Shown in pieces: positions 1 to 64,000 of a DNA stretch of 64,000 nt. The DNA comes from Methylococcus mesophilus (GTDB lineage Bacteria; Pseudomonadota; Gammaproteobacteria; Methylococcales; Methylococcaceae), in the NCBI RefSeq assembly GCF_026247885.1, contig NZ_CP110921.1:1-64000 (forward strand). The letters are read 5' to 3'. Positions within the stretch are counted from its first letter, which is position 1. Each line of letters begins with the position of its first letter. The position numbers were made by a program, and so were the translations under genes. A model generated the notes under the pieces. It did not search any database, was not told where the DNA came from, and saw only the letters and a program-made list of their open reading frames with translations.

Positions 1-113
1 TGAAGCTTGTAGTCGCGACGCACGCGACTGGCCGCCATCAGCTTGTCGACGAAAGCGGCATCCACGTCCTGGATCAGGAGGTCGGAATAGTGGGAGTCAA
101 GAATGATGTCCAT
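1..113 (-). CDS. Prophage early protein, N-terminal part only
   Basis: The gene runs off the left edge and only its first 37 codons are visible. The ATG at 113 is preceded by GAGG six bases upstream. The visible start (MDIILDSHYSDLLIQDVD) is acidic and then turns basic; I recognise no family. It is the last visible member of the leftward operon that begins with the DUF932 gene, so it is probably an early left-arm phage gene. Function unknown. Confidence 0.6.
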   Translation of the reverse strand, partial: MDIILDSHYSDLLIQDVDAAFVDKLMAASRVRRDYKL

Positions 114-155
114 GGATTACCTCGATAGAAAAAATGGAGTGAAGCGGGCGGCGGG

Positions 156-368
156 TCACGGCTCTTCCGGCGCCGGAGCGTCGAACGGCAGACGGCCGCC
201 GGGTGCGTGGTAACGGGCGTACAGGTCCGCCCAAATGTCCGGGAACGCGGCCTTGAGTTTCTCCACGTTCCAGCTATCGGCTTGGCGCATGGCGGCCATG
301 ATCAGGGCGTCGAAAGAGAAGCCGAGCTCGTCAAGTTCGCGGCTTTGCAGGTAGGCGTGAAGGCTCAT
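156..368 (-). CDS. Small prophage protein, unknown function
   Basis: Encodes 70 residues. The start is supported by GGAGG seven bases before the ATG, and the ATG overlaps the stop of the upstream gene (ATGA), a sign of translational coupling. The protein is a soluble helical type with an aromatic core (FPDIWADLYARYH) and a Pro/Ala-rich tail; no signal peptide or membrane segment. It belongs to the leftward early operon 1-2251. No family recognised. Confidence 0.7.
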   Translation of the reverse strand: MSLHAYLQSRELDELGFSFDALIMAAMRQADSWNVEKLKAAFPDIWADLYARYHAPGGRLPFDAPAPEEP

Positions 369-802
369 GACGCGACCTCCGGGGCGACACCTAAGCCGTC
401 GAGAATCCGGCCGCGCACGGTGTTCTCCATCAGCGTGACCAGTTCCTGCAGCGTGGCGCCCGGGTTCGCGTGACAGATCGGGACGAACATGGCCCGGTAC
501 TCGTCCCGCGGCATGAGCGCCATCGCCTGATCGACGGCCTTTTCCAGCACCCGGCCGGCCTGCTCGGGGGTGATCTCCAGCGCCTCGGGCGGGATGGTCG
601 ACGGTGGACGTTCGCCCCTGCCATGGGCGTACTGGATCGACGGGTAAAGACCCTCCTCACGCTGCGTATCGGGGTGGACGACGACGACAACCCCGCCGGC
701 TGCCTGGCAGATCAGCGCATGCTCGCGGGCGAGTTTGCAGATAGCCTCGTAGGCTTGTGCCGCGGTGATCGACTTCTCACGTCTTTTCGTTCCTTGGTTC
801 AT
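365..802 (-). CDS. Prophage protein, unknown function (145 aa)
   Basis: A 145-residue soluble protein. AGGG lies six bases before the ATG, and both ends overlap neighbours by four bases (ATGA), so it is tightly coupled inside the leftward early operon. The N-terminal half holds a helix starting ITAAQAYEAICKLAREH and a valine-rich strand; the rest is helical. I recognise no catalytic motif. Position next to small accessory genes of the early left arm suggests a non-essential early role such as host takeover, which is inference only. Confidence 0.7.
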   Translation of the reverse strand: MNQGTKRREKSITAAQAYEAICKLAREHALICQAAGGVVVVVHPDTQREEGLYPSIQYAHGRGERPPSTIPPEALEITPEQAGRVLEKAVDQAMALMPRDEYRAMFVPICHANPGATLQELVTLMENTVRGRILDGLGVAPEVAS

Positions 803-1113
803 TGCGAACCCTCCGCTTTGGCGAGGGCGGCGCTCGCGTCTTTAAGCTCCGCATCGATGTCGTAATCGGCACCGTCTCTGTTTGCCTGCACCATGGCTGA
901 CGCCGCAAGGCCGATCAGGTCACGCAATGCTTCAAGTAGCTCCGGAGCCGCGGTAATCAGGCGCGCGTTTGCTGAGTCTGTGGCGTTACTGGGCTCTATG
1001 TGCACATTCGCCACCACACGCGTCCGGCTGACGTCTGTCACGATATGCCAGTTCGGATCGGTGCTCGGCACGTCGGCGTAGCATTGCCAAGGCTCTGGTG
1101 TGTGTCTGTTCAT
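799..1113 (-). CDS. Phage-type hypothetical protein with NARLITAAPELLEAL motif
   Basis: A 104-residue protein carrying the sequence NARLITAAPELLEAL followed by a helical, acidic tail. This motif, with an upstream W-x(5)-I segment, is common in small early proteins of tailed phages of proteobacteria; the function of that family is unknown to me. GGGAG precedes the ATG at 1113. It overlaps the next gene by four bases. It supports reading the 1-2251 block as prophage rather than host DNA. Confidence 0.75.
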   Translation of the reverse strand: MNRHTPEPWQCYADVPSTDPNWHIVTDVSRTRVVANVHIEPSNATDSANARLITAAPELLEALRDLIGLAASAMVQANRDGADYDIDAELKDASAALAKAEGSQ

Positions 1114-1177
1114 AGGGTTTCTCCCAAAAAGAGCGGGGCGGCGGCGTATACCGCCCCAGAGTTGGAGGAGACAAGCG

Positions 1178-2251
1178 TCAGGCCGCTTCGGCCAGGGCGA
1201 TCTCGGACCATTCGGAGGGGTGAAGGTCCAGGATCAGCCCGCCGGCGGACTCGAGTTCCGTGGCGCGGTCGCAGGAATCGTGGGTGTTGGCGAGGGCCGT
1301 CACCGCATTGAGGACGCCCCACCGGGAGTAGTCCTGCCCGCGGATGAGGTTTTCGAGGACGGAGCCCTTTTCGCCATCGCGGAGGCCGATCTTCTTGGCC
1401 AGCACCTCGACGGCCGCCACCGGCTGTCCGACCGCTGGGCCCAGGGTGGATTCGCGCATCCGTTCGACCAGCAGGCCGAACCGGCCGGGGTCCATGGCGC
1501 CGCGAACGACGTCCTGGAGCTTCAGCGCGAGGGCTCGGTCGTCGGCCGCCAGGGTCTCGTCCCGGAACAGCTTGGAAACCTCCATCCCATCGCCATCGAT
1601 TCGCCGGCCGACGTGATAACGGTTGATGCCGTAGTCCTGGGAGATCATCCCGTTCGTGCACACCAGCCGGAATACCAGGGGCTGCACCGACAATGAGCCA
1701 AGGCCGACTTCCGAGTTGGAGATGACGATGCCGGCCTGCACCGGATCGCCGACCTTGATCTCGTTCTCGACCTTGGGGAACAGCGCCTTGATGTAGAGGC
1801 GGAGGTCCGTCACTTCGGTGGAGACCACCTGGATAGACCGGTCTTCCAGGAGGACAGGCAGCACCGACTCGGCCACATCCTCGTTGTCGAAGCGGCGGTA
1901 CCGGTCCGACAGGAAGGCCCGGGCCCGACCGTCTAGCGTCCGGACCATCCGGCGGGCCGGCTTGTCGCGGAACCAGTGGTTGACGTTGGTCGCCAGCAGC
2001 TGCGGCGCGCTACCGAGCAGCCGGTCGTAATACTTCTTGGGGATGTCGGTATGGGCGGCGATCTGCCCGTGAGAAACCCCGGTGGGGGCGTAAAAGCCGG
2101 TGCCTTCGACATGAAGGGCGACGACAGGCGTCTCCTCCGTGCCCATCACCTCGACCTGCATCGACCGGGTGTCCGCCACGTAGTCGGCCTTTGCCTCCGC
2201 GCGGCGTTGGAGTTCCTGAGCCAGTTCAACGATCGATCTGCCAGTTTTCAT
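1178..2251 (-). CDS. DUF932 family phage/plasmid protein
   Basis: Encodes 357 residues if started at the ATG at 2251, which has GGAG seven bases upstream; an open frame continues upstream to 2356 but that stretch has no good start and overlaps operator-like palindromes. The body (HGQIAAHTDIPKKYYDRL, then FRLVCTNGM, then conserved region ending SRWGVLNAVT) is typical of DUF932, a family carried by phages and plasmids and sometimes linked to anti-restriction or replication accessory roles; the biochemical function is not established. It heads the leftward early operon, whose promoter is likely controlled by the operators at 2310-2348. Confidence 0.85.
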   Translation of the reverse strand: MKTGRSIVELAQELQRRAEAKADYVADTRSMQVEVMGTEETPVVALHVEGTGFYAPTGVSHGQIAAHTDIPKKYYDRLLGSAPQLLATNVNHWFRDKPARRMVRTLDGRARAFLSDRYRRFDNEDVAESVLPVLLEDRSIQVVSTEVTDLRLYIKALFPKVENEIKVGDPVQAGIVISNSEVGLGSLSVQPLVFRLVCTNGMISQDYGINRYHVGRRIDGDGMEVSKLFRDETLAADDRALALKLQDVVRGAMDPGRFGLLVERMRESTLGPAVGQPVAAVEVLAKKIGLRDGEKGSVLENLIRGQDYSRWGVLNAVTALANTHDSCDRATELESAGGLILDLHPSEWSEIALAEAA

Positions 2252-2309
2252 GAGCGTGCTCCAATTCGTTTGCCAGTGGGACGGTCCAGGGGTGGGCCGT
2301 TGGGACGAA

Positions 2310-2348
2310 GTAAAGCATTCTTTACCCGCGAAGTAAAGCATGGTGTAC
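2310..2348. promoter_or_regulatory. Left operator pair (OL-like) for the prophage repressor
   Basis: Two 16-bp palindromes sit side by side: GTAAAGCATTCTTTAC at 2310-2325 and GTAAAGCATGGTGTAC at 2333-2348, centre to centre 23 bp. The same family occurs between the CI-like and Cro-like genes at 13790-13827, where GTAAAGCATGATTTAC is the best copy. Two pairs of sites, one before the leftward operon and one before the rightward operon, match the OL/OR plan of lambdoid phages. Binding by the 13061-13765 repressor is inference. Confidence 0.75.
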
Positions 2349-2557
2349 CTGGTCACGCAAAAAATCTTCTCGGAGACCGGTGCATGGCATGTTCCTGAAA
2401 CCGCTCAGCTTTTTTGACCCAGAATTGTCCCGCCGAAGCGGAACCGGTTGAGGGCGTCTATTCTTTAATAGAGGGCAATCCTGTACCCAGCACCATGCTG
2501 GAGTTTTGGGGGCCCTCGCTCCGCCGTCTGGCAATTTACAGACCTTGGGGAGGAACC

Positions 2558-3253
2558 ATGCGGAACGGGCATTTCCACATCCAAAGCTTTCGACGCCTGG
2601 GATCGGCCGTCCTATTCATCGCATTCCTGGGCTTCGGAGAGCAATCGGCAGCCACGGACCTTCCGTCGATCGGCGGGAGCGGCGGAAGTCCCTATCGAAT
2701 CCTGTGTCCGGCCGGATCGTTCCTGACGGGTTTCGAGGGCAGGGCGGGGGACTATGTGGATCGCCTGGGGCTTGTCTGCTCGAAGTGGAGCGGAAGCGAA
2801 CTTGAAAGCGGCCAGTTCCAGCATGTCTATGCCGGCACATCGCGAGGCGGAAAGGCTCAGCAGGTCTTCTGCCCAGCCCAGCACGTCGTCCACGGCGCCG
2901 ATTTCTCCGTCCTGTCATCCGATGCCCAGCTCCTGGATGAATTCAGCTTCGAATGCATCTACATGAAGCGGCCGGAAGGTAACGGCCAGCGCTTCAACTT
3001 CACCTCGACGGGAAGCCGCGGCGGTTGGTCATTCGGTGGTCGGTCTGGGTGGCATTTCTGTCCGCCGGATGAGGTTGTGATCGGGATATACGGCCGGTCG
3101 GGAGATTTCGTCGACCGTATCGGTTTGGTTTGCGATCTGACGCCTCAGGCCCGATTCCAGAGCCTGGTCCTCAGAATTCTTGCGGTACTCGTCGCGACCT
3201 TTGGGCTAGGTGTTGTGCTGCGGCGAAAGTGGATCGGGATCAAGAAGTCATGA
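2558..3253 (+). CDS. Secreted Cys-repeat protein with C-terminal membrane anchor
   Basis: Encodes 231 residues from the ATG at 2558, chosen because GGGGAGGA lies just upstream and the product then begins with a signal peptide (about residues 12-31). The mature part has three related units, each opening with Cys-Pro and closing with Cys (C50-C74, C105-C133, C168-C192); units one and three share G-R-x-G-D-x-V-D-R-x-G-L-V-C. This looks like a small lectin-type or other disulfide-stabilised surface fold, but I cannot name the family. A hydrophobic segment at about 202-221 followed by Arg/Lys suggests anchoring. It is likely prophage cargo that alters the lysogen surface (inference). Confidence 0.75.
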   Translation: MRNGHFHIQSFRRLGSAVLFIAFLGFGEQSAATDLPSIGGSGGSPYRILCPAGSFLTGFEGRAGDYVDRLGLVCSKWSGSELESGQFQHVYAGTSRGGKAQQVFCPAQHVVHGADFSVLSSDAQLLDEFSFECIYMKRPEGNGQRFNFTSTGSRGGWSFGGRSGWHFCPPDEVVIGIYGRSGDFVDRIGLVCDLTPQARFQSLVLRILAVLVATFGLGVVLRRKWIGIKKS

Positions 3254-3402
3254 GGCAATCGCAAGCCTCCTTATATTGATCATTCTTATTGATTCGTTCT
3301 ATCAAGAAGTATAGAAAAAACGTCGAAAGCTCCACCACAGCAAAAGGAAGTGCCCGAGCTTTCCTTGGCTTATGTCTCAACTGTCAGTGAGAGGAGTAAG
3401 CG

Positions 3403-3681
3403 ATGGGGCCACTTCAACTCATCCCTGGGTCCAAATTGGACCCTCACAAGCTGGATGAAACATACGACGTGTATGCGGATCCCCAGTTTGAAGTCGATGG
3501 CCGGTCTATCTGCGTTCTTAATCTTTTCCAGTATGGCTGGCTAAGCATATTTTGCGATAGCCCGGCGACTGATCGGCACGCCGCTCGAGTCCAAATCGAT
3601 GACGGTCTAAGCAGAGCACAATTCACTATATCTAGCTTATGGTTACGTCATATCTTCCCGAGAAATGTCTTTGCCTCATAA
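3403..3681 (+). CDS. Small protein upstream of the SGNH hydrolase
   Basis: A 92-residue open frame whose ATG at 3403 has GAGGAG eight to nine bases upstream. It ends 12 bases before the SGNH hydrolase gene, so the two are probably co-transcribed. The protein (MGPLQLIPGSKLDPHKLDE at its start) has no signal peptide or obvious membrane helix and matches no family I know. Codon use is more AT-rich than in the phage core, as in its neighbour, which points to joint acquisition. Confidence 0.55.
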   Translation: MGPLQLIPGSKLDPHKLDETYDVYADPQFEVDGRSICVLNLFQYGWLSIFCDSPATDRHAARVQIDDGLSRAQFTISSLWLRHIFPRNVFAS

Positions 3682-3693
3682 AGGGGGTGTCGC

Positions 3694-4650
3694 ATGTCAA
3701 CACAATTTACCTTGGATGATATAAATAAACATATCGAGACATCTAAGGATACGCTAGACGCTATCTACCAGGCTCGCACAGCAGGAAGGCAACCAATAGA
3801 GCGATTGCAAGGCGTTCATCCCCTATTGATGGCTTCTGGGATAGAGCAACCTAAAACATATACTATGGTGGCTCAAGGAGATTCTTGGTTTGATTATCCG
3901 GGGAACGACATCATAAATTTCCTAAGGGATCGTCATGGCCACTATATAGAGAATATAGCGGTTGCAGGCTCAACTCTGAATGACATTGTCTATGGGCCAG
4001 TTCCAAAGAATTGGTTTGGTATCCCTCAGTCGGATGATGTTTTACGTATTGCCGAACTTCTGCATGTAATGGAAAAAACATTGGAGGAACGAGGGGCATT
4101 GAATGCAATTTTGCTCTCAGGCGGAGGCAATGATATTGCGGGCCCTGAATTTTTCTCGTTCCTGAATAACAAGGATTCTGGTCTTCAAAATCCGAACTCA
4201 GAAGTGCTAAAGGGTGTGGTTGATGAAACCTTTTGCACGGCATATAGGCATTTAATTGATGTTATATTCGGGCATGCTCAGAGTCTAGGGGTTAATCTGC
4301 ATATATTCATTCATGGTTATGACTATCCGTGGCCTGACGGGCGTGGATTTACGCTATTCAATTTGGTTGGTCCATGGTTCCATGATTCATTCAATAAGAA
4401 GAATTACCCTTATAATAACCATGCAGACCTTGTAGTAAGGCGAAATATTGTCGCGGATTTTATAAACTCATTCAATGAGACATTGCACGGTCTGGAGGGC
4501 GAATATTCAGGGACGTTGCATTACATAAACTTAAGAAATACGCTGAATAATAATTACGACCTTTGGGCGAATGAGCTCCATCCTACGCAAAACGGCTTTG
4601 GGATGCTAGCGGATAAAGTAAATTTGGCCTTGCATCAAGCGATGGGATAG
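3694..4650 (+). CDS. SGNH/GDSL-type hydrolase
   Basis: A 318-residue protein with the SGNH hydrolase blocks in order: GDSW at 62-65 (nucleophile Ser64), a Gly/Asn oxyanion pair in AGSTLND near 91-97, GGGND at 143-147 (block III Asn), and NELHPT near 293-298 supplying the catalytic His. The block V acid is Asn instead of the usual Asp in this reading. No signal peptide, so it should act in the cytoplasm on an ester; the substrate is unknown. The gene is clearly more AT-rich than the surrounding prophage and sits in a cargo region between the operator pairs. It could modify lipids, polysaccharide esters or a signalling molecule. Confidence 0.8.
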   Translation: MSTQFTLDDINKHIETSKDTLDAIYQARTAGRQPIERLQGVHPLLMASGIEQPKTYTMVAQGDSWFDYPGNDIINFLRDRHGHYIENIAVAGSTLNDIVYGPVPKNWFGIPQSDDVLRIAELLHVMEKTLEERGALNAILLSGGGNDIAGPEFFSFLNNKDSGLQNPNSEVLKGVVDETFCTAYRHLIDVIFGHAQSLGVNLHIFIHGYDYPWPDGRGFTLFNLVGPWFHDSFNKKNYPYNNHADLVVRRNIVADFINSFNETLHGLEGEYSGTLHYINLRNTLNNNYDLWANELHPTQNGFGMLADKVNLALHQAMG

Positions 4651-4786
4651 CGGGCGCTGAAATGAGCGGTGCCCACGAATGGCGAATGAGGGAGCAATAA
4701 GATTCCTGGTTCAGTGTCGCTCTAGGGGTGAGTTGCAACGATGCACGGCTGAGTCCTATTAGCATATAAAAATGGAGGGGCGAATC

Positions 4787-4903
4787 GTGAAGAAAGTAAC
4801 TTGTCGCCACTGCGGCGGCTCTACTCACTGCGCCTGCAACCACTGCTCAGCTAACAGTGCCCTGGGCGTGGATGCGATTTGCAAGGCGTGCGGTGGTAGA
4901 TGA
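4787..4903 (+). CDS. 38-residue zinc-ribbon peptide
   Basis: A short gene with a GTG start at 4787 and a strong GGAGGGG about six bases upstream. It encodes 38 residues with three Cys-x2-Cys type knuckles (CRHC near 6-9, CNHC near 17-20, CKAC near 32-35) plus extra Cys and His, so it probably binds one or two zinc ions. It lies between the SGNH hydrolase and an AT-rich unknown gene and is easy to miss by length filters. It might bind nucleic acid or a protein partner; nothing in the sequence tells which. Confidence 0.6.
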   Translation: MKKVTCRHCGGSTHCACNHCSANSALGVDAICKACGGR

Positions 4904-4984
4904 ACCGTACAAATAACTAATTAAGGTTAGCCCCCGGCTTTGCCATGGTGATTTAACTTGGTTGATAGCGGAGGAGTTATTGTT

Positions 4985-5683
4985 TTGGATGAGAATTTCG
5001 ATTTGGTAATAAAGTGCATTGGTCCAATTGGACCAAAATTGGCTAGTGATATTGAGTGCAGCAGCAAACTGATTACAAATAGGTTCAACATTATTGAGAG
5101 GGTTCCCGAGTTCCAAAGTAGCGCTTTTATGGATGTGGTAGTTTGTTATATTGTGGCTTATCCCATAATAAATGGATTTCTCGCTGAGCTTGGAGCTCTA
5201 GGTGCTAGATCGCTGAAAAGCTATCTTGGCGGTCTAATTACAAAGATAAAACGAAGGAACTGTCGGAAAATAAATGAGCAAGATCTTGAGAATGAAATCA
5301 AGCCTGGCAAGGTGGCGAAGAATCTCACCAAGAAGGAATTAAGACGTCAATGCAAGGATATCGGAATACCAGTTCCTCCTCTTGGAATAACATTTAGATT
5401 TTCTGATGTCTATTGTGTTGACTTCGTGTTTCCAATCGAAATTACTCCCGCCAAAACTGAGCGTGCCTTATCAACAATAATTGATAAGATTGCCTTTCAT
5501 ATGTTGTTCGCAAAGGCGTTGCCGGATTTGGTGTCAAAATACGATAACTGTGAAATATTTCATATACTTACGATGTCTGAGCTTGAAAGGACTTATGTTT
5601 ATGAAAATGATGAGTGGGTCATCAAAACTCCAAAACAGATAACTGAGTCAGAGCATAAACTCCGTAACTCGCGGCGCAAATGA
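4985..5683 (+). CDS. AT-rich protein of unknown function (232 aa)
   Basis: The open frame begins at 4958, but the perfect Shine-Dalgarno GGAGGAG at 4970-4976 points to the TTG at 4985 as the start, giving 232 residues. The protein has a weakly hydrophobic stretch (VVVCYIVAYPIINGFLAEL, near residues 51-69), a basic middle with KKELRRQCKDIG, and a mixed C-terminus. I recognise no domain. The codon use is strongly AT-biased like the SGNH gene, consistent with one imported cassette. Confidence 0.6.
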   Translation: MDENFDLVIKCIGPIGPKLASDIECSSKLITNRFNIIERVPEFQSSAFMDVVVCYIVAYPIINGFLAELGALGARSLKSYLGGLITKIKRRNCRKINEQDLENEIKPGKVAKNLTKKELRRQCKDIGIPVPPLGITFRFSDVYCVDFVFPIEITPAKTERALSTIIDKIAFHMLFAKALPDLVSKYDNCEIFHILTMSELERTYVYENDEWVIKTPKQITESEHKLRNSRRK

Positions 5684-5753
5684 AGCGCAGGGTAGTTTGC
5701 GCCAGAAAAGTCAACTCGTTAGGCCGCATCGTGATAGGAGGATTAATTATATT

Positions 5754-6203
5754 ATGAAAAGACTAACAATATTGGTTGTAATACCGACATCGCTTTTGGC
5801 AGGCTGCGCCGGCCTTGACTTTGGCGATGACAAGGGACTTGTTTACTACGACCCCAGACCATACCTGTTTGTCGCTACTACGAAAGAATGTGTGTCTACC
5901 GCAATCCCGGTGATGCTGCCAGGAGAACAGAAGTCGGTACGCTTCAAGTCTGGATACGGCACGGCAGACCTGTCGGTGACTCTCAGCAATGGCATGATCA
6001 CCAACGTGGGGCAAAAAACGGACACGAAGATTCCGGAGACGATCCAGGCGGTGGCTAATTTGGGAGCGGCAGCCGCCGGGATGAAGATGGTGCCAGAGGA
6101 GGCCAAGCCTGCTTGTGAGCCCAGCGCCGTCCTCTATCCGGTCGTGAACGGAGTGCCGGACAACAGTAAGCCGATTCGGTTTCCGGTAAGGCTCGCGGAC
6201 TAG
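5754..6203 (+). CDS. Small lipoprotein, unknown function
   Basis: Encodes 149 residues from the ATG at 5754; GGAGG lies about 13 bases upstream, a little far. The N-terminus is a lipoprotein signal with lipobox LLAGC, so Cys16 would be lipidated and the protein anchored to a membrane facing the periplasm. The mature part has repeated beta-rich segments and a segment of small residues (VANLGAAAAGMKM). No known family recognised. Its GC content is higher than that of the genes just upstream, so the AT-rich cassette ends before it. Confidence 0.65.
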   Translation: MKRLTILVVIPTSLLAGCAGLDFGDDKGLVYYDPRPYLFVATTKECVSTAIPVMLPGEQKSVRFKSGYGTADLSVTLSNGMITNVGQKTDTKIPETIQAVANLGAAAAGMKMVPEEAKPACEPSAVLYPVVNGVPDNSKPIRFPVRLAD

Positions 6204-6339
6204 GAAGGTGAACAGAAAGTATAAGACCTAGACGGTGACGGCTACCCACAGCCATAGGAAAGGGAACTCGTGAGGAGTTCAGCCTTTGGTCAGGCGGTTC
6301 CGGCCGCGCTTCGATCAGTCGCCCGGGGGAGGTTTAAGG

Positions 6340-7047
6340 ATGTGCGGCCGATACACACTGACGACACCAGCGGACAAATACAAGGCGCAACTGAAATACG
6401 AGCGGGCCAGAGCAATTCTGGAAAAACTATTCGCCCGCTACAACATCGCGCCCACTCAGGACGTAGCGGCCGTGCGGACCGGGACCGATGGGGTGCGGGA
6501 GCTGGTGGCGCTGCACTGGGGCTTGATTCCGAGCTGGTCGAAGGAATCGAAGACCACGTTCAGCACGATTAACGCGAAGTCCGAGACCGTAGCTGAGAAG
6601 CCGGCTTTCCGTGGAGCGTTCCGGCACCGCCGGTGCCTAATCCTGGCCGACGGCTACTATGAGTGGCAGGCGCGCCCGGGATCTCGAGCAAAGCAGCCCT
6701 GGTATATCAAACTTGCCGGCGGCGACCTGTTCGCCTTTGCTGGCCTATGGGAGCGCTGGGAGCCTAAGCCCAATCAACCCGGCGAACCTATAGAGTCGTG
6801 CAGCATCATCGTGACTGACGCCAACGAACTCATGCGCCCGATCCACGACCGCATGCCCGTCATTCTCGATCCCGCTGCCTACGATGTCTGGCTTGATCCG
6901 GACTGCCGCGACAAGACCGGCCTGCTCTCGCTGCTGCGGCCTTATCCAGCGGATGAAATGACCGCTTGGAAGGTCAGCACGCACGTCAACAGTCCGAGGC
7001 ACGATGACGCAGAATGCCTAGAGCCAATCGAAGCGGCTGAGGGATGA
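6340..7047 (+). CDS. HMCES/YedK-type SRAP DNA-protein crosslink protein
   Basis: The start ATG at 6340 puts Cys at position 2, which the family requires: Met is removed and Cys2 forms a thiazolidine crosslink with abasic sites in single-stranded DNA. The conserved set is present: CGRYT at 2-6, NIAPT at 35-39, WGLIP at 60-64, Asn78, GYYEW at 105-109 with Glu108, and His169 in IHDRMP, matching the active residues known from E. coli YedK. Length 235 is normal. The frame is open upstream to 6286, but starting there would bury Cys2. In a prophage it may protect replicating phage DNA or belong to host-conversion cargo. Confidence 0.93.
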   Translation: MCGRYTLTTPADKYKAQLKYERARAILEKLFARYNIAPTQDVAAVRTGTDGVRELVALHWGLIPSWSKESKTTFSTINAKSETVAEKPAFRGAFRHRRCLILADGYYEWQARPGSRAKQPWYIKLAGGDLFAFAGLWERWEPKPNQPGEPIESCSIIVTDANELMRPIHDRMPVILDPAAYDVWLDPDCRDKTGLLSLLRPYPADEMTAWKVSTHVNSPRHDDAECLEPIEAAEG

Positions 7048-7599
7048 CCGGTGTGGCTGCCACGAGGGGCAGATTGTAGGATGGAATGCTAGCTGAACGG
7101 ACACTTTTCGGATTCCGTTCGGGGTACCCTGTGCACACCGAATCTATGGCATTCATGGAGGCCACATGCCCGTCAGATCAACCCTCGTCGCGGTAGTCTT
7201 TGCCCTATCGCTTCACTTTCAGCCGGTCCAGGCCGCCGACGACGCGCTCTATAGGCGCGACTACGAAGGCTTCACTGTTTGGCTGGATTGCACCCAGCAC
7301 GGGGCGATCCGCTTCCGTTACAACGCCCAGCACGACACCGGCAGTTTCGACAGGGCGAACACCTTCAAACTCGATCCCGACGTGCCGGCGGAATGCCAGC
7401 AGGCCAGCGCAAAGAGCTACAAGTTGGACGATCCTACCGTCCCCAACTACGAGCGTGGCCACTTGGTACCGGCGAACCACTTGGACTATTCCCAGGTGGC
7501 CATCCAGCAATCAAACTACATGACCAACATCCTGCCGCAGACCGCGACATTCAACCGTGGCGCTTGGTTGGCTACGGAGGAGATGACCTGCTCCCCGAT

Positions 7600-8451
7600 T
7601 TAGTCCGAAACGGACATAGAGTCTGCGGTTAAAAATGTGTCTGCAAACTGATCTGGCGTCAGGTAAGCCAACGAACTGTGGGGGCGTTGCTCATTGTATT
7701 CCCGACGCCACTCCTCAATGACTTGGCGAGCATGGCGCATCGAGACGAACCAATGCTCGTTCAGGCATTCATCCCGGAATTTGCCGTTGAAGCTTTCGAT
7801 GTAGGCGTTCTGCTGTGGCTTACCTGGCTGGATGAAGCTCAAGCACAGTCCTTGGCTATCGGCCCATTCATCCAAAGCCTTGCCGGCAAACTCGGGGCCG
7901 TTGTCGACGGTGACTGATTTGGGCAATCCGCGGATCTCTGCCAGCCGTTGCAGCACACCGACTACACGTCTGCCAGGCAGCGAAGTATCGACTTCGATGG
8001 CCAAGCACTGCTTCGTGAAGTCATCGACGATATTCAGGCACCGCAGCCGCCGACCATCGGCCAAACCGTCCGAAACATAGTCCATAGACCAACTCTCGTT
8101 AGGCGCCGATGGCGCGACCTTGATTTGGCGCTCCACGCCGGCAATGCGCTTCCGCTTTCGTTTGCGGACCATCAGGCCGGCCTCGTGATACACGCGATAG
8201 GTGCGCTTTCGGTTGATTTCCCAACCCTCTCGGCAAAGTAGCACGTGCAGCCGGCGATACCCATAGCGCCGCTTCTGCGCTGCCAATTCGCACAGTCGTT
8301 CCTTGAGCTCCTGGTCTGCTGGCCGCTTAACTTCGTAGCGATACAGCGACCGAGAAATACCGATCAGCCCACAAGCCCGCGTGACGCCCATCTGGTGCTT
8401 TGTCATCAGATGGGAGACCGCCGCCCTCTTGGCTTGTGGGCTTACCACTTT
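7600..8451 (-). CDS. IS3-family transposase OrfB (DDE integrase domain)
   Basis: Read by -1 frameshift from OrfA (the bare frame stays open to 8628 but that part overlaps OrfA). It holds a helical region, then the rve integrase core with the DDE triad: Asp in WSMDYVSD, Asp in VTVDNGPEF and Glu in NAYIESFNGKFRDECL. No stop or frameshift disturbs it, so the enzyme is probably active. It is transcribed against the interrupted nuclease gene. Confidence 0.93.
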   Translation of the reverse strand, partial: KVVSPQAKRAAVSHLMTKHQMGVTRACGLIGISRSLYRYEVKRPADQELKERLCELAAQKRRYGYRRLHVLLCREGWEINRKRTYRVYHEAGLMVRKRKRKRIAGVERQIKVAPSAPNESWSMDYVSDGLADGRRLRCLNIVDDFTKQCLAIEVDTSLPGRRVVGVLQRLAEIRGLPKSVTVDNGPEFAGKALDEWADSQGLCLSFIQPGKPQQNAYIESFNGKFRDECLNEHWFVSMRHARQVIEEWRREYNEQRPHSSLAYLTPDQFADTFLTADSMSVSD

Positions 8452-8705
8452 CGGCCTACAACCTCTTTCAACGCAGCATTGTCCAGCATCGCCTCCGCCA
8501 GCAGGCGCTTGAGCCGGGCATTCTCGGTCTCCAGTGCCTTGAGCCGCTGCGCATCCGACACTGTCAGGCCGCCGTATTTCGCTTTCCAGTTGTAGTACGT
8601 CGCCTCGCTGAGCCCGTGCTTGCGGCACAGCTCCGCTACTTTTAGGCCGGCTTCGGCTTCCTTCAGGATGCCAATGATCTGTTCTTCGGTGAAACGCTTC
8701 TTCAT
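8442..8705 (-). CDS. IS3-family transposase OrfA
   Basis: An 87-residue protein starting MKKRFTEEQIIGILKEAEAG, with a helix-turn-helix (VAELCRKHGLSEATYYNWK) that recognises the element ends and a C-terminal leucine-rich coiled coil. This is the OrfA type of the IS407 group. Its 3' end overlaps OrfB in the -1 frame; the stretch CGAAAG at 8448-8453 is a plausible slippage site, by which ribosomes make the OrfAB fusion transposase. Confidence 0.93.
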   Translation of the reverse strand: MKKRFTEEQIIGILKEAEAGLKVAELCRKHGLSEATYYNWKAKYGGLTVSDAQRLKALETENARLKRLLAEAMLDNAALKEVVGRKW

Positions 8706-9153
8706 GCTGCCTCCTATCGAGGCAGACTCTACATCACGACCGGACTAATCTCGGGGAGCAGGTCAGAGATCATCGAGTGTTATCGCGACATCGATGAGCT
8801 GCTTGTGATCGGAGGGGTGCTCTGGGGCACGGATGCGAGCAATGACTACTTCATTGCCGACCACGGCATCAGGACACCGGACGCGTTCTGGAAGGTGGGT
8901 ATCCGCGGGAACGGTAAGACGATTGCTTGGATCATTCCGAACGACGCGACAGCAACGCGGAAGAACCTGGATAAGTTCCTCGTGACTGCGGCGAAGATCG
9001 AGAAGAAGACAGGGCAGGTGCTTCCAGAGGTACCGAAGGTCTGGCGGACGAAGCGGCCGGCGAAGAGTTGGGCGAAGCCGGCCGGGTGTGATTTGGGGTA
9101 AGACCGGCTTATGGTCTATGCCGGGGCAAGTTTAGAAGCAAGGTATCAATGTT

Positions 9154-9348
9154 ATGATGAATCAGATGATATTTCGGATTTTTTTAGGGCCGATACTGAT
9201 AGGCGTCTTAGCTGTCGTAGTGTATCTATTTTTCGGAGTATTCATTCCAGCACTCTTTGAAAATTCGGTGTATCTGAAATCGCTTGGCGCAATGGCGCGG
9301 AATGTTGCAGCTCCCGCGGCCGAATTGGTGGGGCTGGGGCGGCACTAA
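9154..9348 (+). CDS. Possible small membrane protein
   Basis: A 64-residue open frame with two tandem ATG codons at 9154 and 9157 and only a weak AAGG upstream. One strong transmembrane helix (FLGPILIGVLAVVVYLFFGV) is followed by a short Ala-rich tail. No family recognised. It stands alone between the broken nuclease gene and the leftward ATPase operon, so it could also be chance. Confidence 0.4.
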   Translation: MMNQMIFRIFLGPILIGVLAVVVYLFFGVFIPALFENSVYLKSLGAMARNVAAPAAELVGLGRH

Positions 9349-9509
9349 TAGCAATGTTTCAGTCTTGGAAGCTATGGAGATGGGAGCAAGGCAAAGAGGA
9401 GTGCTGCCACGTTTGTGGATGTCTTGTGGTACGAAAGGAAGGGCGATATGGATCGTACTTGCGGTGTTATGCTTGTAATAAAATAAGGGGTATCTAGATA
9501 GCTGGTTTG

Positions 9510-10013
9510 TTAAACTTTCCGATTGCGAAATCGGCGTTTCAACTTCCGAATACACCCGTCACGGTATTCTTTCCGGAAGCTATTTTCGAGAGCTTGCATA
9601 AGATCGTCCTTCGCCCCTGAGATTTCATTCAGTATAACCCCGTTAGTATCTTGGGGAGAGAAGTTTTTTGTATCGAAATTTAAATATGTAATAGCCTGTC
9701 GAAGGTACCGTATTGTGGATTGCTCGTCGCAGTCTAACAGTCTTTCGTCGTTTATGATCGAGATTAGTCGTTGGATGGTAAGTTTAATTTTTCGCGACAA
9801 CGTAGTGTCTTGCTTCTGCGCGGTATGGTAGGTGTAAGCGTTATCTTCTAAATCATCAAGCTCTTTCTTAAGCCGGTCAAGCAGGGTGCGCCGCTCCTTC
9901 CTACTCTCTCGCCAATTATTCTGAGCATTAACGACCATCCATCCAAGGAAGACGATAGTCCATGTCAGTAACTCTCCGAGCCTGACCTCAGTGTTGAATT
10001 TGGGGAGTTCCAT
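9510..10013 (-). CDS. Membrane-anchored coiled-coil protein of the ATPase/STAS operon
   Basis: Encodes 167 residues: one N-terminal membrane helix (LLTWTIVFLGWMVVNA) followed by a long charged helical region (RKERRTLLDRLKKELDDLED) and a basic C-terminus. Its start overlaps the end of the DUF4325 gene by 26 bases, so the three genes 9510-11380 are translationally linked. AT-rich codon use matches the other two. No family recognised; its topology suggests a membrane effector or anchor for the two soluble partners, which is inference. Confidence 0.7.
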   Translation of the reverse strand: MELPKFNTEVRLGELLTWTIVFLGWMVVNAQNNWRESRKERRTLLDRLKKELDDLEDNAYTYHTAQKQDTTLSRKIKLTIQRLISIINDERLLDCDEQSTIRYLRQAITYLNFDTKNFSPQDTNGVILNEISGAKDDLMQALENSFRKEYRDGCIRKLKRRFRNRKV

Positions 10014-10314
10014 GCTCTATGTAATCGTTGATTTCGTCGATAAGGCTCCGATCGCTACTCAGCAGCGAGAAAGCTTGTTTAATTTTCTCTCGTGGATAGC
10101 CTAGACGAACCAGACCTCCAAATGCCTCTTCTAAGAACGAGGAGCCGTAGCCACGCGCGCCGTCGAATTCAACTACTGCGTGGCCGTCACTCCTTAAAAC
10201 GGGTTCCAGGAATTCCTCCCGAAATCTTTCGCCACTGAAGGGGCCGTCATCTTTTAGCCTACCGGCCGGATACCGAGAGAATTGCTTAGCGATATTGATG
10301 ATAGTGTTGCTCAT
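9988..10314 (-). CDS. STAS-like DUF4325 protein
   Basis: Started at the ATG at 10314 (GAGG about seven bases upstream) it has 108 residues. The pattern F-x-E-x-F-x2-P followed by VVEFDGARGYGSSFLEEAFGGLVR is characteristic of the STAS-like DUF4325 family. STAS folds act as phosphorylatable switches in partner-switching systems. It overlaps the upstream GHKL ATPase gene by 29 bases and the downstream membrane gene by 26, so it probably works with both. The two-protein ATPase/STAS-like pairing resembles anti-sigma/anti-anti-sigma couples, but whether it regulates transcription or is a defence module is unknown. Confidence 0.8.
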   Translation of the reverse strand: MSNTIINIAKQFSRYPAGRLKDDGPFSGERFREEFLEPVLRSDGHAVVEFDGARGYGSSFLEEAFGGLVRLGYPREKIKQAFSLLSSDRSLIDEINDYIEHGTPQIQH

Positions 10315-11380
10315 GATGACCCTCGTCACGATCTTTCCCCAGTGGAGTAGCCCAAGCAATAATGGTGCCTAGGATCGAAGTCGAAAAATTGTCCACGAGT
10401 TCGTTCTGACCGTCGTAGGTGTAAAGACCTTTGTTACTGAAAATTCTAACTTTTCCTTTGAATTCACCGGTAATTGCGGTGACCATCTGGCGCAGACCTC
10501 GCCCTCGATGTGACGCCCCTGTTCTAGAAACAGACACTTGAGTTGCTTCTTTTATGACATGACCGTCGCTCAGCGGATTCTGTCCGATTAAGCTTAGCAA
10601 GCTTTGCCACAAAGTTGGATGTTGCTTCGGCAAAGATCCTGGTATTCCAATACCAAGATCGCAAAATACAACGAGTAGAATCCCATCGCGCTCTTGAGAG
10701 AACATCCACCAATCCTTAGTATCATCCTCTAGTTGTATATTTAGGCCATCATTCCTAGGCTCGATGTGTGCGTGGTAATGAACATTGCTCATGGCCTCTG
10801 TCAAACCAACGTAAAGCTTATGTGACAATGTGGGTGCTATTGAGCCGTCATACCTGCCAAGGATTTCGTCGTATTTTTCACCTACAGCCCCTCGACCTGT
10901 GGCGAACCGCCAATGGACTACATCTTCATCTAGACTGGCTCCGATCTTAATAGGAGTTCGCAAACGTTTATAAACGCCGATTCTGCTTAGTACTTGGGAA
11001 ACTTTTCGCTTCGCGGCTGGAACGCATCTAATGGTTATTTGTTTTTCGTAGCGTTTGGAAAGATATTGTATGCGTGAAAGCTCTGCGACAAAAAGCAGAG
11101 TCCCTCCAGCGTCTAATTTTTGAGTATTGCTGAAGTTGATGCATGCGCATTTCTCTTTAACGAGCACAGTGTAGCGAAGTTGATTTATGAATGTGAGCAG
11201 TTGTGATCTTGGTTTTTCTTTTGAGATATCAAAGCTATAAGGTGCGGCGATTTGTATGTGTGTTGGAAATCTCTTTTTGACTGAGTTTGAACTATATTTC
11301 TTTGACTTCTTGATACGACGACGTAGTCGAAGGTTCCTTCGAATTTCGTATTCTTTTTTGTCCCTACTCAGTTTTCGCAC
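10286..11380 (-). CDS. GHKL-type ATPase with N-terminal STAS-like region
   Basis: A 364-residue protein. The C-terminal half carries the HATPase boxes: an N box in YVGLTEAMSNVHYHAH (Glu and Asn for Mg-ATP), a G1 box FCDLGIGIPG and a G2 box HRGRGL. The first 45 residues are very basic. Between them, CACINFSNTQKLDAGGTLL looks like a STAS-type segment. No histidine phosphoacceptor domain or membrane segment is visible, so it is not a normal sensor kinase. It leads an AT-rich leftward operon with DUF4325 and a membrane protein. Likely a soluble signalling or partner-switching kinase-like ATPase used by the lysogen. Confidence 0.8.
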   Translation of the reverse strand: MRKLSRDKKEYEIRRNLRLRRRIKKSKKYSSNSVKKRFPTHIQIAAPYSFDISKEKPRSQLLTFINQLRYTVLVKEKCACINFSNTQKLDAGGTLLFVAELSRIQYLSKRYEKQITIRCVPAAKRKVSQVLSRIGVYKRLRTPIKIGASLDEDVVHWRFATGRGAVGEKYDEILGRYDGSIAPTLSHKLYVGLTEAMSNVHYHAHIEPRNDGLNIQLEDDTKDWWMFSQERDGILLVVFCDLGIGIPGSLPKQHPTLWQSLLSLIGQNPLSDGHVIKEATQVSVSRTGASHRGRGLRQMVTAITGEFKGKVRIFSNKGLYTYDGQNELVDNFSTSILGTIIAWATPLGKDRDEGHHEQHYHQYR

Positions 11381-11563
11381 TGGATTCCCGGTAAGTTCGA
11401 CTCATTAGAAAGCATGAAATGTAGAAACGATGCCTGCTTACCAAACAACCGGCGGATATTACTTCGGCCCGAATTGAGCAGGCAGTCAAAGGCACGCCTG
11501 CCGCGGCCTCCAATCGATTTGACGCACGAACAACTATGGCTGGATTAATATTTACCTCAGTGG

Positions 11564-11782
11564 TTACCTACACATCGATTCACAAGGCACCCCATCTCCA
11601 TCCCGGTCAAGGCGCCGCAGGCCGCACTGCTGAAGGTAATACTGCGCTTCGGCACAGGATGTCATCTGCCCGCATTTGGTTTTCCCTCCACAGCTGAATC
11701 CCGATCCATAGCCGTTCGGGTTCCCTGCCGTTGCGCATCCGGTAAGTGTCATCGCTGAAAGAAGAAAGCACATCCACTTCAT
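11564..11782 (-). CDS. Excalibur-domain lipoprotein
   Basis: Encodes 72 residues from the ATG at 11782, preceded by GGAG six bases upstream. A lipoprotein signal with lipobox LTGC gives an acylated Cys. The rest is an Excalibur domain: CGGKTKCGQMTSC, then a helix, then the calcium-type loop DRDGDGVPCESMC. The domain is almost the same as the C-terminus of the thermonuclease encoded just upstream, so one arose by duplication from the other. Role in the periplasm or cell surface unknown. Confidence 0.8.
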   Translation of the reverse strand: MKWMCFLLSAMTLTGCATAGNPNGYGSGFSCGGKTKCGQMTSCAEAQYYLQQCGLRRLDRDGDGVPCESMCR

Positions 11783-11829
11783 GGTGACTCCTTCTCGATC
11801 AATGTCGCTGGCACGGCGGTCGTTACCGG

Positions 11830-12540
11830 CTAGCGGCAAATCGATTCGCAGGGGACACCATCATGGTCCCGATCCAACCGTGACAAGCCGCAATGCTCGA
11901 GATAATACTGAGCCTCGGCACAAGAAGCCATTTCGCCGCACTTGCTCTTGCCACCGCACTGATACCCTGAGGCCGTCGGAACGGGCTTAGCTTTGGGAGC
12001 TTGAGAGGGGCTGCCAGGCGAGGCGGACTCCGCAGTGTGGGAGCCGACAGATGCCGATTTCGCCCCAGAGGGGCCATGCCGGTATTCCCAGGGCGGAATA
12101 GGGTTGGGATCAGCCCACAGGCCAAGCTTTGATGCCCTGGCGCTTTCCTCTAGGACGATGAAGCTTTGGTCGGTGAGGTACTTCCTGTACGCCCAAGCCA
12201 TACCGGTCTTAACCTGTTCGGCGTTTACGTCGACGCCGACGCATTCAACGCGGCCGATCGTGCGGTGGTACTTGTCCGCGCCCTGACCGGTCACGGTAGC
12301 TTCCTTGCTGAAACAGAGAGCGGATAGGGCCTGTTTCGAGCGTTGGCCGTAGGCTTGTCTCTTTTCGGGGGCATCGATCTCCGCGAGCCGGATTTTCTCT
12401 GCTCGGCCTGCGTGCATCACGCTGAGCGTGTCGCCGTCAGCGATGCCGACGACCTTTCCGGTCCACGTGTCAGCCTGAGCCGTGCTGGTCAACGTGAGCA
12501 ACAGGACCGCTGTCCGCTTCAAGATTGGTGCTTTAGGCAT
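11830..12540 (-). CDS. Secreted thermonuclease (SNase) with C-terminal Excalibur domain
   Basis: The ATG at 12540 gives 236 residues with a signal peptide ending near TAQA. The staphylococcal-nuclease core follows: GKVVGIADGDTLSV, IRLAEIDAPE, then YHRTIGRVE and VKTGMAWAYRKY, keeping the Asp/Arg/Glu residues of the active site. After a Ser/Pro-rich linker comes an Excalibur domain (CGGKSKCGEMASC through DRDHDGVPCESIC). Expected to be an exported Ca-dependent nuclease that cuts DNA or RNA. Together with the broken NUC1 gene it is the second secreted nuclease in the cargo region. Confidence 0.9.
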   Translation of the reverse strand: MPKAPILKRTAVLLLTLTSTAQADTWTGKVVGIADGDTLSVMHAGRAEKIRLAEIDAPEKRQAYGQRSKQALSALCFSKEATVTGQGADKYHRTIGRVECVGVDVNAEQVKTGMAWAYRKYLTDQSFIVLEESARASKLGLWADPNPIPPWEYRHGPSGAKSASVGSHTAESASPGSPSQAPKAKPVPTASGYQCGGKSKCGEMASCAEAQYYLEHCGLSRLDRDHDGVPCESICR

Positions 12541-12571
12541 AGCAATCCTTGCTGGCAGGTCTCGAAGGTCT

Positions 12572-13024
12572 TCAGGCCTCGACGGGATATCGGCTGGAAA
12601 TGGCAATCCGATTCCAGGCGTTGATGACGATGGCAAGCCATTCCACGGCTGCGATTTCCTCTTTGGAAAGCAAGGCGGCCGCATGCGTATAGACAGTATC
12701 AGGCACCTGGCCTTCGGAAATCAGGGTGATGGCCTCTACCAGCTCCAACGCGGCACGCTCCTTCTCCGTGAAATATCCGGTTTCCCGCCAGGCCGGCAAA
12801 ACGCCGATGCGGTCGCTCGACTCGCCGCTGGCCAATGCGTCACGAGTATGCAGCCGTATGCAGTAGGCGCACTGGTTGATTTGGGAGGCGCGCAGCCGCA
12901 TGAGGTGCGAGAAGCCGCTTGTGAGTCCGGCAGACAAGGTGGCCTGCGCCGCTAGTTTGTCGAGAGCGACGACGGCTTGGTACAGGTCTGGCGCTGCCTT
13001 ACCAAGGTGTACTCGTGCTGACAT
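12572..13024 (-). CDS. AhpD-like / carboxymuconolactone decarboxylase family protein
   Basis: A 150-residue protein with the alkylhydroperoxidase D signature CAYCIRLHTRDAL (Cys-x2-Cys-x3-His), the redox-active pair of the family, followed by ERAALELVEAIT. AGGA lies seven bases upstream of the ATG at 13024. Members reduce peroxides or act as related oxidoreductases. It sits directly downstream of the CI-like repressor gene on the same strand and may be read from the lysogenic promoter, so it could be expressed in the lysogen. Confidence 0.85.
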   Translation of the reverse strand: MSARVHLGKAAPDLYQAVVALDKLAAQATLSAGLTSGFSHLMRLRASQINQCAYCIRLHTRDALASGESSDRIGVLPAWRETGYFTEKERAALELVEAITLISEGQVPDTVYTHAAALLSKEEIAAVEWLAIVINAWNRIAISSRYPVEA

Positions 13025-13060
13025 TTGAAATTCCTGCCGATGTTCAATTTCGTTTAGGCC

Positions 13061-13765
13061 CTACTCACTCCACAACGCCTTCTTCACGATCGCCGCGACC
13101 GGATGCAGCGTCTCGATATCCTCCAGAGCCAGGGACTGCGGCGGATGCGCCTCATTGACCGAGATGAGGTGAACGCGCCCGTCTCGCTGGTACAGGTAGG
13201 TCTTCACCATCACCCGGCCGTCCTTCGCTTTTACCAGGACCTCATCGCCCGGAATCGGCTCTGACTCCGGTTCGACCACCACGAACTCGCCATCCCGGAT
13301 GCGCGGCCGCATCGAATCTCCGCGGCATCGCACCGCGTAGGCCTTCGGATCACGTGAGGGAAACGACACGTAGCCGTCCCCATACCCCACAGGGAATTCC
13401 AGCTCTGCCCAATAGCCGTTGTCGCCCAACTGGGCAGTCCCCAGGACGGGGATACGCCGGGAAGGGGCCAGTTCCGGACCTAGTTCGGCGTTGCTGCCTT
13501 CGGAGTTGCCGGCTTCTGCAGGCATCCCCCTTTTTCGTCTTGAATATTCGGCCTCGCGCGGCTCTTTTCCCGTTATCAGCCACTCGATTCGGTAGCCAGT
13601 CGCCTTGGCGACGCCCAACACATTGTCGGGGGTGGGCGACTTCGTGGCTCCGGTTTCCCAGTTCGATACTGCCGCTTTAGTGACTCCGAGCTTGGCGCCC
13701 AGCTCTTCCTGAGAAAGGCCGGCCGCTTTCCGCGCAAAAGCAATTCGTTCGCCGATGGTTTCCAT
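13061..13765 (-). CDS. CI-like prophage repressor (HTH + S24 peptidase)
   Basis: Started at the ATG at 13765 it has 234 residues. Residues 5-60 are an HTH_3 DNA-binding domain (GLSQEELGAKLGVTKAAVSN). The C-terminal half is a LexA/CI-type self-cleavage domain: cleavage region LGTAQLGDNGY near 108-118, catalytic Ser151 in CRGDSMRPRI and Lys188 in GRVMVKTYL. DNA damage would trigger RecA-stimulated autocleavage and induction. It is divergent from the Cro-like gene across two palindromic operators, and the same operator family precedes the left early operon. No lesion is visible. Confidence 0.93.
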   Translation of the reverse strand: METIGERIAFARKAAGLSQEELGAKLGVTKAAVSNWETGATKSPTPDNVLGVAKATGYRIEWLITGKEPREAEYSRRKRGMPAEAGNSEGSNAELGPELAPSRRIPVLGTAQLGDNGYWAELEFPVGYGDGYVSFPSRDPKAYAVRCRGDSMRPRIRDGEFVVVEPESEPIPGDEVLVKAKDGRVMVKTYLYQRDGRVHLISVNEAHPPQSLALEDIETLHPVAAIVKKALWSE

Positions 13766-13789
13766 GGCGTCAACTCTACTTGACCCGAG

Positions 13790-13827
13790 GTACAGCATGC
13801 TTTTACACAAGGTAAAGCATGATTTAC
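13790..13827. promoter_or_regulatory. Right operator pair (OR-like) and cro promoter
   Basis: Between the repressor and cro lie GTACAGCATGCTTTTA (13790-13805) and GTAAAGCATGATTTAC (13812-13827), of the same family as the sites at 2310-2348. A rightward promoter fits TTTACA (13802-13807), a 17-bp spacer and TACTAT (13825-13830); the second operator lies between the two boxes, so bound repressor would block it. The predicted transcription start falls about one base before the cro ATG at 13838. Confidence 0.75.
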
Positions 13828-13837
13828 TATTGGCGGT

Positions 13838-14044
13838 ATGAACAAGACAGACGTGATTCGACATTTCGGCTCCGGCTCAAAGGTGGCGGAAGCATTGGGG
13901 ATTTCAAGAATGGCCGTCTCGAGCTGGCCTTCCCTCATCCCATTACTCCGCGCCTATCAGATCGAGCGCCTTTCGAAAGGCGCGTTGAGGGTCGATGAAT
14001 CGCTGTACGACAAAAAAGGGCTGTCGGAGGACCAAGCCGCATGA
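13838..14044 (+). CDS. Cro-like repressor
   Basis: A 68-residue protein beginning MNKTDVIRHFGSGSKVAEAL with the helix-turn-helix KVAEALGISRMAVSSW, the usual form of the Cro_C/YdaS-type Cro family in which the turn recognises phage operators. It is divergent from the CI-like gene and shares its operators, so it should favour the lytic state. There is no Shine-Dalgarno sequence; the predicted promoter would give a nearly leaderless mRNA. Its stop overlaps the next ATG (ATGA). Confidence 0.85.
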   Translation: MNKTDVIRHFGSGSKVAEALGISRMAVSSWPSLIPLLRAYQIERLSKGALRVDESLYDKKGLSEDQAA

Positions 14045-14238
14045 CCACCGCCAGCGCCCCGATTCAAGCATCCACCGGTTCCCGCTACGAGCCCTACCCG
14101 GACGATCCCGACGACCCGGTGATCCCGGCTTTCCGAACACCGCCCGCGCCGGCAGGCCGGGCATTCCCGCAACCACCCGCCAAACCGCCCTCAGGGCGCG
14201 AAGGAGCGCGAGAGAGTGATCGACATGCGCCACGGTAA
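14041..14238 (+). CDS. Proline-rich small early protein
   Basis: A 65-residue protein coupled to cro by an ATGA overlap. It is rich in Pro, Asp and Ala (DDPDDPVIPAFRTPPAP) and probably disordered. Position right after cro is where lambdoid phages place CII-type regulators, but no helix-turn-helix is visible here. Function unknown. Confidence 0.55.
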   Translation: MTTASAPIQASTGSRYEPYPDDPDDPVIPAFRTPPAPAGRAFPQPPAKPPSGREGARESDRHAPR

Positions 14239-14428
14239 ACGCATCCACAGAATCTCCATCAGCATCGACGACGAGACGTTCCAGGTGCTGGCCCACAAAG
14301 CGGCGTACGACGACCGCGCGCTGGGGGAGTACATCGCCCGGCTGGTACAGCAGCAGGTCCACGGCCTGAAAGCGACGCTACCGAAGCCGAACGCCGACGT
14401 CACGCTGAATGGGTGCTGCGATGAGTAG
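14216..14428 (+). CDS. Small early protein with ribbon-helix-helix character
   Basis: The GTG at 14216 is preferred to the ATG at 14225 because AAGGAG lies nine bases before it. The 70-residue product has a short beta segment (HRISISIDDETF) followed by two helices with EYIARLVQQQV, a pattern like Arc/CopG ribbon-helix-helix DNA-binding proteins. It overlaps both neighbours in the rightward early operon, so it may regulate early transcription. Family assignment is tentative. Confidence 0.6.
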   Translation: MIDMRHGKRIHRISISIDDETFQVLAHKAAYDDRALGEYIARLVQQQVHGLKATLPKPNADVTLNGCCDE

Positions 14429-14723
14429 CAGACTGCAGCACGCGAAACAGAACGAATCCGTTTTTTCCATCTTGCCCATTGAGGTCTGCCAGAACTTTGA
14501 GCTGACTTCCGAGCACCTTCGGGTACTGATTGCTTTAGGCGCCTGCCGAAACGCCGGCACGAACACATACGCCCCCAGCATCGGCGAGTTGGGCGACCTC
14601 ACCGAGATGGATGAACACGAGCTGTTCGTTGCGCTAGACGATCTGGAAGCCATGGGGTGGGTGTTCGATGGCCGCCTCTCGTTCCCTGACGATCTGCGCC
14701 AAGCGGAGGGGGGTGAACCATGA
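14421..14723 (+). CDS. Small early protein, winged-helix-like
   Basis: Encodes 100 residues from the ATG at 14421, which overlaps the stop of the previous gene; an in-frame ATG at 14409 is also possible. The middle (LRVLIALGACRNAGTNTYAPSIGELGDLTEMDEHEL) looks like a winged helix that reads DNA, similar in style to the N-terminus of phage replication initiators. Its stop overlaps the ATG of the O-like gene. Probably involved in replication or its control; unproven. Confidence 0.6.
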   Translation: MSSRLQHAKQNESVFSILPIEVCQNFELTSEHLRVLIALGACRNAGTNTYAPSIGELGDLTEMDEHELFVALDDLEAMGWVFDGRLSFPDDLRQAEGGEP

Positions 14724-15631
14724 TTATCCGAGCCGTACGCCAGCAGAACTTCACCGTCATCAACAATACCGCCGTCGAGGACGGGCGCCTGAGCTGGGAG
14801 GCGTTTGGGCTGCTGGTGTACCTCCTCAGCAGGCCGGACAACTGGGTCGTGAAGGCCGAACAGCTCATCAAAGAGCGCAAGGCAGGGCGCGATAAGGTTT
14901 ATTCGATGCTCAAAGAATTGCGGCAGGCCGGCTATGCCGTTCTCCGCAAAAAAGCCGACGGCCGAACCGACTGGCTCATCTTCGACGGCCCTCAAAACGA
15001 AAGTGATCAGCCTGATCCTGAAAATCCGGATCAGGGCTTCGAGCCACATCCGGAAAAGCCAGATCCGGAAAACCCAGATCGGGAATTTCCGGACGACAAA
15101 GAAATAAATACTGAAACAGCAACAAAGACTGAAAGAGACAACAAAGACTCACTGAAAGAAACCCCTACCCCTAAACCGAGATCGCTACCCCAACGCGAAA
15201 AGCGGACCGATCCGTCCGAGCGAAAGCTGACGACGCGGGAGAAGGGTACGAATCAGCGAGCCAAGAGCACAAACCCTCGCGCCGGTGGATCGCCACCGAA
15301 GCCTGACCCCTACGACCCGAGAACCGAACCCATCCCGGACTGCATCCCCCCGCAGGCCTGGGCGGACTACTGCCAGCACCGGCAGGACCTCAAGGCGCCC
15401 CTGACCCCCATGGCCTCCAAGCGGGCCATCAAGCTCCTGACCGAAGCCCACGAAGCCGGGCAGAGCCCCGAAGCCATCATCGACAAGTCGATCCTCAGCG
15501 GCTGGCAAGGGCTGTTCCCGGACAAGAACCCACCCCAACGACGGAGAAACCCCGATGGAAGTCATCACCAGGACAACTGGCGAGACCGCGTCTGCGCGGG
15601 AATCGACTGGCCCGACCTGCCCGCTTTCTGA
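14720..15631 (+). CDS. Replication initiator, lambda O-like
   Basis: A 303-residue protein with an N-terminal winged-helix domain (residues about 1-90, LSWEAFGLLVYLLSRPDNW then KERKAGRDKVYSMLKELRQAGY), a long charged linker and a C-terminal domain starting near 205 (IPPQAWADYCQHRQ). This is the plan of phage O-type origin-binding proteins. The linker is encoded by iteron-like DNA repeats and an A-rich tract, just where lambda carries its origin. The next gene looks like a P-type helicase loader and overlaps this one by 77 bases. Confidence 0.8.
   Translation: MIIRAVRQQNFTVINNTAVEDGRLSWEAFGLLVYLLSRPDNWVVKAEQLIKERKAGRDKVYSMLKELRQAGYAVLRKKADGRTDWLIFDGPQNESDQPDPENPDQGFEPHPEKPDPENPDREFPDDKEINTETATKTERDNKDSLKETPTPKPRSLPQREKRTDPSERKLTTREKGTNQRAKSTNPRAGGSPPKPDPYDPRTEPIPDCIPPQAWADYCQHRQDLKAPLTPMASKRAIKLLTEAHEAGQSPEAIIDKSILSGWQGLFPDKNPPQRRRNPDGSHHQDNWRDRVCAGIDWPDLPAF
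15014..15180 (+). other. Candidate prophage replication origin: iterons plus A-rich tract
   Basis: Inside the O-like gene three direct repeats follow each other: GATCCTGAAAATCCGGATC (from 15014), CATCCGGAAAAGCCAGAT (15047-15064) and GATCCGGAAAACCCAGATC (from 15062), with consensus GATCCGGAAAANCCAGATC. A fourth, inverted, partial copy lies at 15081-15095. Directly downstream (15096-15180) the top strand is strongly A-rich and T-poor. Lambda ori has the same order: iterons bound by O, then a purine-rich strand that unwinds. Confidence 0.65.
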
Positions 15632-16283
15632 GCAGCGCCGGGACGTCATCCGGACGATCCTCAAGGTCATGATCGCCGACTACGGCGACTCGTTCCTGAG
15701 CCAGTTCCGGGCCGAGAGTGGCCTGACCAAGGACCGCTGGCAATGGCGCCTGCACCACCTCACGCAAGGGGTGAGCGACCAGGCACTGGTCGAGGGATTC
15801 GACAGCGCCTGCCGCGCCAGCCCCAAGCGTCCGCCCTCGCCGAGAGCGATCCAGGAAGCGGTGATCCTGCGGCAGATGGAGCTGGACACGCGGGAGGCTG
15901 TACGGGCGGAGGCCGAGCAGCTGGCGCAGCTGCCAAAGCCGAAGGCCGGGGAGATCGACGAAGCCGGGCGCCAGCGGATTTTCGACACCTGGCGGCAGGC
16001 CTGCGACGAAGCCGCCAAGCGGACCGAGCCGGAACGGCGGGTGCGGCTGACAGCCCTGCTGGAGCAACACGAAGCGCTGCTGACCCGGGACGGGGTGATG
16101 ACCCGGCTACGGCCCCTGGCGTCGAGCCAATGCGAGATTCCGGGCTGCTACATGGCCGGCACCTTCAGCCCCTCAGGCGCAGGCAAGGGGCCCTGGTACT
16201 GCAGGTTTCACTTCAGGCAGCGGAGAGACTTCACGGAGGGAGGGAGAGCGGCCCGCCCCGGCTGGCAACCGGGGCAGGCCTAG
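15555..16283 (+). CDS. Replication protein, lambda P-like helicase loader
   Basis: A 242-residue protein overlapping the O-like gene by 77 bases. The N-terminal part (VIRTILKVMIADYGDSFLSQF, KDRWQWRLHHLTQGVSDQAL, then a Pro-rich PKRPPSPRAIQEA) follows the pattern of the lambda P family, where a W...L helix and a PxxPs motif recur; the C-terminus has a Cys cluster (CEIPGCYMAG through WYCRFH) that could bind zinc. Lambda P recruits the host DnaB helicase to the origin. The call rests on this pattern and on position. Confidence 0.65.
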   Translation: MEVITRTTGETASARESTGPTCPLSEQRRDVIRTILKVMIADYGDSFLSQFRAESGLTKDRWQWRLHHLTQGVSDQALVEGFDSACRASPKRPPSPRAIQEAVILRQMELDTREAVRAEAEQLAQLPKPKAGEIDEAGRQRIFDTWRQACDEAAKRTEPERRVRLTALLEQHEALLTRDGVMTRLRPLASSQCEIPGCYMAGTFSPSGAGKGPWYCRFHFRQRRDFTEGGRAARPGWQPGQA

Positions 16284-16393
16284 GGATACCCACTGGCAGA
16301 GGGCACCCACTGGCAAAGAACACGAATTGTCGTCCGCTGGCAACGGACGACACCGAAAGGCTATCACGGCAACCCACGAACGCAAAGGACACG

Positions 16394-16678
16394 ATGAACG
16401 CACAGATACCTCGACCCCGCTCGGCACGAGCGACAACCACCGCGGCCGATCCGGACCAGCAGCTGGCCAGCAAGGCCATCACGGCAGGACTGACGCCCCG
16501 CTTCTGCGAGCAGCAGCCCAAGGCGAAAGTGAAGCTGGAAGCGGAGCTGGCCGGCCTATCGCCCGAGAGCCTGCGCACGCTGCTCAACCGTTGGGGGATT
16601 GAAGGCGCCCGCAAGGTCCGCAGGGCTGAAGAGGCAGAGGAGATCGCTGCACCCGTGCTGAGCGGAGCCGAAGCATGA
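16394..16678 (+). CDS. Small early protein, unknown function
   Basis: A 94-residue protein from the ATG at 16394 with AAGGA upstream. It has a basic N-terminus (IPRPRSARATTT) and a helical body with LSPESLRTLLNRWGIEGARK. Its stop overlaps the ATG of the next gene. No known family. Confidence 0.6.
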   Translation: MNAQIPRPRSARATTTAADPDQQLASKAITAGLTPRFCEQQPKAKVKLEAELAGLSPESLRTLLNRWGIEGARKVRRAEEAEEIAAPVLSGAEA

Positions 16679-16965
16679 ACCGGCAGACCGACTTCGACCC
16701 CCGGCCCGACCTGGACGACGAAGAGCCGGCGATCAACGTCACCAAGTTCAAGGAAATGCTGCCGTACCTGGAAGAGCAGTTCCAGAAAAAGCAGACCGCG
16801 GCCGAGGACTACAAAGTCGCCATCGAAGGCACCGCCCAGACCACCGGCGCCAGCAAGAGCGCGCTGAAGAAGCTGGTCGAGGCCCGGATCAAGGACACCG
16901 TGAAATCGACCGCGAAGGAAGCCCAGATCCTCCTCGACCTGACCGAGGCCGTAGGGGAAAGCTGA
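16675..16965 (+). CDS. Small helical early protein
   Basis: A 96-residue charged helical protein coupled by ATGA to the gene before and by a one-base stop/start overlap to the gene after. The region KTAAEDYKVAIEGT type helices ending in ALKKLVEARIKD recalls the GapR/DUF2312 style of small DNA-associated proteins, but the match is loose. Function unknown. Confidence 0.6.
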   Translation: MNRQTDFDPRPDLDDEEPAINVTKFKEMLPYLEEQFQKKQTAAEDYKVAIEGTAQTTGASKSALKKLVEARIKDTVKSTAKEAQILLDLTEAVGES

Positions 16966-17180
16966 TGCCAGCCGAGCACGTGCAGCCGATGACGGTGGAA
17001 AAGGCCCTGGAGATGACGGACTTCTGGACCGGCGGGCTGATCTTCGCCCCGGGCATGGAAGGCTGGCGCATCGTCTGCGCCACTCTGGCGGCGGAGGTCC
17101 GGCGGCTTCGCGCAGCCGAAGCCGAGCCGGACTCCCGGTACGCCCGCACGACGGATTGTGCAGACGGTGGGGACGAGTGA
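16965..17180 (+). CDS. Small early protein, unknown function
   Basis: A 71-residue frame whose ATG shares a base with the previous stop and whose stop shares a base with the next ATG. It is helical with a C-terminal acidic tail. No motif is recognised; the tight packing supports it as a real gene. Confidence 0.6.
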   Translation: MPAEHVQPMTVEKALEMTDFWTGGLIFAPGMEGWRIVCATLAAEVRRLRAAEAEPDSRYARTTDCADGGDE

Positions 17181-17755
17181 TGACGGTTGCCGTGCTTTTC
17201 GCGCGCGCGGACAGCAACTACAAGGCGATGCCTGACGTGGACGTGTGGGACGCTGAGAGAGATGCCCGGCGATGGCCCGGCGGCTGCCCCGTTGTGGCGC
17301 ACCCGCCGTGCAGGGTTTGGGGACAAATGAGGCACTTCGCGCGACCGCGCGCCGGAGAGCGAGAGCTTGCGCTGTGGGCCGTTGGCCAGGTGAGGCGCTG
17401 GGGCGGTGTGCTGGAGCATCCGAAGGGATCGTTGCTGTGGCCTGAGGCTGGGCTTCCAGCGCCAGGCAAGAGAGACGAACACGGAGGGTGGACTCTTCCG
17501 ATCTATCAGCACTGGTGGGGCCACAAGGCCGAGAAAGCAACGCTGCTTTACATCGTGGGATGCGCGCCGACCGACATGCCACTGATGCCGATGTGCTTGG
17601 GAGACTCAACGCATGTGATTGCGCAGAGCAGGCGCCGCCAGAAGCTGCGGCTGCGGCCGGAAGTGACAAAGGCGGAACGCGAGCATACGCCGCCAGCGCT
17701 CGCGGCTTGGCTGGTCGATCTGGCGGCGAAGTGCAATGGCACAACTCGAACATGA
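17180..17755 (+). CDS. Phage protein with AHPPCRVWG motif, methyltransferase-like
   Basis: Started at the ATG at 17180 it has 191 residues. It opens with VLFARADSNYKAMPDVDVWD and then AHPPCRVWGQMRHFARP, followed by GGVLEHPKGSLLW. The Pro-Pro-Cys segment resembles the catalytic loop of C5-cytosine methyltransferases, and similar phage proteins are often listed as methyltransferase-like, but the AdoMet-binding FxGxG motif is not visible. Its role, DNA modification or otherwise, is open. Confidence 0.7.
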   Translation: MTVAVLFARADSNYKAMPDVDVWDAERDARRWPGGCPVVAHPPCRVWGQMRHFARPRAGERELALWAVGQVRRWGGVLEHPKGSLLWPEAGLPAPGKRDEHGGWTLPIYQHWWGHKAEKATLLYIVGCAPTDMPLMPMCLGDSTHVIAQSRRRQKLRLRPEVTKAEREHTPPALAAWLVDLAAKCNGTTRT

Positions 17756-17972
17756 GCCGGCCTGTATGCAGGAAAACCCATGGCGTTACAACCATGAGAG
17801 GGAGGATCAATGGGAGCAGGAAAAGCGGGCAGGGCTGATCCGCTACGGGGCCACTCACGCGGAGGCATTCGCACCCATCCTGGCGCGCTGGGAGGCCGAG
17901 CAGAGGCCGATAGCGAAGGGACTGCGGGAGGCATTGCGGCAGGTCTGGAAACGGGCCCAGGGGGCGGCGTGA
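17736..17972 (+). CDS. Small early protein, unknown function
   Basis: A 78-residue frame overlapping the 3' end of the previous gene by 20 bases; an ATG at 17766 would also serve. It is rich in Glu, Arg and Trp (NPWRYNHEREDQWEQEKR) and helical. Its stop overlaps the GTG start of the DUF1064 gene. No family recognised. Confidence 0.55.
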   Translation: MAQLEHEPACMQENPWRYNHEREDQWEQEKRAGLIRYGATHAEAFAPILARWEAEQRPIAKGLREALRQVWKRAQGAA

Positions 17973-18331
17973 GCGCGAAATCGAAGCCCCGCAACATGCT
18001 CGCCATGGGACGGCTCAAATCCGGGCAGCGCAACAAGACCGAAGCGGCCTACGAGCTCCACCTGAAAGCGGGCCTCGCCGCCGGCGAAATCCTATGGTTC
18101 GAGTTTGAAGGGTTGAAGTTCCGATTGGCGGATAACACGTTCTACACCCCGGACTTTGCCGTGATGCAGGCCAGCGGGGAGATCGAGTTGCATGAGGTCA
18201 AAGGCTTCTGGCAGGACGACGCCCGGGTGAAGATCAAGGTTGCGGCCAGCAAGTTCCCGTTCCGGTTCATCGCCGTCCGCCCGCGCGCCAAGAAGCACGG
18301 CGGCGGATGGGAACAGGAGGTGTTCGAATGA
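17969..18331 (+). CDS. DUF1064 family nuclease-like phage protein
   Basis: Started at the GTG at 17969 (AGGGGG just upstream, GTGA overlap with the previous stop) it has 120 residues. The order EAAYELHLKAGLAAGEI, FYTPDFAVM, IELHEVKGFWQDDARVKIK is the DUF1064 pattern and resembles restriction-endonuclease folds with a PD-x-EVK metal site (Asp in TPDF, Glu and Lys in HEVKG). Such phage proteins may resolve recombination or replication intermediates, like RusA. The open frame upstream to 17810 is a shadow of the preceding gene. Confidence 0.8.
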   Translation: MSAKSKPRNMLAMGRLKSGQRNKTEAAYELHLKAGLAAGEILWFEFEGLKFRLADNTFYTPDFAVMQASGEIELHEVKGFWQDDARVKIKVAASKFPFRFIAVRPRAKKHGGGWEQEVFE

Positions 18332-18360
18332 TTCCGACCCCACGAAACAGTCAGCCCGGA

Positions 18361-18705
18361 TCAAGCGGCCCGAGTATGAACCGCCTCGTCCAACACCTCA
18401 GCCACCCATTGATTCAGGCTCTTGCCGTGGGCCATGGCTGCACTGACGATATCCGAGTGAAGCTTAGGGGGGATGCGCACGTTGAACTTGCCGGAGAACG
18501 TCTTGAACGGTTCCACCCCGTCCTCTTGGCAGGCCTCCAAGAATACCTTCAGCGAAATTTCGCCCTCGCGCTTGAGCCCCGCCACATCGGCGGCGTAAAA
18601 ATCCGCGCCGCCGTTCAGTCCCACAAACTCGCCGCGGAACAACTCGATGTCGGGGTCGTAGGTGATAACGGCTTTGACGCCGTTGATCGTCATTTGGTTG
18701 ATCAT
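18361..18705 (-). CDS. hicB: HicB antitoxin
   Basis: A 114-residue protein: an N-terminal partial RNase-H-like domain (YDPDIELFRGEFVGLNG) and a C-terminal ribbon-helix-helix (FNVRIPPKLHSDIVSAAMAHGKSLNQWV) that binds DNA. It follows hicA with a four-base overlap. It should neutralise HicA and repress the pair. The genes run against the prophage late direction, as expected for a gene pair expressed in the lysogen. Confidence 0.92.
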   Translation of the reverse strand: MINQMTINGVKAVITYDPDIELFRGEFVGLNGGADFYAADVAGLKREGEISLKVFLEACQEDGVEPFKTFSGKFNVRIPPKLHSDIVSAAMAHGKSLNQWVAEVLDEAVHTRAA

Positions 18706-18956
18706 GGTCTTATCCCGTGGTCATTGAGCCAATCGCGCAAGCTGGCAACAGCACCCTTGTCGGTCGCGGGGGAAGGATGCGGACGGTGGAACACGCGTCG
18801 TTCTCCGAACAGCCTGACCAATACCCGAGAGCCTTCCCGTTCGCTGATTTCCGCGCCCAGTTCGGCCAACAAAGCTTCGATATCCCGCCAAGGAATATTG
18901 CCGCTGACCGGGTGGGCGAAAAGGGATTCCAGGGTTTTCTGGTGCTTGCGCTTCAT
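18702..18956 (-). CDS. hicA: HicA toxin (mRNA interferase)
   Basis: From the ATG at 18956 it has 84 residues: VSGNIPWRDIEALLAELGAEIS, REGSRVLVRLFGERRVFHRPHP and a C-terminal helix, the double-stranded-RNA-binding-like fold of HicA ribonucleases. The active His should be in the FHRPHP segment. It is paired with HicB and could stabilise the prophage or act against other phages. Confidence 0.9.
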   Translation of the reverse strand: MKRKHQKTLESLFAHPVSGNIPWRDIEALLAELGAEISEREGSRVLVRLFGERRVFHRPHPSPATDKGAVASLRDWLNDHGIRP

Positions 18957-18963
18957 GGTCTTT

Positions 18964-18983
18964 ATGGTACTGAAAAATGGTAC
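18964..18983. promoter_or_regulatory. Candidate HicB operator
   Basis: Just upstream of hicA the heptamer ATGGTAC occurs twice in direct orientation, 18964-18970 and 18977-18983, 13 bp apart; the second copy is part of the palindrome TGGTACCA. HicB ribbon-helix-helix domains usually bind such repeats for autorepression. Confidence 0.5.
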
Positions 18984-19043
18984 CAATGCAAGGCGCTTGA
19001 TAACCCCCGAACGCCGTGGCTATTCCTCAACGGAGTCCAGCTC

Positions 19044-19568
19044 ATGCCCCGCCTGACCGCTGACCAGTGGGAGAGCGTCCGTGCCGAACGCGAAGCCGGT
19101 GCGTCATTCCCCGAGCTGGCCGCTAAGTACGGCGTTTCGCACCAGGCGATTCAGAAGCGGGCCAAGGCCGAAAACTGGGGCGACGGCAGTGACGTGGGAG
19201 AGTCCATCCGGCGCAAAGTTGCAGAGAAGGTTGCAGGCGTGGTTGCAAGTTGCAGCCCCCAAAAGAAGGCCGCAGCGATCGACGCGGAAGCCGAGCGCGC
19301 CGTGGAAGTCCTGCGCCGGCATCGGGAGGAGACCAACGCCGTGCGCGAGCGCCTGTACGCCGGACTGAAGGCGCACAAAGCGGCCGAGGCAAAGGCGGAT
19401 AAGCAATTGGCCTTCGAAGACCTCAAGGCCGCGAAGATCGCCTCCGAGACGATCATCAACATCCACAAGGCCGAGCGCGTCGCCTGGGGCTTGGATGAAC
19501 GGCAGGCGGCGGCCGCGGCCCCTCAGATGCCGTCGGAAATCCATATCCATTTCGACGATACCGAGTAG
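19044..19568 (+). CDS. Terminase small subunit-like DNA-binding protein
   Basis: From the ATG at 19044 (GGAG upstream) it has 174 residues. The N-terminus has a helix-turn-helix ASFPELAAKYGVSHQAIQKR, followed by long charged helices that could oligomerise. Its place just before a methyltransferase and the large terminase fits the small subunit that recognises the phage pac or cos site. The frame is open upstream to 18717 only as a shadow of hicA. Confidence 0.75.
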   Translation: MPRLTADQWESVRAEREAGASFPELAAKYGVSHQAIQKRAKAENWGDGSDVGESIRRKVAEKVAGVVASCSPQKKAAAIDAEAERAVEVLRRHREETNAVRERLYAGLKAHKAAEAKADKQLAFEDLKAAKIASETIINIHKAERVAWGLDERQAAAAAPQMPSEIHIHFDDTE

Positions 19569-19571
19569 CCG

Positions 19572-21128
19572 ATGAAGTACCACGACCAGATCACCCGAAA
19601 GCCCCTCGACGACCTGCTTCCGTACGCCCGAAATGCGAGGACGCACTCGGATGGACAAATCGCTCAGATCGCAGCCAGCATGCGGGAGTGGGGATGGACC
19701 AATCCAGTCCTGGTCATGCCGAACGGGACTATCGTGGCCGGCCATGGCCGAGTTATGGCTGCCCGCCTGCTTGGCATTAGCGATGTGCCCTGCATCGTTG
19801 CGGAAGGCTGGACAGAATCGCAGATGCGGGCCTATGTCATCGCCGACAACAAGCTGGCGCTCAATGCCGGCTGGGACGTGCCCCTGCTGCGGCTCGAGCT
19901 CCAGGACCTCGACACCGGCGAGTTCGATCTGGAGTTGACCGGCTTTTCCGCCGGCGAGCTGGAAGACCTGCTGACCTGGGCGCCGGATGGGACGGCGGCG
20001 GGTTTGACCGACCCTGACGACATCCCCGACCTGTTGCCGGAGGCCGTCAGTCAGGCCGGAGATATCTGGATCCTCGGCAACCATCGGCTGATGTGCGGCG
20101 ATTCGACTATCGCCGGGGATGTGGCAGCGTTGATGAACGGAAATCGCGCCGCACTGCTCCACGCCGATCCGCCCTATGGCATGGGCAAGCAAGCCGACGG
20201 TGTTGCGAACGACAACCTGTACGGCGACAAGCTCGACACCTTCCAAATGCGTTGGTGGGCCACATTCCGTCCGTCTCTGGAAGACAACGCCAGCTGCTAC
20301 ATCTGGGGTAACGCCCCCGATTTATGGCGGCTGTGGTGGCGCGGCGGGCTCGGTGACTCTGAAACGCTGCACATGTGCAACCACATCACCTGGGACAAGA
20401 AGTCGATCGCCGGCATGGCGTCCGACCTGATGCTGCAGTACCCGATCGCCACCGAGCATTGCTTGTTCTTCAAGCTCGGCGTCCAGTTCGTGGGAAACAT
20501 CAACGCGGATCAGTATTGGGAGGGGTGGGACGTGATCCGCGTTTACCTGAAAGAGCAGGCCGACGCGGCCGGCCTGACGCCCACCCTGTGCAAGGAGATT
20601 ACCGGCGTAGGAATGTACGCGCACTGGTTCAGCAAGAGCCAATGGGCGTTCATGCCTCAACGGTATTACGAACTCCTGCAGCGCGCGCTCGATGGCTATT
20701 TCGCCAAGCCTTACGCCGATCTGCGAAAGCAGTATGAGGAAATCAAGGGCGGGTACCGTCACCACATCAACGGCATGCAGAGCGGCATGCGCTCGTACTT
20801 CGACAATGCCCACGAGGTGATGCGCGACGTGTGGGAGTTCTCGCGGGTCACCGGTGAGGAACGCTACGGCCACGCCACGCCAAAGCCGGTGGACATGATT
20901 GCCCGCGCCTTGAAATCCAGTCTACCGACGGGAGGTCTTTGTGCGGAACCATTCTCCGGCTCGGGTACCACTCTGATTGCAGCGGAGAAAACCGGCCGTC
21001 GCTGCTACGCCATGGAGCTCTCTGCCCAATACGTAGACGTCGCCGTTCGTCGATGGCAGCAGTTCACCGGCAAGCGGGCCGTTCTTGAATCAACGGGTGA
21101 GCCGTTCCCGGATGAGTCGATCGGCTAG
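19572..21128 (+). CDS. ParB-like domain + DNA adenine/cytosine-N4 methyltransferase
   Basis: A 518-residue fusion. Residues about 5-95 are a ParB-N/sulfiredoxin-like domain ([30 protein letters not shown]). The rest is an amino-methyltransferase of the beta arrangement: DPPY at 199-202 (catalytic loop) comes before the AdoMet motif FSGSGTT at 461-467. Such phage enzymes methylate viral DNA to escape host restriction. It lies between the terminase subunits, overlapping terL by 17 bases, so it is made late with the packaging motor. Confidence 0.9.
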
Positions 21129-22320
21129 TTTCCGCTTTCCCAAGGCGTTCCAGCCGCTTTTCCGTCCTTCTCGTTACAAGGTTTTCTACGGTGGCCGAGG
21201 ATCGGGAAAATCCTGGTCGGTGGCACGAGCGCTGGTATTACTGGCCTGTAAGCAGCGGCTGCGCATTCTCTGTGCCCGCGAGTTCCAGAACTCCATCGCC
21301 GATTCGGTCCATCGCCTGCTCTGCGACCAGATCGCAGCTCTGGGCCTGTCGCCGTCGTTCGCCATCACCCAGAACAGCATCCGCAGCGCCACCGGCGCGG
21401 AATTCCTGTTCAAGGGGCTGCACCACAACGTCATCGAGATCAAATCCCTCGAGGGCGTCGACCTGTGCTGGGTGGAGGAAGCACAGCGGGTCAGCGCCGA
21501 GAGCTGGGACATCCTCATCCCGACGATCCGGAAGGACGGGTCCGAAGTCTGGATCACCTTCAACCCGGACGCCGAAACCGATCCGACCTATCAGCGCTTC
21601 GTGGTCAACCCGCCGCCGGGTGCCGTGGTGCGGCAGGTCAACTACGACCGGAACCCCTATTTCCCGGCCACGCTCCGGGCCGAGATGGAGTACTGCCGCG
21701 AGATCGACTACGACGCCTGGCTGCACATCTGGAAGGGCGAGCCGAAATCGCTCTCGGCCGCGGCGGTGTTCAAGGGGAAGTACCGTGTCGCCGGGTTCGA
21801 GACGCCGGCGGACATCAAACGCTTCTACTACGGAGCCGACTGGGGATTTGCCCAGGACCCGAGCGCCCTGGTCCGGTCGTTCATCCAGGGCGACCGGCTG
21901 TTCGTCGACCATGAAGCCTACGGCGTAGGCGTCGAGCTGGAAGAACTCCCGGCCTTGTTCAGTTCGGTACCGGGCGCGGACCGCTGGCCGATCAAAGCGG
22001 ATTCGTCACGACCCGAAACCATCTCGTTCATGCAGCGGCGCGGCTGGAAGGTCACCGGCGCCCGCAAATGGCAGGGCAGCGTGGAAGACGGCATCGCCTA
22101 CCTGCGCGGCTTCCGCGAGATCGTGGTGCACGAGCGCTGCAAGCATACGGCCGGGGAAATGAAGCTCTACAGCTACAAGACCGACAAAGTGACGGGAGAG
22201 GTGCTGCCGATCCTGATCGACAAGCATAACCACTGCTGCGACGCCCTACGGTATTCGCTCGATGGCTACATCAAACCGGGTCACCAGGGCCCGCTGACCC
22301 ACCAGGTGGCGGTGCTATGA
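21112..22320 (+). CDS. terL: Terminase large subunit
   Basis: From the ATG at 21112 it has 402 residues. Walker A is GGRGSGKS at 27-34, Walker B is in [10 protein letters not shown], and the C-terminal nuclease has Asp residues in [23 protein letters not shown] and [13 protein letters not shown]. This is the PBSX-type packaging ATPase-nuclease that pumps DNA into the prohead. It overlaps the methyltransferase before and the minor head gene after (ATGA). Confidence 0.95.
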
Positions 22321-23945
22321 CCGACGAAGAGCACCAGGCCCAGCTCGATGCGGTACAGGCGGAAATCTCAGCCCTGGCCGCGGCTGCGTTCGAGGAACTG
22401 ATGCAGCGCCTGCGAGAAGGCGAGGCGCCCAGGGAAGCCCTGGCGGCCGTCACGGCGACGTTCCATGGCGAGTATGCCGAAGCCTTGGCGCGGGAGTTCA
22501 GCGTGGTGCTGAAGCGCACCGTCAGCGTGGAAGAAATACGCGCGCTGCCGCTCGGCGCTCTGAAGCTGTCGGACAAGCTGTACCGGCAGGCCAGCGAAAC
22601 CTCGGCGGTGGCCCGGACGATCATCCGGAACCACCTCCAGGGCTTCCAGGACGCTCGCACGCTGGCGCTGAAGCTCTATGAGGGTTACCAGTTCCACGAC
22701 GATCCGTTGAAGGTGACGGCAGCCCTGCCGAAGTACCTGCGAGAGGCGATGCGGGATCCGGCGATAGATACCGGCCTGCGGCAGCTCTTTGCCCGGATCA
22801 GGGCCACGAACCTGAAGACACCGGGGCTCCGGGCCGCTTATCTGCAAGCGCTGGATGCCATCGAGAAAGGCGCGGGGGAGGCGAGATTGCGGAAGCTGCT
22901 CAAGATCGCATGGTACGAGCGCAACCGCTACTTCGCCAACCGCATCGCGCAGACAGAGCTGCACGCGGCTTATGAGGACCAGAAGGCGCTGGAGTTCATG
23001 GCCGACGATTCGCTGCATTGGGTTCAGGTGCGCATGTCCAAGACCCACCCCCGCACCGACATCTGCGACCTCCACTCGAAGCTGGACAAGTACGGCATGG
23101 GACCGGGCGTATACCCGAAGGCAGAGGCGCCGAAGCCGACGTTCCACCCATTCTGCCGGTGCATCCTGGTACCAAGATGGGACCTGGAAGGTGAGGGCAG
23201 GGCGCGGAAACACGCCGAGCGGGCCTTCTTCGAGGCGCTGCCGGCGGGTGAGGCGCGCAAGGTGGCCGGCTCGCACGACAGACTTCAGCGCATCCTGGCC
23301 GGCGAGGATTGGGAGAAGGTGATCAACGGCAATGCCGATCCGCTTTACCGGTTTCGGCGGGTGGGAGAGGTGATCCGCTACAATGGCGCCATGAAGGAGT
23401 TCAAGCAGCCGCCAGGAGAGTTCAGCATTTACGACCCTGAAGCGCCCCGCGGCAAACCCGATGTATCGACGCCGCTCAAGCGGGCCGTGGTCAAGCTGGA
23501 GGATTCGATCAGACAGCAGGCATCCGAAACGGGAGCATTTTTCGGCAGCGAAGGCAACGTCATATTGCAACGAAGCGGGAAGGCTGACAAAGTAGCTTTC
23601 ACGCATGGCGAGCTTAGGGCTATGGGTGGCAGCACCTTTACCCACAATCATCCAGGGGGCGCTTCATTTAGCCTGAATGATGTGCAAATGGCTGCGGAGT
23701 ACTCGCTTCAAGAATTGCGTGCGGTTACAAGCCTTTTCCGGCATTCAATGAGCGGACAGTGGCCAGCGGCCGATGTGTTGGATCGAGCCTTCGCCGAGGA
23801 GTTGGTCAAGGCAAAGAATGCAGTACACGACCTGGTAATAACCAATCAGCTGCATACTTCGCTGAAAGGGTTAGAGATACAGCATTTGGCCTGGGTAGGG
23901 GTAGCAAACCGTTTCGGCCTTATTTATCGGAGGGAGAAATCGTGA
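22317..23945 (+). CDS. Minor head (head morphogenesis) protein with C-terminal JAMM-like domain
   Basis: A 542-residue protein. The first 330 residues follow the Mu gpF/SPP1 gp7 head-morphogenesis family: [17 protein letters not shown] and [14 protein letters not shown] with the typical Cys pair. The C-terminal 150 residues are different: [15 protein letters not shown] then [14 protein letters not shown], giving H443-x-H445-x6-S452-x2-D455, close to the JAMM metalloprotease signature, with a Glu upstream. It may be a maturation protease or an injected effector. The next gene starts within its stop codon. Confidence 0.85.
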
Positions 23946-24130
23946 AACCGTTTGAACATCGAAGCGATAACGATGAAGTCATCATTGACGGCCCCGGAGC
24001 ATTCGACGATATGGAGAGGGCCGCCGCCGAACTGGAAGCCGAATTTGCCGCCATGACCCCGACGCAACGCGAGCAGGCGGCCCGTGAAGCTCAAGCGCGA
24101 CTGGACGAAATGCGCCGGCACGCCGCCTGA
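23942..24130 (+). CDS. Small protein coupled to the minor head gene
   Basis: A 62-residue acidic helical protein started at the GTG at 23942, with GGAGGGAG upstream and a GTGA overlap with the preceding stop. It is the last gene of the rightward packaging operon before transcription converges with the leftward portal operon. Given the toxin-like tail of the preceding protein it might be a partner or immunity protein, but this is only positional inference. Confidence 0.6.
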   Translation: MKPFEHRSDNDEVIIDGPGAFDDMERAAAELEAEFAAMTPTQREQAAREAQARLDEMRRHAA

Positions 24131-24133
24131 CTC

Positions 24134-24160
24134 ACTGCCTCCGTTTGAAACGGGAGCAGT
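24134..24160. terminator. Bidirectional terminator-like hairpin
   Basis: In the 36-bp gap between converging genes, ACTGC-x2-CCG, the loop TTTGAAA and CGG-x2-GCAGT form a hairpin with an internal mismatch. There is no long T run. Position between converging operons supports a terminator. Confidence 0.5.
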
Positions 24161-24166
24161 CCAGAC

Positions 24167-24544
24167 CTACGGCGCGCACGTCGTCACCTCAAACCGGCTG
24201 GCGAACAGCTTGTAGTGCTCCAGCCGATCCTCGTCGGTGACCGTCTCCAGCCACTTGCAGCGGTAGCCCCGGCCTACCCGGAGCGCTTCCCGAATCCGCC
24301 CCTCCCACACGAACAGTGCCTCGTATAACGCCTCCAGGCCCTGGTCCGCTTCGGCGAGCGGGGTGCCGTAGTACACCAGCACGTTCATCGAGCGCCAGGG
24401 CGTGCCCGGGTCGAGCGACGACGGCACCAGCCGGATGATGGGGTAATCGTCCGGGGACAGGCCGGTTTCGATGCCGATCTTGCAGGTCTTGACATCCGGC
24501 AGCGTGGCCAGCGTGTCGCGGATGGCGACCAGGGTGGACCACAT
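24167..24544 (-). CDS. Probable tail completion/terminator protein
   Basis: A 125-residue protein, last of the leftward structural operon. It starts MWSTLVAIRDTLATLPDV, then a strand-rich region with IIRLVPSSLDPG and FASRFEVTT, in the style of phage minor tail or tail-terminator proteins of the gpU kind. Length and position after the HK97 gp10-like gene fit. Assignment is by context. Confidence 0.55.
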   Translation of the reverse strand: MWSTLVAIRDTLATLPDVKTCKIGIETGLSPDDYPIIRLVPSSLDPGTPWRSMNVLVYYGTPLAEADQGLEALYEALFVWEGRIREALRVGRGYRCKWLETVTDEDRLEHYKLFASRFEVTTCAP

Positions 24545-24548
24545 GGCT

Positions 24549-24848
24549 TCAGGCCCGCTCGATCGGTACGGACATGAACGTCACCCGGCTCCCATCCGGG
24601 CGTTTGGCGTTGCGATAGATGAACTCGAACTCCTTGCGGTACTGGCCCAGCTTGACCTCGAACGCATCGTCCCGCTGCCCGCCGTGTTCCAGGCAGGCCA
24701 GGATATAGACGCGCAGCACCGTGAGCTTGTCTCGCGATTCGGGTAGGAACGGGCCCATGGCGTCGATGTCGGCGCGGGCACGGACTTCCAGTTCGGGGGT
24801 GATGCGGCCTTTTAGGGCGGCGTCGGTATAGGTGAGTTCCAAAGGCAT
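24549..24848 (-). CDS. Probable head-tail joining protein
   Basis: A 99-residue protein following the gp10-like gene by three bases. It has MPLELTYTDAALKGRITPEL and YILACLEHGG helices and ends in a strand. Connectors of this size are typical between portal and tail genes in siphoviruses, but there is no clear sequence signature. Confidence 0.5.
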   Translation of the reverse strand: MPLELTYTDAALKGRITPELEVRARADIDAMGPFLPESRDKLTVLRVYILACLEHGGQRDDAFEVKLGQYRKEFEFIYRNAKRPDGSRVTFMSVPIERA

Positions 24849-24851
24849 GAA

Positions 24852-25283
24852 TCAGACCTCGCGTTGCAGTTGGCGGATGATGCGCTCGAAATGGCGCGGG
24901 GCGTCCTCGGCGGCCCGCTTCATGTACGGATCGCCCTTGTAGCCAGGATGACGGACGAAGCGGGCGAAGACGAAGCTCTTGCCGTGGGCCCAGCGCAGCA
25001 TCTTCCGGTTCTTCGGCTGGATCACATGCGGCTTGGTGCCCCATTGCACGAACTCGGCATGAGGCGCGCGCCGCTCGTCATGGTCAATCAGGTAGCCGCC
25101 GGGGGCCTTCCTAAGGCGCACCGACTGGAACAGGGCTCCGGTTTTGGTATGAGCGTCGGCCCCGTCCTGGACCTCCTCAAATACGGCATGCGCGAGGCGG
25201 GCCGCGGCTTTGGGACCGGCCGCGCCCAGCCGCTTGAAGCCCTCGCGGATGCCTTCGATGCCATCGATGCGGAGAACGAGCAT
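24852..25283 (-). CDS. HK97 gp10-like tail completion protein
   Basis: A 143-residue protein with the HK97-gp10/virion-morphogenesis pattern: TKTGALFQSVRLRK, then HAEFVQWGTKPHVIQPKNRK, and RHPGYKGDPYMKRA near the end. These proteins help connect or finish the tail. Its start overlaps nothing but lies two bases from the LamG gene stop, so it is in the same leftward operon as the portal gene. Confidence 0.85.
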   Translation of the reverse strand: MLVLRIDGIEGIREGFKRLGAAGPKAAARLAHAVFEEVQDGADAHTKTGALFQSVRLRKAPGGYLIDHDERRAPHAEFVQWGTKPHVIQPKNRKMLRWAHGKSFVFARFVRHPGYKGDPYMKRAAEDAPRHFERIIRQLQREV

Positions 25284-25285
25284 GC

Positions 25286-26263
25286 TCAGACCAGCTCAGT
25301 GACCACCGCTCCCAGGGCTTCGGCGTTGCAATGCATGAGCAGCACGACGTTCCCGGCATAGGGGTCGGTCGCCAGATCGAACTCTGCGGCGTCCGGAACG
25401 TAGTCTGCCGTATAACGCGCGATACCTTTGGTGATGCGGATTTCGTCCAGGTACCCGGCCATGGGATTCAGGCCATTCTCTCCCGCTCCCAGGTTTAGGT
25501 AGTTGCCGGTATGGTTCAGCATCCTCACCATTCCGGTACCGGCGTTGACGCCATCTACGAAACAGGCATAGGTGTCGCCGCTGCGGGTGAAGGCAAAGCG
25601 GTGCCACGCCCCGTAGTCGATCGTATTGGGCAGAGTGATGATCGTCTTTTCAACACCGCCGGCGGCCGGCATCGTCGACAGCGCCATCCGCCAGTCAGCG
25701 TCCCGATGCACGATGAACGCATCGCCGTCGCCGCCGAGCGCGGCGAAAACCGTTCTGGGGTATCCATCGATGCGGGCGGCGAATTCGATGGTGAAATCCT
25801 CTATGCCGAAGCGGTACTCAGGGCCGCCGGACGGTTGCAGCCAACTGAGAGTGCCCTGGAAAAAGAGCGAACCGTTGCCGAGCAGGGCCTCGTTTTCCAC
25901 GAGAGTGACCCCGTAGCTGCCACCGCTGTTGTCGATCTTCATTACATCGCGGCCGGTCTCGTCGATGAACCGGGGTGGTTCCGGCTCATGGCTCCAGGCT
26001 GCGTCGATGCGGCCGGCATAGCGCGATGACTCGTAGCGTTCACCCGGCGCCAGCACTACCGACCAATGGCCGCGGCCGGCGCCGGCACCGAAGTTCAGAT
26101 ACAGCGTCTTCTGCTGGCTCGTATTGGTGATCAGGAAACCCCGCCGGTCCGGATTGGCCGGGAGTAGCGTCACCGGCGAAGCCGAAGCGGGCACGTGGCG
26201 GGTTTCCGCTTCCCTTGCGGCGGCCAGGATGCGGATGCGGGAAGGATCGTTCAGCCGGTTCAT
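25286..26263 (-). CDS. Virion protein with LamG/concanavalin-like domain
   Basis: A 325-residue protein. Residues about 10-90 form a beta-rich head/tail-associated segment (GFLITNTSQQKTLYLNFGAG); residues about 110-300 are a LamG-type jelly roll: FGIEDFTIEFAARID, DYGAWHRFAFTRSGDTYACFVDGV and MAGYLDEIRITKGIARY. LamG domains bind sugars, so it may decorate the virion and aid attachment. It overlaps the portal gene stop by four bases. Finding a LamG protein within the portal operon is unusual. Confidence 0.8.
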   Translation of the reverse strand: MNRLNDPSRIRILAAAREAETRHVPASASPVTLLPANPDRRGFLITNTSQQKTLYLNFGAGAGRGHWSVVLAPGERYESSRYAGRIDAAWSHEPEPPRFIDETGRDVMKIDNSGGSYGVTLVENEALLGNGSLFFQGTLSWLQPSGGPEYRFGIEDFTIEFAARIDGYPRTVFAALGGDGDAFIVHRDADWRMALSTMPAAGGVEKTIITLPNTIDYGAWHRFAFTRSGDTYACFVDGVNAGTGMVRMLNHTGNYLNLGAGENGLNPMAGYLDEIRITKGIARYTADYVPDAAEFDLATDPYAGNVVLLMHCNAEALGAVVTELV

Positions 26264-27606
26264 GCGGATACTCCTGTCTGTAGAGTGGCTTCATCGATGG
26301 CCACGATCATCGCGTCCATCGTCTCGGGTTCGGCCGTGGCGAATTGCAGGCCGGCCACGGTCTTCATGCCCTCCCGGATCACGGCGTCCGGGAAGCCGCT
26401 GGTCTGCATCTGCTGCAATACCGTCAGTTCCTGCCCGACGTCCGCCAGCTCGAAGGACTTCGGCCAGACCGACTCGGTACGGTTCTGGATACCCAGCCAG
26501 CGGCAGGCCAAGTCCCACATTCGGCGCTCCAGGTCCTCCATGCGCCGAGCGAAGCTCGTGAGCGCGGAATTCAGCTCCTGGAAGCGGATAGTGAGCGCCA
26601 CGCCGGACTCGGCTTGCGTGGGCTGCTCGACGGTCATGGCGATCCGGCGGATGGTCTCCTCCAGCCCGGCGATCACCTCGTTATAGATCGTGGCCGGACC
26701 GTCAGGCGGAGCGATGAATGCCGGGGTGTCGCCGTTGTGGATGAGCATGTTGCTGGTGCCGACCGTTTCGGTCACGGAGGCCAGGTCGGCCGGCGGCGCC
26801 TCCGGGGGAATCTGGTAGGTCAGCAGGGAGAAGGTCTGGCCCCGCAGAATCTCGTCTCGCTCGGACGCCGCATTGAAGTAGCGCCGCGACAGAACGGCGA
26901 TCTGCTCGAAATCCCCGTAATGGGGGAACACGCCGGATTCGGTGAAAGCCAGCACCGGGCAGACACCCAAGCCATGATCCCCGTTTTCGAGGACCTCGCC
27001 ATTTTCCCCGGGGCGTTGCACCCGCCATTCCACGGTGTCCCACACCCGCCACACGTCGATCGTCTGCCCTTGGTATTCCGCCGTGCTGGCGATGGCGACG
27101 CTTTCGAACAAGCCCTGGACGTTGAGCGTGTAGTCGACCACCAACTCGGGCTTGATCGGCACCAGGTAGGGATAAGCCCGCTGCTCGATCTGTGAGGCAC
27201 GATCCAGGGGCACGGCCTTGGGCATGTCCACGAGCAACAGCATCGACCCGCGCGCTTTGGCCTCGACCGCGAAGGCGCTCCAGAACACGTCCAGGCTGTT
27301 GCCCTGCCAATCGCAATCCGCCGCCATTCTGTCCAGCAGTGGATGGTCGACCGTGCGCCGGGGCGGCTTCTTGGCCAGATAGCCGGCAAATCGGATGCAG
27401 GCCGGTTTCAGGAAATTCCGGTACCACGCCACCTCATTACGCCGGGCGAACTTCTCCGCCGATTCCCGCGGATAGCGCACGAGGTAGGAGGGGCCGGACA
27501 GCTTCGGGTTCAACCCGTCCTTGTCCGTCCAGACCTTCGGTCGGAAGCCGCCGGCACCTTCGAGCGCATGGGCGATGAACAGGTAGCGCGTAGTGTCCGG
27601 AACCAT
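26260..27606 (-). CDS. Portal protein
   Basis: A 448-residue protein with portal features: an N-terminal region ending in NEVAWYRNFLKPACIRFAGY, a central barrel with DYTLNVQGLFESVAI, and the long helices QAESGVALTIRFQELN and LERRMWDLACRWLG of the stem/crown. It looks like the DUF4055 group. It is on the minus strand, opposite to terL and capsid. The ATG at 27606 touches the 17-bp inverted repeat, and I see no Shine-Dalgarno sequence. Confidence 0.8.
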   Translation of the reverse strand: MVPDTTRYLFIAHALEGAGGFRPKVWTDKDGLNPKLSGPSYLVRYPRESAEKFARRNEVAWYRNFLKPACIRFAGYLAKKPPRRTVDHPLLDRMAADCDWQGNSLDVFWSAFAVEAKARGSMLLLVDMPKAVPLDRASQIEQRAYPYLVPIKPELVVDYTLNVQGLFESVAIASTAEYQGQTIDVWRVWDTVEWRVQRPGENGEVLENGDHGLGVCPVLAFTESGVFPHYGDFEQIAVLSRRYFNAASERDEILRGQTFSLLTYQIPPEAPPADLASVTETVGTSNMLIHNGDTPAFIAPPDGPATIYNEVIAGLEETIRRIAMTVEQPTQAESGVALTIRFQELNSALTSFARRMEDLERRMWDLACRWLGIQNRTESVWPKSFELADVGQELTVLQQMQTSGFPDAVIREGMKTVAGLQFATAEPETMDAMIVAIDEATLQTGVSA

Positions 27607-27666
27607 GTTGACATACTACATGTTGTGTGTAGCATTATCGTCAAACACTACATGTAGTATGTCAAC
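27607..27666. promoter_or_regulatory. Divergent late promoter region with 17-bp inverted repeat
   Basis: Two perfect 17-nt arms, GTTGACATACTACATGT (27607-27623) and its complement (27650-27666), flank 26 bp. Each arm holds an inward-pointing TTGACA (-35-like), rightward at 27608-27613 and leftward at 27660-27665. The right arm overlaps the 12-bp palindrome ACTACATGTAGT (27647-27658). -10 boxes are weak, so an activator may bind the palindromes. It lies between the portal start and the scaffold gene. Confidence 0.65.
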
Positions 27667-27685
27667 CGGGGCGAGACTACCATAT

Positions 27686-28378
27686 ATGGACATCGACAAG
27701 CTGAAAGACAAGCTCGGCAGCGACTTCGACCCGCTAAAGAACTACGTCGACGACCTCATCGGGCAGCGCGACGCCGCCCGCAAGGAGTCCATCGACGGCC
27801 GGAAGGCGCTCAAGGCCGAAGTCGAACAGTTGCGGGCGCTCAAGGCCAACCTGTTCGAAAGGCTGGGGTTGGACCCGGACGCCGATCCGGCGGACCTGCC
27901 GGACGTGAAGGGCCAGGCCGAAGCCGCCAAGCAATTCGAGGCCCGCGTGAAGCGGCTCGAACGGGAGCTGGCGGACAAAACCCAGGCGCTGGGCGATGCG
28001 ACGGCGCGGCACCGGCAGTTGCAACAGCAGGCCGGGATCGCCAAGGCGCTCAGTGTCCATGAGTTCGTGGATCGCGAACTGGTCGAGAGCTACGTCTCCA
28101 GCCGCATCGACTGGGAGGACGAGACCCCTTTCTACCGGACCGACGACGGCAAGCGCGTGCCGCTGGACGAAGGCGTGAAGCTGATCGCCCAGACCAAGCC
28201 GCATTTATTGAAAGCCCAGGGGGCGGGAGGCTCCGGGTTCCACAACGGCGGCAGCGGACGGGCGGTCAACCCTTGGGCGAAAGACACGTTCAACCTGACC
28301 GAACAAGGCCGACTGCTCCGCGACAACCCGCAACAGGCCCAGCAGTTGATGGCCGCAGCGGGCGTGAAACCGACCTGA
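27686..28378 (+). CDS. Scaffold protein
   Basis: From the ATG at 27686 it has 230 residues; an in-frame ATG at 27659 lies within the inverted repeat. The sequence is a long charged coiled coil (AEVEQLRALKANLFERLGL, VKRLERELADKTQAL) with a short C-terminal domain near NPWAKDTFNLTEQGRLLRDN, the usual form of phage scaffolding proteins placed directly before the capsid gene. It should assist procapsid assembly and then leave. Confidence 0.8.
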   Translation: MDIDKLKDKLGSDFDPLKNYVDDLIGQRDAARKESIDGRKALKAEVEQLRALKANLFERLGLDPDADPADLPDVKGQAEAAKQFEARVKRLERELADKTQALGDATARHRQLQQQAGIAKALSVHEFVDRELVESYVSSRIDWEDETPFYRTDDGKRVPLDEGVKLIAQTKPHLLKAQGAGGSGFHNGGSGRAVNPWAKDTFNLTEQGRLLRDNPQQAQQLMAAAGVKPT

Positions 28379-28392
28379 CGGAGCATTGAGCC

Positions 28393-29367
28393 ATGGCAGA
28401 AACCCGTATCGCGGACGTCATCGTCCCGGAAATCTTTCAACCCTACGTCATCCAGCGCACGACCGAACTGTCCGCCCTGTGGGCTGCCGGTATCGTGGCG
28501 GCCGATCCCCGCGTCATTCCCGGTCCCCGCGCCGGCGGCGAGACCGTCAAGATGCCGTACTGGAACGATCTGGACGGTGACGCAGAAGAGTTGTCCGACC
28601 AGAAGGCGCTGACCGTCAACAACATCGGCACCGGCCAGGATGTATCGGTCGTGCAGGCCCTGGGCAAGGCGTTTGGCGCCAACGACCTGGCCTACACCCT
28701 GGCCGGCGATGATCCCATGCGCGCCATCGGCGATCTGTTCGCGCAATGGTGGGTGCGGCAGATGCAGAAGCGGCTGCTGGGCGTGCTGCATGGCGCATTC
28801 GCCGCCACCAACATGAGCGGCAGCATCCTGGACATTTCGGCCGCCGCAGGTGCCGCGGCGGTGATCGACAAGGCCAGCTTCGCCGACGCCGCCTTCCTGC
28901 TGGGCGATGCTTCCGCCGGGCTCACCGCCGTGGCGATGCACTCGGCCACCTACACCAAGCTGTACAAGGACGACCTGCTCGATACCGAGAAGGGATCGGA
29001 CGGCACCACCTTCGCCAGCTACCAGGGCAAGCGGGTCATCATTGATGACGGCATGCCGGTGGCCGCGGGTGGCCTCTACACCACCTATCTGTTTGGCCCC
29101 GGCGCCATCGCCTACGCCGAAGGTCAACCCAAGACCCCGGTGGAGAACGACCGCCACAGCCTGGCCGGCTATGACGTGCTGATCAACCGCCGCCACTTCG
29201 TGCTGCACCCGCGCGGCATCAAGTGGACCGGTACCGAGGTGCTCTCGACCGGCGATGCGCTCGGCGGCCATCCGACCCTGGCGGAGACCGCAGACGGCGC
29301 CAACTGGACCCGGGTCTACGAACCCAAGGCCATCCGCATGGTCGCCTTCAAGCACAAGCTGGCGTAA
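28393..29367 (+). CDS. Major capsid protein
   Basis: A 324-residue protein right after the scaffold, with GGAG nine bases before the ATG. It begins MAETRIADVIVPEIFQPYV, contains GGETVKMPYWNDLDGDAEEL, then AQWWVRQMQKRLLGVLHGAF and a beta-rich C-terminus (VLINRRHFVLHPRGIKWTG), typical of HK97-fold coat proteins of this portal group. No protease domain is fused or nearby other than the JAMM-like domain in the minor head protein. Confidence 0.88.
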   Translation: MAETRIADVIVPEIFQPYVIQRTTELSALWAAGIVAADPRVIPGPRAGGETVKMPYWNDLDGDAEELSDQKALTVNNIGTGQDVSVVQALGKAFGANDLAYTLAGDDPMRAIGDLFAQWWVRQMQKRLLGVLHGAFAATNMSGSILDISAAAGAAAVIDKASFADAAFLLGDASAGLTAVAMHSATYTKLYKDDLLDTEKGSDGTTFASYQGKRVIIDDGMPVAAGGLYTTYLFGPGAIAYAEGQPKTPVENDRHSLAGYDVLINRRHFVLHPRGIKWTGTEVLSTGDALGGHPTLAETADGANWTRVYEPKAIRMVAFKHKLA

Positions 29368-29372
29368 CCGCT

Positions 29373-29543
29373 ATGGGCATCCTTTCTTTCGTCGAGATGG
29401 AGCACGAGGCCGATGCGGATACGCCCGCGCAGGCGCATGACGATGACGTGCAAGAGCAAAACGAAACGAGCGAAGCCGAAGCCTCGGCGCGGGTAGGCCG
29501 CAAGCCGGCACGGCCCGGCACCGGCGGGACCGATGGCGCTTAA
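29373..29543 (+). CDS. Small acidic protein after the capsid gene
   Basis: A 56-residue acidic, disordered protein (HEADADTPAQAHDDDVQEQ) with a Gly/Pro/Arg tail, five bases after the capsid stop and overlapping the next gene by 11 bases. Possibly a head-tail or decoration accessory; nothing more can be said. Confidence 0.5.
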   Translation: MGILSFVEMEHEADADTPAQAHDDDVQEQNETSEAEASARVGRKPARPGTGGTDGA

Positions 29544-29862
29544 CGCCATGGGGATCGAGCCGGATAGCTGCCGGCCGTCCGGTCCGATCATCCACACGGT
29601 CATTGCGATGCAGGTGGTCTTCGTCGCCGTGTGGTCCGGGCTGGTGGCCTATTTCAACCGGGTCCGCGAGCGCCGGGATGCGCTCAACTGGCTGTTCGGC
29701 CTGATCGACATCGCCAGCTCCGCGCTGGTGGGCTTCTCGGTCTGGCTGATCGCCGAGCGGCAGGAGCTGGGGTACTGCGAAGCGATGTTGTTGGCCATCG
29801 TGGCCGGCCACTTCGGCGCGCGCTGGTTCGGTTTGCTGATGAACCGCTGGCGCGGGCCGTAG
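29533..29862 (+). CDS. Small membrane protein of the head-tail region
   Basis: A 109-residue protein with three likely transmembrane helices (IIHTVIAMQVVFVAVWSGLV, WLFGLIDIASSALVGFSVWL, and AMLLAIVAGHFGARWFGLL) and a short basic tail. It resembles a class of small phage membrane proteins, and a holin-like role is possible, though the lysis genes lie further right. It overlaps the preceding small gene. Confidence 0.6.
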   Translation: MALNAMGIEPDSCRPSGPIIHTVIAMQVVFVAVWSGLVAYFNRVRERRDALNWLFGLIDIASSALVGFSVWLIAERQELGYCEAMLLAIVAGHFGARWFGLLMNRWRGP

Positions 29863-29914
29863 GAAGCGCCACACCCGCCCTAACTACTAACTCAGAACTC
29901 ATTTAGGAGTTGTT

Positions 29915-30427
29915 ATGACTACGACCGCCATGCTTTTGACCGGCATCATCAAGGGCGCCGTCGGCGCCGGTACGCCGGTTGACTTGGGCAATGCCGCCCT
30001 TGACCTCAGCATCGAGGAGGACACCAAGGAACTGTCCGACTACCAGAACCCAGGCGGTGGCAGCATCGCATCGGTCAGCCGCATCAAGTCGGTCACGCTG
30101 AAGCTCAAGCTGTGGTCGATCAACGCCGAGAACCTGGCGCTGGCCACCCGCGGTACCGTCAGCGGCACCGGCACCCAGACCGTCGAGGCCCTGACCAAGA
30201 CCGCCGAGGACTGGCACATCACCTTCGACGGCGTCAACGAGGTCAACGGCGATGCCGTGACTTACGACTTCTACAAAGTGAAGTTCTCGCCGGCCAGCAG
30301 CCTTCCCGGCCCCGGCACGGAGGACTTCGCGGTGCTGGAGCTGACCGGCAAGGTGCTGAAGGACACCAGCAAGACCGGTGCGGGCGTCAGCCAGTACTTC
30401 AAGGCCACCATCACGCCGGCGGCGTAA
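29915..30427 (+). CDS. Major tail tube protein
   Basis: A 170-residue protein preceded by AGGAG. It is beta-rich with small residues (LLTGIIKGAVGAGTPVDLGN at the start; EDWHITFDGVNEVNGDAVTY), and its position right before the frameshifted tail chaperone and tape measure genes is that of the tube protein in siphoviruses. No Ig-like extension. Confidence 0.8.
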   Translation: MTTTAMLLTGIIKGAVGAGTPVDLGNAALDLSIEEDTKELSDYQNPGGGSIASVSRIKSVTLKLKLWSINAENLALATRGTVSGTGTQTVEALTKTAEDWHITFDGVNEVNGDAVTYDFYKVKFSPASSLPGPGTEDFAVLELTGKVLKDTSKTGAGVSQYFKATITPAA

Positions 30428-30432
30428 TCCCC

Positions 30433-30807
30433 ATGGCAGAGCTCGACACCACGAACCCGAGCGGACTCCGCGCCGAACGCACCATCGAGGCTGGCGGCCG
30501 CAAGGTCGTGGTGCGCGAGCTGACCGTGGGCGAAGTCCGCGCCTGGCTGAAGGACGCCAACGCCGAACTGGACCGGAACGACTTGGTGGCGCTGGCCCTG
30601 TTCTCGGACATCACCCTGGACGACCTGACCCGGTTCGCCGACCTGAGCCGGGCCGAACTCGACGCCATGCTCCCATCCGAGCTGGACAAGGTACGGGAGG
30701 CGGCCAAGAGCCTGAACCCGCATTTTTTCGGACTCCGCGAACGCCTGGCCAACGCGGCCCAGGTGGCCGCTACGGCGCAGCCAGCAACCTCGACAACCTC
30801 GAACTGA
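30433..30807 (+). CDS. Tail assembly chaperone, short form (G-like)
   Basis: A 124-residue protein from the ATG at 30433: AGGRKVVVRELTVGEVRAWL and LVALALFSDITLDDLTRF followed by a helical end, typical of tail assembly chaperones. It sits between tail tube and tape measure. A slippery heptamer at 30723-30729 lets part of the ribosomes shift -1 and make the longer GT-like form, as in lambda. Confidence 0.85.
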   Translation: MAELDTTNPSGLRAERTIEAGGRKVVVRELTVGEVRAWLKDANAELDRNDLVALALFSDITLDDLTRFADLSRAELDAMLPSELDKVREAAKSLNPHFFGLRERLANAAQVAATAQPATSTTSN

Positions 30808-30902
30808 CCGCGCTGGCGTTGATCGAGCGCGGCCATTCCGGAGTCTGGAACTACCCCTGGCGGATGTTCATGCAGGTCAGGGTGATGAAGCGGCCGCGGT
30901 AG
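30433..30902 (+). CDS. Tail assembly chaperone, -1 frameshift form (GT-like)
   Basis: Ribosomes that slip back one base at 30729 read 57 further codons and stop at 30902, giving about 156 residues. The extension ends NLELTALALIERGHSGVWN then YPWRMFMQVRVM, a conserved-looking, non-random sequence in a frame with no start of its own. In lambda the GT fusion binds the tape measure protein while G alone does not. Confidence 0.8.
30723..30729 (+). promoter_or_regulatory. Programmed -1 frameshift site T TTT TTC
   Basis: In the chaperone frame the codons CAT TTT TTC give the heptamer T TTT TTC, which fits X XXY YYZ for simultaneous tRNA slippage. Position 99 codons into a tail chaperone gene and an open -1 frame downstream support use. 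Confidence 0.8.
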
Positions 30903-31023
30903 GCTCCCACACGGGGAACCGGACGGCCGACGGCGTGGACGGGCCGGACAGGAGCGTGAAGAAGATGAGGAAGGCGAACAGCAGCGCGCTCGGCACCAAG
31001 GCCCAATAGAGCAGTTCTCGCAT
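30877..31023 (-). CDS. Possible antisense small membrane protein
   Basis: A 48-residue minus-strand frame filling the otherwise empty gap between the chaperone and tape measure genes. It has one strong transmembrane helix (LLYWALVPSALLFAFLIFF) and a Pro-rich tail, and its third codon positions are mostly G or C, as in real genes here. Its ATG overlaps the tape measure ATG in the palindrome CATG. No strong Shine-Dalgarno sequence. Could be chance. Confidence 0.35.
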   Translation of the reverse strand: MRELLYWALVPSALLFAFLIFFTLLSGPSTPSAVRFPVWEPTAAASSP

Positions 31024-34000
31024 GGCGACTCTCAAGACGGTTATCGAAATTGCGGCGAACACGGCGGCGGCCGAGAAAGGTCTCGGCAACGTCTCGGCGC
31101 AGGTCGACCGGCTGGTGGGGTCGATTAAGCGCGTCGGTCATTATACCGTCGGGATTTTTGGCACCTCCGAAGTCCTGCAAGCCGCCCGCGACCTGGGCAA
31201 GCTCTCCGATCAGTACCGTAACCTCGAAGGCCGGGTCAAGCTCGCAGCCGGCTCCCAGAACCAGTTTACCGAAGCCCAGAGGGCGCTGTTCGCCATCGCC
31301 CAGAACAACGCGCAAGCCCTGACCGGCGTCTCCCAGTTGTATTCCCGCATCGCCAAGGGTGCCGGGGACATGGGTGTGTCTCAACAGCAAGTGCTGAGCG
31401 TCATCGACTCGGTGGCGAAATCCTTCCGCATTTCCGGCGCCTCGGCGGAGGAAGCCTCGGGCGCCACCCTGCAGTTCTCGCAAGCGCTCGCCTCCGGCGT
31501 CCTGCGCGGCGACGAATTCAACTCGATCATGGAGCAGTCGCCCCGGCTGGCCCAGGCCATCGCCGACGGGCTCGACGTGCCTATCGGCAAGCTGCGGACT
31601 ATGGCTGAAGCCGGCGAACTGACCACCCAGAAGGTCGTGGACGCGCTGCAAAAGGTCAAGGCCAGCATCGACCGGGACGCGGCCGGGCTGCCCGATACCA
31701 TCGAGCAGGCGGTGGTCCGCTGGGACAACGCGATGATGAAGTACGTTGGCACCTCGCCGGCCATCACGCACGCCGCGGACGCCATCGCCGACGCCATCAA
31801 CGGCGCTGCGGAAAATATCGACGCCATCGCCACCGGTGTGGAGGTCTCCGGTACGCTCATCGCATCCGTCCTGATCGGTAAGGCGAGCGGGGCGGCCGCG
31901 GCGTTCTCGGGGAGAATCCTTCAGACAGCAACTGATACCGCCGCTGCCACTATCGCGGCTCGGGAGCACGCGCTGGCCGAGGAAGCCGAGGCGCGCGCCA
32001 TGCTGGCATCGGCGGAAGCTGCGGCGGTACAGGCGCGAACGCTTGCCGCTGTTGCCGGGGCAAAGCAGGCGGCCATGCTGGGAGTTCAGAGCGCCTTGCC
32101 CAGAGCTGGCTTGGAGGCGGCTACTGCGGAACTCACCGTGGCCGAACAGGCACTGGCAAGCGCGCAATCCAGGGTCGTTGCCGCGGAGGCCGCGGTCGCC
32201 GCATCGAGCACAGGAATCCTCACGCGGATCAGCACGGGCATCAGCGGCATCGTGCGCTTCCTTGGCGGTCCACTCGGTGTGGTTGCCATGCTGGCGACGG
32301 CATCCGCCTCATGGAAGCTCTTCGGTGACAGCGGCGAATCCAGCCTGGAGCGGATCATCAAGAAACGGCGTGAGCTGGCCAAGGAAACAGGCAAGGATAC
32401 CCGTGGCAAGTCCGAAACCGATCTGAGCCTGCTCCAGGACGAAGCCGCGGTGAAGAAGCAGGAAGCCGTGGTCGCCCGATTGGCGGCTCGCTACAAGGAG
32501 GTGGGCCAGGCGGCGGACCAGGCGTTCATGGGCGGCAAGATCGGCCGGGAGCTGGCCGGCGAAACCACGCTGCTCCAGGAGATGCGGGCCGAGCTGGCCA
32601 AGCGCAAGCAGGCCGCGGCCGAGAGCGGCGACACGGTCAAGGCCAAGGAAAGAGAGGTCCAGCAGAGCTTCAAGGACACCCAGAACGCGCTGAAAGATGC
32701 GACGGCAGGCCTCGAGGATGCCTACCAGCGCCGGACGGCGGCCATCGACGCCCTCGAGAAGCTGGCCGAGACGCGCATCCAGGCGCAATCGATCGAAGCC
32801 GATGCCGCACCGCCCATCGTGTACGCCCGGAACGGCGTGCAAGCCACCCAAGCCCGTTCGGAGCTGGAGCAGGCCCGTCAGCTCCATGCCTTGACCCTGC
32901 AAGCCGAGGGCGCCCGCCTGAAGGCCGTGCGGGACTATGCCGTCCAGCGCCTCGGGCTGGTCGATCAGGTCTACACCAAGGAAATTGCCAAGTTCAAGGA
33001 CGGTGAAGCCCGCAAGACGGCGCTCGAGCGCGAATCCCTCCAAGCCCGGCGGGCCATCTACTCGGCGCTGGAATCGGCCTACACCGCCACCATCGACAAG
33101 CTGATCGGGCAGGAACAACGGCTGCTGGAATCGGCGCGCGCCGCGGCCCAGGAACGCCGCAGCATCGAGCAAAGCACCGCACGGGCGGTGGCCGGCATCG
33201 AGCAGGCGGCCCTGACGCCGTTGCAGGCCGCACGGGCCCAGTACGCGCAGCTCCAGCAGCTGCTCGCTCAGCAGCGGCAGGAGCTCGCGAACGGCAATCT
33301 GGAACTATCGCGGCAGGCCGGGGAGCAGGCCGCCGGCCTGGCCGAATCCCTCGGGCAGCAGGCTGCCGCCTCCTTGCGTGAACAGCGCCTGAACGCGCTC
33401 AAGGGTGAACAGACGCCGGCCGATCCCGGCCAGCCGCAGTTCAGCACCGAGGACCTGCAGCGGCTGATCGAGGCGCGCCGTCAGGCCGGTCAGGCCCTGG
33501 CGGAAGCCGCCGCCCGGCAGGAACAGGCCGATACCCAGGCGGCCGCCGCGGTCAGCCAGAAGATCCAGGAAACCCTTCAAAACCTGCAGAGCGTCCAGGC
33601 CGAAATCAGCGACATCGACCAGCAGCTGACGAAAGGGTTCGCCTTGCGGGTCGACGTCGACCCGGCTTCGCTCCAGACCCTGCAAAGCCAACTGGCGGAG
33701 CTGCTGAAACCCGAAACCAAGACCATCACGGTGGTGATGAACAGCCAAGGGGAGGCCACCGGCGGCGACACCGCTTTGCCCGGCTTCCGCCGCGGCGGCT
33801 GGGTTCGGGGCTACGGCGGCGGCGACCGGATTCCGGCCCTGCTGGAGGAAGGCGAGTTCGTGCTGCGCAAAGAGGCGGTGCGCAAGTTCGGCCTCGACAA
33901 GCTGTACGCCCTCAACAACCTGAACATCCCGCGCTTTTCGATCGGCGGCTACGTGGCGCAGGCGGTGCCTGCGTTCGACGCCTCGCTAGCGCGCTCGTCC

Positions 34001-34138
34001 GATGGCGGCACCCCGGTGCACATCCATCTGCCGGGCGTACCGGGCTCGTTCGCACTCAATGGCTCCCAGGAAGTCGTGCAGGCGCTCAAGCGAGAGGTGG
34101 CGCGGGCGGCGCTCAAGCACGGGCGGATCGTGCGATGA
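31022..34138 (+). CDS. Tail tape measure protein
   Basis: A 1038-residue protein. The N-terminal quarter contains the tape-measure domain (AKSFRISGASAEEASGATLQ, ALASGVLRGDEFNSIMEQSP, then LTTQKVVDAL), the middle has long Ala/Glu/Arg coiled coils, and the C-terminus has a Gly-rich region with GDRIPALLEEGEFVLRKEAV as in many such proteins. At about 1.5 angstrom per residue it predicts a tail near 150 nm. It determines tail length and passes into the host at infection. Confidence 0.93.
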   Translation: MATLKTVIEIAANTAAAEKGLGNVSAQVDRLVGSIKRVGHYTVGIFGTSEVLQAARDLGKLSDQYRNLEGRVKLAAGSQNQFTEAQRALFAIAQNNAQALTGVSQLYSRIAKGAGDMGVSQQQVLSVIDSVAKSFRISGASAEEASGATLQFSQALASGVLRGDEFNSIMEQSPRLAQAIADGLDVPIGKLRTMAEAGELTTQKVVDALQKVKASIDRDAAGLPDTIEQAVVRWDNAMMKYVGTSPAITHAADAIADAINGAAENIDAIATGVEVSGTLIASVLIGKASGAAAAFSGRILQTATDTAAATIAAREHALAEEAEARAMLASAEAAAVQARTLAAVAGAKQAAMLGVQSALPRAGLEAATAELTVAEQALASAQSRVVAAEAAVAASSTGILTRISTGISGIVRFLGGPLGVVAMLATASASWKLFGDSGESSLERIIKKRRELAKETGKDTRGKSETDLSLLQDEAAVKKQEAVVARLAARYKEVGQAADQAFMGGKIGRELAGETTLLQEMRAELAKRKQAAAESGDTVKAKEREVQQSFKDTQNALKDATAGLEDAYQRRTAAIDALEKLAETRIQAQSIEADAAPPIVYARNGVQATQARSELEQARQLHALTLQAEGARLKAVRDYAVQRLGLVDQVYTKEIAKFKDGEARKTALERESLQARRAIYSALESAYTATIDKLIGQEQRLLESARAAAQERRSIEQSTARAVAGIEQAALTPLQAARAQYAQLQQLLAQQRQELANGNLELSRQAGEQAAGLAESLGQQAAASLREQRLNALKGEQTPADPGQPQFSTEDLQRLIEARRQAGQALAEAAARQEQADTQAAAAVSQKIQETLQNLQSVQAEISDIDQQLTKGFALRVDVDPASLQTLQSQLAELLKPETKTITVVMNSQGEATGGDTALPGFRRGGWVRGYGGGDRIPALLEEGEFVLRKEAVRKFGLDKLYALNNLNIPRFSIGGYVAQAVPAFDASLARSSDGGTPVHIHLPGVPGSFALNGSQEVVQALKREVARAALKHGRIVR

Positions 34139-34187
34139 GGCTTCGCTCCGCCCGAGCCCATTTCAACCGACAGGAGGACTTGAAGCA

Positions 34188-34463
34188 ATGAATCCGATCT
34201 TACGCTGGGCCCTCTGGTTCGTGGTCCAGGCCGCGTCCGGCATCACCAAGGAGCAATGGGGCCTGATCCAAAACAAGGTGGCGGAACTGGAAACACGGGC
34301 CATCAGGGGGATCGTCGACAAGACCGAGCTGAACGAGATCAAGAAAAAGGAAGCGGCGGCCTATATCGGCACCTTCGTCAGCGGGGTCCGCACGAACGTC
34401 GTCCATTTCGTAATCGAGGCCGCGCTCTGGTTCGTGCGCTCGTTCGCCAAGACAGGAGGCTGA
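34188..34463 (+). CDS. Small phage protein of the lysis cluster
   Basis: A 91-residue protein from the ATG at 34188, with AGGAGG 11 bases upstream. A moderately hydrophobic N-terminus (ILRWALWFVVQAASG) and another near the end (FVIEAALWFVRSF) flank a charged helix. It precedes the holin-like gene by two bases. It may be a holin partner or structural; not certain. Confidence 0.55.
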   Translation: MNPILRWALWFVVQAASGITKEQWGLIQNKVAELETRAIRGIVDKTELNEIKKKEAAAYIGTFVSGVRTNVVHFVIEAALWFVRSFAKTGG

Positions 34464-34465
34464 GG

Positions 34466-34732
34466 ATGTTCGACAAGGTGAAGTACCTGTACGAATGCAT
34501 GCAGGCCGGCAAAGCGCTGCAGGATGCCGGCGTGTGGTCCGGCCGTGCAGACCTCATCGCCAAGCTGACGGCCTTGCTGATGGCGGCAAGCGGGCTGGCC
34601 GAGGCCTTCGGCTACGACTTGCGGCTATCCGGCACCGACGTCGCCGCCGTGGCGCAAGGACTGGGCGTCCTCGCCGTCACCCTGGTGAACGTGCTGCATG
34701 TCGCCAGCAACAAGGAGGCAGGCAAGCGATGA
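34466..34732 (+). CDS. Holin-like membrane protein
   Basis: An 88-residue protein from the ATG at 34466 (AGGAGG upstream). Two hydrophobic segments (LIAKLTALLMAASGLAEAF and VAQGLGVLAVTLVNVLHVA) and a basic C-terminus (NKEAGKR) fit a class II holin. Its stop overlaps the ATG of the cell-wall hydrolase, the classic holin-endolysin order. Confidence 0.7.
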   Translation: MFDKVKYLYECMQAGKALQDAGVWSGRADLIAKLTALLMAASGLAEAFGYDLRLSGTDVAAVAQGLGVLAVTLVNVLHVASNKEAGKR

Positions 34733-35139
34733 ACCACATTCCCGCACGCACCGCCTGGGCCGAAGCACGCGGCGAAGGCGAGGACGGCATGCAGGGCGTC
34801 ATGAACGTGATCTTCCGGCGGGCGCAGCGGCCTGGCTGGTGGGGCCGGACGCCGGACGAGGTGTGTCTGAAGTCCAGCCGCGGCGTCTACCAGTTCTCCT
34901 GCCACGACCCGGACGATCCGAACTGCGCCAAGTTGAAGGCGGTGGACGCGCAAGACCATGAGTTCTCGATCGCCCTGCGGCTGGAACTCCAAGCGCAGAA
35001 GGGCACGCTGCCCGACATCACCGGCGGGGCAACGCACTACTTCGACGACAGCATTCTTGCGAATCCGCCGCGCTGGGCTTCGAGGATGGAGAAGACGAAA
35101 GTCATCGGCCGGCTGCATTTTTTCAAGGAGGGCGACTGA
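34729..35139 (+). CDS. Endolysin, SleB-type cell wall hydrolase
   Basis: A 136-residue protein with AWAEARGEGEDGMQGVMNVI at the start, the signature of the SleB/Hydrolase_2 family whose Glu cleaves peptidoglycan, followed by SSRGVYQFSCH and a helical end. No signal peptide, so it needs the holin. It would lyse the host at the end of the lytic cycle. Confidence 0.85.
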   Translation: MNHIPARTAWAEARGEGEDGMQGVMNVIFRRAQRPGWWGRTPDEVCLKSSRGVYQFSCHDPDDPNCAKLKAVDAQDHEFSIALRLELQAQKGTLPDITGGATHYFDDSILANPPRWASRMEKTKVIGRLHFFKEGD

Positions 35140-35215
35140 TGATCGTCAGACTGCATTCCTCCGATTACGCTGCGCTAATCGGAGCTACCGGAGCTACTGG
35201 ACCGCTGGCGGGGTT

Positions 35216-35377
35216 ATGGGCGTCCTGATGCTGGCGGGCTGCTGCACGCTGGCGCCGCGGGTGACGCTTGCGCCGACGGCTTGCGCGTGGCCGGTTCGCA
35301 TCTCGGACATCGTCTCCCAGATCGACGAAGTCGAGCTGGCGTTGCGCTGCGAAGAACCGGAGCCCGATGAACGGTGA
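35216..35377 (+). CDS. Small lipoprotein, Rz1-like
   Basis: A 53-residue frame from the ATG at 35216. It starts MGVLMLAGCC, a short lipoprotein signal with lipobox LAGC, then a Pro-rich segment with PTACAWPVRI that is common in small phage proteins next to lysis genes. This fits an outer-membrane spanin subunit. A 29-residue frame (35139-35228) overlaps its start; I do not see an obvious inner-membrane Rz partner. Confidence 0.5.
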   Translation: MGVLMLAGCCTLAPRVTLAPTACAWPVRISDIVSQIDEVELALRCEEPEPDER

Positions 35378-35835
35378 GCGCACTCCGCGACTCGGCCTTC
35401 ATCCTCGGCGGCATCGCCGTGCCGCTCTATGCCCGGCTGGAATGGTCCCAGACCTACCGCTGGCTGGAGGGGGCGACCACCCACCGGATGTGGTCCGGCC
35501 GTTCGGTGAAGCAACGCACCTGGCGCAAACTCGCCACCGAGATCAGCGGAGGCGGCTGGGTGCCGTCGGGATTGTCGGCGCTCGACTACTCGCAGCCCCT
35601 GGTGCTGGCCTGCGCCGCGCCGCTGGCCATCGTCGGCGGCGGAACGCCTCCGGTACCGGTGCGGACGGAAGCCGATTTCGCCACCGTGACGCTGAACGTC
35701 GACGGTGTGGACATCACCTACTGCTACCCGAAGATCACCGTCTACTGCGATCCGCCGCAGGAGCAACTGGACGGTGTGACCGGGAACTACGGCTGGCGCC
35801 TGAGCGCCGAAATGGTCGATCCGATCGGAGGCTGA
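35374..35835 (+). CDS. Minor tail protein
   Basis: A 153-residue protein starting at the GTG at 35374 (GTGA overlap). It has AVPLYARLEWSQTYRWLEGA at the N-terminus and a beta-rich C-terminus with DGVDITYCYPKITVYCDPP. It leads the tail-tip gene group. No family recognised; the role is by position. Confidence 0.6.
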   Translation: MSALRDSAFILGGIAVPLYARLEWSQTYRWLEGATTHRMWSGRSVKQRTWRKLATEISGGGWVPSGLSALDYSQPLVLACAAPLAIVGGGTPPVPVRTEADFATVTLNVDGVDITYCYPKITVYCDPPQEQLDGVTGNYGWRLSAEMVDPIGG

Positions 35836-35836
35836 C

Positions 35837-36577
35837 ATGTTGAAGCTCGCAGGACTCGATGGCGTCAAAACCGAGCTCACCGCCGCCCTGGGGGTGAACG
35901 ATACCTGGCTGATGGCGGCCGCAGCGCAGTCTCCCTGGATCACGCCGCCCGACCCGTTGGGCGAATACCACTACTACCTGACCCTCATCGACGCCGAGAC
36001 GCCGACGAAGTGGGAGCGGGTGAAGGTGACCGCCCGCAATGGGGCGGGACCCTACCAGTTGACGATCGAGCGCAACATCGCCAGTTCCAGCGGCGGCGCC
36101 CAAGCATTCGCCCAGGGTGCCCTCCTCCAATGGTCCCCGGGTGCGAAGGAGATCGACCGCTGGCGGATGATCTTGTCGGCATCGATGACGGGGACCAACG
36201 CCCTGACCGGCACCCGGTTCCTGGCGCCGTTTTCGGGCAGCACCACCGGCAGCATTGGCGCGGCGTTCTGGGTCAACCGCACCGGCAAGACCCTCCGGCT
36301 GTCGAAGCTCGTCGCCGTGCTTTCCACCAGTTCGACCTTCAGCGGCGACAGCATCGTGGTCTCGGTGGAAACCGGCTCGACGGCGCCAAGCTCACCGTCT
36401 GCATTGCAGGCGGCGGTATCCCCCGGTAACTATGGATTCAACACGGATGGCGGCTATGTCCTGGACGTAGCGCCTGACGGTCTGGTGTGCTTCATGCTCA
36501 GCCGGGCCAACAGCGGCGCCACGGTATCCGGCGCCTTCCAGCTCGCCCACGTCAGCGTGCTGGCCGAGGAGCTGTAA
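35837..36577 (+). CDS. Minor tail protein
   Basis: A 246-residue protein with GGAG before the ATG at 35837. The N-terminal half contains a motif common in phage tail proteins (ITPPDPLGEYHYYLTLID, WERVKVTARNGAGPYQLTIE), the C-terminal half is a Ser/Thr/Gly-rich beta domain (TLRLSKLVAVLSTSSTF, GYVLDVAPDGLVCFMLSR). Probably part of the tail tip or fibre. Its stop overlaps the next ATG. Confidence 0.65.
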   Translation: MLKLAGLDGVKTELTAALGVNDTWLMAAAAQSPWITPPDPLGEYHYYLTLIDAETPTKWERVKVTARNGAGPYQLTIERNIASSSGGAQAFAQGALLQWSPGAKEIDRWRMILSASMTGTNALTGTRFLAPFSGSTTGSIGAAFWVNRTGKTLRLSKLVAVLSTSSTFSGDSIVVSVETGSTAPSSPSALQAAVSPGNYGFNTDGGYVLDVAPDGLVCFMLSRANSGATVSGAFQLAHVSVLAEEL

Positions 36578-39009
36578 TGACGCTCCCCGTCGGCGGCGTT
36601 ACCGGCATCGGCGGTGTCGCCAGCGCGGCGGGCACTGCGGCGCCGGCCGCCGAGGTCTATTCGATCGCGGCGTCCATCGCGCAGCCGATCTACGTTGAGG
36701 CCAGCCTCGTCGTGGCCATCGACCAGACGAACCTCGACGTCTACGCCATCGCCGCCCACCTCCGCAGCGAGGTCTACGCGCGCCTGGACCTGTCGGCGGG
36801 GATCGCCCAGGCCGTGGTGGTCTTCGAGGTTTTCGAAGCGATTGCCCCCATTCGTCAGCCGATCTACGCGGTAACAGGGTTTGAGGCGTTCGTCGAACAG
36901 GTCGGCTTCGAGGGTTACGCGGTCACGGCGCCCATCGAGCATCGCCTCTGGGCAAGGTTCAACCTCACGGCGCCGGTCGAGCAGTCGCAGTTCCTCCTTT
37001 TCGATGCGTCCGCCGTTGTCGAACAGCGCATCCGGGCCGAGGCCTACACGCTCCAGGCGCCCGTCACCCACCGGGTCAAGGCAGTGTTCACGCTGTCCGC
37101 GGTTCTGGCACAGACGGTCGCCGACCCGGTGTTCGACCTGAGCGCGACGGTCGAGCAGGCGGTCTACGCGTTCATCGAAAACCTGACCGCCCGTCTCAGC
37201 CAGACCCAATACGACGCCCAGGCCGTCGGCGGCGGGGCGTTCGTCGGCCAGTCCCTGACGGCGAGCGCGGACATCACGGCCTGGGCGGTCAAGGCTATCA
37301 TCGGCAACGCCGCCGGTGATGGCGAACCGGTCCCGCCGGAAGCCGGTGCGGTCATGGGGGCGCTCCTGGGACGGATGACCGGCACACTGACCGTGGACGG
37401 GGAGGAGGGCGCGGCCCGCATCGCCGAGTTCACCGTGCTGCCGGCGCCGGGGCCGATCAGCATTCACACCCTGACCGGCTTGCCGATCACCCTCTTTTTA
37501 GTCACCGCCGGGGTGGAGTTGCCGATCTTCCAGGGCATCCTGGATGTACCCGGCTGGGACCCGGTGCAGGGCCTGCTCCATCTCTCCTGCACCGACAATC
37601 TGCAGAGCCGCTTCGACGGCCTGAAGCGCAAGGAGATCGCCGTGATCATCGGCGGCCGCTGGTCGCCCTACGTATTCGACAAGCACGCCGACGAATGGCA
37701 GTACGTGCTGGACCGCCTGTCGACGATGCCGGTCAGCTACGACCTGGACCTCAACCTGCAAGGCCGGATCACGCCGTGGCAGGCCAAGGCTACGGCCGAT
37801 TTCACCTTCCGACCCGACGCGATCATCGAGAACAGCGTCCGCATCGACATGGCCTCGGCCCGCCAGCTGGTCAACTCGATCGACGTGCACATGGACTACC
37901 GCTACGAGCGGCTGATGCAGCGCGAGCACCGCTACCACTGGGAGCTGAGCATCGACCAGCTCATCGACCAGGGCAGCACGGCGCCGACCCCGGAAACGAT
38001 CATGCAGGCCATCGACGGTACCGGCTGGGCGGTGCTGGGGGAGGGTGGGACACCCCTGCTCCGGATGACGCCGCTGCCGGACCCGCAATGGCTGCACGGC
38101 GTCATGTACCTGTCCGACTGCCCGCGCTACAGCCTGGCGGGCGGGCTGTCCGTGACCCTGGCGCAGCGCTGGACCCAGACCGTGACCGAGCAATGGCACG
38201 TCACCGTCGACGCGCCGGACTCGATCCGGGTGGTCGGCAAGCGGCACGGCACCACGACGGCGAACTTCGATGCCCTGAGCGACAAGGACCCGCGCTACGC
38301 GCATTGGGACCGGACCACCGAGCAGACGGTCAAGCTGGAGCTGCACGACGGCGCGCCCGTCGGCGGCTATGCCTGCGATTCCTGGATTCCGTACCACCCG
38401 CTCCAGGTCCGGACCTACACCGTGCCGGTCCCGGCCGGGGCGCAGCGCTTTGCGTCGCTGGACCCGACCGCCAACCCGCTGGGCGATCTGTACTACGACC
38501 TCGACGACGGCGCGGCCGACGGCCGGGTGGGCCTCTCCAACGCCTACATGACCGGTATCGAGCGGGCCCGGCGGGACATCCTGTCCTCCCACCGCCAGAC
38601 CACCGTGACCTTCGACACCCTGATCGCGCCCTTGATCGACCGCACCCACACGGTGCGGATGGCATCGCCCCGGCTGACCGCGAAGGGCAAGGTGCGCCGG
38701 GTGACCCATTCGATCGATTTCGACCACGGCGCGGCCATCACCACCCTGGCCCTGGCGGTGTCGAAGTCCTACGGCGTCGGCATGGTCGATACGGGCTTCG
38801 ATTTCCCGGCCCCGGCCAAGCCGCCGGCCATCCAGGCGCCGCTCAAGCATCCGCTGGCGACACCCTCGATTACCTATGACCCCGCCAACGGCGAATTCAC
38901 GATCACCGTGCCGGGCGTCGAGCAGCAGCACATCGACGCCACCACTACGGCGCCGACCGACCATCTCCCCATCGCGATCCCCGACGACGAACTCATCCTG
39001 GAGGCCTGA
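36577..39009 (+). CDS. Large tail tip protein with 15-residue tandem repeats
   Basis: From the ATG at 36577 (TAATG overlap with the previous stop) it has 810 residues. Residues about 28-217 consist of some 13 tandem units of about 15 residues, consensus A-P-V-x-Q-x-x-x-A-x-F-x-L-S, for example APVEQSQFLLFDAS and APVTHRVKAVFTLS. The rest (from about 240) is a mixed domain with LTGLPITLFLVTAGVELPIF and a baseplate-hub-like body, and a C-terminal ITYDPANGEFTITVPGVEQ. It is likely the central hub or fibre protein that contacts the host. Confidence 0.75.
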   Translation: MTLPVGGVTGIGGVASAAGTAAPAAEVYSIAASIAQPIYVEASLVVAIDQTNLDVYAIAAHLRSEVYARLDLSAGIAQAVVVFEVFEAIAPIRQPIYAVTGFEAFVEQVGFEGYAVTAPIEHRLWARFNLTAPVEQSQFLLFDASAVVEQRIRAEAYTLQAPVTHRVKAVFTLSAVLAQTVADPVFDLSATVEQAVYAFIENLTARLSQTQYDAQAVGGGAFVGQSLTASADITAWAVKAIIGNAAGDGEPVPPEAGAVMGALLGRMTGTLTVDGEEGAARIAEFTVLPAPGPISIHTLTGLPITLFLVTAGVELPIFQGILDVPGWDPVQGLLHLSCTDNLQSRFDGLKRKEIAVIIGGRWSPYVFDKHADEWQYVLDRLSTMPVSYDLDLNLQGRITPWQAKATADFTFRPDAIIENSVRIDMASARQLVNSIDVHMDYRYERLMQREHRYHWELSIDQLIDQGSTAPTPETIMQAIDGTGWAVLGEGGTPLLRMTPLPDPQWLHGVMYLSDCPRYSLAGGLSVTLAQRWTQTVTEQWHVTVDAPDSIRVVGKRHGTTTANFDALSDKDPRYAHWDRTTEQTVKLELHDGAPVGGYACDSWIPYHPLQVRTYTVPVPAGAQRFASLDPTANPLGDLYYDLDDGAADGRVGLSNAYMTGIERARRDILSSHRQTTVTFDTLIAPLIDRTHTVRMASPRLTAKGKVRRVTHSIDFDHGAAITTLALAVSKSYGVGMVDTGFDFPAPAKPPAIQAPLKHPLATPSITYDPANGEFTITVPGVEQQHIDATTTAPTDHLPIAIPDDELILEA

Positions 39010-39015
39010 AGACCC

Positions 39016-39441
39016 ATGCCCACGTTCGCACTCTATACCGATGCCGCCCTGACCCAGCCCCTGGCGGGCAACCTGGTGGCGACCCAGAACGCCGACGGTT
39101 CCACCCCGCCGGTGGTGTTCACGCTGTACCTCGGCTCCACCACGGCCAACCGGAAGATTCAGGCCAACGCCAATCCCGGCGTGGACCCGATTCAGGCCAC
39201 CGTGGTGGACGCGGACACGGGGGCCGGCCATACCGTGGCGGAAGTGAAGCTGGCGGCGACCCAGGCCGGCCTCGCGTCTGCCGTCGGCGGGGCCGGCCTG
39301 GACCTCGGCACCGAAATTCTCTCGGGAGCGGCCAACGCCAAGCCGATCTGGATCGAGGTGAACGACGCCACCCATGCGGTCGGAACCGCAACGGAGCTGG
39401 CGGTCGTGATCGCCAACGTGCGGGAAACCGCGACGGCGTAA
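39016..39441 (+). CDS. Tail-associated protein, beta-rich
   Basis: A 141-residue protein six bases after the tail tip gene. It begins MPTFALYTDAALTQPLAGN and is rich in Val, Thr, Ala and Gly, with no Cys, typical of small virion proteins. Role unknown, probably tail tip. Confidence 0.6.
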   Translation: MPTFALYTDAALTQPLAGNLVATQNADGSTPPVVFTLYLGSTTANRKIQANANPGVDPIQATVVDADTGAGHTVAEVKLAATQAGLASAVGGAGLDLGTEILSGAANAKPIWIEVNDATHAVGTATELAVVIANVRETATA

Positions 39442-39461
39442 GCTCCGGCTCCGCTCAGCCC

Positions 39462-39821
39462 ATGACCGTCCAGAAGTTCTTCGTCAACGACCTCAACGCC
39501 ATCGTCGACGCGGTGCGGACGACCAGCGACGCGCTGCCCGAGCCCCTGGCGAAGCCGGGGATCGGCAACGCCGTCGGCATCGGTACCCGCAAGAAGACCG
39601 CCGGCATCGCCTCGCCGCTGACCGAACGGACGGCCCAGAACGCGAAAGGGGAGTCCTGGGCTGATCGCGAGTATTACCCGGCCCGTGACCTGGAAACCAA
39701 AGACGGCGCGTTCGTCATCAAGTACGCGGCGATCAAGACCCTGAAGTTCAAGGACGGCAACGGCGACGTGGTGGAGTTCCATTTTGCCGAGCCGGATCCG
39801 GACAAGCCGTTGGGAGTATGA
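39462..39821 (+). CDS. Tail-associated protein, unknown function
   Basis: A 119-residue protein, 20 bases after the previous gene. N-terminal helix (VNDLNAIVDAVRTTSDALPE), Gly-rich linker and a C-terminal strand-rich part (VIKYAAIKTLKFKDGNGD). Its stop overlaps the start region of the DUF2513 gene. No family known to me. Confidence 0.6.
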   Translation: MTVQKFFVNDLNAIVDAVRTTSDALPEPLAKPGIGNAVGIGTRKKTAGIASPLTERTAQNAKGESWADREYYPARDLETKDGAFVIKYAAIKTLKFKDGNGDVVEFHFAEPDPDKPLGV

Positions 39822-39823
39822 CC

Positions 39824-40183
39824 ATGCAGCGAGACTGGGAGCTGATCCGGGACATTCTCACCCGCATCGAGGCCTTGCCCGATACCCGCAGCAAGCTGCT
39901 GGCACGCAATCTTCCCGAGTGGTCCGCGGAAGCCGTGAACTATCACTTGCGGCTGATGATTGAAGCGGGCTTGATCGAAGGGCATTGCACTTCGCAGCCC
40001 GGCGGGGGAATGGTTTGTTACGCGACGATGCTGACCTGGAAGGGCCACGAGTTCATGGATACCGTGCGGTCGGATACGGCCTGGAACCGAATCAAGGCCC
40101 GATTGGCGGAGAAATCCATCGACTTGTCGTTTGATGCCATCGTTGCAGCCGGACAGGCGGTGCTCGGGATGCTGGGAGGGTAG
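39824..40183 (+). CDS. DUF2513 family protein
   Basis: The ATG at 39824 is chosen because GGGAG lies 11 bases before it and the family starts with the same M-x-R-D-W-x-L-I motif (MQRDWELIRDILTRIE). It continues AVNYHLRLMIEAGLIEGH, LTWKGHEFMDTVRSDTAW, and a helical end, all DUF2513 features; the centre is a winged helix. The family is common on mobile DNA and of unknown function. Finding it between virion genes is odd; it may be a regulator carried as a moron. Confidence 0.85.
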   Translation: MQRDWELIRDILTRIEALPDTRSKLLARNLPEWSAEAVNYHLRLMIEAGLIEGHCTSQPGGGMVCYATMLTWKGHEFMDTVRSDTAWNRIKARLAEKSIDLSFDAIVAAGQAVLGMLGG

Positions 40184-40186
40184 CAG

Positions 40187-42118
40187 GTGGCCGAAACGAT
40201 CAAATTCCCAGGCTACCCGTTCGATCTCATACGGTTGGACGTTCAGCATCCCCATGGCATCGCCTGTCACGTCGACCACACGATACACGAGCCGGAGCTC
40301 GTCCGCCTGGTGCGGGGGGCCGACCGCAAATATTCGATGAAGCGCGGCAATCCCGACTGGGTGGGAGGGAACATTACATGGTTCGATGCCAAAGGGAACG
40401 TGCTGAGCTGGCAGGGGCCGTTCGGCCGGGCCTGCCCCCCGCGGCTGCTGACCGAAGTGCCATTCAATTACTGGGTCTACGACATTGACATCCCGAACTA
40501 CACGAACCTGAAACTCATCCGCCCAGGCGGCACTCCAGTCGCATGGGCCACACGGATGCTGCGGCGCTTTTCGGGGGAAATCTGGCGGAACGGGAAGCTG
40601 TACGCGATTGCGCCCACCCATTGGGTGGTATTGGGCGCGGCGACTACCACGGCTGGCGGCGTGGATTACCTGGTCGCGGTGGTCACGCGCAGCGAATTCG
40701 GCATCGTGGGGTCGTATACGTCCGTCTGGCAGCAGAGCAACCCGGAGATTCTGTACGACCGGGTGTTGTATGTGAAAACCGCAGACCTGCCGGCGGCGCC
40801 CACCGGCACGAACGTGCCCTGGGTGGAGGCCGCACAGGAGACCTACGCGGCCCACCCCGGCGTGCTGCCGCGTATCGGGTGCTACGCGTTCAACCGGTCC
40901 GGCAACCGGGCCGCTTCGCTCATTCCGATGGACGGCTACCCGGATGACCGCGAACTGCGTAACGACCTGATTTCCAGGATAACGATAGCGCCCACGCCGG
41001 ACGGTCTGTCAGCGACATTCGTCCTGCAGCCTCAAGCCGAAACCCAGATCATCGACACCATCGTCGAAACCGGCAACATCGACCAGGTTCCGGAAGGCAC
41101 GCAAGAATATGACATGGCGACATGGAATACCTCGGCGACCTTCAGCGGATCCGTCAGCGGCGCAGCCAGCGCCGTGGTTGCCATCGATTACGACGGCGAT
41201 ACGGAGATCATCGCCACGGCTACGTTCGCTTACAGCGGGTCCGGCGGCGGATCGAGTCATAATTCCGGGGCCAACGGCGCCTTCCTCAGCTATGCCGAAT
41301 CGGTCGCGAAGAATCAGTCGCGGAGCTTGACTCTGACGCTGGGCGCGACCCCGGTCGTTCTGCTGGACCAGTCGTACAGCGACGACTGGAATTATGCCAA
41401 TAACGGAGAGAGCGGCGGCGTGAGCCGGACCGAGACGGCTCTGACCGGGATCGACCGCCTCCATTTTGCCTATCTGGATATCCGCAATGCCGTTGCGGTG
41501 ACTTGGAAGGAGGCGGCCTCGGTGGTCGAGAATCGCTCCTATGCGGCAACCTACAGCAATGGAACTTGGACCAATACCGGGGCCTATACCCTCACCAGCA
41601 GCCTGGCCTATGAAATCGACATCGGGCAGTCCGCAGCCTATGCCGGTACCGACACACCCGAGAAGAACACGACCGGAACAGGGGCGGGGGTTGATTTCCG
41701 CGTCGGCGGAAAGGTACCACCCACCACGACGACATCAGTGCGAAATATTTCCATTCCCAACCTGTTCCGGCAGGATTTGATCCCGAACTTCGCCACGGAG
41801 GTCTCAGGGTTCTATATTTTCGACCTTCCGTCCATGCGCATCGCGGGAGACAAAGAAGGCGCGGTAGCCGCGTCGATGTACGAACGCCGCTACCTGCCGA
41901 CCTGCTACTCGCTGGAAACCAGCGCCCCCTATACTCCGATCATCACAGCGCTGGAGAAAGCGATCGACCTGGTGGGATTTTCCGGGGGCGACATCGACGC
42001 GATTTATGCAGCCTACCAGGCCCAGCAATATCCACCGAACCCGAACAATCCCGATGATCCGAACAATACGGTGAACACGGCGATTGCATCGACGATGACG
42101 CCAAGATTTACGGTGTAA
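40187..42118 (+). CDS. Large tail fibre/tip-associated protein
   Basis: A 643-residue protein starting at the GTG at 40187. The first 300 residues are mixed and aromatic-rich (TEVPFNYWVYDIDIPNY), the middle is Ser/Thr/Gly-rich (FAYSGSGGGSSHNSGANGA) and the C-terminus ends in a Pro/Asn stretch (NPNNPDDPNNTV). No known domain recognised. As the last gene of the late operon and of the prophage right arm it is likely the receptor-binding or distal tail protein. Confidence 0.65.
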   Translation: MAETIKFPGYPFDLIRLDVQHPHGIACHVDHTIHEPELVRLVRGADRKYSMKRGNPDWVGGNITWFDAKGNVLSWQGPFGRACPPRLLTEVPFNYWVYDIDIPNYTNLKLIRPGGTPVAWATRMLRRFSGEIWRNGKLYAIAPTHWVVLGAATTTAGGVDYLVAVVTRSEFGIVGSYTSVWQQSNPEILYDRVLYVKTADLPAAPTGTNVPWVEAAQETYAAHPGVLPRIGCYAFNRSGNRAASLIPMDGYPDDRELRNDLISRITIAPTPDGLSATFVLQPQAETQIIDTIVETGNIDQVPEGTQEYDMATWNTSATFSGSVSGAASAVVAIDYDGDTEIIATATFAYSGSGGGSSHNSGANGAFLSYAESVAKNQSRSLTLTLGATPVVLLDQSYSDDWNYANNGESGGVSRTETALTGIDRLHFAYLDIRNAVAVTWKEAASVVENRSYAATYSNGTWTNTGAYTLTSSLAYEIDIGQSAAYAGTDTPEKNTTGTGAGVDFRVGGKVPPTTTTSVRNISIPNLFRQDLIPNFATEVSGFYIFDLPSMRIAGDKEGAVAASMYERRYLPTCYSLETSAPYTPIITALEKAIDLVGFSGGDIDAIYAAYQAQQYPPNPNNPDDPNNTVNTAIASTMTPRFTV

Positions 42119-42356
42119 CGACTGTCGTGATGTCGTCGTGCAACAGCCGGGGGTGGAGCGGTTTTATCTGGAACTGGGGACGATTTGAGGCAGATCAGAT
42201 GGGAGCGGCTGGGAGGCATAGAGGAAGACCAGCGTGACCATAACGTGACGAAATCCAGGCACAGAGACACGATTTATGTCACGTAATGGCAAGTTTGCGC
42301 GGACAACATGCATCTAACAGATTGATTTTATTAAATGCGTGTTTTGGAGTGCTTTA
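42119..42356. other. Non-coding right end of the prophage
   Basis: No convincing gene. It contains an inverted repeat of CGTGAC / GTCACG (42243-42284 region) and an AT-rich stretch just before the tRNA fragment, where integrase or excisionase sites would be expected. Nothing else is visible. Confidence 0.4.
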
Positions 42357-42401
42357 TTCACACGGAAGGGGTCGCAGGTTCAATCCCTGCACCGCCCACC
42401 A
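42357..42401 (+). other. att site: 3' half of tRNA-Val(CAC)
   Basis: 45 bases, starting with the anticodon loop TTCACAC and 3' stem GGAAG, then the T arm GCAGG-TTCAATC-CCTGC, the acceptor strand ACCGCCC, A73 and CCA. The 5' half of the tRNA is absent. Such a fragment is what remains on the distal side when an element integrates into the 3' end of a tRNA gene. The complete tRNA is expected beyond the left edge of the window. Confidence 0.85.
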
Positions 42402-42418
42402 TTTAAATCAATAGTTTG

Positions 42419-43078
42419 TCACTCATTTTGCGCATCCTGGAAACGGTCCATGTGTCCAGAATGTGCCCTGGTTTCCTCCAAAACCTGGACGGCTACTCGA
42501 AGATTGTCCGGCGCCAGATGGGTGTAAACCTTATCGGTCACCCGGATGTCACTGTGACGGAGTAGGGCGGACACTTCATGGATCGGCCGACCAGCCTGCA
42601 CCAACCAGCTCCCGCAAGTCCGGCGTAGGTCGTGCACGTCCTCGATACCCGCTTTCCGAACAGCCAAAGCAAAACCTTTCTTGACGCTGGCGATCCGTGA
42701 GCCCTCTTTGTCACAGACCACCCATGGGCTGCCAGGGCAATATTGGGCCCGAAAGCTTGCCCGCCTGATCAAGGCTGCTCTTGCCTCGCGATTCAGAGGG
42801 ACGCTTCCCGCTTTTCCGTTCTTCTGGTGTCGCCCTTCGAAGTAGATCAACCCACGGGCGAGGTCGACACGGCGCCATTCCAGGCCCAGCATTTCCCCCC
42901 GCCTCGTACCGGTGTTGAGCCAAAGCCGGATAAAATCCACCAGATGCGGGGCGCGAGTTGCTTCCTCGGCCGTACGGATCAAGGCAGCAGCTTCGGTTTT
43001 GCTCAACCAACGATTGGTCTGGCCGAGGCGCAACAGCTCAATTTCGCGCACGTCGTCCAGATAAACAGAGGAACGCAT
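42419..43078 (-). pseudogene. Tyrosine integrase, only the catalytic domain left
   Basis: The visible part keeps the catalytic residues: Arg in NTGTRRGEMLGLEW, Lys in the following hairpin, HDLRRT, LLRHSD and the nucleophile Tyr in VYTHLAP. Complete integrases also have an N-terminal SAM-like and arm-binding domain of 100-170 residues; it is missing. The frame stays open to 43321, but sequence beyond 43078 is unlike an integrase and is antisense to the remnant at 43091-43300. The gene lies on the far side of the att fragment from the prophage, 17 bases from it, so it may belong to an older neighbouring element. Confidence 0.8.
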
Positions 43079-43090
43079 TGCCAAGCGCCA

Positions 43091-43300
43091 GACAGCATCG
43101 AAGCCACCGTAGTGAACCGCTGCGAAGGCCACATTCGGGGCTATGTGCACTTCCAAAAAATGTCTAGCCATTGGACGAACACACCTACCGGCTTGGTGAA
43201 CCCCGGTTATCAAGCCGAAGTCTGGGCCTGTAACGCTACGGGCGCCTACGACTTCCGCTGCAACGCAGGAAACAACCCGGACTATCCTTCTCAGAGATAA
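43091..43300 (+). pseudogene. 3' remnant of an unknown secreted-type protein gene
   Basis: On the plus strand the sequence SIEATVVNRCEGHIRGYVHF through VWACNATGAYDFRC ends at 43300 in what looks like a real protein C-terminus, with spaced Cys residues. No start exists: the frame runs back into the antisense of the integrase. I infer that a deletion or insertion joined the truncated integrase and this truncated gene near 43085. The next gene follows in the same direction after 19 bases. Confidence 0.5.
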
Positions 43301-43319
43301 AGAAGAAAGGAGCCACACC

Positions 43320-43868
43320 ATGGGATTGTATGACCGGGACTGGTACCGCGAGTCCCAAAAGAAGAAGGTGGACTGGGAGAATGTGAGGAGTACCTACGAG
43401 CGAGGGATGCGGCGGCACCGGCGGGCAGGCCTAGGGGATTTCGCGATCGCAGTCGGTGTCCTCTTCGTGATGATCGGGCTTGTAAACATTGCCAAGTCGC
43501 CGAGAGAGTCCATGCAATCGCTGACGAGCTGGTTGAGACTGAAACCTCAACCGGTAGCGGCCGTTTCGCCCTCTGCTTCCAGGCCGAGCCCGACAATCCA
43601 ACCGCAAGCCGCGGTGTCTCCATACCGGGAAAGATCGTGGTCGGAACGCGATCCGGCACCGCCTCAGGTAACGACGGTGATTCACAATCACATCTACGTT
43701 CAACAGGCGCCGCCTGCTCAAACGGCGACCGCTCCGGCGGAAAGCGAAACGCACCAACGGTATCTGGAGCTGAAGGCGAAGGAGGACCGTTGCCTTTACT
43801 GGAAAAAGCACTTGGCACGGTACGATCGGGAGCTTGCTAATACGAATATTGACCTGTATTGCAGGTGA
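43320..43868 (+). CDS. Membrane protein starting MGLYDRDWYRE
   Basis: A 182-residue protein from the ATG at 43320 with AAAGGAG upstream. It starts MGLYDRDWYRESQKKK, has one transmembrane helix (FAIAVGVLFVMIGLVNIA) near 46-63, a Pro/Ser-rich linker and a C-terminal region with charged helices. The opening motif is shared by other small membrane proteins that I recall from proteobacteria. Function unknown. It was probably in one operon with the remnant gene upstream. Confidence 0.65.
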   Translation: MGLYDRDWYRESQKKKVDWENVRSTYERGMRRHRRAGLGDFAIAVGVLFVMIGLVNIAKSPRESMQSLTSWLRLKPQPVAAVSPSASRPSPTIQPQAAVSPYRERSWSERDPAPPQVTTVIHNHIYVQQAPPAQTATAPAESETHQRYLELKAKEDRCLYWKKHLARYDRELANTNIDLYCR

Positions 43869-44045
43869 AACGGGAACCCTAAGACGATAGCCTTGAGCAA
43901 CACAGCAAAAGAAAAAAGCCTGCCATCTGAGACGAATCGCACAAAGGATGATAAAAATACATGGAAAACCTGCTTGTGATTCCGTAAATAATTATCGTGA
44001 GGAAATAAATATCGAAATTATTGATATAAGCTAAATCCTACTGCC

Positions 44046-44798
44046 TCAGCTAATCACACCCCAATCTTTAAGTTCTGGTAATCCACGTAACAACCAATAA
44101 TCAAATTTATAAGGCACCACCTTGACGTCCGATCGAGGTAACGCTTTTTTTATTCTATACCTGATATTGCAAAGGGTTACACTGTCCGGGTCAACAATTA
44201 TCCAGTGCGAGTTGCCAATGGGAAGATCGTCCTCAACTCTGTTAAGTGATCGAAGAATAAATTTATCGACCTCGCATTCAAACCTCATACCAACAACAAT
44301 AAATTTCGTGTTCCAAACTATCCGGTCATAAGCATTTCTGGTTTCACATGTGGATGTTCGAACATTTACATTGTCTTTTGCTAGAATAAAATCACTTCTG
44401 TTACGGTTCGTTGTCAGTGTCTCAGCCGTGCCGTTCAAATGGTAAACGTGAGAGTTTGCTAACCATCTAGGTTTCGTTTGATATCGCATGGAAAGAATTT
44501 GACTCTGAAGCAGATAATCCCAGTTTGTTGTATAAAATTGATGTTGCCACAATTCTTTAGTGCTGGACGATAGTAGATCAAGGAAGCGCCTAATATCGCT
44601 CGTCTCTATGTGTGGCTCAGACATCTTATGACGGATCGTTTCCTTTATCCGATCAATCTGTTCATTGCGTGGAAGCCAGTCCCAAGCTGCCGGTACATCC
44701 CAGGTTAGACCACAGCCAATAGAAAGGCCTCGACCAAAAAACCAGTCAACTCTACGACCCATAACAGTGCCATCCAAATAATTGAATAGATTGATCAA
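44046..44798 (-). CDS. SIR2-like NAD-binding protein
   Basis: A 250-residue protein from a TTG at 44798 with AGGA eight bases upstream. It shows the SIR2 pattern: FFGRGLSIGCGLTWDVP (GAGxS-type loop), FYTTNWDYLL (conserved Asn-Asp), VYHLNGTAE (catalytic His) and IIVDPDS. SIR2-like proteins of this kind deplete NAD in several anti-phage systems. The gene is AT-rich and follows a small gene by nine bases. No separate effector such as Argonaute or HerA is present. A defence role is inference. Confidence 0.75.
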   Translation of the reverse strand: MINLFNYLDGTVMGRRVDWFFGRGLSIGCGLTWDVPAAWDWLPRNEQIDRIKETIRHKMSEPHIETSDIRRFLDLLSSSTKELWQHQFYTTNWDYLLQSQILSMRYQTKPRWLANSHVYHLNGTAETLTTNRNRSDFILAKDNVNVRTSTCETRNAYDRIVWNTKFIVVGMRFECEVDKFILRSLNRVEDDLPIGNSHWIIVDPDSVTLCNIRYRIKKALPRSDVKVVPYKFDYWLLRGLPELKDWGVIS

Positions 44799-44807
44799 TA
44801 TCGGTTC

Positions 44808-45149
44808 CTACCTGAAGAGGATGAATTCAAAATTTTCTCTTTCGTCCGGATCAACGATGCCGTCCTCAACAGCAGTTCTCCAAGCCTCATGGATATAATA
44901 TAAATCCACAGTCATTGAGTTCAAGCTCCATAGAGCAACTGGAACAACTGCAACAACAACACCAGACTTTGAATCTGTAATCGAGACATTCATATATTTA
45001 ATTCTCACTTTCTGTTTTGATATGCACATAGATATATAGAAATCCACCGCCTTTTTCAAGTCAGATCGTCTCCCAAACGAAAATTGGGTTATCGATTTGC
45101 GTAGGCAGATCATAAGATGAAGTGAGTTTCTTGAGATAATGTCCCGCAC
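44808..45149 (-). CDS. Small protein upstream of the SIR2-like gene
   Basis: An open frame of 113 residues with a GTG start at 45149; later in-frame ATG codons are also possible. It is AT-rich and ends nine bases before the SIR2-like gene, so the two are probably one operon. The C-terminal part (LYYIHEAWRTAVEDGIVDPD) looks folded; no family is recognised. It could be a sensor or partner. Confidence 0.5.
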   Translation of the reverse strand: MRDIISRNSLHLMICLRKSITQFSFGRRSDLKKAVDFYISMCISKQKVRIKYMNVSITDSKSGVVVAVVPVALWSLNSMTVDLYYIHEAWRTAVEDGIVDPDERENFEFILFR

Positions 45150-45218
45150 ATAATACGCATGAGACCCGCGTAGCGTGCGCTGAAGGACTAAGCGGAACGT
45201 GCGCTAAAGCCCAGGCAG

Positions 45219-45243
45219 GATGGGCTGAGGCACGAAGCCCATC
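45219..45243. repeat. Dispersed REP-like palindrome, copy 1
   Basis: GATGGGCT-GAGGCACGA-AGCCCATC forms an 8-bp stem with a 9-base loop. The second copy at 57399-57423 keeps the core TGGGC-Y-GAGGC-R-CGAAGCCCA. Such elements recur between genes in many gammaproteobacteria. Confidence 0.6.
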
Positions 45244-45260
45244 AATTACAGCGGACGCAT

Positions 45261-45599
45261 CTACCGATTTCGACGCCAGTTTCCGGCCGGGCCGGGCGGA
45301 GTGACACGGGGGCTACGACCGGCGGCAGGGGCGTTCAAATTTCCGACTGCTCCCGGTTGGTTGACGCCCATGTCGCGATGGACGTTACCTGCCGGGCCGA
45401 GCGGGTTGACTCCCGCGCCTCGCCCCACCCCTGGGCCGCCCACGTTTCCGACAGCGCCGGTCTGGTTTATCCCCGCATCCCGATGGACATTGCCGACCGC
45501 GCCGGCCTGGTTTACGCCAGGGTCGCGTGCGTGAAGCGCGGCAGAATAATTGACGGCCGTGGCAGCCAGGATCAAGGCGATTTGATTGCGGTATTTCAT
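45261..45599 (-). CDS. Secreted protein of GVNQxGAVGNV repeats
   Basis: A 112-residue protein with a strong GGAGGG before the ATG at 45599 and a signal peptide ending near ALHA. The mature part consists of five related units: GVNQAGAVGNVHRD, GINQTGAVGNV, GVNPLGPAGNVHRD, GVNQPGAVGNL and a degenerate VTPPGPAGNW. Gly/Pro/Asn-rich repeats of this type are usually extended surface or matrix proteins. No known family. It is outside the prophage. Confidence 0.7.
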   Translation of the reverse strand: MKYRNQIALILAATAVNYSAALHARDPGVNQAGAVGNVHRDAGINQTGAVGNVGGPGVGRGAGVNPLGPAGNVHRDMGVNQPGAVGNLNAPAAGRSPRVTPPGPAGNWRRNR

Positions 45600-45860
45600 C
45601 GATCCCTCCTTCCTCGGATAAGAGGATACCCCTATAGCCCACCCTCAGCGACTCAACGTCACCAAGGGTGTGCGGGCGTTGTAGACCGTGTTTTGGCCAG
45701 GGGTGCGTTCGGTAGCCCATGGCGTGGTGAATGGCATCGCGCTACCGTATTTCGGATTGCCAATTCCGGAGCGGGCTTTTTCCTCGCATTGTCAGCAACA
45801 CTCGCTGCTCATGCTTCAGATGATTTTGAACCGTCCGTCCTTAGTTGGGGCGTTCACAAA
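45600..45860. other. Intergenic region without a supported gene
   Basis: This 261-bp stretch lies between the repeat protein start and the 3' end of the carbonic anhydrase gene. It presumably contains the promoter of the repeat protein, but I see no clear boxes, hairpin or gene. Confidence 0.4.
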
Positions 45861-46652
45861 TTATCGCGACCTGCGGGAGACGGTCCGCTCATTCAGCGGC
45901 TGAAGATGACGGGCATTGTCGGAGTACAGTTGCTGGAATTGTTGAATCTGCGCTGCCGAAACTTCGACAGGATCACTTAGCACGTACCAGTTTATACCTT
46001 CGGAGCAGGGGGGCGTTGTGAGAGAACCGGCGTAGGTGTAAAAGCGGTTTAGTCGTAACGGTAAGAGCCATCTTGGATTTACGGAAACTCCGGTCGTGTT
46101 GGTGGTGTACTTGGTCTCCGGCGCATTGTCTAGGATGGATTGGAATGCGGGATTGTCGCGGCCTTCTTTCAACAACACACCGACTACAGCCGCTTTTCCG
46201 TTGGCCGCACCGTGAACGAAATGTATCTCCATTGGGAATTTCGTTTGCCCAATTACGTGTTCGCTTGGCGCATGAAAGTGATACTGCAATAGTTTGTATT
46301 CATCGTTGCCGATGAAAAGCTTGCCGCTCGGCGAATCAACCTTGATCGTGTGGCCATTATTTTCGACGACTAGCGGTGCCCACCTGTACCAAATGGTCAG
46401 CCCATTAACAAACTTCGCTTGAGCCGCGTCGGCCAAATTTACGGGAGACTGGGCACGGCCGATGCCGCAAACAGCGTAGGGATAGGGAGGTTTTACAGTG
46501 ACTCCGTCATCTGTTATTTCGCCCCAGGAGTCTTGCTCCGTATAGCTCCAGGATGGCTCATAGCCTCCGCTGCCGAGTTCGGAGCTCCATGCGATACCCG
46601 GCAATACACTGAGTGTCAACGCACAAATTCGGGATAAGGTATTTTTATTCAT
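45861..46652 (-). CDS. Alpha-type carbonic anhydrase
   Basis: From the ATG at 46652 it has 263 residues with a signal peptide (IAWSS). The alpha-CA fold is clear: SPVNL near 69-73, LQYHFHAPSEH with zinc ligands His125 and His127, EIHFVH with His144, and YTYAGSLTTPPCSEGINWYVL. It hydrates CO2 in the periplasm. Methane or C1 oxidisers produce and fix CO2, so an extracellular enzyme would be useful. A small secreted protein gene precedes it by 36 bases. Confidence 0.95.
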   Translation of the reverse strand: MNKNTLSRICALTLSVLPGIAWSSELGSGGYEPSWSYTEQDSWGEITDDGVTVKPPYPYAVCGIGRAQSPVNLADAAQAKFVNGLTIWYRWAPLVVENNGHTIKVDSPSGKLFIGNDEYKLLQYHFHAPSEHVIGQTKFPMEIHFVHGAANGKAAVVGVLLKEGRDNPAFQSILDNAPETKYTTNTTGVSVNPRWLLPLRLNRFYTYAGSLTTPPCSEGINWYVLSDPVEVSAAQIQQFQQLYSDNARHLQPLNERTVSRRSR

Positions 46653-46688
46653 TTTTGAGGCCCTGGGAGTAGTGAGATGAATCACCGG

Positions 46689-46901
46689 TTAGCAAGTATG
46701 GGTGCGACAGTAGTCCATCAGCCCCGGCTTAGGCTCGGCTGTGGCGCGTGGTTCACGGGCCTTCGCGACTGGGGACGGCGAAGGTGATGGTTGCGTCGCG
46801 GTACTTGGTTGAGGCAGGCTGGAAGGAGATTGTTGCGGCGCCGCAATGGCAGATACGCAGAACAGGGGGAAAAGACTGACAGCCCATCGTGGTCGGAACA
46901 T
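46689..46901 (-). CDS. Small secreted proline-rich protein
   Basis: A 70-residue protein with AGGAGGA seven bases before its ATG at 46901. It has a signal peptide ending near AIAA, a Ser/Pro/Gln-rich low-complexity middle and the C-terminus MDYCRTHTC with two Cys. It is likely co-transcribed with the carbonic anhydrase gene. Function unknown. Confidence 0.65.
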   Translation of the reverse strand: MFRPRWAVSLFPLFCVSAIAAPQQSPSSLPQPSTATQPSPSPSPVAKAREPRATAEPKPGLMDYCRTHTC

Positions 46902-46999
46902 GGAACTTCCTCCTGGTGACTAGCCTGCTTAGCGTGCGGTGAGCTATGAGGCGCACCGCGCAGGGAAGAGGATAACCCAACTGGCTCAGGCTTTGCGAT

Positions 47000-47250
47000 T
47001 CAATGCGATTGGCGACTTTGGCGCCATTGAGATTGCCCGGCATTATCGTTCGATGCCCTGGCTAAGGTGGGTAAGGCGCCGATGGCATTGCCGGCTTTCT
47101 GTTCGGCCCGGCGCAGTTCGTAGGACTTTTGCAGGTTGAGCCAGAATTCGGCGCTGGTGCCGAAGGAGTGGCCGAGGCGAAGGGCGGTGTCTCCAGTGAC
47201 GGCGTGCTGGCCGTTGAGGATCTAGGTGATCCGGTTGGTAGGCACCTGGA
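47000..47250 (-). pseudogene. HigA-type antitoxin remnant with an in-frame stop
   Basis: The minus strand reads VPTNRIT, then TAG, then ILNGQHAVTGDTALRLGHSF and GTSAEFWLNLQKSYELRRAE to a TGA at 47000-47002. This is the HTH region of HigA/VapI antitoxins, in which the stop position is normally Gln (CAG to TAG). The N-terminal part before VPTNRIT is not recognisable and no HigB toxin is next to it. A decayed toxin-antitoxin locus. Confidence 0.75.
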
Positions 47251-47354
47251 CCGGGGGCTCGTGTCGTTCAAGGGGATGTCATAGCCCAGGCATAACCGTT
47301 ACGATTAGCCATCATCGATCAATCGTTCGATTGCTGCCTCCCGAAGAGTTGCGA

Positions 47355-47888
47355 ATGGCATCTGAGAAATCCCAAGTTCCTGATCCTGGCCCACTTCCCC
47401 CTGTGCCGCAATCCGGCTCCGGTCTTGGGGATGAAGAGACTCTGGAACCGCGCAAGCGGCGCACCAAGAAAACGGCGCATCCGCCACGCTGTTTCGTCGA
47501 GCCGAAGTTCAAACTGACCTTGCGTCTGCTCTATGGGACTGAAATTGCCTTCGGCCCCGGCAAGGCGGAGTTGCTGGAGGCGATCGAACAGACCGGCTCG
47601 ATATCGGCCGCCGGCCGCAGCATGGATATGAGCTACCGGCGGGCGTGGCTGCTGGTGGACACCATGAACCGTTCTTTCCGCGAGCCGGTGGTAGACGCCT
47701 CCCGTGGTGGGCGGCATGGCGGAGGTGCTCACCTGACGCCTTTCGGCAAGGAGGTGCTGGAGCGCTACCGCGAGGTCCAGGGCGCGCTCCAGCAGGTCGC
47801 CGATACCTACCTGCGGCTGTTTCGTCCTTGCATGGCTACGACGCCGCCGATCGGCGACCCTGCCGAAATTCCCCATCCGGATTCCTGA
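47355..47888 (+). CDS. modE: ModE-type molybdate-responsive regulator, N-terminal domain only
   Basis: A 177-residue protein. After a charged Pro-rich stretch of about 45 residues comes the ModE winged helix: LLEAIEQTGSISAAGRSMDM, SYRRAWLLVDTMNRSF and GGGAHLTPFGKEVLERYREV. The two C-terminal Mop (TOBE) domains that bind molybdate in E. coli ModE are absent; short ModE proteins exist in many bacteria. It probably controls the molybdenum genes to its right through the boxes at 51064, 53363 and 60439. A separate di-Mop protein is at 56909. The ATG at 47355 has only a weak GAAGAG upstream. Confidence 0.88.
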   Translation: MASEKSQVPDPGPLPPVPQSGSGLGDEETLEPRKRRTKKTAHPPRCFVEPKFKLTLRLLYGTEIAFGPGKAELLEAIEQTGSISAAGRSMDMSYRRAWLLVDTMNRSFREPVVDASRGGRHGGGAHLTPFGKEVLERYREVQGALQQVADTYLRLFRPCMATTPPIGDPAEIPHPDS

Positions 47889-47906
47889 CGGCGCCAGGAG
47901 AGCGGC

Positions 47907-49400
47907 TCAGGGTTCCACTACCACCGATACGGCATCGCACACCAGTGGCGACTGGCCGGTCGGTTTGACGCAAACCCGGAGAGCGCCCTGGCTGGTGGTC
48001 TGCTTCCGGGTCGGCTTCCAGTTGAAGCTCCGTTTCTTGGCCGCCGCGGTTCCGATCGTCTTGAAATTCGCCCCGTCTTTGGCGAACTGGATCTTCACTT
48101 GGCGGCTGCCTTTCATGGTGCCGGGATCCCAGCCGATCTGCTGCTTGACCTTGACCTTCCACTGGGTGGGCGCGATCAGGGTAATGAGCTTCGCTGCACT
48201 GATGTCCACCTGGGTAGCCGTGGTCGAGAAGGCAGCGCCGTCGCTCACGGTGAGCTCGAATCCATAGCTCCCTTCCTGCGCCGGTGTGAAGCTGGCCTTT
48301 GCCGTCGTATCCCCGGCCAGGGCAACCGCCACAGGGCCGGACACCTGGGTCCATTGGTAGGCCAAGGGGGAGGGGCCTTGATCCGGATCGCTGCTGGCGC
48401 TTCCGTCGAGAGTCACGAGGTTTCCCGCGACCGTTGTCTGAGGTGGTCCCGCATTGGCAACCGGAGGCTGATTCACTGCGCCTACCGCCACGGTGACGGC
48501 AGCCGTGGCCGAGGCTTCACCATCGCCCACGGTAAGCCGGAAGCCGTAGCTCCCTGCCTTCGCGGCACTGAAGCTCGGTTTGGCCGTGTTGTCTCCAGTC
48601 AAGGCCGCGAACGGCCCGGAGGTCTGGCTCCAGGCATAGGACAGAGGATCGGGACCATTGTCAGGGTCGTGGCTGGCGCTGCCGTCGAGCGTCACTACGG
48701 CGCCTTGGTCGACTGTCCGGGCTCCGCCGGCATCGGCGACGGGCGCTTGGTTGGCGCTGGCCTGGCCGGAAAAACTCAGCTTGCCATCGCCGCTCAAGGT
48801 CCAGGCGCCGAGCGCCCGGACGATGCCGCTGGCCGTCGCTCCGGTCGAATTGCTGACGAAATAGAACGGCAAGGCTTGGCCGATCTGGCCGACGCTGCTT
48901 CCGCCCAATTCGCCATTGAGACTCGGTCCCCAATGGTCGCCGTCGAAGTAGCCGCCGTCCCCAACGCCGAATCCACCGCTGGCACCGGTGAGATAGCCGG
49001 CGTAAACCAGCATGCGCTGCCTCACCGCATCCACCGCGACGAAACTGTGGCCGAAGATCCCCCGCCCCTCGGAGGAGGTCAGGAGGTAGCCCCACTGGGC
49101 GATGTTGCTTTGGTCCGGCTTGAGCGCATTGAACGCCGCGACGTTGTATACGAGGTTGGGTTTGCCCAGAAAGGCAGCAAAATTTCCGTCCGCTGCCAGG
49201 TCGGCGCTCGCGGAAGGATTTTGCACGAACTGGTCCATCGTCGTGCCGAGGTCCCGGTAATAGGACTTGCGGCTATCCGGATCGAACACCGCGATGAACA
49301 GGGAGGAAGGCGCACCATTGTTGCCGTTGCTGGTGAGCGCCGAGGCATGTCCGGCCCAGAAGGCGAGCAGCCAGAGGCCTAGGGTCAAGAATCTGGTCAT
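47907..49400 (-). CDS. Secreted protein with two PKD domains
   Basis: From the ATG at 49400 it has 497 residues with a signal peptide ending near ASA. The first 225 residues are an unknown domain (GYLLTSSEGRGIFGHSFVAV, GGFGVGDGGYFDGDHWGPS). Two PKD repeats follow (LDGSASHDPDNGPDPLSYAW and LDGSASSDPDQGPSPLAYQW) and a C-terminal beta-sandwich with LITLIAPTQWKVKVKQ. It is extracellular or surface bound. The gene is 34 bases after the binding-protein gene in the same direction and so falls under the upstream ModE-box-like site; it converges with modE. Confidence 0.8.
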   Translation of the reverse strand: MTRFLTLGLWLLAFWAGHASALTSNGNNGAPSSLFIAVFDPDSRKSYYRDLGTTMDQFVQNPSASADLAADGNFAAFLGKPNLVYNVAAFNALKPDQSNIAQWGYLLTSSEGRGIFGHSFVAVDAVRQRMLVYAGYLTGASGGFGVGDGGYFDGDHWGPSLNGELGGSSVGQIGQALPFYFVSNSTGATASGIVRALGAWTLSGDGKLSFSGQASANQAPVADAGGARTVDQGAVVTLDGSASHDPDNGPDPLSYAWSQTSGPFAALTGDNTAKPSFSAAKAGSYGFRLTVGDGEASATAAVTVAVGAVNQPPVANAGPPQTTVAGNLVTLDGSASSDPDQGPSPLAYQWTQVSGPVAVALAGDTTAKASFTPAQEGSYGFELTVSDGAAFSTTATQVDISAAKLITLIAPTQWKVKVKQQIGWDPGTMKGSRQVKIQFAKDGANFKTIGTAAAKKRSFNWKPTRKQTTSQGALRVCVKPTGQSPLVCDAVSVVVEP

Positions 49401-49434
49401 GATAGATATCCCGCGTGAGTTGCCCACTGGCCGT

Positions 49435-50955
49435 TCAGAGGTTTGGCGTTTGCCCTTCTGCAACCTGGGGATAGGTGCAATTGTCCAGGCTGCCCGTCGG
49501 GGCATGGGTATAGGCGGTGACAGGATTGTTCGGATCGAAGGGATGCGTCACCGAATAGCCCTGCGCCGCTACGGCGATGAACGAGCCTTTGCCCCAGGGC
49601 TGGGCGATGGCCGCGTTCAACTGGCCGAACATGCTCGGCGTCGTGGCGTCGGTGGCGATCTTCTGGATCAGCGTCAGGGTGTCTCCGGTCGGAGCGGGAG
49701 CGTTCCGCCGCCAGGCATAGGCCGCTTCCGAGAAATACTGGTAGTGGCCCGCGGCGACTTCCTCCACCGTCGGCGCTGCACCGTCGATTTTGATGTAGCG
49801 GTAGGCGAGGGCCAGATTGCCATTACGTTCGGTGGTCAGCATGCCGACGGCCCAGGCCTTGGCCGTATTGGGGTTGTATGTGCCGTTGTTGGTGCCGTCG
49901 TTGAAATCAGCGAGGCAATTTTCCTCCACGGTCACCTGGGTAGGCGTGACCACCACCGGGCCGGCGATCGGGTTGCTGACCTCCACCGGCACCGAGCCGG
50001 TCGCCGCGCAGGGCGTGTTGAGGAAGTAGGCGTTGATGGCCGCCTGGGTACTGGCGCCTTTGTTGCGCCGGCAAATGTGGACCAGCGGGGTGCTGAAGGA
50101 ACCACTGTTGAAATCCGTCAGCGGTTTGGAGGTCGTGCCGAATTCCACCTTCACGTCGCTCCACTTGCCGATACGGCCGGCAAAGAGGCTGGTGAGGAGG
50201 CCCTTGCTAAGCGACGGCATGCAGGCTTCCGTTTCCCGCAGGTTGGCGTCGGTCAGGCACTGCGCATCGAGTTTGCCTTGCGCCACCTGGGCTTCCTGCA
50301 GCGCGTCGCGGAGATTCTTGCTGACGGGGGTGTTCTGCAGTACCGCGCCGGCGTTCTTGACGGTCAGCGTCGCGGCGACCGATGCGGGCGTGGGCTGATT
50401 GAACGAGATGCCGTCGATCGTAGGGTTGTAATTGATGTCGCGGAAAATCTGCGGGTCGATGTCCGAAACGCCCATGTCGGGCAGGGTCTTGAACTGATCG
50501 CCAGGACGGTCGGTGCGGCAGGTCCAGCTTTGCGAACCGGCCGATGTGCACTGGGCTTCGCCGCCCGGAGAGTTGTTGATGCCCATGAAATTGATGGTTT
50601 TTTCGGGCTCCAGCAACGGATAGATGCCGGTGATGGCGCCGCTGCGGTTGCGTTTGAGCAGCAGCACTTTGGGATCCTTGAGATTGAGTCCGGGCACCTT
50701 GCTGGAGTCGATCTGGCAGAAGAACGCCTTGTAGTAGGTTCCCTTGCCGGCGGCGTCTGCGTCCTTGTAGGTGTCGAGGGTGCCTGATTTACACAAGTCG
50801 TCCAGCACCTTTTTGAAGTTGTTGTCCTGAATGGTGGATCCCGCGATGCGAATGGTGATGTCAGGCGTATCGCTGGGCGGAAGGGCGAGCGCGGTGGCGC
50901 TGATAAACGATAGACCGCCGGATACGATGGCGGAATTCATGACGCGAAGCTTCAT
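49435..50955 (-). CDS. Large periplasmic binding-like protein
   Basis: A 506-residue protein with a signal peptide (ATALA) and then ITIRIAGSTIQDNNFKK, the opening of PstS/ModA-type class II periplasmic binding folds (beta strand, Gly-Ser loop). Later segments such as FAGRIGKWSDVKVEFG and FSTPLVHICRRNKGASTQAA fit the second lobe, where PstS-like proteins bind an oxyanion. It is longer than PstS or ModA and has several Cys. A perfect ModE-box-geometry palindrome lies 109 bp upstream. The ligand could be molybdate, tungstate or phosphate; the regulatory site favours molybdate. Confidence 0.65.
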   Translation of the reverse strand: MKLRVMNSAIVSGGLSFISATALALPPSDTPDITIRIAGSTIQDNNFKKVLDDLCKSGTLDTYKDADAAGKGTYYKAFFCQIDSSKVPGLNLKDPKVLLLKRNRSGAITGIYPLLEPEKTINFMGINNSPGGEAQCTSAGSQSWTCRTDRPGDQFKTLPDMGVSDIDPQIFRDINYNPTIDGISFNQPTPASVAATLTVKNAGAVLQNTPVSKNLRDALQEAQVAQGKLDAQCLTDANLRETEACMPSLSKGLLTSLFAGRIGKWSDVKVEFGTTSKPLTDFNSGSFSTPLVHICRRNKGASTQAAINAYFLNTPCAATGSVPVEVSNPIAGPVVVTPTQVTVEENCLADFNDGTNNGTYNPNTAKAWAVGMLTTERNGNLALAYRYIKIDGAAPTVEEVAAGHYQYFSEAAYAWRRNAPAPTGDTLTLIQKIATDATTPSMFGQLNAAIAQPWGKGSFIAVAAQGYSVTHPFDPNNPVTAYTHAPTGSLDNCTYPQVAEGQTPNL

Positions 50956-51390
50956 CTCGAATCTCCAGAGGAATTGTTAAAGTCTTTCTTCCCATGTCAC
51001 GGCCCCGTGCCTTCGTCTGCCTGGCTGATGAACGGGGAGAATAAGCGCGCATAGGCGTGACTTCGTTATACCTTAAATGACATAACGAGTTCAAACAGGC
51101 AAAGGTTGTGCCTAATTGGAATACCGATGTCCCGCTGGTCCAGCTGGATAGGTATGCCCTAAGTTGGTGCTAACCGGACAGAGGGTTCGGGTTACTGTCC
51201 GTGTTAGGCAGCCTTTAGTGAAGGCAGGATTGCAGTGCTGCGTTGACGGCTGCACTAAGCGGCCGATCCCCAACACTTGCCCGATTATGGGGCATTCTGT
51301 TGCATCTTGTGAAATACATTGAAAACATTATGCAAGCGCAGGTCCGCATGCGGTACCTGCGATTGTCGGAATGCCTGTCGGGACGAACAC
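50956..51390. other. Intergenic region between binding-protein and porin genes
   Basis: This 435-bp stretch has no supported gene. It holds the ModE-box-like palindrome at 51064-51087, which faces the leftward binding-protein operon. Downstream of the porin stop (51391) I see no clear terminator. Confidence 0.5.
51064..51087. promoter_or_regulatory. ModE-box-like site before the binding-protein/PKD operon
   Basis: CGTTAT, 12 bases, ATAACG: a perfect inverted repeat with the same arms and spacing as the E. coli modA operator (recalled as CGTTAT-N12-ATAACG). It lies 109 bp upstream of the ATG at 50955. No molybdenum gene in the classical sense follows, which makes this a notable site. Confidence 0.75.
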
Positions 51391-53130
51391 CTAAAACGCG
51401 ATCTGAAACCGCGTAAACCACGCCTGTTCTTGCCGGCGATTTTCGCCCTTCAATCCGCCGCCGCCGGTGAACCAAGTGTTGCTGTAGTCGGTCTGGAACT
51501 TCATGAACGGGTTCAGATACCAGTTGAGGGCCGTAGTAAAGGTATTGGCGCCGGAGACCGAAGTGAGCGGGTTGGCGAGGGTAGCGTCCTTGCCGTTCGC
51601 GCCTTTGAACGGCTCGAAGGCGTGGGAGTCCAGGGTAAGGCCGGTCCAGCGGCCGGCGAGCACGAAAGCGCCCCAGTTGCCCGCCATCGGGTCGAAGTTG
51701 TTCTGGGGCTTGATACCGAAGAAGCCGTCGCGTTCCCCCGTCAGAACGTACGAGGCTTCTAGGTTCCAGGCCCGGTTGTTCATGGTGGTGTCGTAGTTCG
51801 CAGTCGTGCTTCCGGACGTGCTCGTGGCGAGCACTTGGTGGTTGGTCCAGATGTATTCGCCGAGCAGGCCGAACGGACCGTAGTACCAGTAAGCCTGCGG
51901 ATAGTAGCGGTAGGCATTGCCGTTGGCGACGACCGATGACGTGTTGGTGCCGCTGCCGCCGTAGTTGAAGATGGTTTGCTGGCCTACGCTGATCAGTTTG
52001 TTGAGTGTCTGGTTGATCGGATTTCCCCAGGTGCCGGCCACGCCGATCCCCAGACCCTCCAGCGGTTCGATGCCGCTCTTGAGGAAGGGATGGGAGAAGA
52101 TGCGGGCGGCGATGTCTTTTTCCTGGTCGACTTCGACGTCGCTCTGGCTGACCGGGGTGCTGTCGCCGGTGCCGTTGAACCAGCCGAACTCGTAGGATAT
52201 CCAGTCGCGGAACACCGGCTGGATCGAGTACTGAGGCTTGTACCCCGGATAGCCGATCTGGCCGTGGAGCATCGCGCCGATGTCGCGGTTGGGCGCGATC
52301 TGGGCGGGATAGCCGCGCTCCACGAAGTCGAGGTTGGTGGCGCTTTTGTAGCGTTCCAAGCTCATCGGCACCCGCATCTTGCCGACCATCAGCGCGGCTT
52401 CCGGAATGTAGTGGGCGTCGATGAAGGCGTCGAAGAGCTGCAGTTGGCTGTTGGCGAAATCGGGCGATATCCGCCAGTCGACCCATTTGAACAACTGGCC
52501 TTCGAAAATGAGGCGGGCGCGCCGGATCAGCGCAGCGTCGGTGAGGTTGGAGCCGGGATTCTTGGTCTCGTTGGAACCGTCGAAAAAGGTGCGGAAATCG
52601 GCCTGCAGATAGCCGCGCAGGGCGAGTTTGTAATTGCCGTCGGCGGAAGACCAGGCGATGCCGCGGTCGCCGATTTCGGTGAGGGCGCTCTTCTTGATCT
52701 TTTCTTCCGCGGCCGCTTTCTGGGCTTCGGTCGTCTTTTCCAAGGTGGTGACCCGCTCATGCAGCTCGGTGACCTTATTCGGATCGAAACCTTCGGTGGG
52801 CCATTGCTGGAAACTGCTGACCCAGCTTTCCAATTCCTTGTCGGCCTTGGCCTGGGCCGCCTTTTCGGCTTGGTCGGTCTGGCCATTTTGTGCTTTGGCC
52901 GGCTTGGATGCCGCTGCTGCGGTTGCGGCGACCACCTTCTGGGTCACGGCCAGCTTTTGTTTCAGTTCGGCGTTTTCCTGTTCGGATTTTTCCAGCTTGC
53001 CTTCCAACTGAAGCATGCGCTGTTCCATGGCCTGCATACGTTCCTCCATGGTCATCGAAAACGTCTCCGGCGCATGCAACAGCGCGGGAGCCGCTGCGAT
53101 CATCAGAGGGGGCAATTTTCGCAATCTCAT
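51391..53130 (-). CDS. OprO/OprP-type phosphate-selective porin family protein
   Basis: From the ATG at 53130 (GGAGA upstream) it has 579 residues: signal peptide (ALLHA), an N-terminal coiled coil (RMLQLEGKLEKSEQENAELK) typical of the family's trimerisation or peptidoglycan region, then the porin barrel with LALRGYLQADFRTFFDGSNE, IRRARLIFEGQLFKWVDWRI and the C-terminal FTRFQIAF ending in Phe. These outer-membrane channels pass anions, mostly phosphate. It is divergent from modA1, and its upstream region carries half of a ModE box, so molybdate may be its relevant anion. Confidence 0.88.
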   Translation of the reverse strand: MRLRKLPPLMIAAAPALLHAPETFSMTMEERMQAMEQRMLQLEGKLEKSEQENAELKQKLAVTQKVVAATAAAASKPAKAQNGQTDQAEKAAQAKADKELESWVSSFQQWPTEGFDPNKVTELHERVTTLEKTTEAQKAAAEEKIKKSALTEIGDRGIAWSSADGNYKLALRGYLQADFRTFFDGSNETKNPGSNLTDAALIRRARLIFEGQLFKWVDWRISPDFANSQLQLFDAFIDAHYIPEAALMVGKMRVPMSLERYKSATNLDFVERGYPAQIAPNRDIGAMLHGQIGYPGYKPQYSIQPVFRDWISYEFGWFNGTGDSTPVSQSDVEVDQEKDIAARIFSHPFLKSGIEPLEGLGIGVAGTWGNPINQTLNKLISVGQQTIFNYGGSGTNTSSVVANGNAYRYYPQAYWYYGPFGLLGEYIWTNHQVLATSTSGSTTANYDTTMNNRAWNLEASYVLTGERDGFFGIKPQNNFDPMAGNWGAFVLAGRWTGLTLDSHAFEPFKGANGKDATLANPLTSVSGANTFTTALNWYLNPFMKFQTDYSNTWFTGGGGLKGENRRQEQAWFTRFQIAF

Positions 53131-53157
53131 GACAAAGTTCTCCGTTGTCGGGTTGGT

Positions 53158-53181
53158 CAGAATATTGTTAAAAATATAACG
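53158..53181. promoter_or_regulatory. Imperfect ModE-box-like site before the porin gene
   Basis: CAGAAT, 12 bases, ATAACG, 28 bp upstream of the porin ATG. Only the ATAACG arm is perfect; the other arm matches 3 of 6. Could be a weak site or chance. Confidence 0.35.
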
Positions 53182-53362
53182 CGAGACGCGAGACAAGCGA
53201 GGTCTTGCCGCATGATGGAAAGATGCCAGCGTGCCTATGATGCAAAGGGGCGTCTGACGTAGCCAGCTAGTGTCTGATCAATGGATCATTTACAATTCGC
53301 GTGGTTTATCGGCGCCCACCGGTGCTTTACGCTGTCTTTCAACAACCCGCAAATCAACCATG

Positions 53363-53386
53363 CGATATATTTAATCTCGCATATCG
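53363..53386. promoter_or_regulatory. ModE-box-like site before modA1
   Basis: CGATAT, 12 bases, ATATCG: a perfect inverted repeat with ModE-box geometry, 72 bp before the modA1 ATG in the porin-modA1 divergent region. In E. coli, ModE bound to molybdate represses the transporter operon from such a site. Confidence 0.75.
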
Positions 53387-53409
53387 ACTTGGTCATAGTC
53401 CGGATTTGA

Positions 53410-54207
<798 letters not shown>

Positions 54208-54232
54208 ACCGAATCATGAAGGAGAACATGAA

Positions 54233-55003
54233 ATGAGCTTCGCCAAATTTTGGCTTATCGCCTGGTTTCTGCTTTCAGCGGGAGTGGCGCAGGCAGGCAA
54301 GATTACCGTCGCCGCCGCGGCAGATCTCAAATTCGCGATGGATGAGATCGTCGCGACGTTCAAGAAATCCAATGCCGGCGAGGACGTGGAGGTGATCTAC
54401 GGCTCTTCCGGCAAATTCCACGCCCAGATTCAGGAAGGGGCGCCCTACGACCTCTATTTTTCCGCCGATATCGGTTTCCCACGTGAACTGGTGAAAAAAG
54501 GCCTGGCCGGCTCGGAAGTCAAACCCTACGCTTTCGGCCGAATCGTGCTGTGGAGTGCGACCCTCGACGCCACCAGGATGAATCTGAACAATCTCGCCGA
54601 TCCCAAGATTGCCCGCATCGCCATCGCCAACCCCAAGCATGCGCCCTACGGTAAGCGGGCCGAAGAGGCATTGCGCGCCGCGGGGGTGTGGGACAGGGTG
54701 GAACCGAAGCTGGTGTACGGCGAGAATATCGCGGCCACGGCGCAGTTCGTACAGACGGGCAACGCCCAGATCGGCGTCATCGCACTGTCTCTGGCGCTGA
54801 ATCCGGAGCTGGCGAGCAAGGGAGGCTACTGGCTGATCCCGGATTCCCTTCACGAGCCTCTCGAACAGGGTTTCATCATCACTAAGCGGGCGGAGAGCAA
54901 TCCGTTGGCCAAACGTTTCGCCGACTACATGAGCAGCAAGCCGGCTCGCGCCGTGATGACGCGGTACGGTTTCGTGCTACCGGGCGAGAAGTTGAAAAAA
55001 TAA
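54233..55003 (+). CDS. modA: Molybdate-binding protein ModA (second copy)
   Basis: From the ATG at 54233 with AAGGAG upstream it has 256 residues. Signal peptide ends near VAQA, then KITVAAAADLKFAMDEIVAT, YGSSGKFHAQIQEGAPYDLY and GNAQIGVIALSLALNPEL. It is closest in style to the AvModA type. It is in the same operon as modA1, modB and modC. Two binding proteins for one permease may give different affinities or specificities (molybdate versus tungstate), which is inference. Confidence 0.93.
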   Translation: MSFAKFWLIAWFLLSAGVAQAGKITVAAAADLKFAMDEIVATFKKSNAGEDVEVIYGSSGKFHAQIQEGAPYDLYFSADIGFPRELVKKGLAGSEVKPYAFGRIVLWSATLDATRMNLNNLADPKIARIAIANPKHAPYGKRAEEALRAAGVWDRVEPKLVYGENIAATAQFVQTGNAQIGVIALSLALNPELASKGGYWLIPDSLHEPLEQGFIITKRAESNPLAKRFADYMSSKPARAVMTRYGFVLPGEKLKK

Positions 55004-55015
55004 GGGGTCGCCAGG

Positions 55016-55693
55016 ATGCTCCTGTCCGACAGCGACCTTCAGGCTATCTGGCTCACCGTCAGGCTGGCGAGCATCGTCACCGCGATCCTGCTCATCGTCG
55101 GGACGCCCATCGCCTGGTGGCTGGCGCGTACACGATCCAAATGGAAAGGGCCGATCGGCGCCGTCGTGGCTTTGCCCTTGGTGCTGCCGCCATCGGTGCT
55201 GGGATTCTACCTCCTGCTGGCGATGGGGCCTTACGGGCCGGTCGGTTATCTGACAAGCGAGCTGGGAATCGGCCCGCTGCCGTTTACGTTCTGGGGACTG
55301 GTGCTGGCCTCGGTATTCTATTCATTGCCTTTCATGGTTCAGCCGGTGCAGAACGCCTTCGAGGCGATCGGCGACCGGCCGCTGGAAGTGGCCGCGACGC
55401 TGCGCGCCACGCCGCTGGATGCGTTCTTCAGCGTCGCTCTGCCGTTGGCGCTGCCGGGGTTTCTCACCGCCGGCATTCTGACGTTCGCGCATACCGTGGG
55501 CGAGTTCGGAGTGGTGTTGATGATAGGCGGCAACATACCGGGCGTGACGCGGGTGGCCTCGGTCCAGATTTACGACCACGTGGAAGCGTTGGAGTACGCC
55601 CAGGCCCATCGGCTGGCGGCGGTGATGCTGGTGTTTTCGTTTCTGGTTCTGCTGGGGCTCTACGCCTGGCGGCCCAACCCCAAAAAGGCGTGA
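55016..55693 (+). CDS. modB: Molybdate ABC transporter permease ModB
   Basis: A 225-residue inner-membrane protein with about five to six transmembrane helices and the binding-protein-dependent permease motif near [20 protein letters not shown] (EAA loop that contacts ModC). It begins 12 bases after modA2 and ends one base before the modC start. It forms the channel of the ModABC importer. Confidence 0.95.
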
Positions 55694-55694
55694 C

Positions 55695-56765
55695 ATGGGG
55701 GAGATTCGCGCCCGTTTCCAGATCGACTGGCCGGGTTTCCGGCTCGACGTCGACCTGGCCCTGCCCGGACGGGGAGTGACGGCATTGTTCGGCCATTCCG
55801 GTTCGGGAAAGACCACGCTCCTGCGCTGCATCGCGGGACTCGAACGCGCCTCCCCAGGGCACCTCGCGTTCAACGGCGAAGTCTGGCAGGACGAAAGAAC
55901 ATGGGTTCCCACCCACAGGCGGCCGTTGGGGTACGTTTTTCAGGAGGCCAGCCTGTTTCCCCATCTGACGGTTCTCGGCAATCTGCGCTTCGGGATGAAA
56001 CGCGCATCCGCGCAGCAAAGGGTGGGCCTGGATCCGGCCGTGGAGCTCTTGGGCATCGGCCATCTCCTGGACCGAAGGCCGGACCGGCTGTCTGGCGGAG
56101 AGCGCCAGCGTGTCGCCATTGCCAGAGCGCTCGCCGTAAGCCCGCGCATCCTGCTTATGGACGAGCCGCTTGCTGCACTTGATCTCAAGCGCAAGCAGGA
56201 AATCCTCCCGTACCTGGAGCGCTTGCATGACGAACTCGATATTCCGGTCATGTACGTGAGCCATTCTCCCGATGAGGTGGCGCGGCTGGCGGATCACCTC
56301 GTTGCGATGGAGGAGGGGCGGGTGATCGCCGCCGGCCCCCTGAAAGAAACCCTCGCGCGGCTCGACCTGCCCATCCGGCTCGGCGAAGATGCCGGGGCAG
56401 TGCTGGACGCGGTGGTGGGGGAGCGGGACGAGTCCTGGCACCTGGCGCGCGTCGACTTTCCCGGCGGCAGTTTGTGGACCAGGGATCGGGGTGTGCCGGT
56501 AGGGCGCAAAATCAGGGTGCGTGTGCTGGCCCGAGACGTCAGCCTGGCCCGGCAGCCACAAGAGGAAACCAGCGTCCTCAACCTGCTGCGGGGACGGGTG
56601 GACGCTATCGAGGACGAAGAACATCCGGGACAGGCGCTGGTACGGGTTCGCGTGGGAGAGTCGCCTTTGCTGGCCCGGTTGACGAAGCGTTCGGCATCCG
56701 CGCTCGGCATCGTCCGAGGCCTGGATGTATGGGTTCAGGTGAAGTCGATTGCCTTGATGGAGTGA
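55695..56765 (+). CDS. modC: Molybdate ABC transporter ATPase ModC
   Basis: A 356-residue protein: Walker A GHSGSGKTT, signature LSGGERQRVAIARAL, Walker B RILLMDEPLAAL, switch His in MYVSHSPDE. The C-terminal third is a Mop/TOBE domain (SVLNLLRGRVDAIEDEEHPG) that senses molybdate and can stop transport. Normal length. It hydrolyses ATP to drive ModB. Confidence 0.95.
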   Translation: MGEIRARFQIDWPGFRLDVDLALPGRGVTALFGHSGSGKTTLLRCIAGLERASPGHLAFNGEVWQDERTWVPTHRRPLGYVFQEASLFPHLTVLGNLRFGMKRASAQQRVGLDPAVELLGIGHLLDRRPDRLSGGERQRVAIARALAVSPRILLMDEPLAALDLKRKQEILPYLERLHDELDIPVMYVSHSPDEVARLADHLVAMEEGRVIAAGPLKETLARLDLPIRLGEDAGAVLDAVVGERDESWHLARVDFPGGSLWTRDRGVPVGRKIRVRVLARDVSLARQPQEETSVLNLLRGRVDAIEDEEHPGQALVRVRVGESPLLARLTKRSASALGIVRGLDVWVQVKSIALME

Positions 56766-56908
56766 TCTGACTTTTTTCAAGGAGTCGGTTCGGGATAGAT
56801 CGAGCCGTTGCCACGCGATAGGGTGTTGCGCGCACCCGCTGTGCCGGAGGTTTCCGCCGATTCCGGACGCAGAACCACTAGGCGGCTGAGTAGACGAAGG
56901 GGTGAGTC

Positions 56909-57337
56909 ATGAAAGCGAGTGCACGCAATCAGTATTTCGGCAAGATCACCGCGGTCAACGTCGGCGCAGTCAATGCCGAGGTCGTCGTGGGTTTGAAGGG
57001 AGGCCAGAGCGTCGTGGCCGCGATCACCAAGGAATCGGTGGAAAAGCTCGGCGTCAAAGTCGGCGGCGACGCCGTGGCCCTGGTTAAAGCGCCGCAGGTC
57101 ATCGTCGTCACCGACGCGGCGGGCTACCGCCTGTCCGCCCGCAACCAGCTCAGCGGCAAGGTGAGCCGCATCCACAAGGGCGCGGTCAATTCGGATGTCA
57201 TCATCGACCTGGGCGGCGGAGAGACCGTAGCCGCCACCATTACCAACGACAGTCTCGAAGCGCTGGGGCTGGCGGAAGGCCAGACCGCGACGGCGGTGTT
57301 CAAGGCCGGGTCGGTCATCCTCGGCGTGGCCGACTAA
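56909..57337 (+). CDS. mop: Molbindin, di-Mop molybdate-binding protein
   Basis: A 142-residue cytoplasmic protein of two Mop (TOBE) repeats: SARNQYFGKITAVNVGAVNA to about residue 68, then SARNQLSGKVSRIHKGAVNS to the end. Such proteins (ModG, Mop) assemble into rings that hold molybdate. It follows modC by about 143 bases in the same direction. Because the local ModE lacks Mop domains, this protein might supply the sensing function, but buffering is the established role. Confidence 0.93.
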   Translation: MKASARNQYFGKITAVNVGAVNAEVVVGLKGGQSVVAAITKESVEKLGVKVGGDAVALVKAPQVIVVTDAAGYRLSARNQLSGKVSRIHKGAVNSDVIIDLGGGETVAATITNDSLEALGLAEGQTATAVFKAGSVILGVAD

Positions 57338-57347
57338 GCGCGATCGG

Positions 57348-57378
57348 CCGCTCCGGCCGCATGCCCGAGCCGGAGCGG
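57348..57378 (+). terminator. Terminator-like hairpin after mop
   Basis: CCGCTCCGGC (57348-57357) and GCCGGAGCGG (57369-57378) form a perfect 10-bp stem with an 11-base loop, beginning 11 bases after the mop stop. There is no T run, so termination would be of the hairpin-only type. Confidence 0.5.
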
Positions 57379-57398
57379 ACTTCCCGATCTCAATGTAG

Positions 57399-57423
57399 CC
57401 TGGGCCGAGGCGCGAAGCCCAGG
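57399..57423. repeat. Dispersed REP-like palindrome, copy 2
   Basis: CCTGGGC-CGAGGCGCGAA-GCCCAGG, 25 bp, same core as the copy at 45219-45243. It lies between mop and the TauE-type permease gene. Confidence 0.6.
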
Positions 57424-57433
57424 ACATCAGAAT

Positions 57434-58237
57434 ATGCTTTCCAAATCCTGTGAAGTCCGTTCGCCGTTCACCGTCTTCACCAGCGGCGCCGCCATCGGCA
57501 CCCTGGGCGGGCTGATCGGCCTCGGCGGGGCGGAGTTCCGCCTACCACTGCTGATCGGCCTTTTCGGCTTCGGCGCGCTGGAGGCCGTCGTCTTGAACAA
57601 GGCGATGAGTCTCATCGTCGTGGCTGCCGCCTTGCCGCTCCGAACCGGAGCCGTCCCGTTTTCCAGCGTACTGTCCCACTGGGACGTAGTCCTCACCCTG
57701 CTGTCAGGCAGCCTCGCCGGGGCCTGGTTCGGCGCGGGCTGGGCGACTCGGCTTCGATCGCAGACTTTGTATCGCGTGATCACCGTGCTGCTGGTCGTCA
57801 TCGCCGCAGCCTTGCTGTGGGGTCACGGGGTGCAATCTGGGGAGTCTGCTGCGTTCGATGGCCTGAGCCTGGTGCTGGCCGGTTCGTTCGCCGGCGTCGG
57901 CATCGGAATCGTGGCGGCGGTATTGGGCGTGGCCGGCGGCGAGTTGCTCATTCCGACCATCGTTCTGCTGTTCGGCCTGGACCTCAAATTGGCAGGCAGC
58001 CTTTCCCTCGCCGTGAGTCTGCCCACCATGGTGACGAGCTTCACCCGCTACAGCCAGGACCGGAGCTTTGCGGTGATCGGCACCCAACGCCGCTTCATCG
58101 CCGTCATGGCCTTGGGTTCGCTCGTCGGCGCCTGGCTCGGCGGCCTGCTGTTGGGCCTTGTCCCGACGGGCTGGCTGCTGCCGCTGTTGGCGGCCATCCT
58201 GGTGGTATCGGCGGTCAAAGTATGGCGCCACGGCTGA
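57434..58237 (+). CDS. TauE/SafE-family anion permease
   Basis: A 267-residue inner-membrane protein with about eight hydrophobic segments and the two internal repeats of the family, each with a Gly-rich start (AAIGTLGGLIGLGGAEFRLP and IGIVAAVLGVAGGELLIPTI). TauE/SafE members move sulfite, sulfonates or other anions. Its place between mop and mosA suggests an oxyanion linked to molybdenum, such as sulfate or molybdate itself, but this is only context. Confidence 0.88.
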   Translation: MLSKSCEVRSPFTVFTSGAAIGTLGGLIGLGGAEFRLPLLIGLFGFGALEAVVLNKAMSLIVVAAALPLRTGAVPFSSVLSHWDVVLTLLSGSLAGAWFGAGWATRLRSQTLYRVITVLLVVIAAALLWGHGVQSGESAAFDGLSLVLAGSFAGVGIGIVAAVLGVAGGELLIPTIVLLFGLDLKLAGSLSLAVSLPTMVTSFTRYSQDRSFAVIGTQRRFIAVMALGSLVGAWLGGLLLGLVPTGWLLPLLAAILVVSAVKVWRHG

Positions 58238-58488
58238 ACTTTGCCGCCCCATTTTTCTGGTCTTCGCGATATCACCGGACCCGGCCCCGGCTCACAGCGC
58301 GCTGCTTGCGCAGCCTCAACGCTCGCGGGGTGGTCGCTTTTCGGCTATCGAGGCGCCTGCAATCGCCGAAAACCGTGATTGCAGGCCAGCATGAAGTTCT
58401 CGATGGAAAAAACAGACCCGCCGAGACCACTCAGCGCCGAATACCCAAGTGTCAGGCTTAAGTGTCGCCTGGGCTGGGGAGTGCGCAC
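58238..58488. other. Intergenic region between converging permease and mosA genes
   Basis: About 250 bp where the rightward permease gene and the leftward mosBA operon converge. Only short GC-rich inverted repeats (for example GCGCTGCTTGCGCAGC near 58299) are visible; no gene is supported. Confidence 0.4.
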
Positions 58489-59322
58489 TCAGGCAGGGCT
58501 CGCGCTAGTGTGGATAACCGTCCCAACGTGTTCGCCGCGCAGTGCAGCGGTGAGCCGGCCCGGTACCAGTCCGTTCACGACCTGCACGTGCCCGAGGTGA
58601 CGCGCGGTTGTCATGACCTCGAGAAGGGCACGGTCGACCGGCAGGGTGCCTTGGAGCTTTGCCAGGTCGGCAACGCTCGTCTCGCGGAGTAACTGCGCCG
58701 TTTCTCCGCCGAGGCCGTTGGGGTCGGTGGTGTACACCCCGTCCACGTCCTCCACGATCGTCAGGCCGGCGGCTCCGAGCGCATCGGCGAGCAGGAACGC
58801 GCCCGTGTCGGCCCGGTGAGGCGGAATGCGCGAACCCGGAAACTCGTGGTGGTGGTACGGCGGGAAGGCGCTGCCTACGACCGCGCGGGCCGAGGTGAGG
58901 TGGATGGCAAGCTGGTTCGCGAGCGTGGGGTGCTCAACGTAGGAGACGCCCTCCGGCGCGAGCAGCGACGCGAGGATGTGGCCGTTCTGGCCGGCCTCGC
59001 TCGCGGCGAGGGGAGCGAGCGAGCCGACCGGCAGCCCGAGGTCGAGGCCGACGCTGTAGACGTGGCGGGCACGGATGCCGGCACCGGTCAATATGAGCAG
59101 ACGGTGCTCCGGCAGCAGTTTGCGAAGCTCGTCCACGATGGGGAGGATTGCGTCCCGGCCGCGATCCATGATGGAGCGGCCGCCGATCTTCACGACCTGC
59201 AGCCAGGGGAGGATCCGGATCGGGCGTCCGCCCGCGACGGGGCGGGTAAGTTCACCGTCGAGCAGAGTCTGGCGCGCGAGCGGCGAGGAGACGTGCTTGA
59301 TATTGTTGGTCTGGTTGGGCAT
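58489..59322 (-). CDS. mosA: Molybdenum storage protein subunit MosA
   Basis: A 277-residue protein with GGAT before the ATG at 59322. It matches the Azotobacter molybdenum storage protein alpha subunit as I recall it: [78 protein letters not shown] and [20 protein letters not shown]. The fold is that of UMP kinase; with MosB it forms a hexamer of three alpha and three beta subunits that stores about a hundred Mo atoms as polyoxomolybdate using ATP. The His-rich HHHEF segment contacts clusters. Confidence 0.95.
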
Positions 59323-59334
59323 GGCAGTGATCCT

Positions 59335-60147
59335 TTAGCTCGCGGTGATGATAGTGCCGACGTGCTCGCCGGCGAGCGCGCGGGTCAGATTGCCGGGAAC
59401 GAGGCCGTTCACAACCTGTACCTCTCGAACGTGGCGTGCCGCCTTGAGCAGGTCGAGCATCGGGAACTCGAGGATCGAGTCGTGCAGCCCCTGTGCCTTC
59501 ATTTCATCGACCGAGATTTTCGGAATGAAGGTGGCGTTTTTGGCGGTTTTCGGGTTCGCGGTGTAAAGGCCGTCTTCGTCCTTCACGAAGATCATCGCTT
59601 TGCAGCCGAACTGCTCGGCGAGGAGGAAGCAGCCGGCGTCGGTGCGATAGGGCGGGATGACCCCATCCGCGGGAGGTCGCATCCAGAGACTGTAGGGCGG
59701 CATGCCGCTGAAGATGACGGCGTTCACCTCGGCGAGGTAGAGCGGCACCGCCGAGAGCCCCGCTCCGCTGACTGCGGAGATGCCGTGCTTCGCGAGGAGT
59801 TGGCCCAGCATCGCGGCATTCTGGTCGGCAACCGAGTCGCCGAGCTGCGAAAGCACGCCCGCCGGCAGATTGAGTTCCGCCGCGATCGAGTAGAGGTGCC
59901 GGGCGCGGGTGCCTGCGCCGGTCCCGATGAGCAGCTTGTGCTCTTTGCGGGCGGCGACGATCTCGTCCACGAGTGGATAGACGGCTGCGCGGCCACGGTC
60001 GATGACGCTCTGCCCGCCAATTTTGATCACCGTAGCGTCCGGCAGTATCCGGAAATCCGCCGCCGTTTCCGTTGCGGCCAGAAGCTGCGCGTCGGTCAGT
60101 GATCGCTGCATAAGCAGCTCTTCGAGTTCAACTGTTGTATTGGTCAT
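59335..60147 (-). CDS. mosB: Molybdenum storage protein subunit MosB
   Basis: From the ATG at 60147 it has 270 residues, the same length as Azotobacter MosB. It carries ELEELLMQRSLTDAQLL, LPDATVIKIGGQSVIDRG, IGTGAGTRARHLYSIAAEL and [20 protein letters not shown]. It is the first gene of the mosBA operon (12 bases before mosA). The frame is open to 60210, but that stretch has no homology or good start. A ModE-box-like site lies 290 bp upstream. Confidence 0.95.
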   Translation of the reverse strand: MTNTTVELEELLMQRSLTDAQLLAATETAADFRILPDATVIKIGGQSVIDRGRAAVYPLVDEIVAARKEHKLLIGTGAGTRARHLYSIAAELNLPAGVLSQLGDSVADQNAAMLGQLLAKHGISAVSGAGLSAVPLYLAEVNAVIFSGMPPYSLWMRPPADGVIPPYRTDAGCFLLAEQFGCKAMIFVKDEDGLYTANPKTAKNATFIPKISVDEMKAQGLHDSILEFPMLDLLKAARHVREVQVVNGLVPGNLTRALAGEHVGTIITAS

Positions 60148-60438
60148 GTGGGATTCCCTAGGTGCATGTGGTGGCCATTCAAAACCTGTCCGGTAAAAAT
60201 TCAGGCGCATTTAGCAAGCGTCAGCTGGAGCACGACGATGTCAATGATGATCTTGGCGGTGGCGGTAAGGATTCCGCCATCCTTAGCGAGTCTGCCGATT
60301 GGCTTTGCCGCTCGTTCTTGATCCAAGACCGGTGCCCCCTTCCTCACTTCTCTTCGGAGCCGCGAGCTTCTCGGGCAATACCCTGGTGAAATATCCGGGT
60401 TAGCTTCCGAGAAATTGTTCAGGACCTGTGCGGCGGTT

Positions 60439-60462
60439 CGTTATATCTTAAAAATCATATCA
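60439..60462. promoter_or_regulatory. ModE-box-like site upstream of mosBA
   Basis: CGTTAT, 12 bases, ATATCA: one mismatch from the palindromic form CGTTAT-N12-ATAWCG. It is on the upstream side of the mosBA operon, in the long intergenic region. Confidence 0.55.
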
Positions 60463-60578
60463 CAGGGCATCGTCAGTGGCGGTGTCCTCGGAGCCTTGCC
60501 AACCTTGAAACTGCAGATCTTTCGAGTCGACAGCCGTTCCGCCGGACGGCAGGGAGAATGGTTATCCCTCATCCCAAT

Positions 60579-60599
60579 CCCTCTCTCAGAAGGAGAGGG
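60579..60599 (-). terminator. Hairpin downstream of htpX
   Basis: CCCTCTC-TCAGAAG-GAGAGGG, a 7-bp stem and 7-base loop, 28 bp beyond the htpX stop on its transcription side. It may also be a copy of a common dispersed intergenic repeat of gammaproteobacteria. No T run. Confidence 0.4.
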
Positions 60600-60626
60600 G
60601 CTCGAGGTCCGTTGGGAATGCCCGGC

Positions 60627-61511
60627 TCAGCGCAGGTTCTGCAGCGCGGCGATGCGCTCTTCCAGCGGCGGATGGCTCATGAACAGCCGGCTCATGCCGC
60701 CGCCACCGCCGATGCCGAAGGCGGCGAGCTGGCCTGGCAGGTCGTGCGGTTCCTGCGCCCGCTGAAGTGCGCGCAGGGCGTCGATCATTTTGCCCCGGCC
60801 GGCCAGGCTGGCACCGCCGGCGTCGGCACGGAACTCGCGCCAGCGCGAGAACCACATCACGACCATGGTGGCCAGAATCGACAGTACGATCTGCGCGATC
60901 ACTTGGGTGATGTAGTAAGCCGGGCCGTAACCGCCGCGGTCGTCGTCGGACCGAAACAGCACGCGATCGACCAGATGACCGGCAATGGTCGCGAAGAAAT
61001 ACACGAAGGTGTTGACCACGCCTTGCAGGAGGCCCATGGTCACCATGTCGCCGTTGGCGACGTGGCTCATTTCATGGCCGAGCACGGCTTCGACTGCGTC
61101 CGGGTTCATGTTCTGCAGCAGGCCGGTGCTGACCGCGACCAGCGAGCTGTTCTTGCTGGCGCCGGTAGCGAAGGCGTTCGGTTCCGGCGATTCGAAAATG
61201 CCGACTTCCGGCATGCCGAGCCCGAGTTGCCGGGCCTGGCGGGCCACGGTGTCGACCAGCCAGCTCTCGGTGTTGTTGGACGGTTGTGCGATGACGAAGA
61301 CGCCCATGGATTGCTTCGCCATCCACTTGGACATCAGCAGCGAGATGAAGGAACCGCTCATGCCCATGACGGCGGAGAACGCCAGCAGGCTGTTCAGGTT
61401 GAGGTCGACGCCCTGCTGCGCCAGCAACTGGCCCAGGCCGAGCACGTTGAAGACGATGCTGATCAGCACCAGCACGGCGGCGTTGGTCAGCAGGAACAAG
61501 AGGATGCGCAT
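60627..61511 (-). CDS. htpX: Membrane protease HtpX
   Basis: From the ATG at 61511 it has 294 residues. Two N-terminal transmembrane helices, the zinc site HEMSH at 146-150 after EAVLG, a second pair of hydrophobic segments and the Glu-containing SRWREFRADAGGA give a typical HtpX. It degrades misfolded inner-membrane proteins under stress, with its active site in the cytoplasm. Ordinary chromosomal gene. Confidence 0.95.
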   Translation of the reverse strand: MRILLFLLTNAAVLVLISIVFNVLGLGQLLAQQGVDLNLNSLLAFSAVMGMSGSFISLLMSKWMAKQSMGVFVIAQPSNNTESWLVDTVARQARQLGLGMPEVGIFESPEPNAFATGASKNSSLVAVSTGLLQNMNPDAVEAVLGHEMSHVANGDMVTMGLLQGVVNTFVYFFATIAGHLVDRVLFRSDDDRGGYGPAYYITQVIAQIVLSILATMVVMWFSRWREFRADAGGASLAGRGKMIDALRALQRAQEPHDLPGQLAAFGIGGGGGMSRLFMSHPPLEERIAALQNLR

Positions 61512-61618
61512 GGCGGGAATACCCGTGGTTGGTTTGAGTGCTACCATGATCTGCGGCGTCCGGGTGAAAAATCAAGCGCCGGCCGATTGTCCTTCGACGA
61601 TAGAGCAACTTCCCTTCG

Positions 61619-62362
61619 ATGAACGCGATTCCGAATTCACATACCGCCGAGAGGCTGTTCTCCGGCCTGATAGCCGAAGAATACGAAAAGCTCAAATTGA
61701 TCTGTCCCGCCGCTGCGGACATGAGCCGGCGCGTCGGCGAGTTTCTGGCCGAATGGGGGCGGGGGCGAGTGGTCCCGAAAACGGTGCTGGAGCTGGGTTG
61801 CGGTACCGGGGTGACCACCGCCGCCTTGCTCGCAGCGCTGGGTGCGGCGCCGCTGACCGCCATTGATTCGGAGCCCGCCATGCTGGCCCAGGCCGAAGCG
61901 AACCTTGAGCCCTGGATCGAGGCGGGGCGCTTGCGGCTCATCCAGAACGATGCCCTGTCGTTTCTCCGTGCCCAGGCCGATGACAGCGTCGACGCCATCG
62001 CTTCCGCCTTCACCCTGCACAACTTCATGTATGGCTACCGCAGCGAGGTGCTGCGGGAAATCTTCCGGGTGCTCAAGCCCGGCGGGCTGTTCGTGAACGG
62101 CGACCGCTACGGGCTGGACGACACTGTGGAGCATACCCGGCTGATCCAGGAGGAGGTGAAACAGTATTTCAAGATTTTCCGCGAGCTGGACCAGCTCGAC
62201 CTGTTGGAACACTGGATCGTCCATCTGTTCAGCGACGAGTCGCCAGACCGAGTGATGCGGCTGGCTCCGGCTCTGGAAAGCATGGCGGAAATCGGATACC
62301 AAGCCGTCACCGTGCATTATCGGAACGAGGTGAACGCGCTCGTGAGCGGAGTCAAGCCCTGA
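61619..62362 (+). CDS. SAM-dependent methyltransferase, class I
   Basis: A 247-residue protein with AdoMet motif VLELGCGTGVTTAALLAAL, acidic motif II (LTAIDSEPAML) and IASAFTLHNFMYG, then FRVLKPGGLFVNGDRYG. Substrate unknown; the type resembles small-molecule methyltransferases. It has no good Shine-Dalgarno sequence, and its stop TGA overlaps the proposed CTG start of radA. Confidence 0.85.
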   Translation: MNAIPNSHTAERLFSGLIAEEYEKLKLICPAAADMSRRVGEFLAEWGRGRVVPKTVLELGCGTGVTTAALLAALGAAPLTAIDSEPAMLAQAEANLEPWIEAGRLRLIQNDALSFLRAQADDSVDAIASAFTLHNFMYGYRSEVLREIFRVLKPGGLFVNGDRYGLDDTVEHTRLIQEEVKQYFKIFRELDQLDLLEHWIVHLFSDESPDRVMRLAPALESMAEIGYQAVTVHYRNEVNALVSGVKP

Positions 62363-63732
62363 GCGCGATTCGTTCCAAGCCCGGCCGGGTCGTCTACCGC
62401 TGTACCGAGTGCGGCCAGGCGCAGCCCAAATGGGGAGGCCAGTGCGGCGGCTGCGGTTTGTGGAATACCCTGGTCGAGGAGGTCGAAGCACCCGCGCCGA
62501 GCCGGCGCCAGGTCGGCTATGCCGGTGTCGCCGAGGCGAGCGTCCCGGTCTCCCTGGCCGAGGTGTCCCTGGAGGAACTGGCGCGCGTCGGCAGCGGCCT
62601 GGCCGAACTCGACCGGGTGCTCGGCGGCGGCGTGGTGCCGGGTTCGGCGATCCTGCTCGGCGGCGATCCCGGCATCGGCAAATCCACCCTGTTGCTGCAG
62701 ACTCTGGCTTTTCTGGGCAAGAGCGCTCGCACGCTGTACGTGACCGGCGAGGAGTCACTCAGCCAGGTCAGCCTCAGGGCACACCGTCTGGGCCTTGATG
62801 GCCACGATATTCAGGCATTGGCCGAGACCTCGCTGGAACGCATCCTCGGCACTGCGAGCCAGTACAAGCCCGAGGTGCTGGTGGTCGATTCGATCCAGAC
62901 CGTGTACAGCGAGGCCCTGCAATCGGCGCCCGGTTCGGTGGGGCAGGTCCGGGAGTGCGCGGCGCAACTGGTGCGCTATGCCAAGCAGAGTTCGACCACG
63001 GTGTTCTTGGTCGGCCACGTCACCAAGGAGGGCGCGCTGGCCGGTCCCCGGGTGCTGGAGCACATGGTCGACACCGTGCTGTACTTCGAGGGCGATGCCT
63101 CCAGCCGCTACCGGGTGGTGCGTTCGTTCAAGAACCGCTTCGGCGCGGTCAACGAACTCGGCGTGTTCGCCATGACCGAGACCGGCCTCAAGGAAGTCCG
63201 CAACCCTTCGGCCATCTTCCTGTCGCGGGGCGACGAGGACATGCCGGGCAGCATCGTCACCGTGACCCGCGAGGGTAGCCGGCCTCTGCTGGTCGAAGTC
63301 CAGGCCCTGGTCGACGAATCCCATCTCCAGGCCCCGCGGCGGCTGGTGGTGGGCATGGAGATGAATCGCCTGGCGATGCTGCTGGCGGTGCTGCACCGCC
63401 ATGGCGGCGTGCCGGTCGCGGCGCAGGACGTGTTCGTCAACCTGGTCGGTGGGGTCCGCCTCACTGAGACCGCCGGCGACCTCGCCGTGGCCTGTGCCGT
63501 GGTCTCCAGTTTCCGCGACCGTCCCGTGCCCGGCGACTGGGTCATCTTCGGCGAACTCGGCCTCAACGGCGAAATCCGCCCCGTGCCCAACGGCGACGAA
63601 CGGCTGCGCGAAGCCGCCAAGCACGGCTTCAAGCACGCCCTGGTGCCGGCCAAGAACGCGCCGAAGCAGGGCGTGCCCGGCGTTTCCATCATCCCTGCGA
63701 AAAATTTGCGGGAAGCGATCAACGCGCTTTGA
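62359..63732 (+). CDS. radA: DNA repair protein RadA
   Basis: The zinc finger C15-x2-C18...C29-x2-C32 (YRCTECGQAQPKWGGQ) must be part of the protein, yet no ATG, GTG or TTG lies before it in frame. The CTG at 62359 is the best start: GGAG seven bases upstream and a CTGA overlap with the previous stop, giving 457 residues (E. coli has 460). Walker A is GDPGIGKS at about 102-109, followed by the RadA motif KNRFG in FKNRFGAVNELGVF, and a Lon-like C-terminal domain. It is a branch-migration helicase in recombinational repair. Confidence 0.92.
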   Translation: MSAIRSKPGRVVYRCTECGQAQPKWGGQCGGCGLWNTLVEEVEAPAPSRRQVGYAGVAEASVPVSLAEVSLEELARVGSGLAELDRVLGGGVVPGSAILLGGDPGIGKSTLLLQTLAFLGKSARTLYVTGEESLSQVSLRAHRLGLDGHDIQALAETSLERILGTASQYKPEVLVVDSIQTVYSEALQSAPGSVGQVRECAAQLVRYAKQSSTTVFLVGHVTKEGALAGPRVLEHMVDTVLYFEGDASSRYRVVRSFKNRFGAVNELGVFAMTETGLKEVRNPSAIFLSRGDEDMPGSIVTVTREGSRPLLVEVQALVDESHLQAPRRLVVGMEMNRLAMLLAVLHRHGGVPVAAQDVFVNLVGGVRLTETAGDLAVACAVVSSFRDRPVPGDWVIFGELGLNGEIRPVPNGDERLREAAKHGFKHALVPAKNAPKQGVPGVSIIPAKNLREAINAL

Positions 63733-63996
63733 CGGCGCACTTCTCGCCGGCGCATCTGCCGGATTTCCTCCCTCTCACCGGCAAAGTCCGGGCTCGACGC
63801 CATCGCGTAAGCGAAACGTAAGCCTCACGAAAGGACTCCCCGAAACCGCACTGCTAACCTCGCGTCGCTTTTTCCGGTTGCAAGCTGACGGATGCAAGGC
63901 GGGACCCGGGGCAACTTCATCCACTCCAAGGGTTTCGCTGTAGTCCTGTGCCTGCATTCGGACGGGATGAATCGAAATCATGTAGAGAGGAATCAT

Positions 63997-64000
63997 ATGA
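63997..64000 (+). CDS. Start of the next gene, truncated by the window edge
   Basis: An ATG at 63997 is preceded by AGAGG nine to ten bases upstream and the window ends one base later. The 264 bp before it (63733-63996) hold no other supported gene and probably its promoter and leader. Nothing can be said about the product. Confidence 0.35.

Follow-up and report, generated by a model that had tools for sequence, protein, structure and literature searches.

The window analyzed here is a 64,000-nucleotide stretch of Methylococcus mesophilus DNA (contig NZ_CP110921.1, positions 1 to 64,000) in which molybdate transport (mod) genes lie beside genes for an outer membrane porin, a 506-residue secreted protein (hereafter SBP506), and a PKD-domain protein (Table 1). 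Open reading frames for the 506-aa protein, the PKD protein downstream on the same strand, the Porin_O_P protein, and modA1 were found where an earlier note on this DNA had placed them, with the bounds of the PKD gene assuming an ATG start at position 49400. The order and strand of the SBP506-PKD pair are maintained in loci L035-L037. Judged from its sequence, the di-Mop protein is the remaining half of ModE, encoded as a separate gene; unlike E. coli-type ModE, the regulator here would have its DNA-binding and di-Mop parts on two genes. The AA_kinase pair resembles the molybdenum storage protein pair.

Table 1. Genes and ModE-like boxes of the mod locus, with positions in the window.
Feature	Position	Strand	Remarks
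ModE-like regulator, DNA-binding domain only	47226..47888	+	TIGR00637 80.6 bits, below cut-off 98.5
PKD-domain protein	47907..49400	-	~32 bp after SBP506; two PKD stretches
SBP506, 506-aa secreted PstS-fold protein	49435..50955	-	
ModE-like box CGTTAT-N12-ATAACG	51064..51087	.	begins 132 bp upstream of 506-aa gene
OprP/OprO-type porin (Porin_O_P)	51391..53130	-	PF07396 72.7 bits, gathering cut-off 20.9
Degenerate ModE-like box, 2 mismatches	53158..53181	.	directly upstream of porin
ModE-like box CGATAT-N12-ATATCG	53363..53386	.	porin/modA1 divergent region
modA1	53458..54207	+	TIGR01256 214.1 bits, cut-off 62.5
modA2	54236..55003	+	TIGR01256 200 bits; ORF open from 54164, start unsettled
modB, by position and look	55016..55693	+	96-98% conserved beside modC in L035-L037
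modC	55695..56765	+	TIGR02142 435 bits, cut-off 285
di-Mop molybdate-binding protein	56909..57337	+	TIGR00638 144.8 bits, cut-off 55
Two AA_kinase proteins	58489..60147	-	PF00696 in each
ModE-like box	60439..60462	.	1 mismatch to CGNTAT-N12-ATANCG; upstream of storage-protein-like pair

The perfect CGTTAT-N12-ATAACG palindrome reported earlier ahead of the SBP506 gene is real, and CGTTATACCTTAAATGACATAACG at 51064-51087 is the sole exact copy in the 4,343,116-base genome. The window holds five sites with two or fewer mismatches to this form versus 0.98 expected, a count reached in 0 of 100 shuffles, and six sites with at most one mismatch occur genome-wide versus three for a backward-read control. 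The second box claimed as perfect, in the porin/modA1 divergent region, is indeed a perfect palindrome (CGATATATTTAATCTCGCATATCG, 53363-53386) but of the CGWTAT-N12-ATAWCG form, two mismatches from the CGTTAT form; palindromes of the former kind are found at four genome sites (control, one). Both boxes belong to the window locus, with 2.3 kb between them, and the latter has aligned counterparts in L035-L037 and a degenerate one in L142 (taken as M. capsulatus Texas). Likewise, the half box described by the porin (ATATAACG) is present, but as the right-hand side of a complete though degenerate box (53158-53181, two mismatches); at the matching position, L142 carries a box with one mismatch.

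In all four Methylococcus orthologs, the box before the 506-aa gene begins between -132 and -142; it is exact in three of them, with differing spacers: L036 and L037 have exact boxes around other spacers, and L035 has two mismatches, with a transposase-like ORF alongside. This retention argues against a chance origin. Membership in a ModE regulon was judged by a consensus palindrome upstream, which is present in the window, and by conservation of the site upstream of orthologs above background, which was observed for the porins and for SBP506. The palindrome fits the consensus for E. coli-type ModE boxes given in PMC545781, and like them stands upstream of mod genes; in contrast to E. coli-type regulation, boxes here also precede a porin and a PstS-fold protein. 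A pattern scan for Pho boxes between 46.5 and 54.5 kb returned two sites with three mismatches, including one that precedes the porin, versus 0.53 expected and a maximum of two in 30 shuffles; by such a scan, these sites are near chance level, and phosphate control is neither shown nor excluded. Promoter scans were uninformative, with two promoter-like sites before SBP506 (versus 0.6 expected) and no site between the divergent porin and modA1 genes.

SBP506 has a signal-peptide-like N-terminus, and its AlphaFold2 model (pLDDT 91.4) has the type II periplasmic-binding fold of PstS (4lat; Z 23.4, 259 aligned residues, rmsd 2.5), with lower similarity to DING proteins (Z ~15). In Pfam it matched only PBP_like_2 (16.9 bits, under the cut-off of 27), and neither TIGR01256 nor SBP_bac_11 was matched in Pfam or NCBIfam up to E 0.1. 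A phmmer search of the PDB with SBP506 alone returned nothing useful; a profile search returned six matches at E <= 1, five of which are phosphate-type binding proteins (E 0.032 to 0.41) and the sixth an RNA polymerase subunit. The protein shares its fold and the anion-loop Arg (R297, invariant in alignment A2) with PstS and DING proteins but differs from them in its 506-aa length, in having no adjacent pst genes at the loci inspected, and in its loop, which reads RNKGAST in the window as opposed to the RxxGSGT of PstS. GAST replaces GSGT in 7 of 7 aligned rows of the Mo-linked clade as well as in L036, L042, and L246. Serine at position 302 occurs in 0 of 40 relatives; where the window has RNKGAST, these relatives keep the Ser of the PstS loop in 36 of 40 cases and the Gly in 37 of 40. 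Judged by eye, Asp165 possibly matches Asp56 of PstS, which would favor phosphate. The SBP506 orthologs are monophyletic (SH-aLRT 100); their loci adjoin Mo genes in 8 of 10 cases, and a box precedes the gene in seven of nine orthologs (the exceptions being L040 and L041) versus zero of eight paralogs. SBP506 is probably a secreted PstS-fold oxyanion binder with an altered anion loop.

None of the SBP506 loci seen has a permease of its own. The usual partner of the family is instead a two-partner-secretion translocator: a TpsB-like gene is present in 41 of the 57 named loci and lies no more than 4 kb downstream in 38 of these. Periplasmic holding of molybdate, which the earlier note had suggested for the porin, SBP506, and the PKD protein together, is therefore just one possible job for SBP506 and, for the pair, is not supported as stated. 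Two loci of the Mo clade (L039 and L069) retain TpsB, with POTRA and ShlB domains, followed in L039 by a giant ORF with a TPS domain; positions 46700-51400 of the window gave no TpsB match at E <= 0.01. In PMC4257694, M. capsulatus Bath MCA2224 (a PKD protein), MCA2226, and MCA2227 are placed in a two-partner-secretion locus, and PKD proteins are termed likely surface or secreted. The gene order of MCA2224-MCA2227 is that of the paralog loci (PKD, SBP, TpsB, giant TpsA), in which MCA2225 would be the SBP; by comparison, the window pair has neither TpsB nor TpsA and has a ModE-like box ahead of it. SBP506 and the PKD protein could alternatively be surface or adhesion proteins of a two-partner-secretion cassette under ModE, and not molybdate binders. 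The prevalence of TpsB in the family, its retention in L039 and L069, and the Bath locus all fit such a role, whereas a PstS fold with a clade-specific change in the anion loop implies a ligand and the window locus is without TpsB; we regard this alternative as a serious one, yet lean against it.

The porin is assigned to the OprP/OprO family by Pfam, and its profile (A3) retrieved only OprO (4rjx, 4rjw) and OprP (2o4v) from the PDB at E <= 0.01 (E 6.4e-18 to 3.7e-15); a single-sequence phmmer search retrieved neither, and a single-sequence structure model had a pLDDT of 38.3, too low for mapping the arginine ladder and lysine cluster of the OprP/OprO pore. It differs from P. aeruginosa OprP/OprO in a long N-terminal extension and in its partners, which in 80 of the 84 loci examined are a molybdate or sulfate ABC importer and not phosphate genes. 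These 84 loci were drawn from 123 OprP-type matches in Methylococcales. Within a neighbor limit of 4 kb, 67 adjoin a sulfate-binding-protein gene, 13 (window included, and L205 classed from ModE-like and mop genes alone) adjoin mod genes, and 4 adjoin neither, although L185 and L215 end within ~50 bp of the porin and L204 has a sulfate-binding-protein gene 5 kb off, outside the limit. Ten of the mod-linked porins group in a single clade (SH-aLRT 100) spanning three genera (g1, g6, and g26) of two families, among which the mod operons differ; ModA beside the porin in L143-L145 and L150 matches the window ModA at ~24-37%. On a porin tree that omits L186 (short ORF) and does not include the window porin, the Mo label changes 3 times versus 11.4 for shuffled labels (none of 500 that low), and one sulfate-linked porin (L192) nests within a second, small mod-linked group. 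A ModE-like box with at most one mismatch precedes 11 of 13 mod-linked porins versus 8 of 65 sulfate-linked ones (Fisher 6e-7, kinship not corrected; 2 of the 67 sulfate-linked loci, with <200 bp upstream, excluded). For L144 and L145, the closest upstream match to the box carries two mismatches and does no better than shuffled sequence. Residue R253 is present in 11 of 11 Mo-clade porins, including that of the window, and 62 of the 65 sulfate-linked porins have Lys at this position. Beyond the order, sampling of the class (369 genomes) and of the phylum (398 genomes) gave 12 and 5 genomes, respectively, with a porin match; of 12 such loci fetched, none was mod-linked, eight were sulfate-linked, and four were unplaced, including two on contigs of ~5 and 3 kb.

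An alternative is that the porin conducts oxyanions in general (or phosphate) and has mod genes only as neighbors, its nearness to the boxes reflecting control of modA. PF07396 is named for phosphate, most relatives adjoin sulfate genes, a Pho-like site precedes the porin, and at several loci the boxes stand in a shared divergent region, a layout in which a box may serve modA alone; porins may also admit molybdate and yet not be needed for its entry. However, in both L146 and L147 the porin is the leading gene of a mod cluster on one strand, in L197, where it is convergent with mopmodCBA, it has a one-mismatch box to itself, and the Pho-like sites are close to chance. Further, the porin remains linked to molybdate import across genera although the adjacent mod operons are non-orthologous, and ModE-like boxes accompany it, such that a general channel is unlikely and the earlier proposal that the porin belongs with molybdate import stands.

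The further proposal that the porin, SBP506, and the PKD protein form one module is not supported by the comparative data: no ortholog locus seen outside Methylococcus had a porin next to the pair, and in G017 and G093 the porin occurs but the pair does not. Responsiveness of the pair to Mo is favored by the box and neighbor counts given above, with less force than for the porin. The sulfate triad of L044 (PKD, SBP, porin, sulfate SBP, cysD, cysN) was considered as a second module and rejected. A TpsB remnant lies in the gap between SBP and porin in L044 (27 aa, E 0.005) and in L165 (45 aa, 78%, E 4.6e-17), and in four further Methylococcus genomes (L157, L163, L164, and L172) nothing at the sulfate-porin locus matched SBP506, PKD, or TpsB, indicating that the L044 pair is a decayed two-partner-secretion cassette placed there by chance. 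Its signal-peptide-like N-terminus, PstS fold, and mod neighbors would fit SBP506 as a further periplasmic protein, beside the two ModA proteins, that binds molybdate and supplies ModBC, as previously proposed. This is improbable given that SBP506 shows no resemblance to ModA in Pfam or NCBIfam, is double the size, has no permease of its own at the loci seen, and belongs to a family that usually goes with TpsB.

Taken together, the locus probably represents an island for molybdate import under ModE control that includes an outer membrane entry of its own. Under Mo scarcity, release of ModE from its boxes would allow expression of the porin, modA1A2BC, and SBP506-PKD, a direction of control that we infer from ModE of E. 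coli. The OprP-type porin would pass molybdate through the outer membrane, ModA would deliver it to ModBC, and the storage-protein-like pair would retain it inside the cell, while SBP506 and the PKD protein would most likely take part in oxyanion capture at or outside the cell surface. The porin would represent one branch of its family, the other branch serving sulfate import.

Passage of molybdate across the outer membrane is usually ascribed to general porins. No report of an OprP-type or other porin for molybdate was recognized in the open-access literature, nor was anything found there on a porin or phosphate-selective porin with a sulfate-binding protein. The assertion that this step has no described protein was nevertheless too strong, since the T6SS-ModA-IcmP system of P. 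aeruginosa has been published as a proposed outer membrane molybdate step (PMC9769707, PMC8602904). That system differs in using a secreted ModA and a metalloproteinase-type outer membrane protein, with no OprP-type porin.

The tracking of molybdate import by the porin in several genera, as read from gene neighborhoods, suggests a dedicated outer membrane entry route. More tentatively, a single methanotroph porin family may have split into sulfate (Sbp/CysTWA) and ModE-governed molybdate entries, with ModE in some genera also placed over a two-partner-secretion cassette with a retuned PstS-fold loop for surface molybdate scavenging; the window would then show the porin branch together with what is left, in streamlined form, of the surface branch. 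The mod-following and sulfate-following porins offer a matched pair for examining how a barrel discriminates between similar tetrahedral dianions, and R253 and similar fixed differences are the first candidates for molybdate/sulfate discrimination. If true, the label of phosphate-selective porin would be corrected for a large gene set. Molybdate limits nitrogen fixation and nitrate use, and these organisms would possess a regulated outer membrane route for a trace oxyanion.

The window covers the opening 64 kb of a 4.34-Mb genome assembled as a single contig, and its nearest relatives among the genomes sampled are other members of Methylococcus. ModE is split in Methylococcus into a DNA-binding gene (TIGR00637, 80.6 bits, under the cut-off of 98.5) and a di-Mop gene, whereas the genera g6 and g26 carry one fused modE-mop gene. 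A fused gene of this kind follows the porin in L144, L145, and L150.

Features of the porin-mod locus, in order
Feature	Position	Strand	Remark
ModE-like DNA-binding gene	47226-47888		DNA-binding half of ModE
PKD-domain protein gene	47907-49400	-	
SBP506 gene	49435-50955	-	506-residue secreted protein
ModE-like box	51064-51087		exact; before SBP506
Porin gene	51391-53130	-	
Degenerate full site	53158-53181		next to the porin
ModE-like box	53363-53386		in the porin/modA1 gap
modA1	53458-54207	+	divergent from the porin
modA2, modB, modC		+	
di-Mop gene	56909-57337	+	molybdate-binding half of ModE as a separate protein
TauE-like gene		+	
Two AA_kinase genes	58489-60147	-	resemble molybdenum storage protein
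ModE-like box	60439-60462		one mismatch; upstream of the AA_kinase pair

The porin is of the OprP/OprO type (PF07396, 72.7 bits), and among PDB entries its profile matches OprO and OprP only (E <= 0.01). Across the order, 123 matches at E <= 1e-40, the sum of per-genome counts, were distributed over 108 of 301 genomes. Neighbors were read at 84 loci (the window and 83 others) and classed within 4 kb: 67 porins lay by a sulfate-binding-protein gene, 12 and that of the window by mod genes, and 4 by neither; one of the 13 mod-linked loci, L205, owes its class solely to a mop gene and a ModE-like gene. In a tree of 82 rows, with the window not among the rows and L186 left out, ten mod-linked porins from Methylococcus (g1), g6, and g26, representing two families, formed one clade (SH-aLRT 100), and two more from g5 formed a small group enclosing one sulfate-linked row. 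The mod/sulfate label required 3 changes on this tree versus 11.4 when shuffled, and none of 500 shuffles needed so few, although near-copies favor a test of this type. The linkage is not simple inheritance of one operon, because the mod operon type differs in L143, L144, L145, and L150 (ModA about 24-27% identical to that of the window) and the porin still lies next to it. The porin of L146 and L147 heads a same-strand cluster, porin-modA-modA-modB-modC-modE/mop.

Boxes with at most one mismatch to CGNTAT-N12-ATANCG occurred within 600 bp upstream of the porin at 11 of 13 mod-linked loci (L144 and L145 being those without) versus 8 of 65 sulfate-linked loci and 1 of 4 others (Fisher 6.0e-7, inflated by relatedness since 6 of the 13 are Methylococcus). 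Two exact boxes precede the porin of L146 (9234-9257 and 9422-9445), both of which might also serve a divergent gene at 9639, and in L197 the porin, convergent with mop-modCBA, has its own one-mismatch box, modA having another. Some sulfate-linked loci carry an AT-rich palindrome of another look, of the kind GATAT-N-ATCTAATTATATC, with a spacer unlike that of the ModE box; it is common to L153, L155, L156, L177, L190, and L207, where it lies close to the porin or upstream of it.

At the window locus, the box before SBP506 is the sole exact copy of CGTTAT-N12-ATAACG in the genome. Exact CGWTAT-N12-ATAWCG occurs four times genome-wide (once in the backward control), two of these lying 2.3 kb apart in this locus. 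The box in the porin/modA1 gap has aligned copies in the Methylococcus loci L035, L036, and L037 and is degenerate in L142; a "half box" beside the porin is part of a degenerate full one. DNA around the SBP506 box has diverged among Methylococcus relatives; L036 and L037 keep the box exact but with different spacers, and in L035 it is degenerate, with two mismatches. A transposase-like ORF lies beside that last box (genome G003; L035 10396-11466), an insertion that may have changed its control. Elsewhere in the genome, near nifH and nifD, a one-mismatch box (G000:C1:428122-428145; L045 8123-8146) stands before the gene of a small secreted Oxidored_molyb (PF00174) protein, and the gene after that weakly matches CCP_MauG; the mod locus of G093 has the same kind of gene, also with a box (L143 8875-8898).

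SBP506 is more narrowly spread than the porin. Homologs occur in 126 of the 301 genomes, and orthologs (>=55% identity) were confined to g1, g5, g7, and g12 among the loci read. Molybdenum genes lie beside 8 of 10 ortholog loci (the window, L035, L036, L037, L039, L040, L041, and L246), the others, L038 and L042/L244, being on short or cut contigs. Boxes were upstream of 7 of 9 orthologs versus 0 of 8 paralogs. The AlphaFold2 model (39-row alignment; pLDDT 91.4) adopts the PstS fold (4lat: Z 23.4, 259 aligned, 2.5 A), and the top 38 rows of the structure list are phosphate-binding or DING proteins (Foldseek E 1.6e-8). Aligned with E. coli PstS (52 columns, probability 56, E 1.1e-4), the family profile sets CRRxxGSGT against RRADGSGT, the phosphate-binding loop of PstS. 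The Mo-linked clade, monophyletic in a 47-row tree (SH-aLRT 100), reads GAST at this loop in all seven aligned rows and in L036, L042, and L246; Ser302 is at the loop in none of 40 relatives, the letters GAST occurring elsewhere in one. A changed ligand may fairly be inferred.

The usual setting of the SBP506 family is a two-partner-secretion cassette: a TpsB-like translocator gene was present in 41 of 57 named loci, in 38 within 4 kb downstream, and in 5 of the 16 loci without one the sequence stops no more than about 1.1 kb from the SBP gene. Two Mo-clade loci retain TpsB; the ORF that comes after it is at least 2209 residues long and has a TPS domain in L039, and is at least 1896 residues long in L069. 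A published account of M. capsulatus Bath describes such a locus, MCA2224-MCA2227, and lists PKD proteins with those that are probably secreted or on the surface (PMC4257694). TpsB remnants were observed in L044 (10885-11346) and in L165, between porin and SBP; the SBP-PKD pair by the sulfate porin is therefore a decayed cassette. Given the usual setting, the TpsB genes of L039 and L069, and the Bath locus, the window pair resembles a slimmed-down, ModE-boxed branch of a surface system, and the role preferred for SBP506-PKD, with modest confidence, is capture at the cell surface or outside it.

The earlier note proposed one ModE-controlled module of porin, SBP506, and PKD protein that carries molybdate across the outer membrane and holds it in the periplasm. 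The sequence features it described are confirmed, and its interpretation is supported in part. Its porin part emerges stronger than could then be known, through the mod linkage and boxes, whereas the single module and periplasmic holding are weakened by G017 and G093, which have the porin without an SBP506 ortholog, and by the TpsB setting. A T6SS-ModA-IcmP molybdate route is described for Pseudomonas aeruginosa (PMC9769707; review PMC8602904), and an outer-membrane step for molybdate has therefore been proposed before; searches of an open-access library showed no OprP-type porin for molybdate. Regulon-specific use of this family has a precedent in delta-proteobacteria, for which PMC545781 reports a PF07396-like porin controlled by FUR. 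At low molybdenum, ModE would leave its boxes (a direction taken from E. coli) and the porin, ModABC, and SBP506-PKD would rise. Molybdate would enter via the porin, be bound by ModA1 or ModA2 and be imported, the storage-like pair would bank it, and SBP506-PKD may concentrate the oxyanion at the surface.
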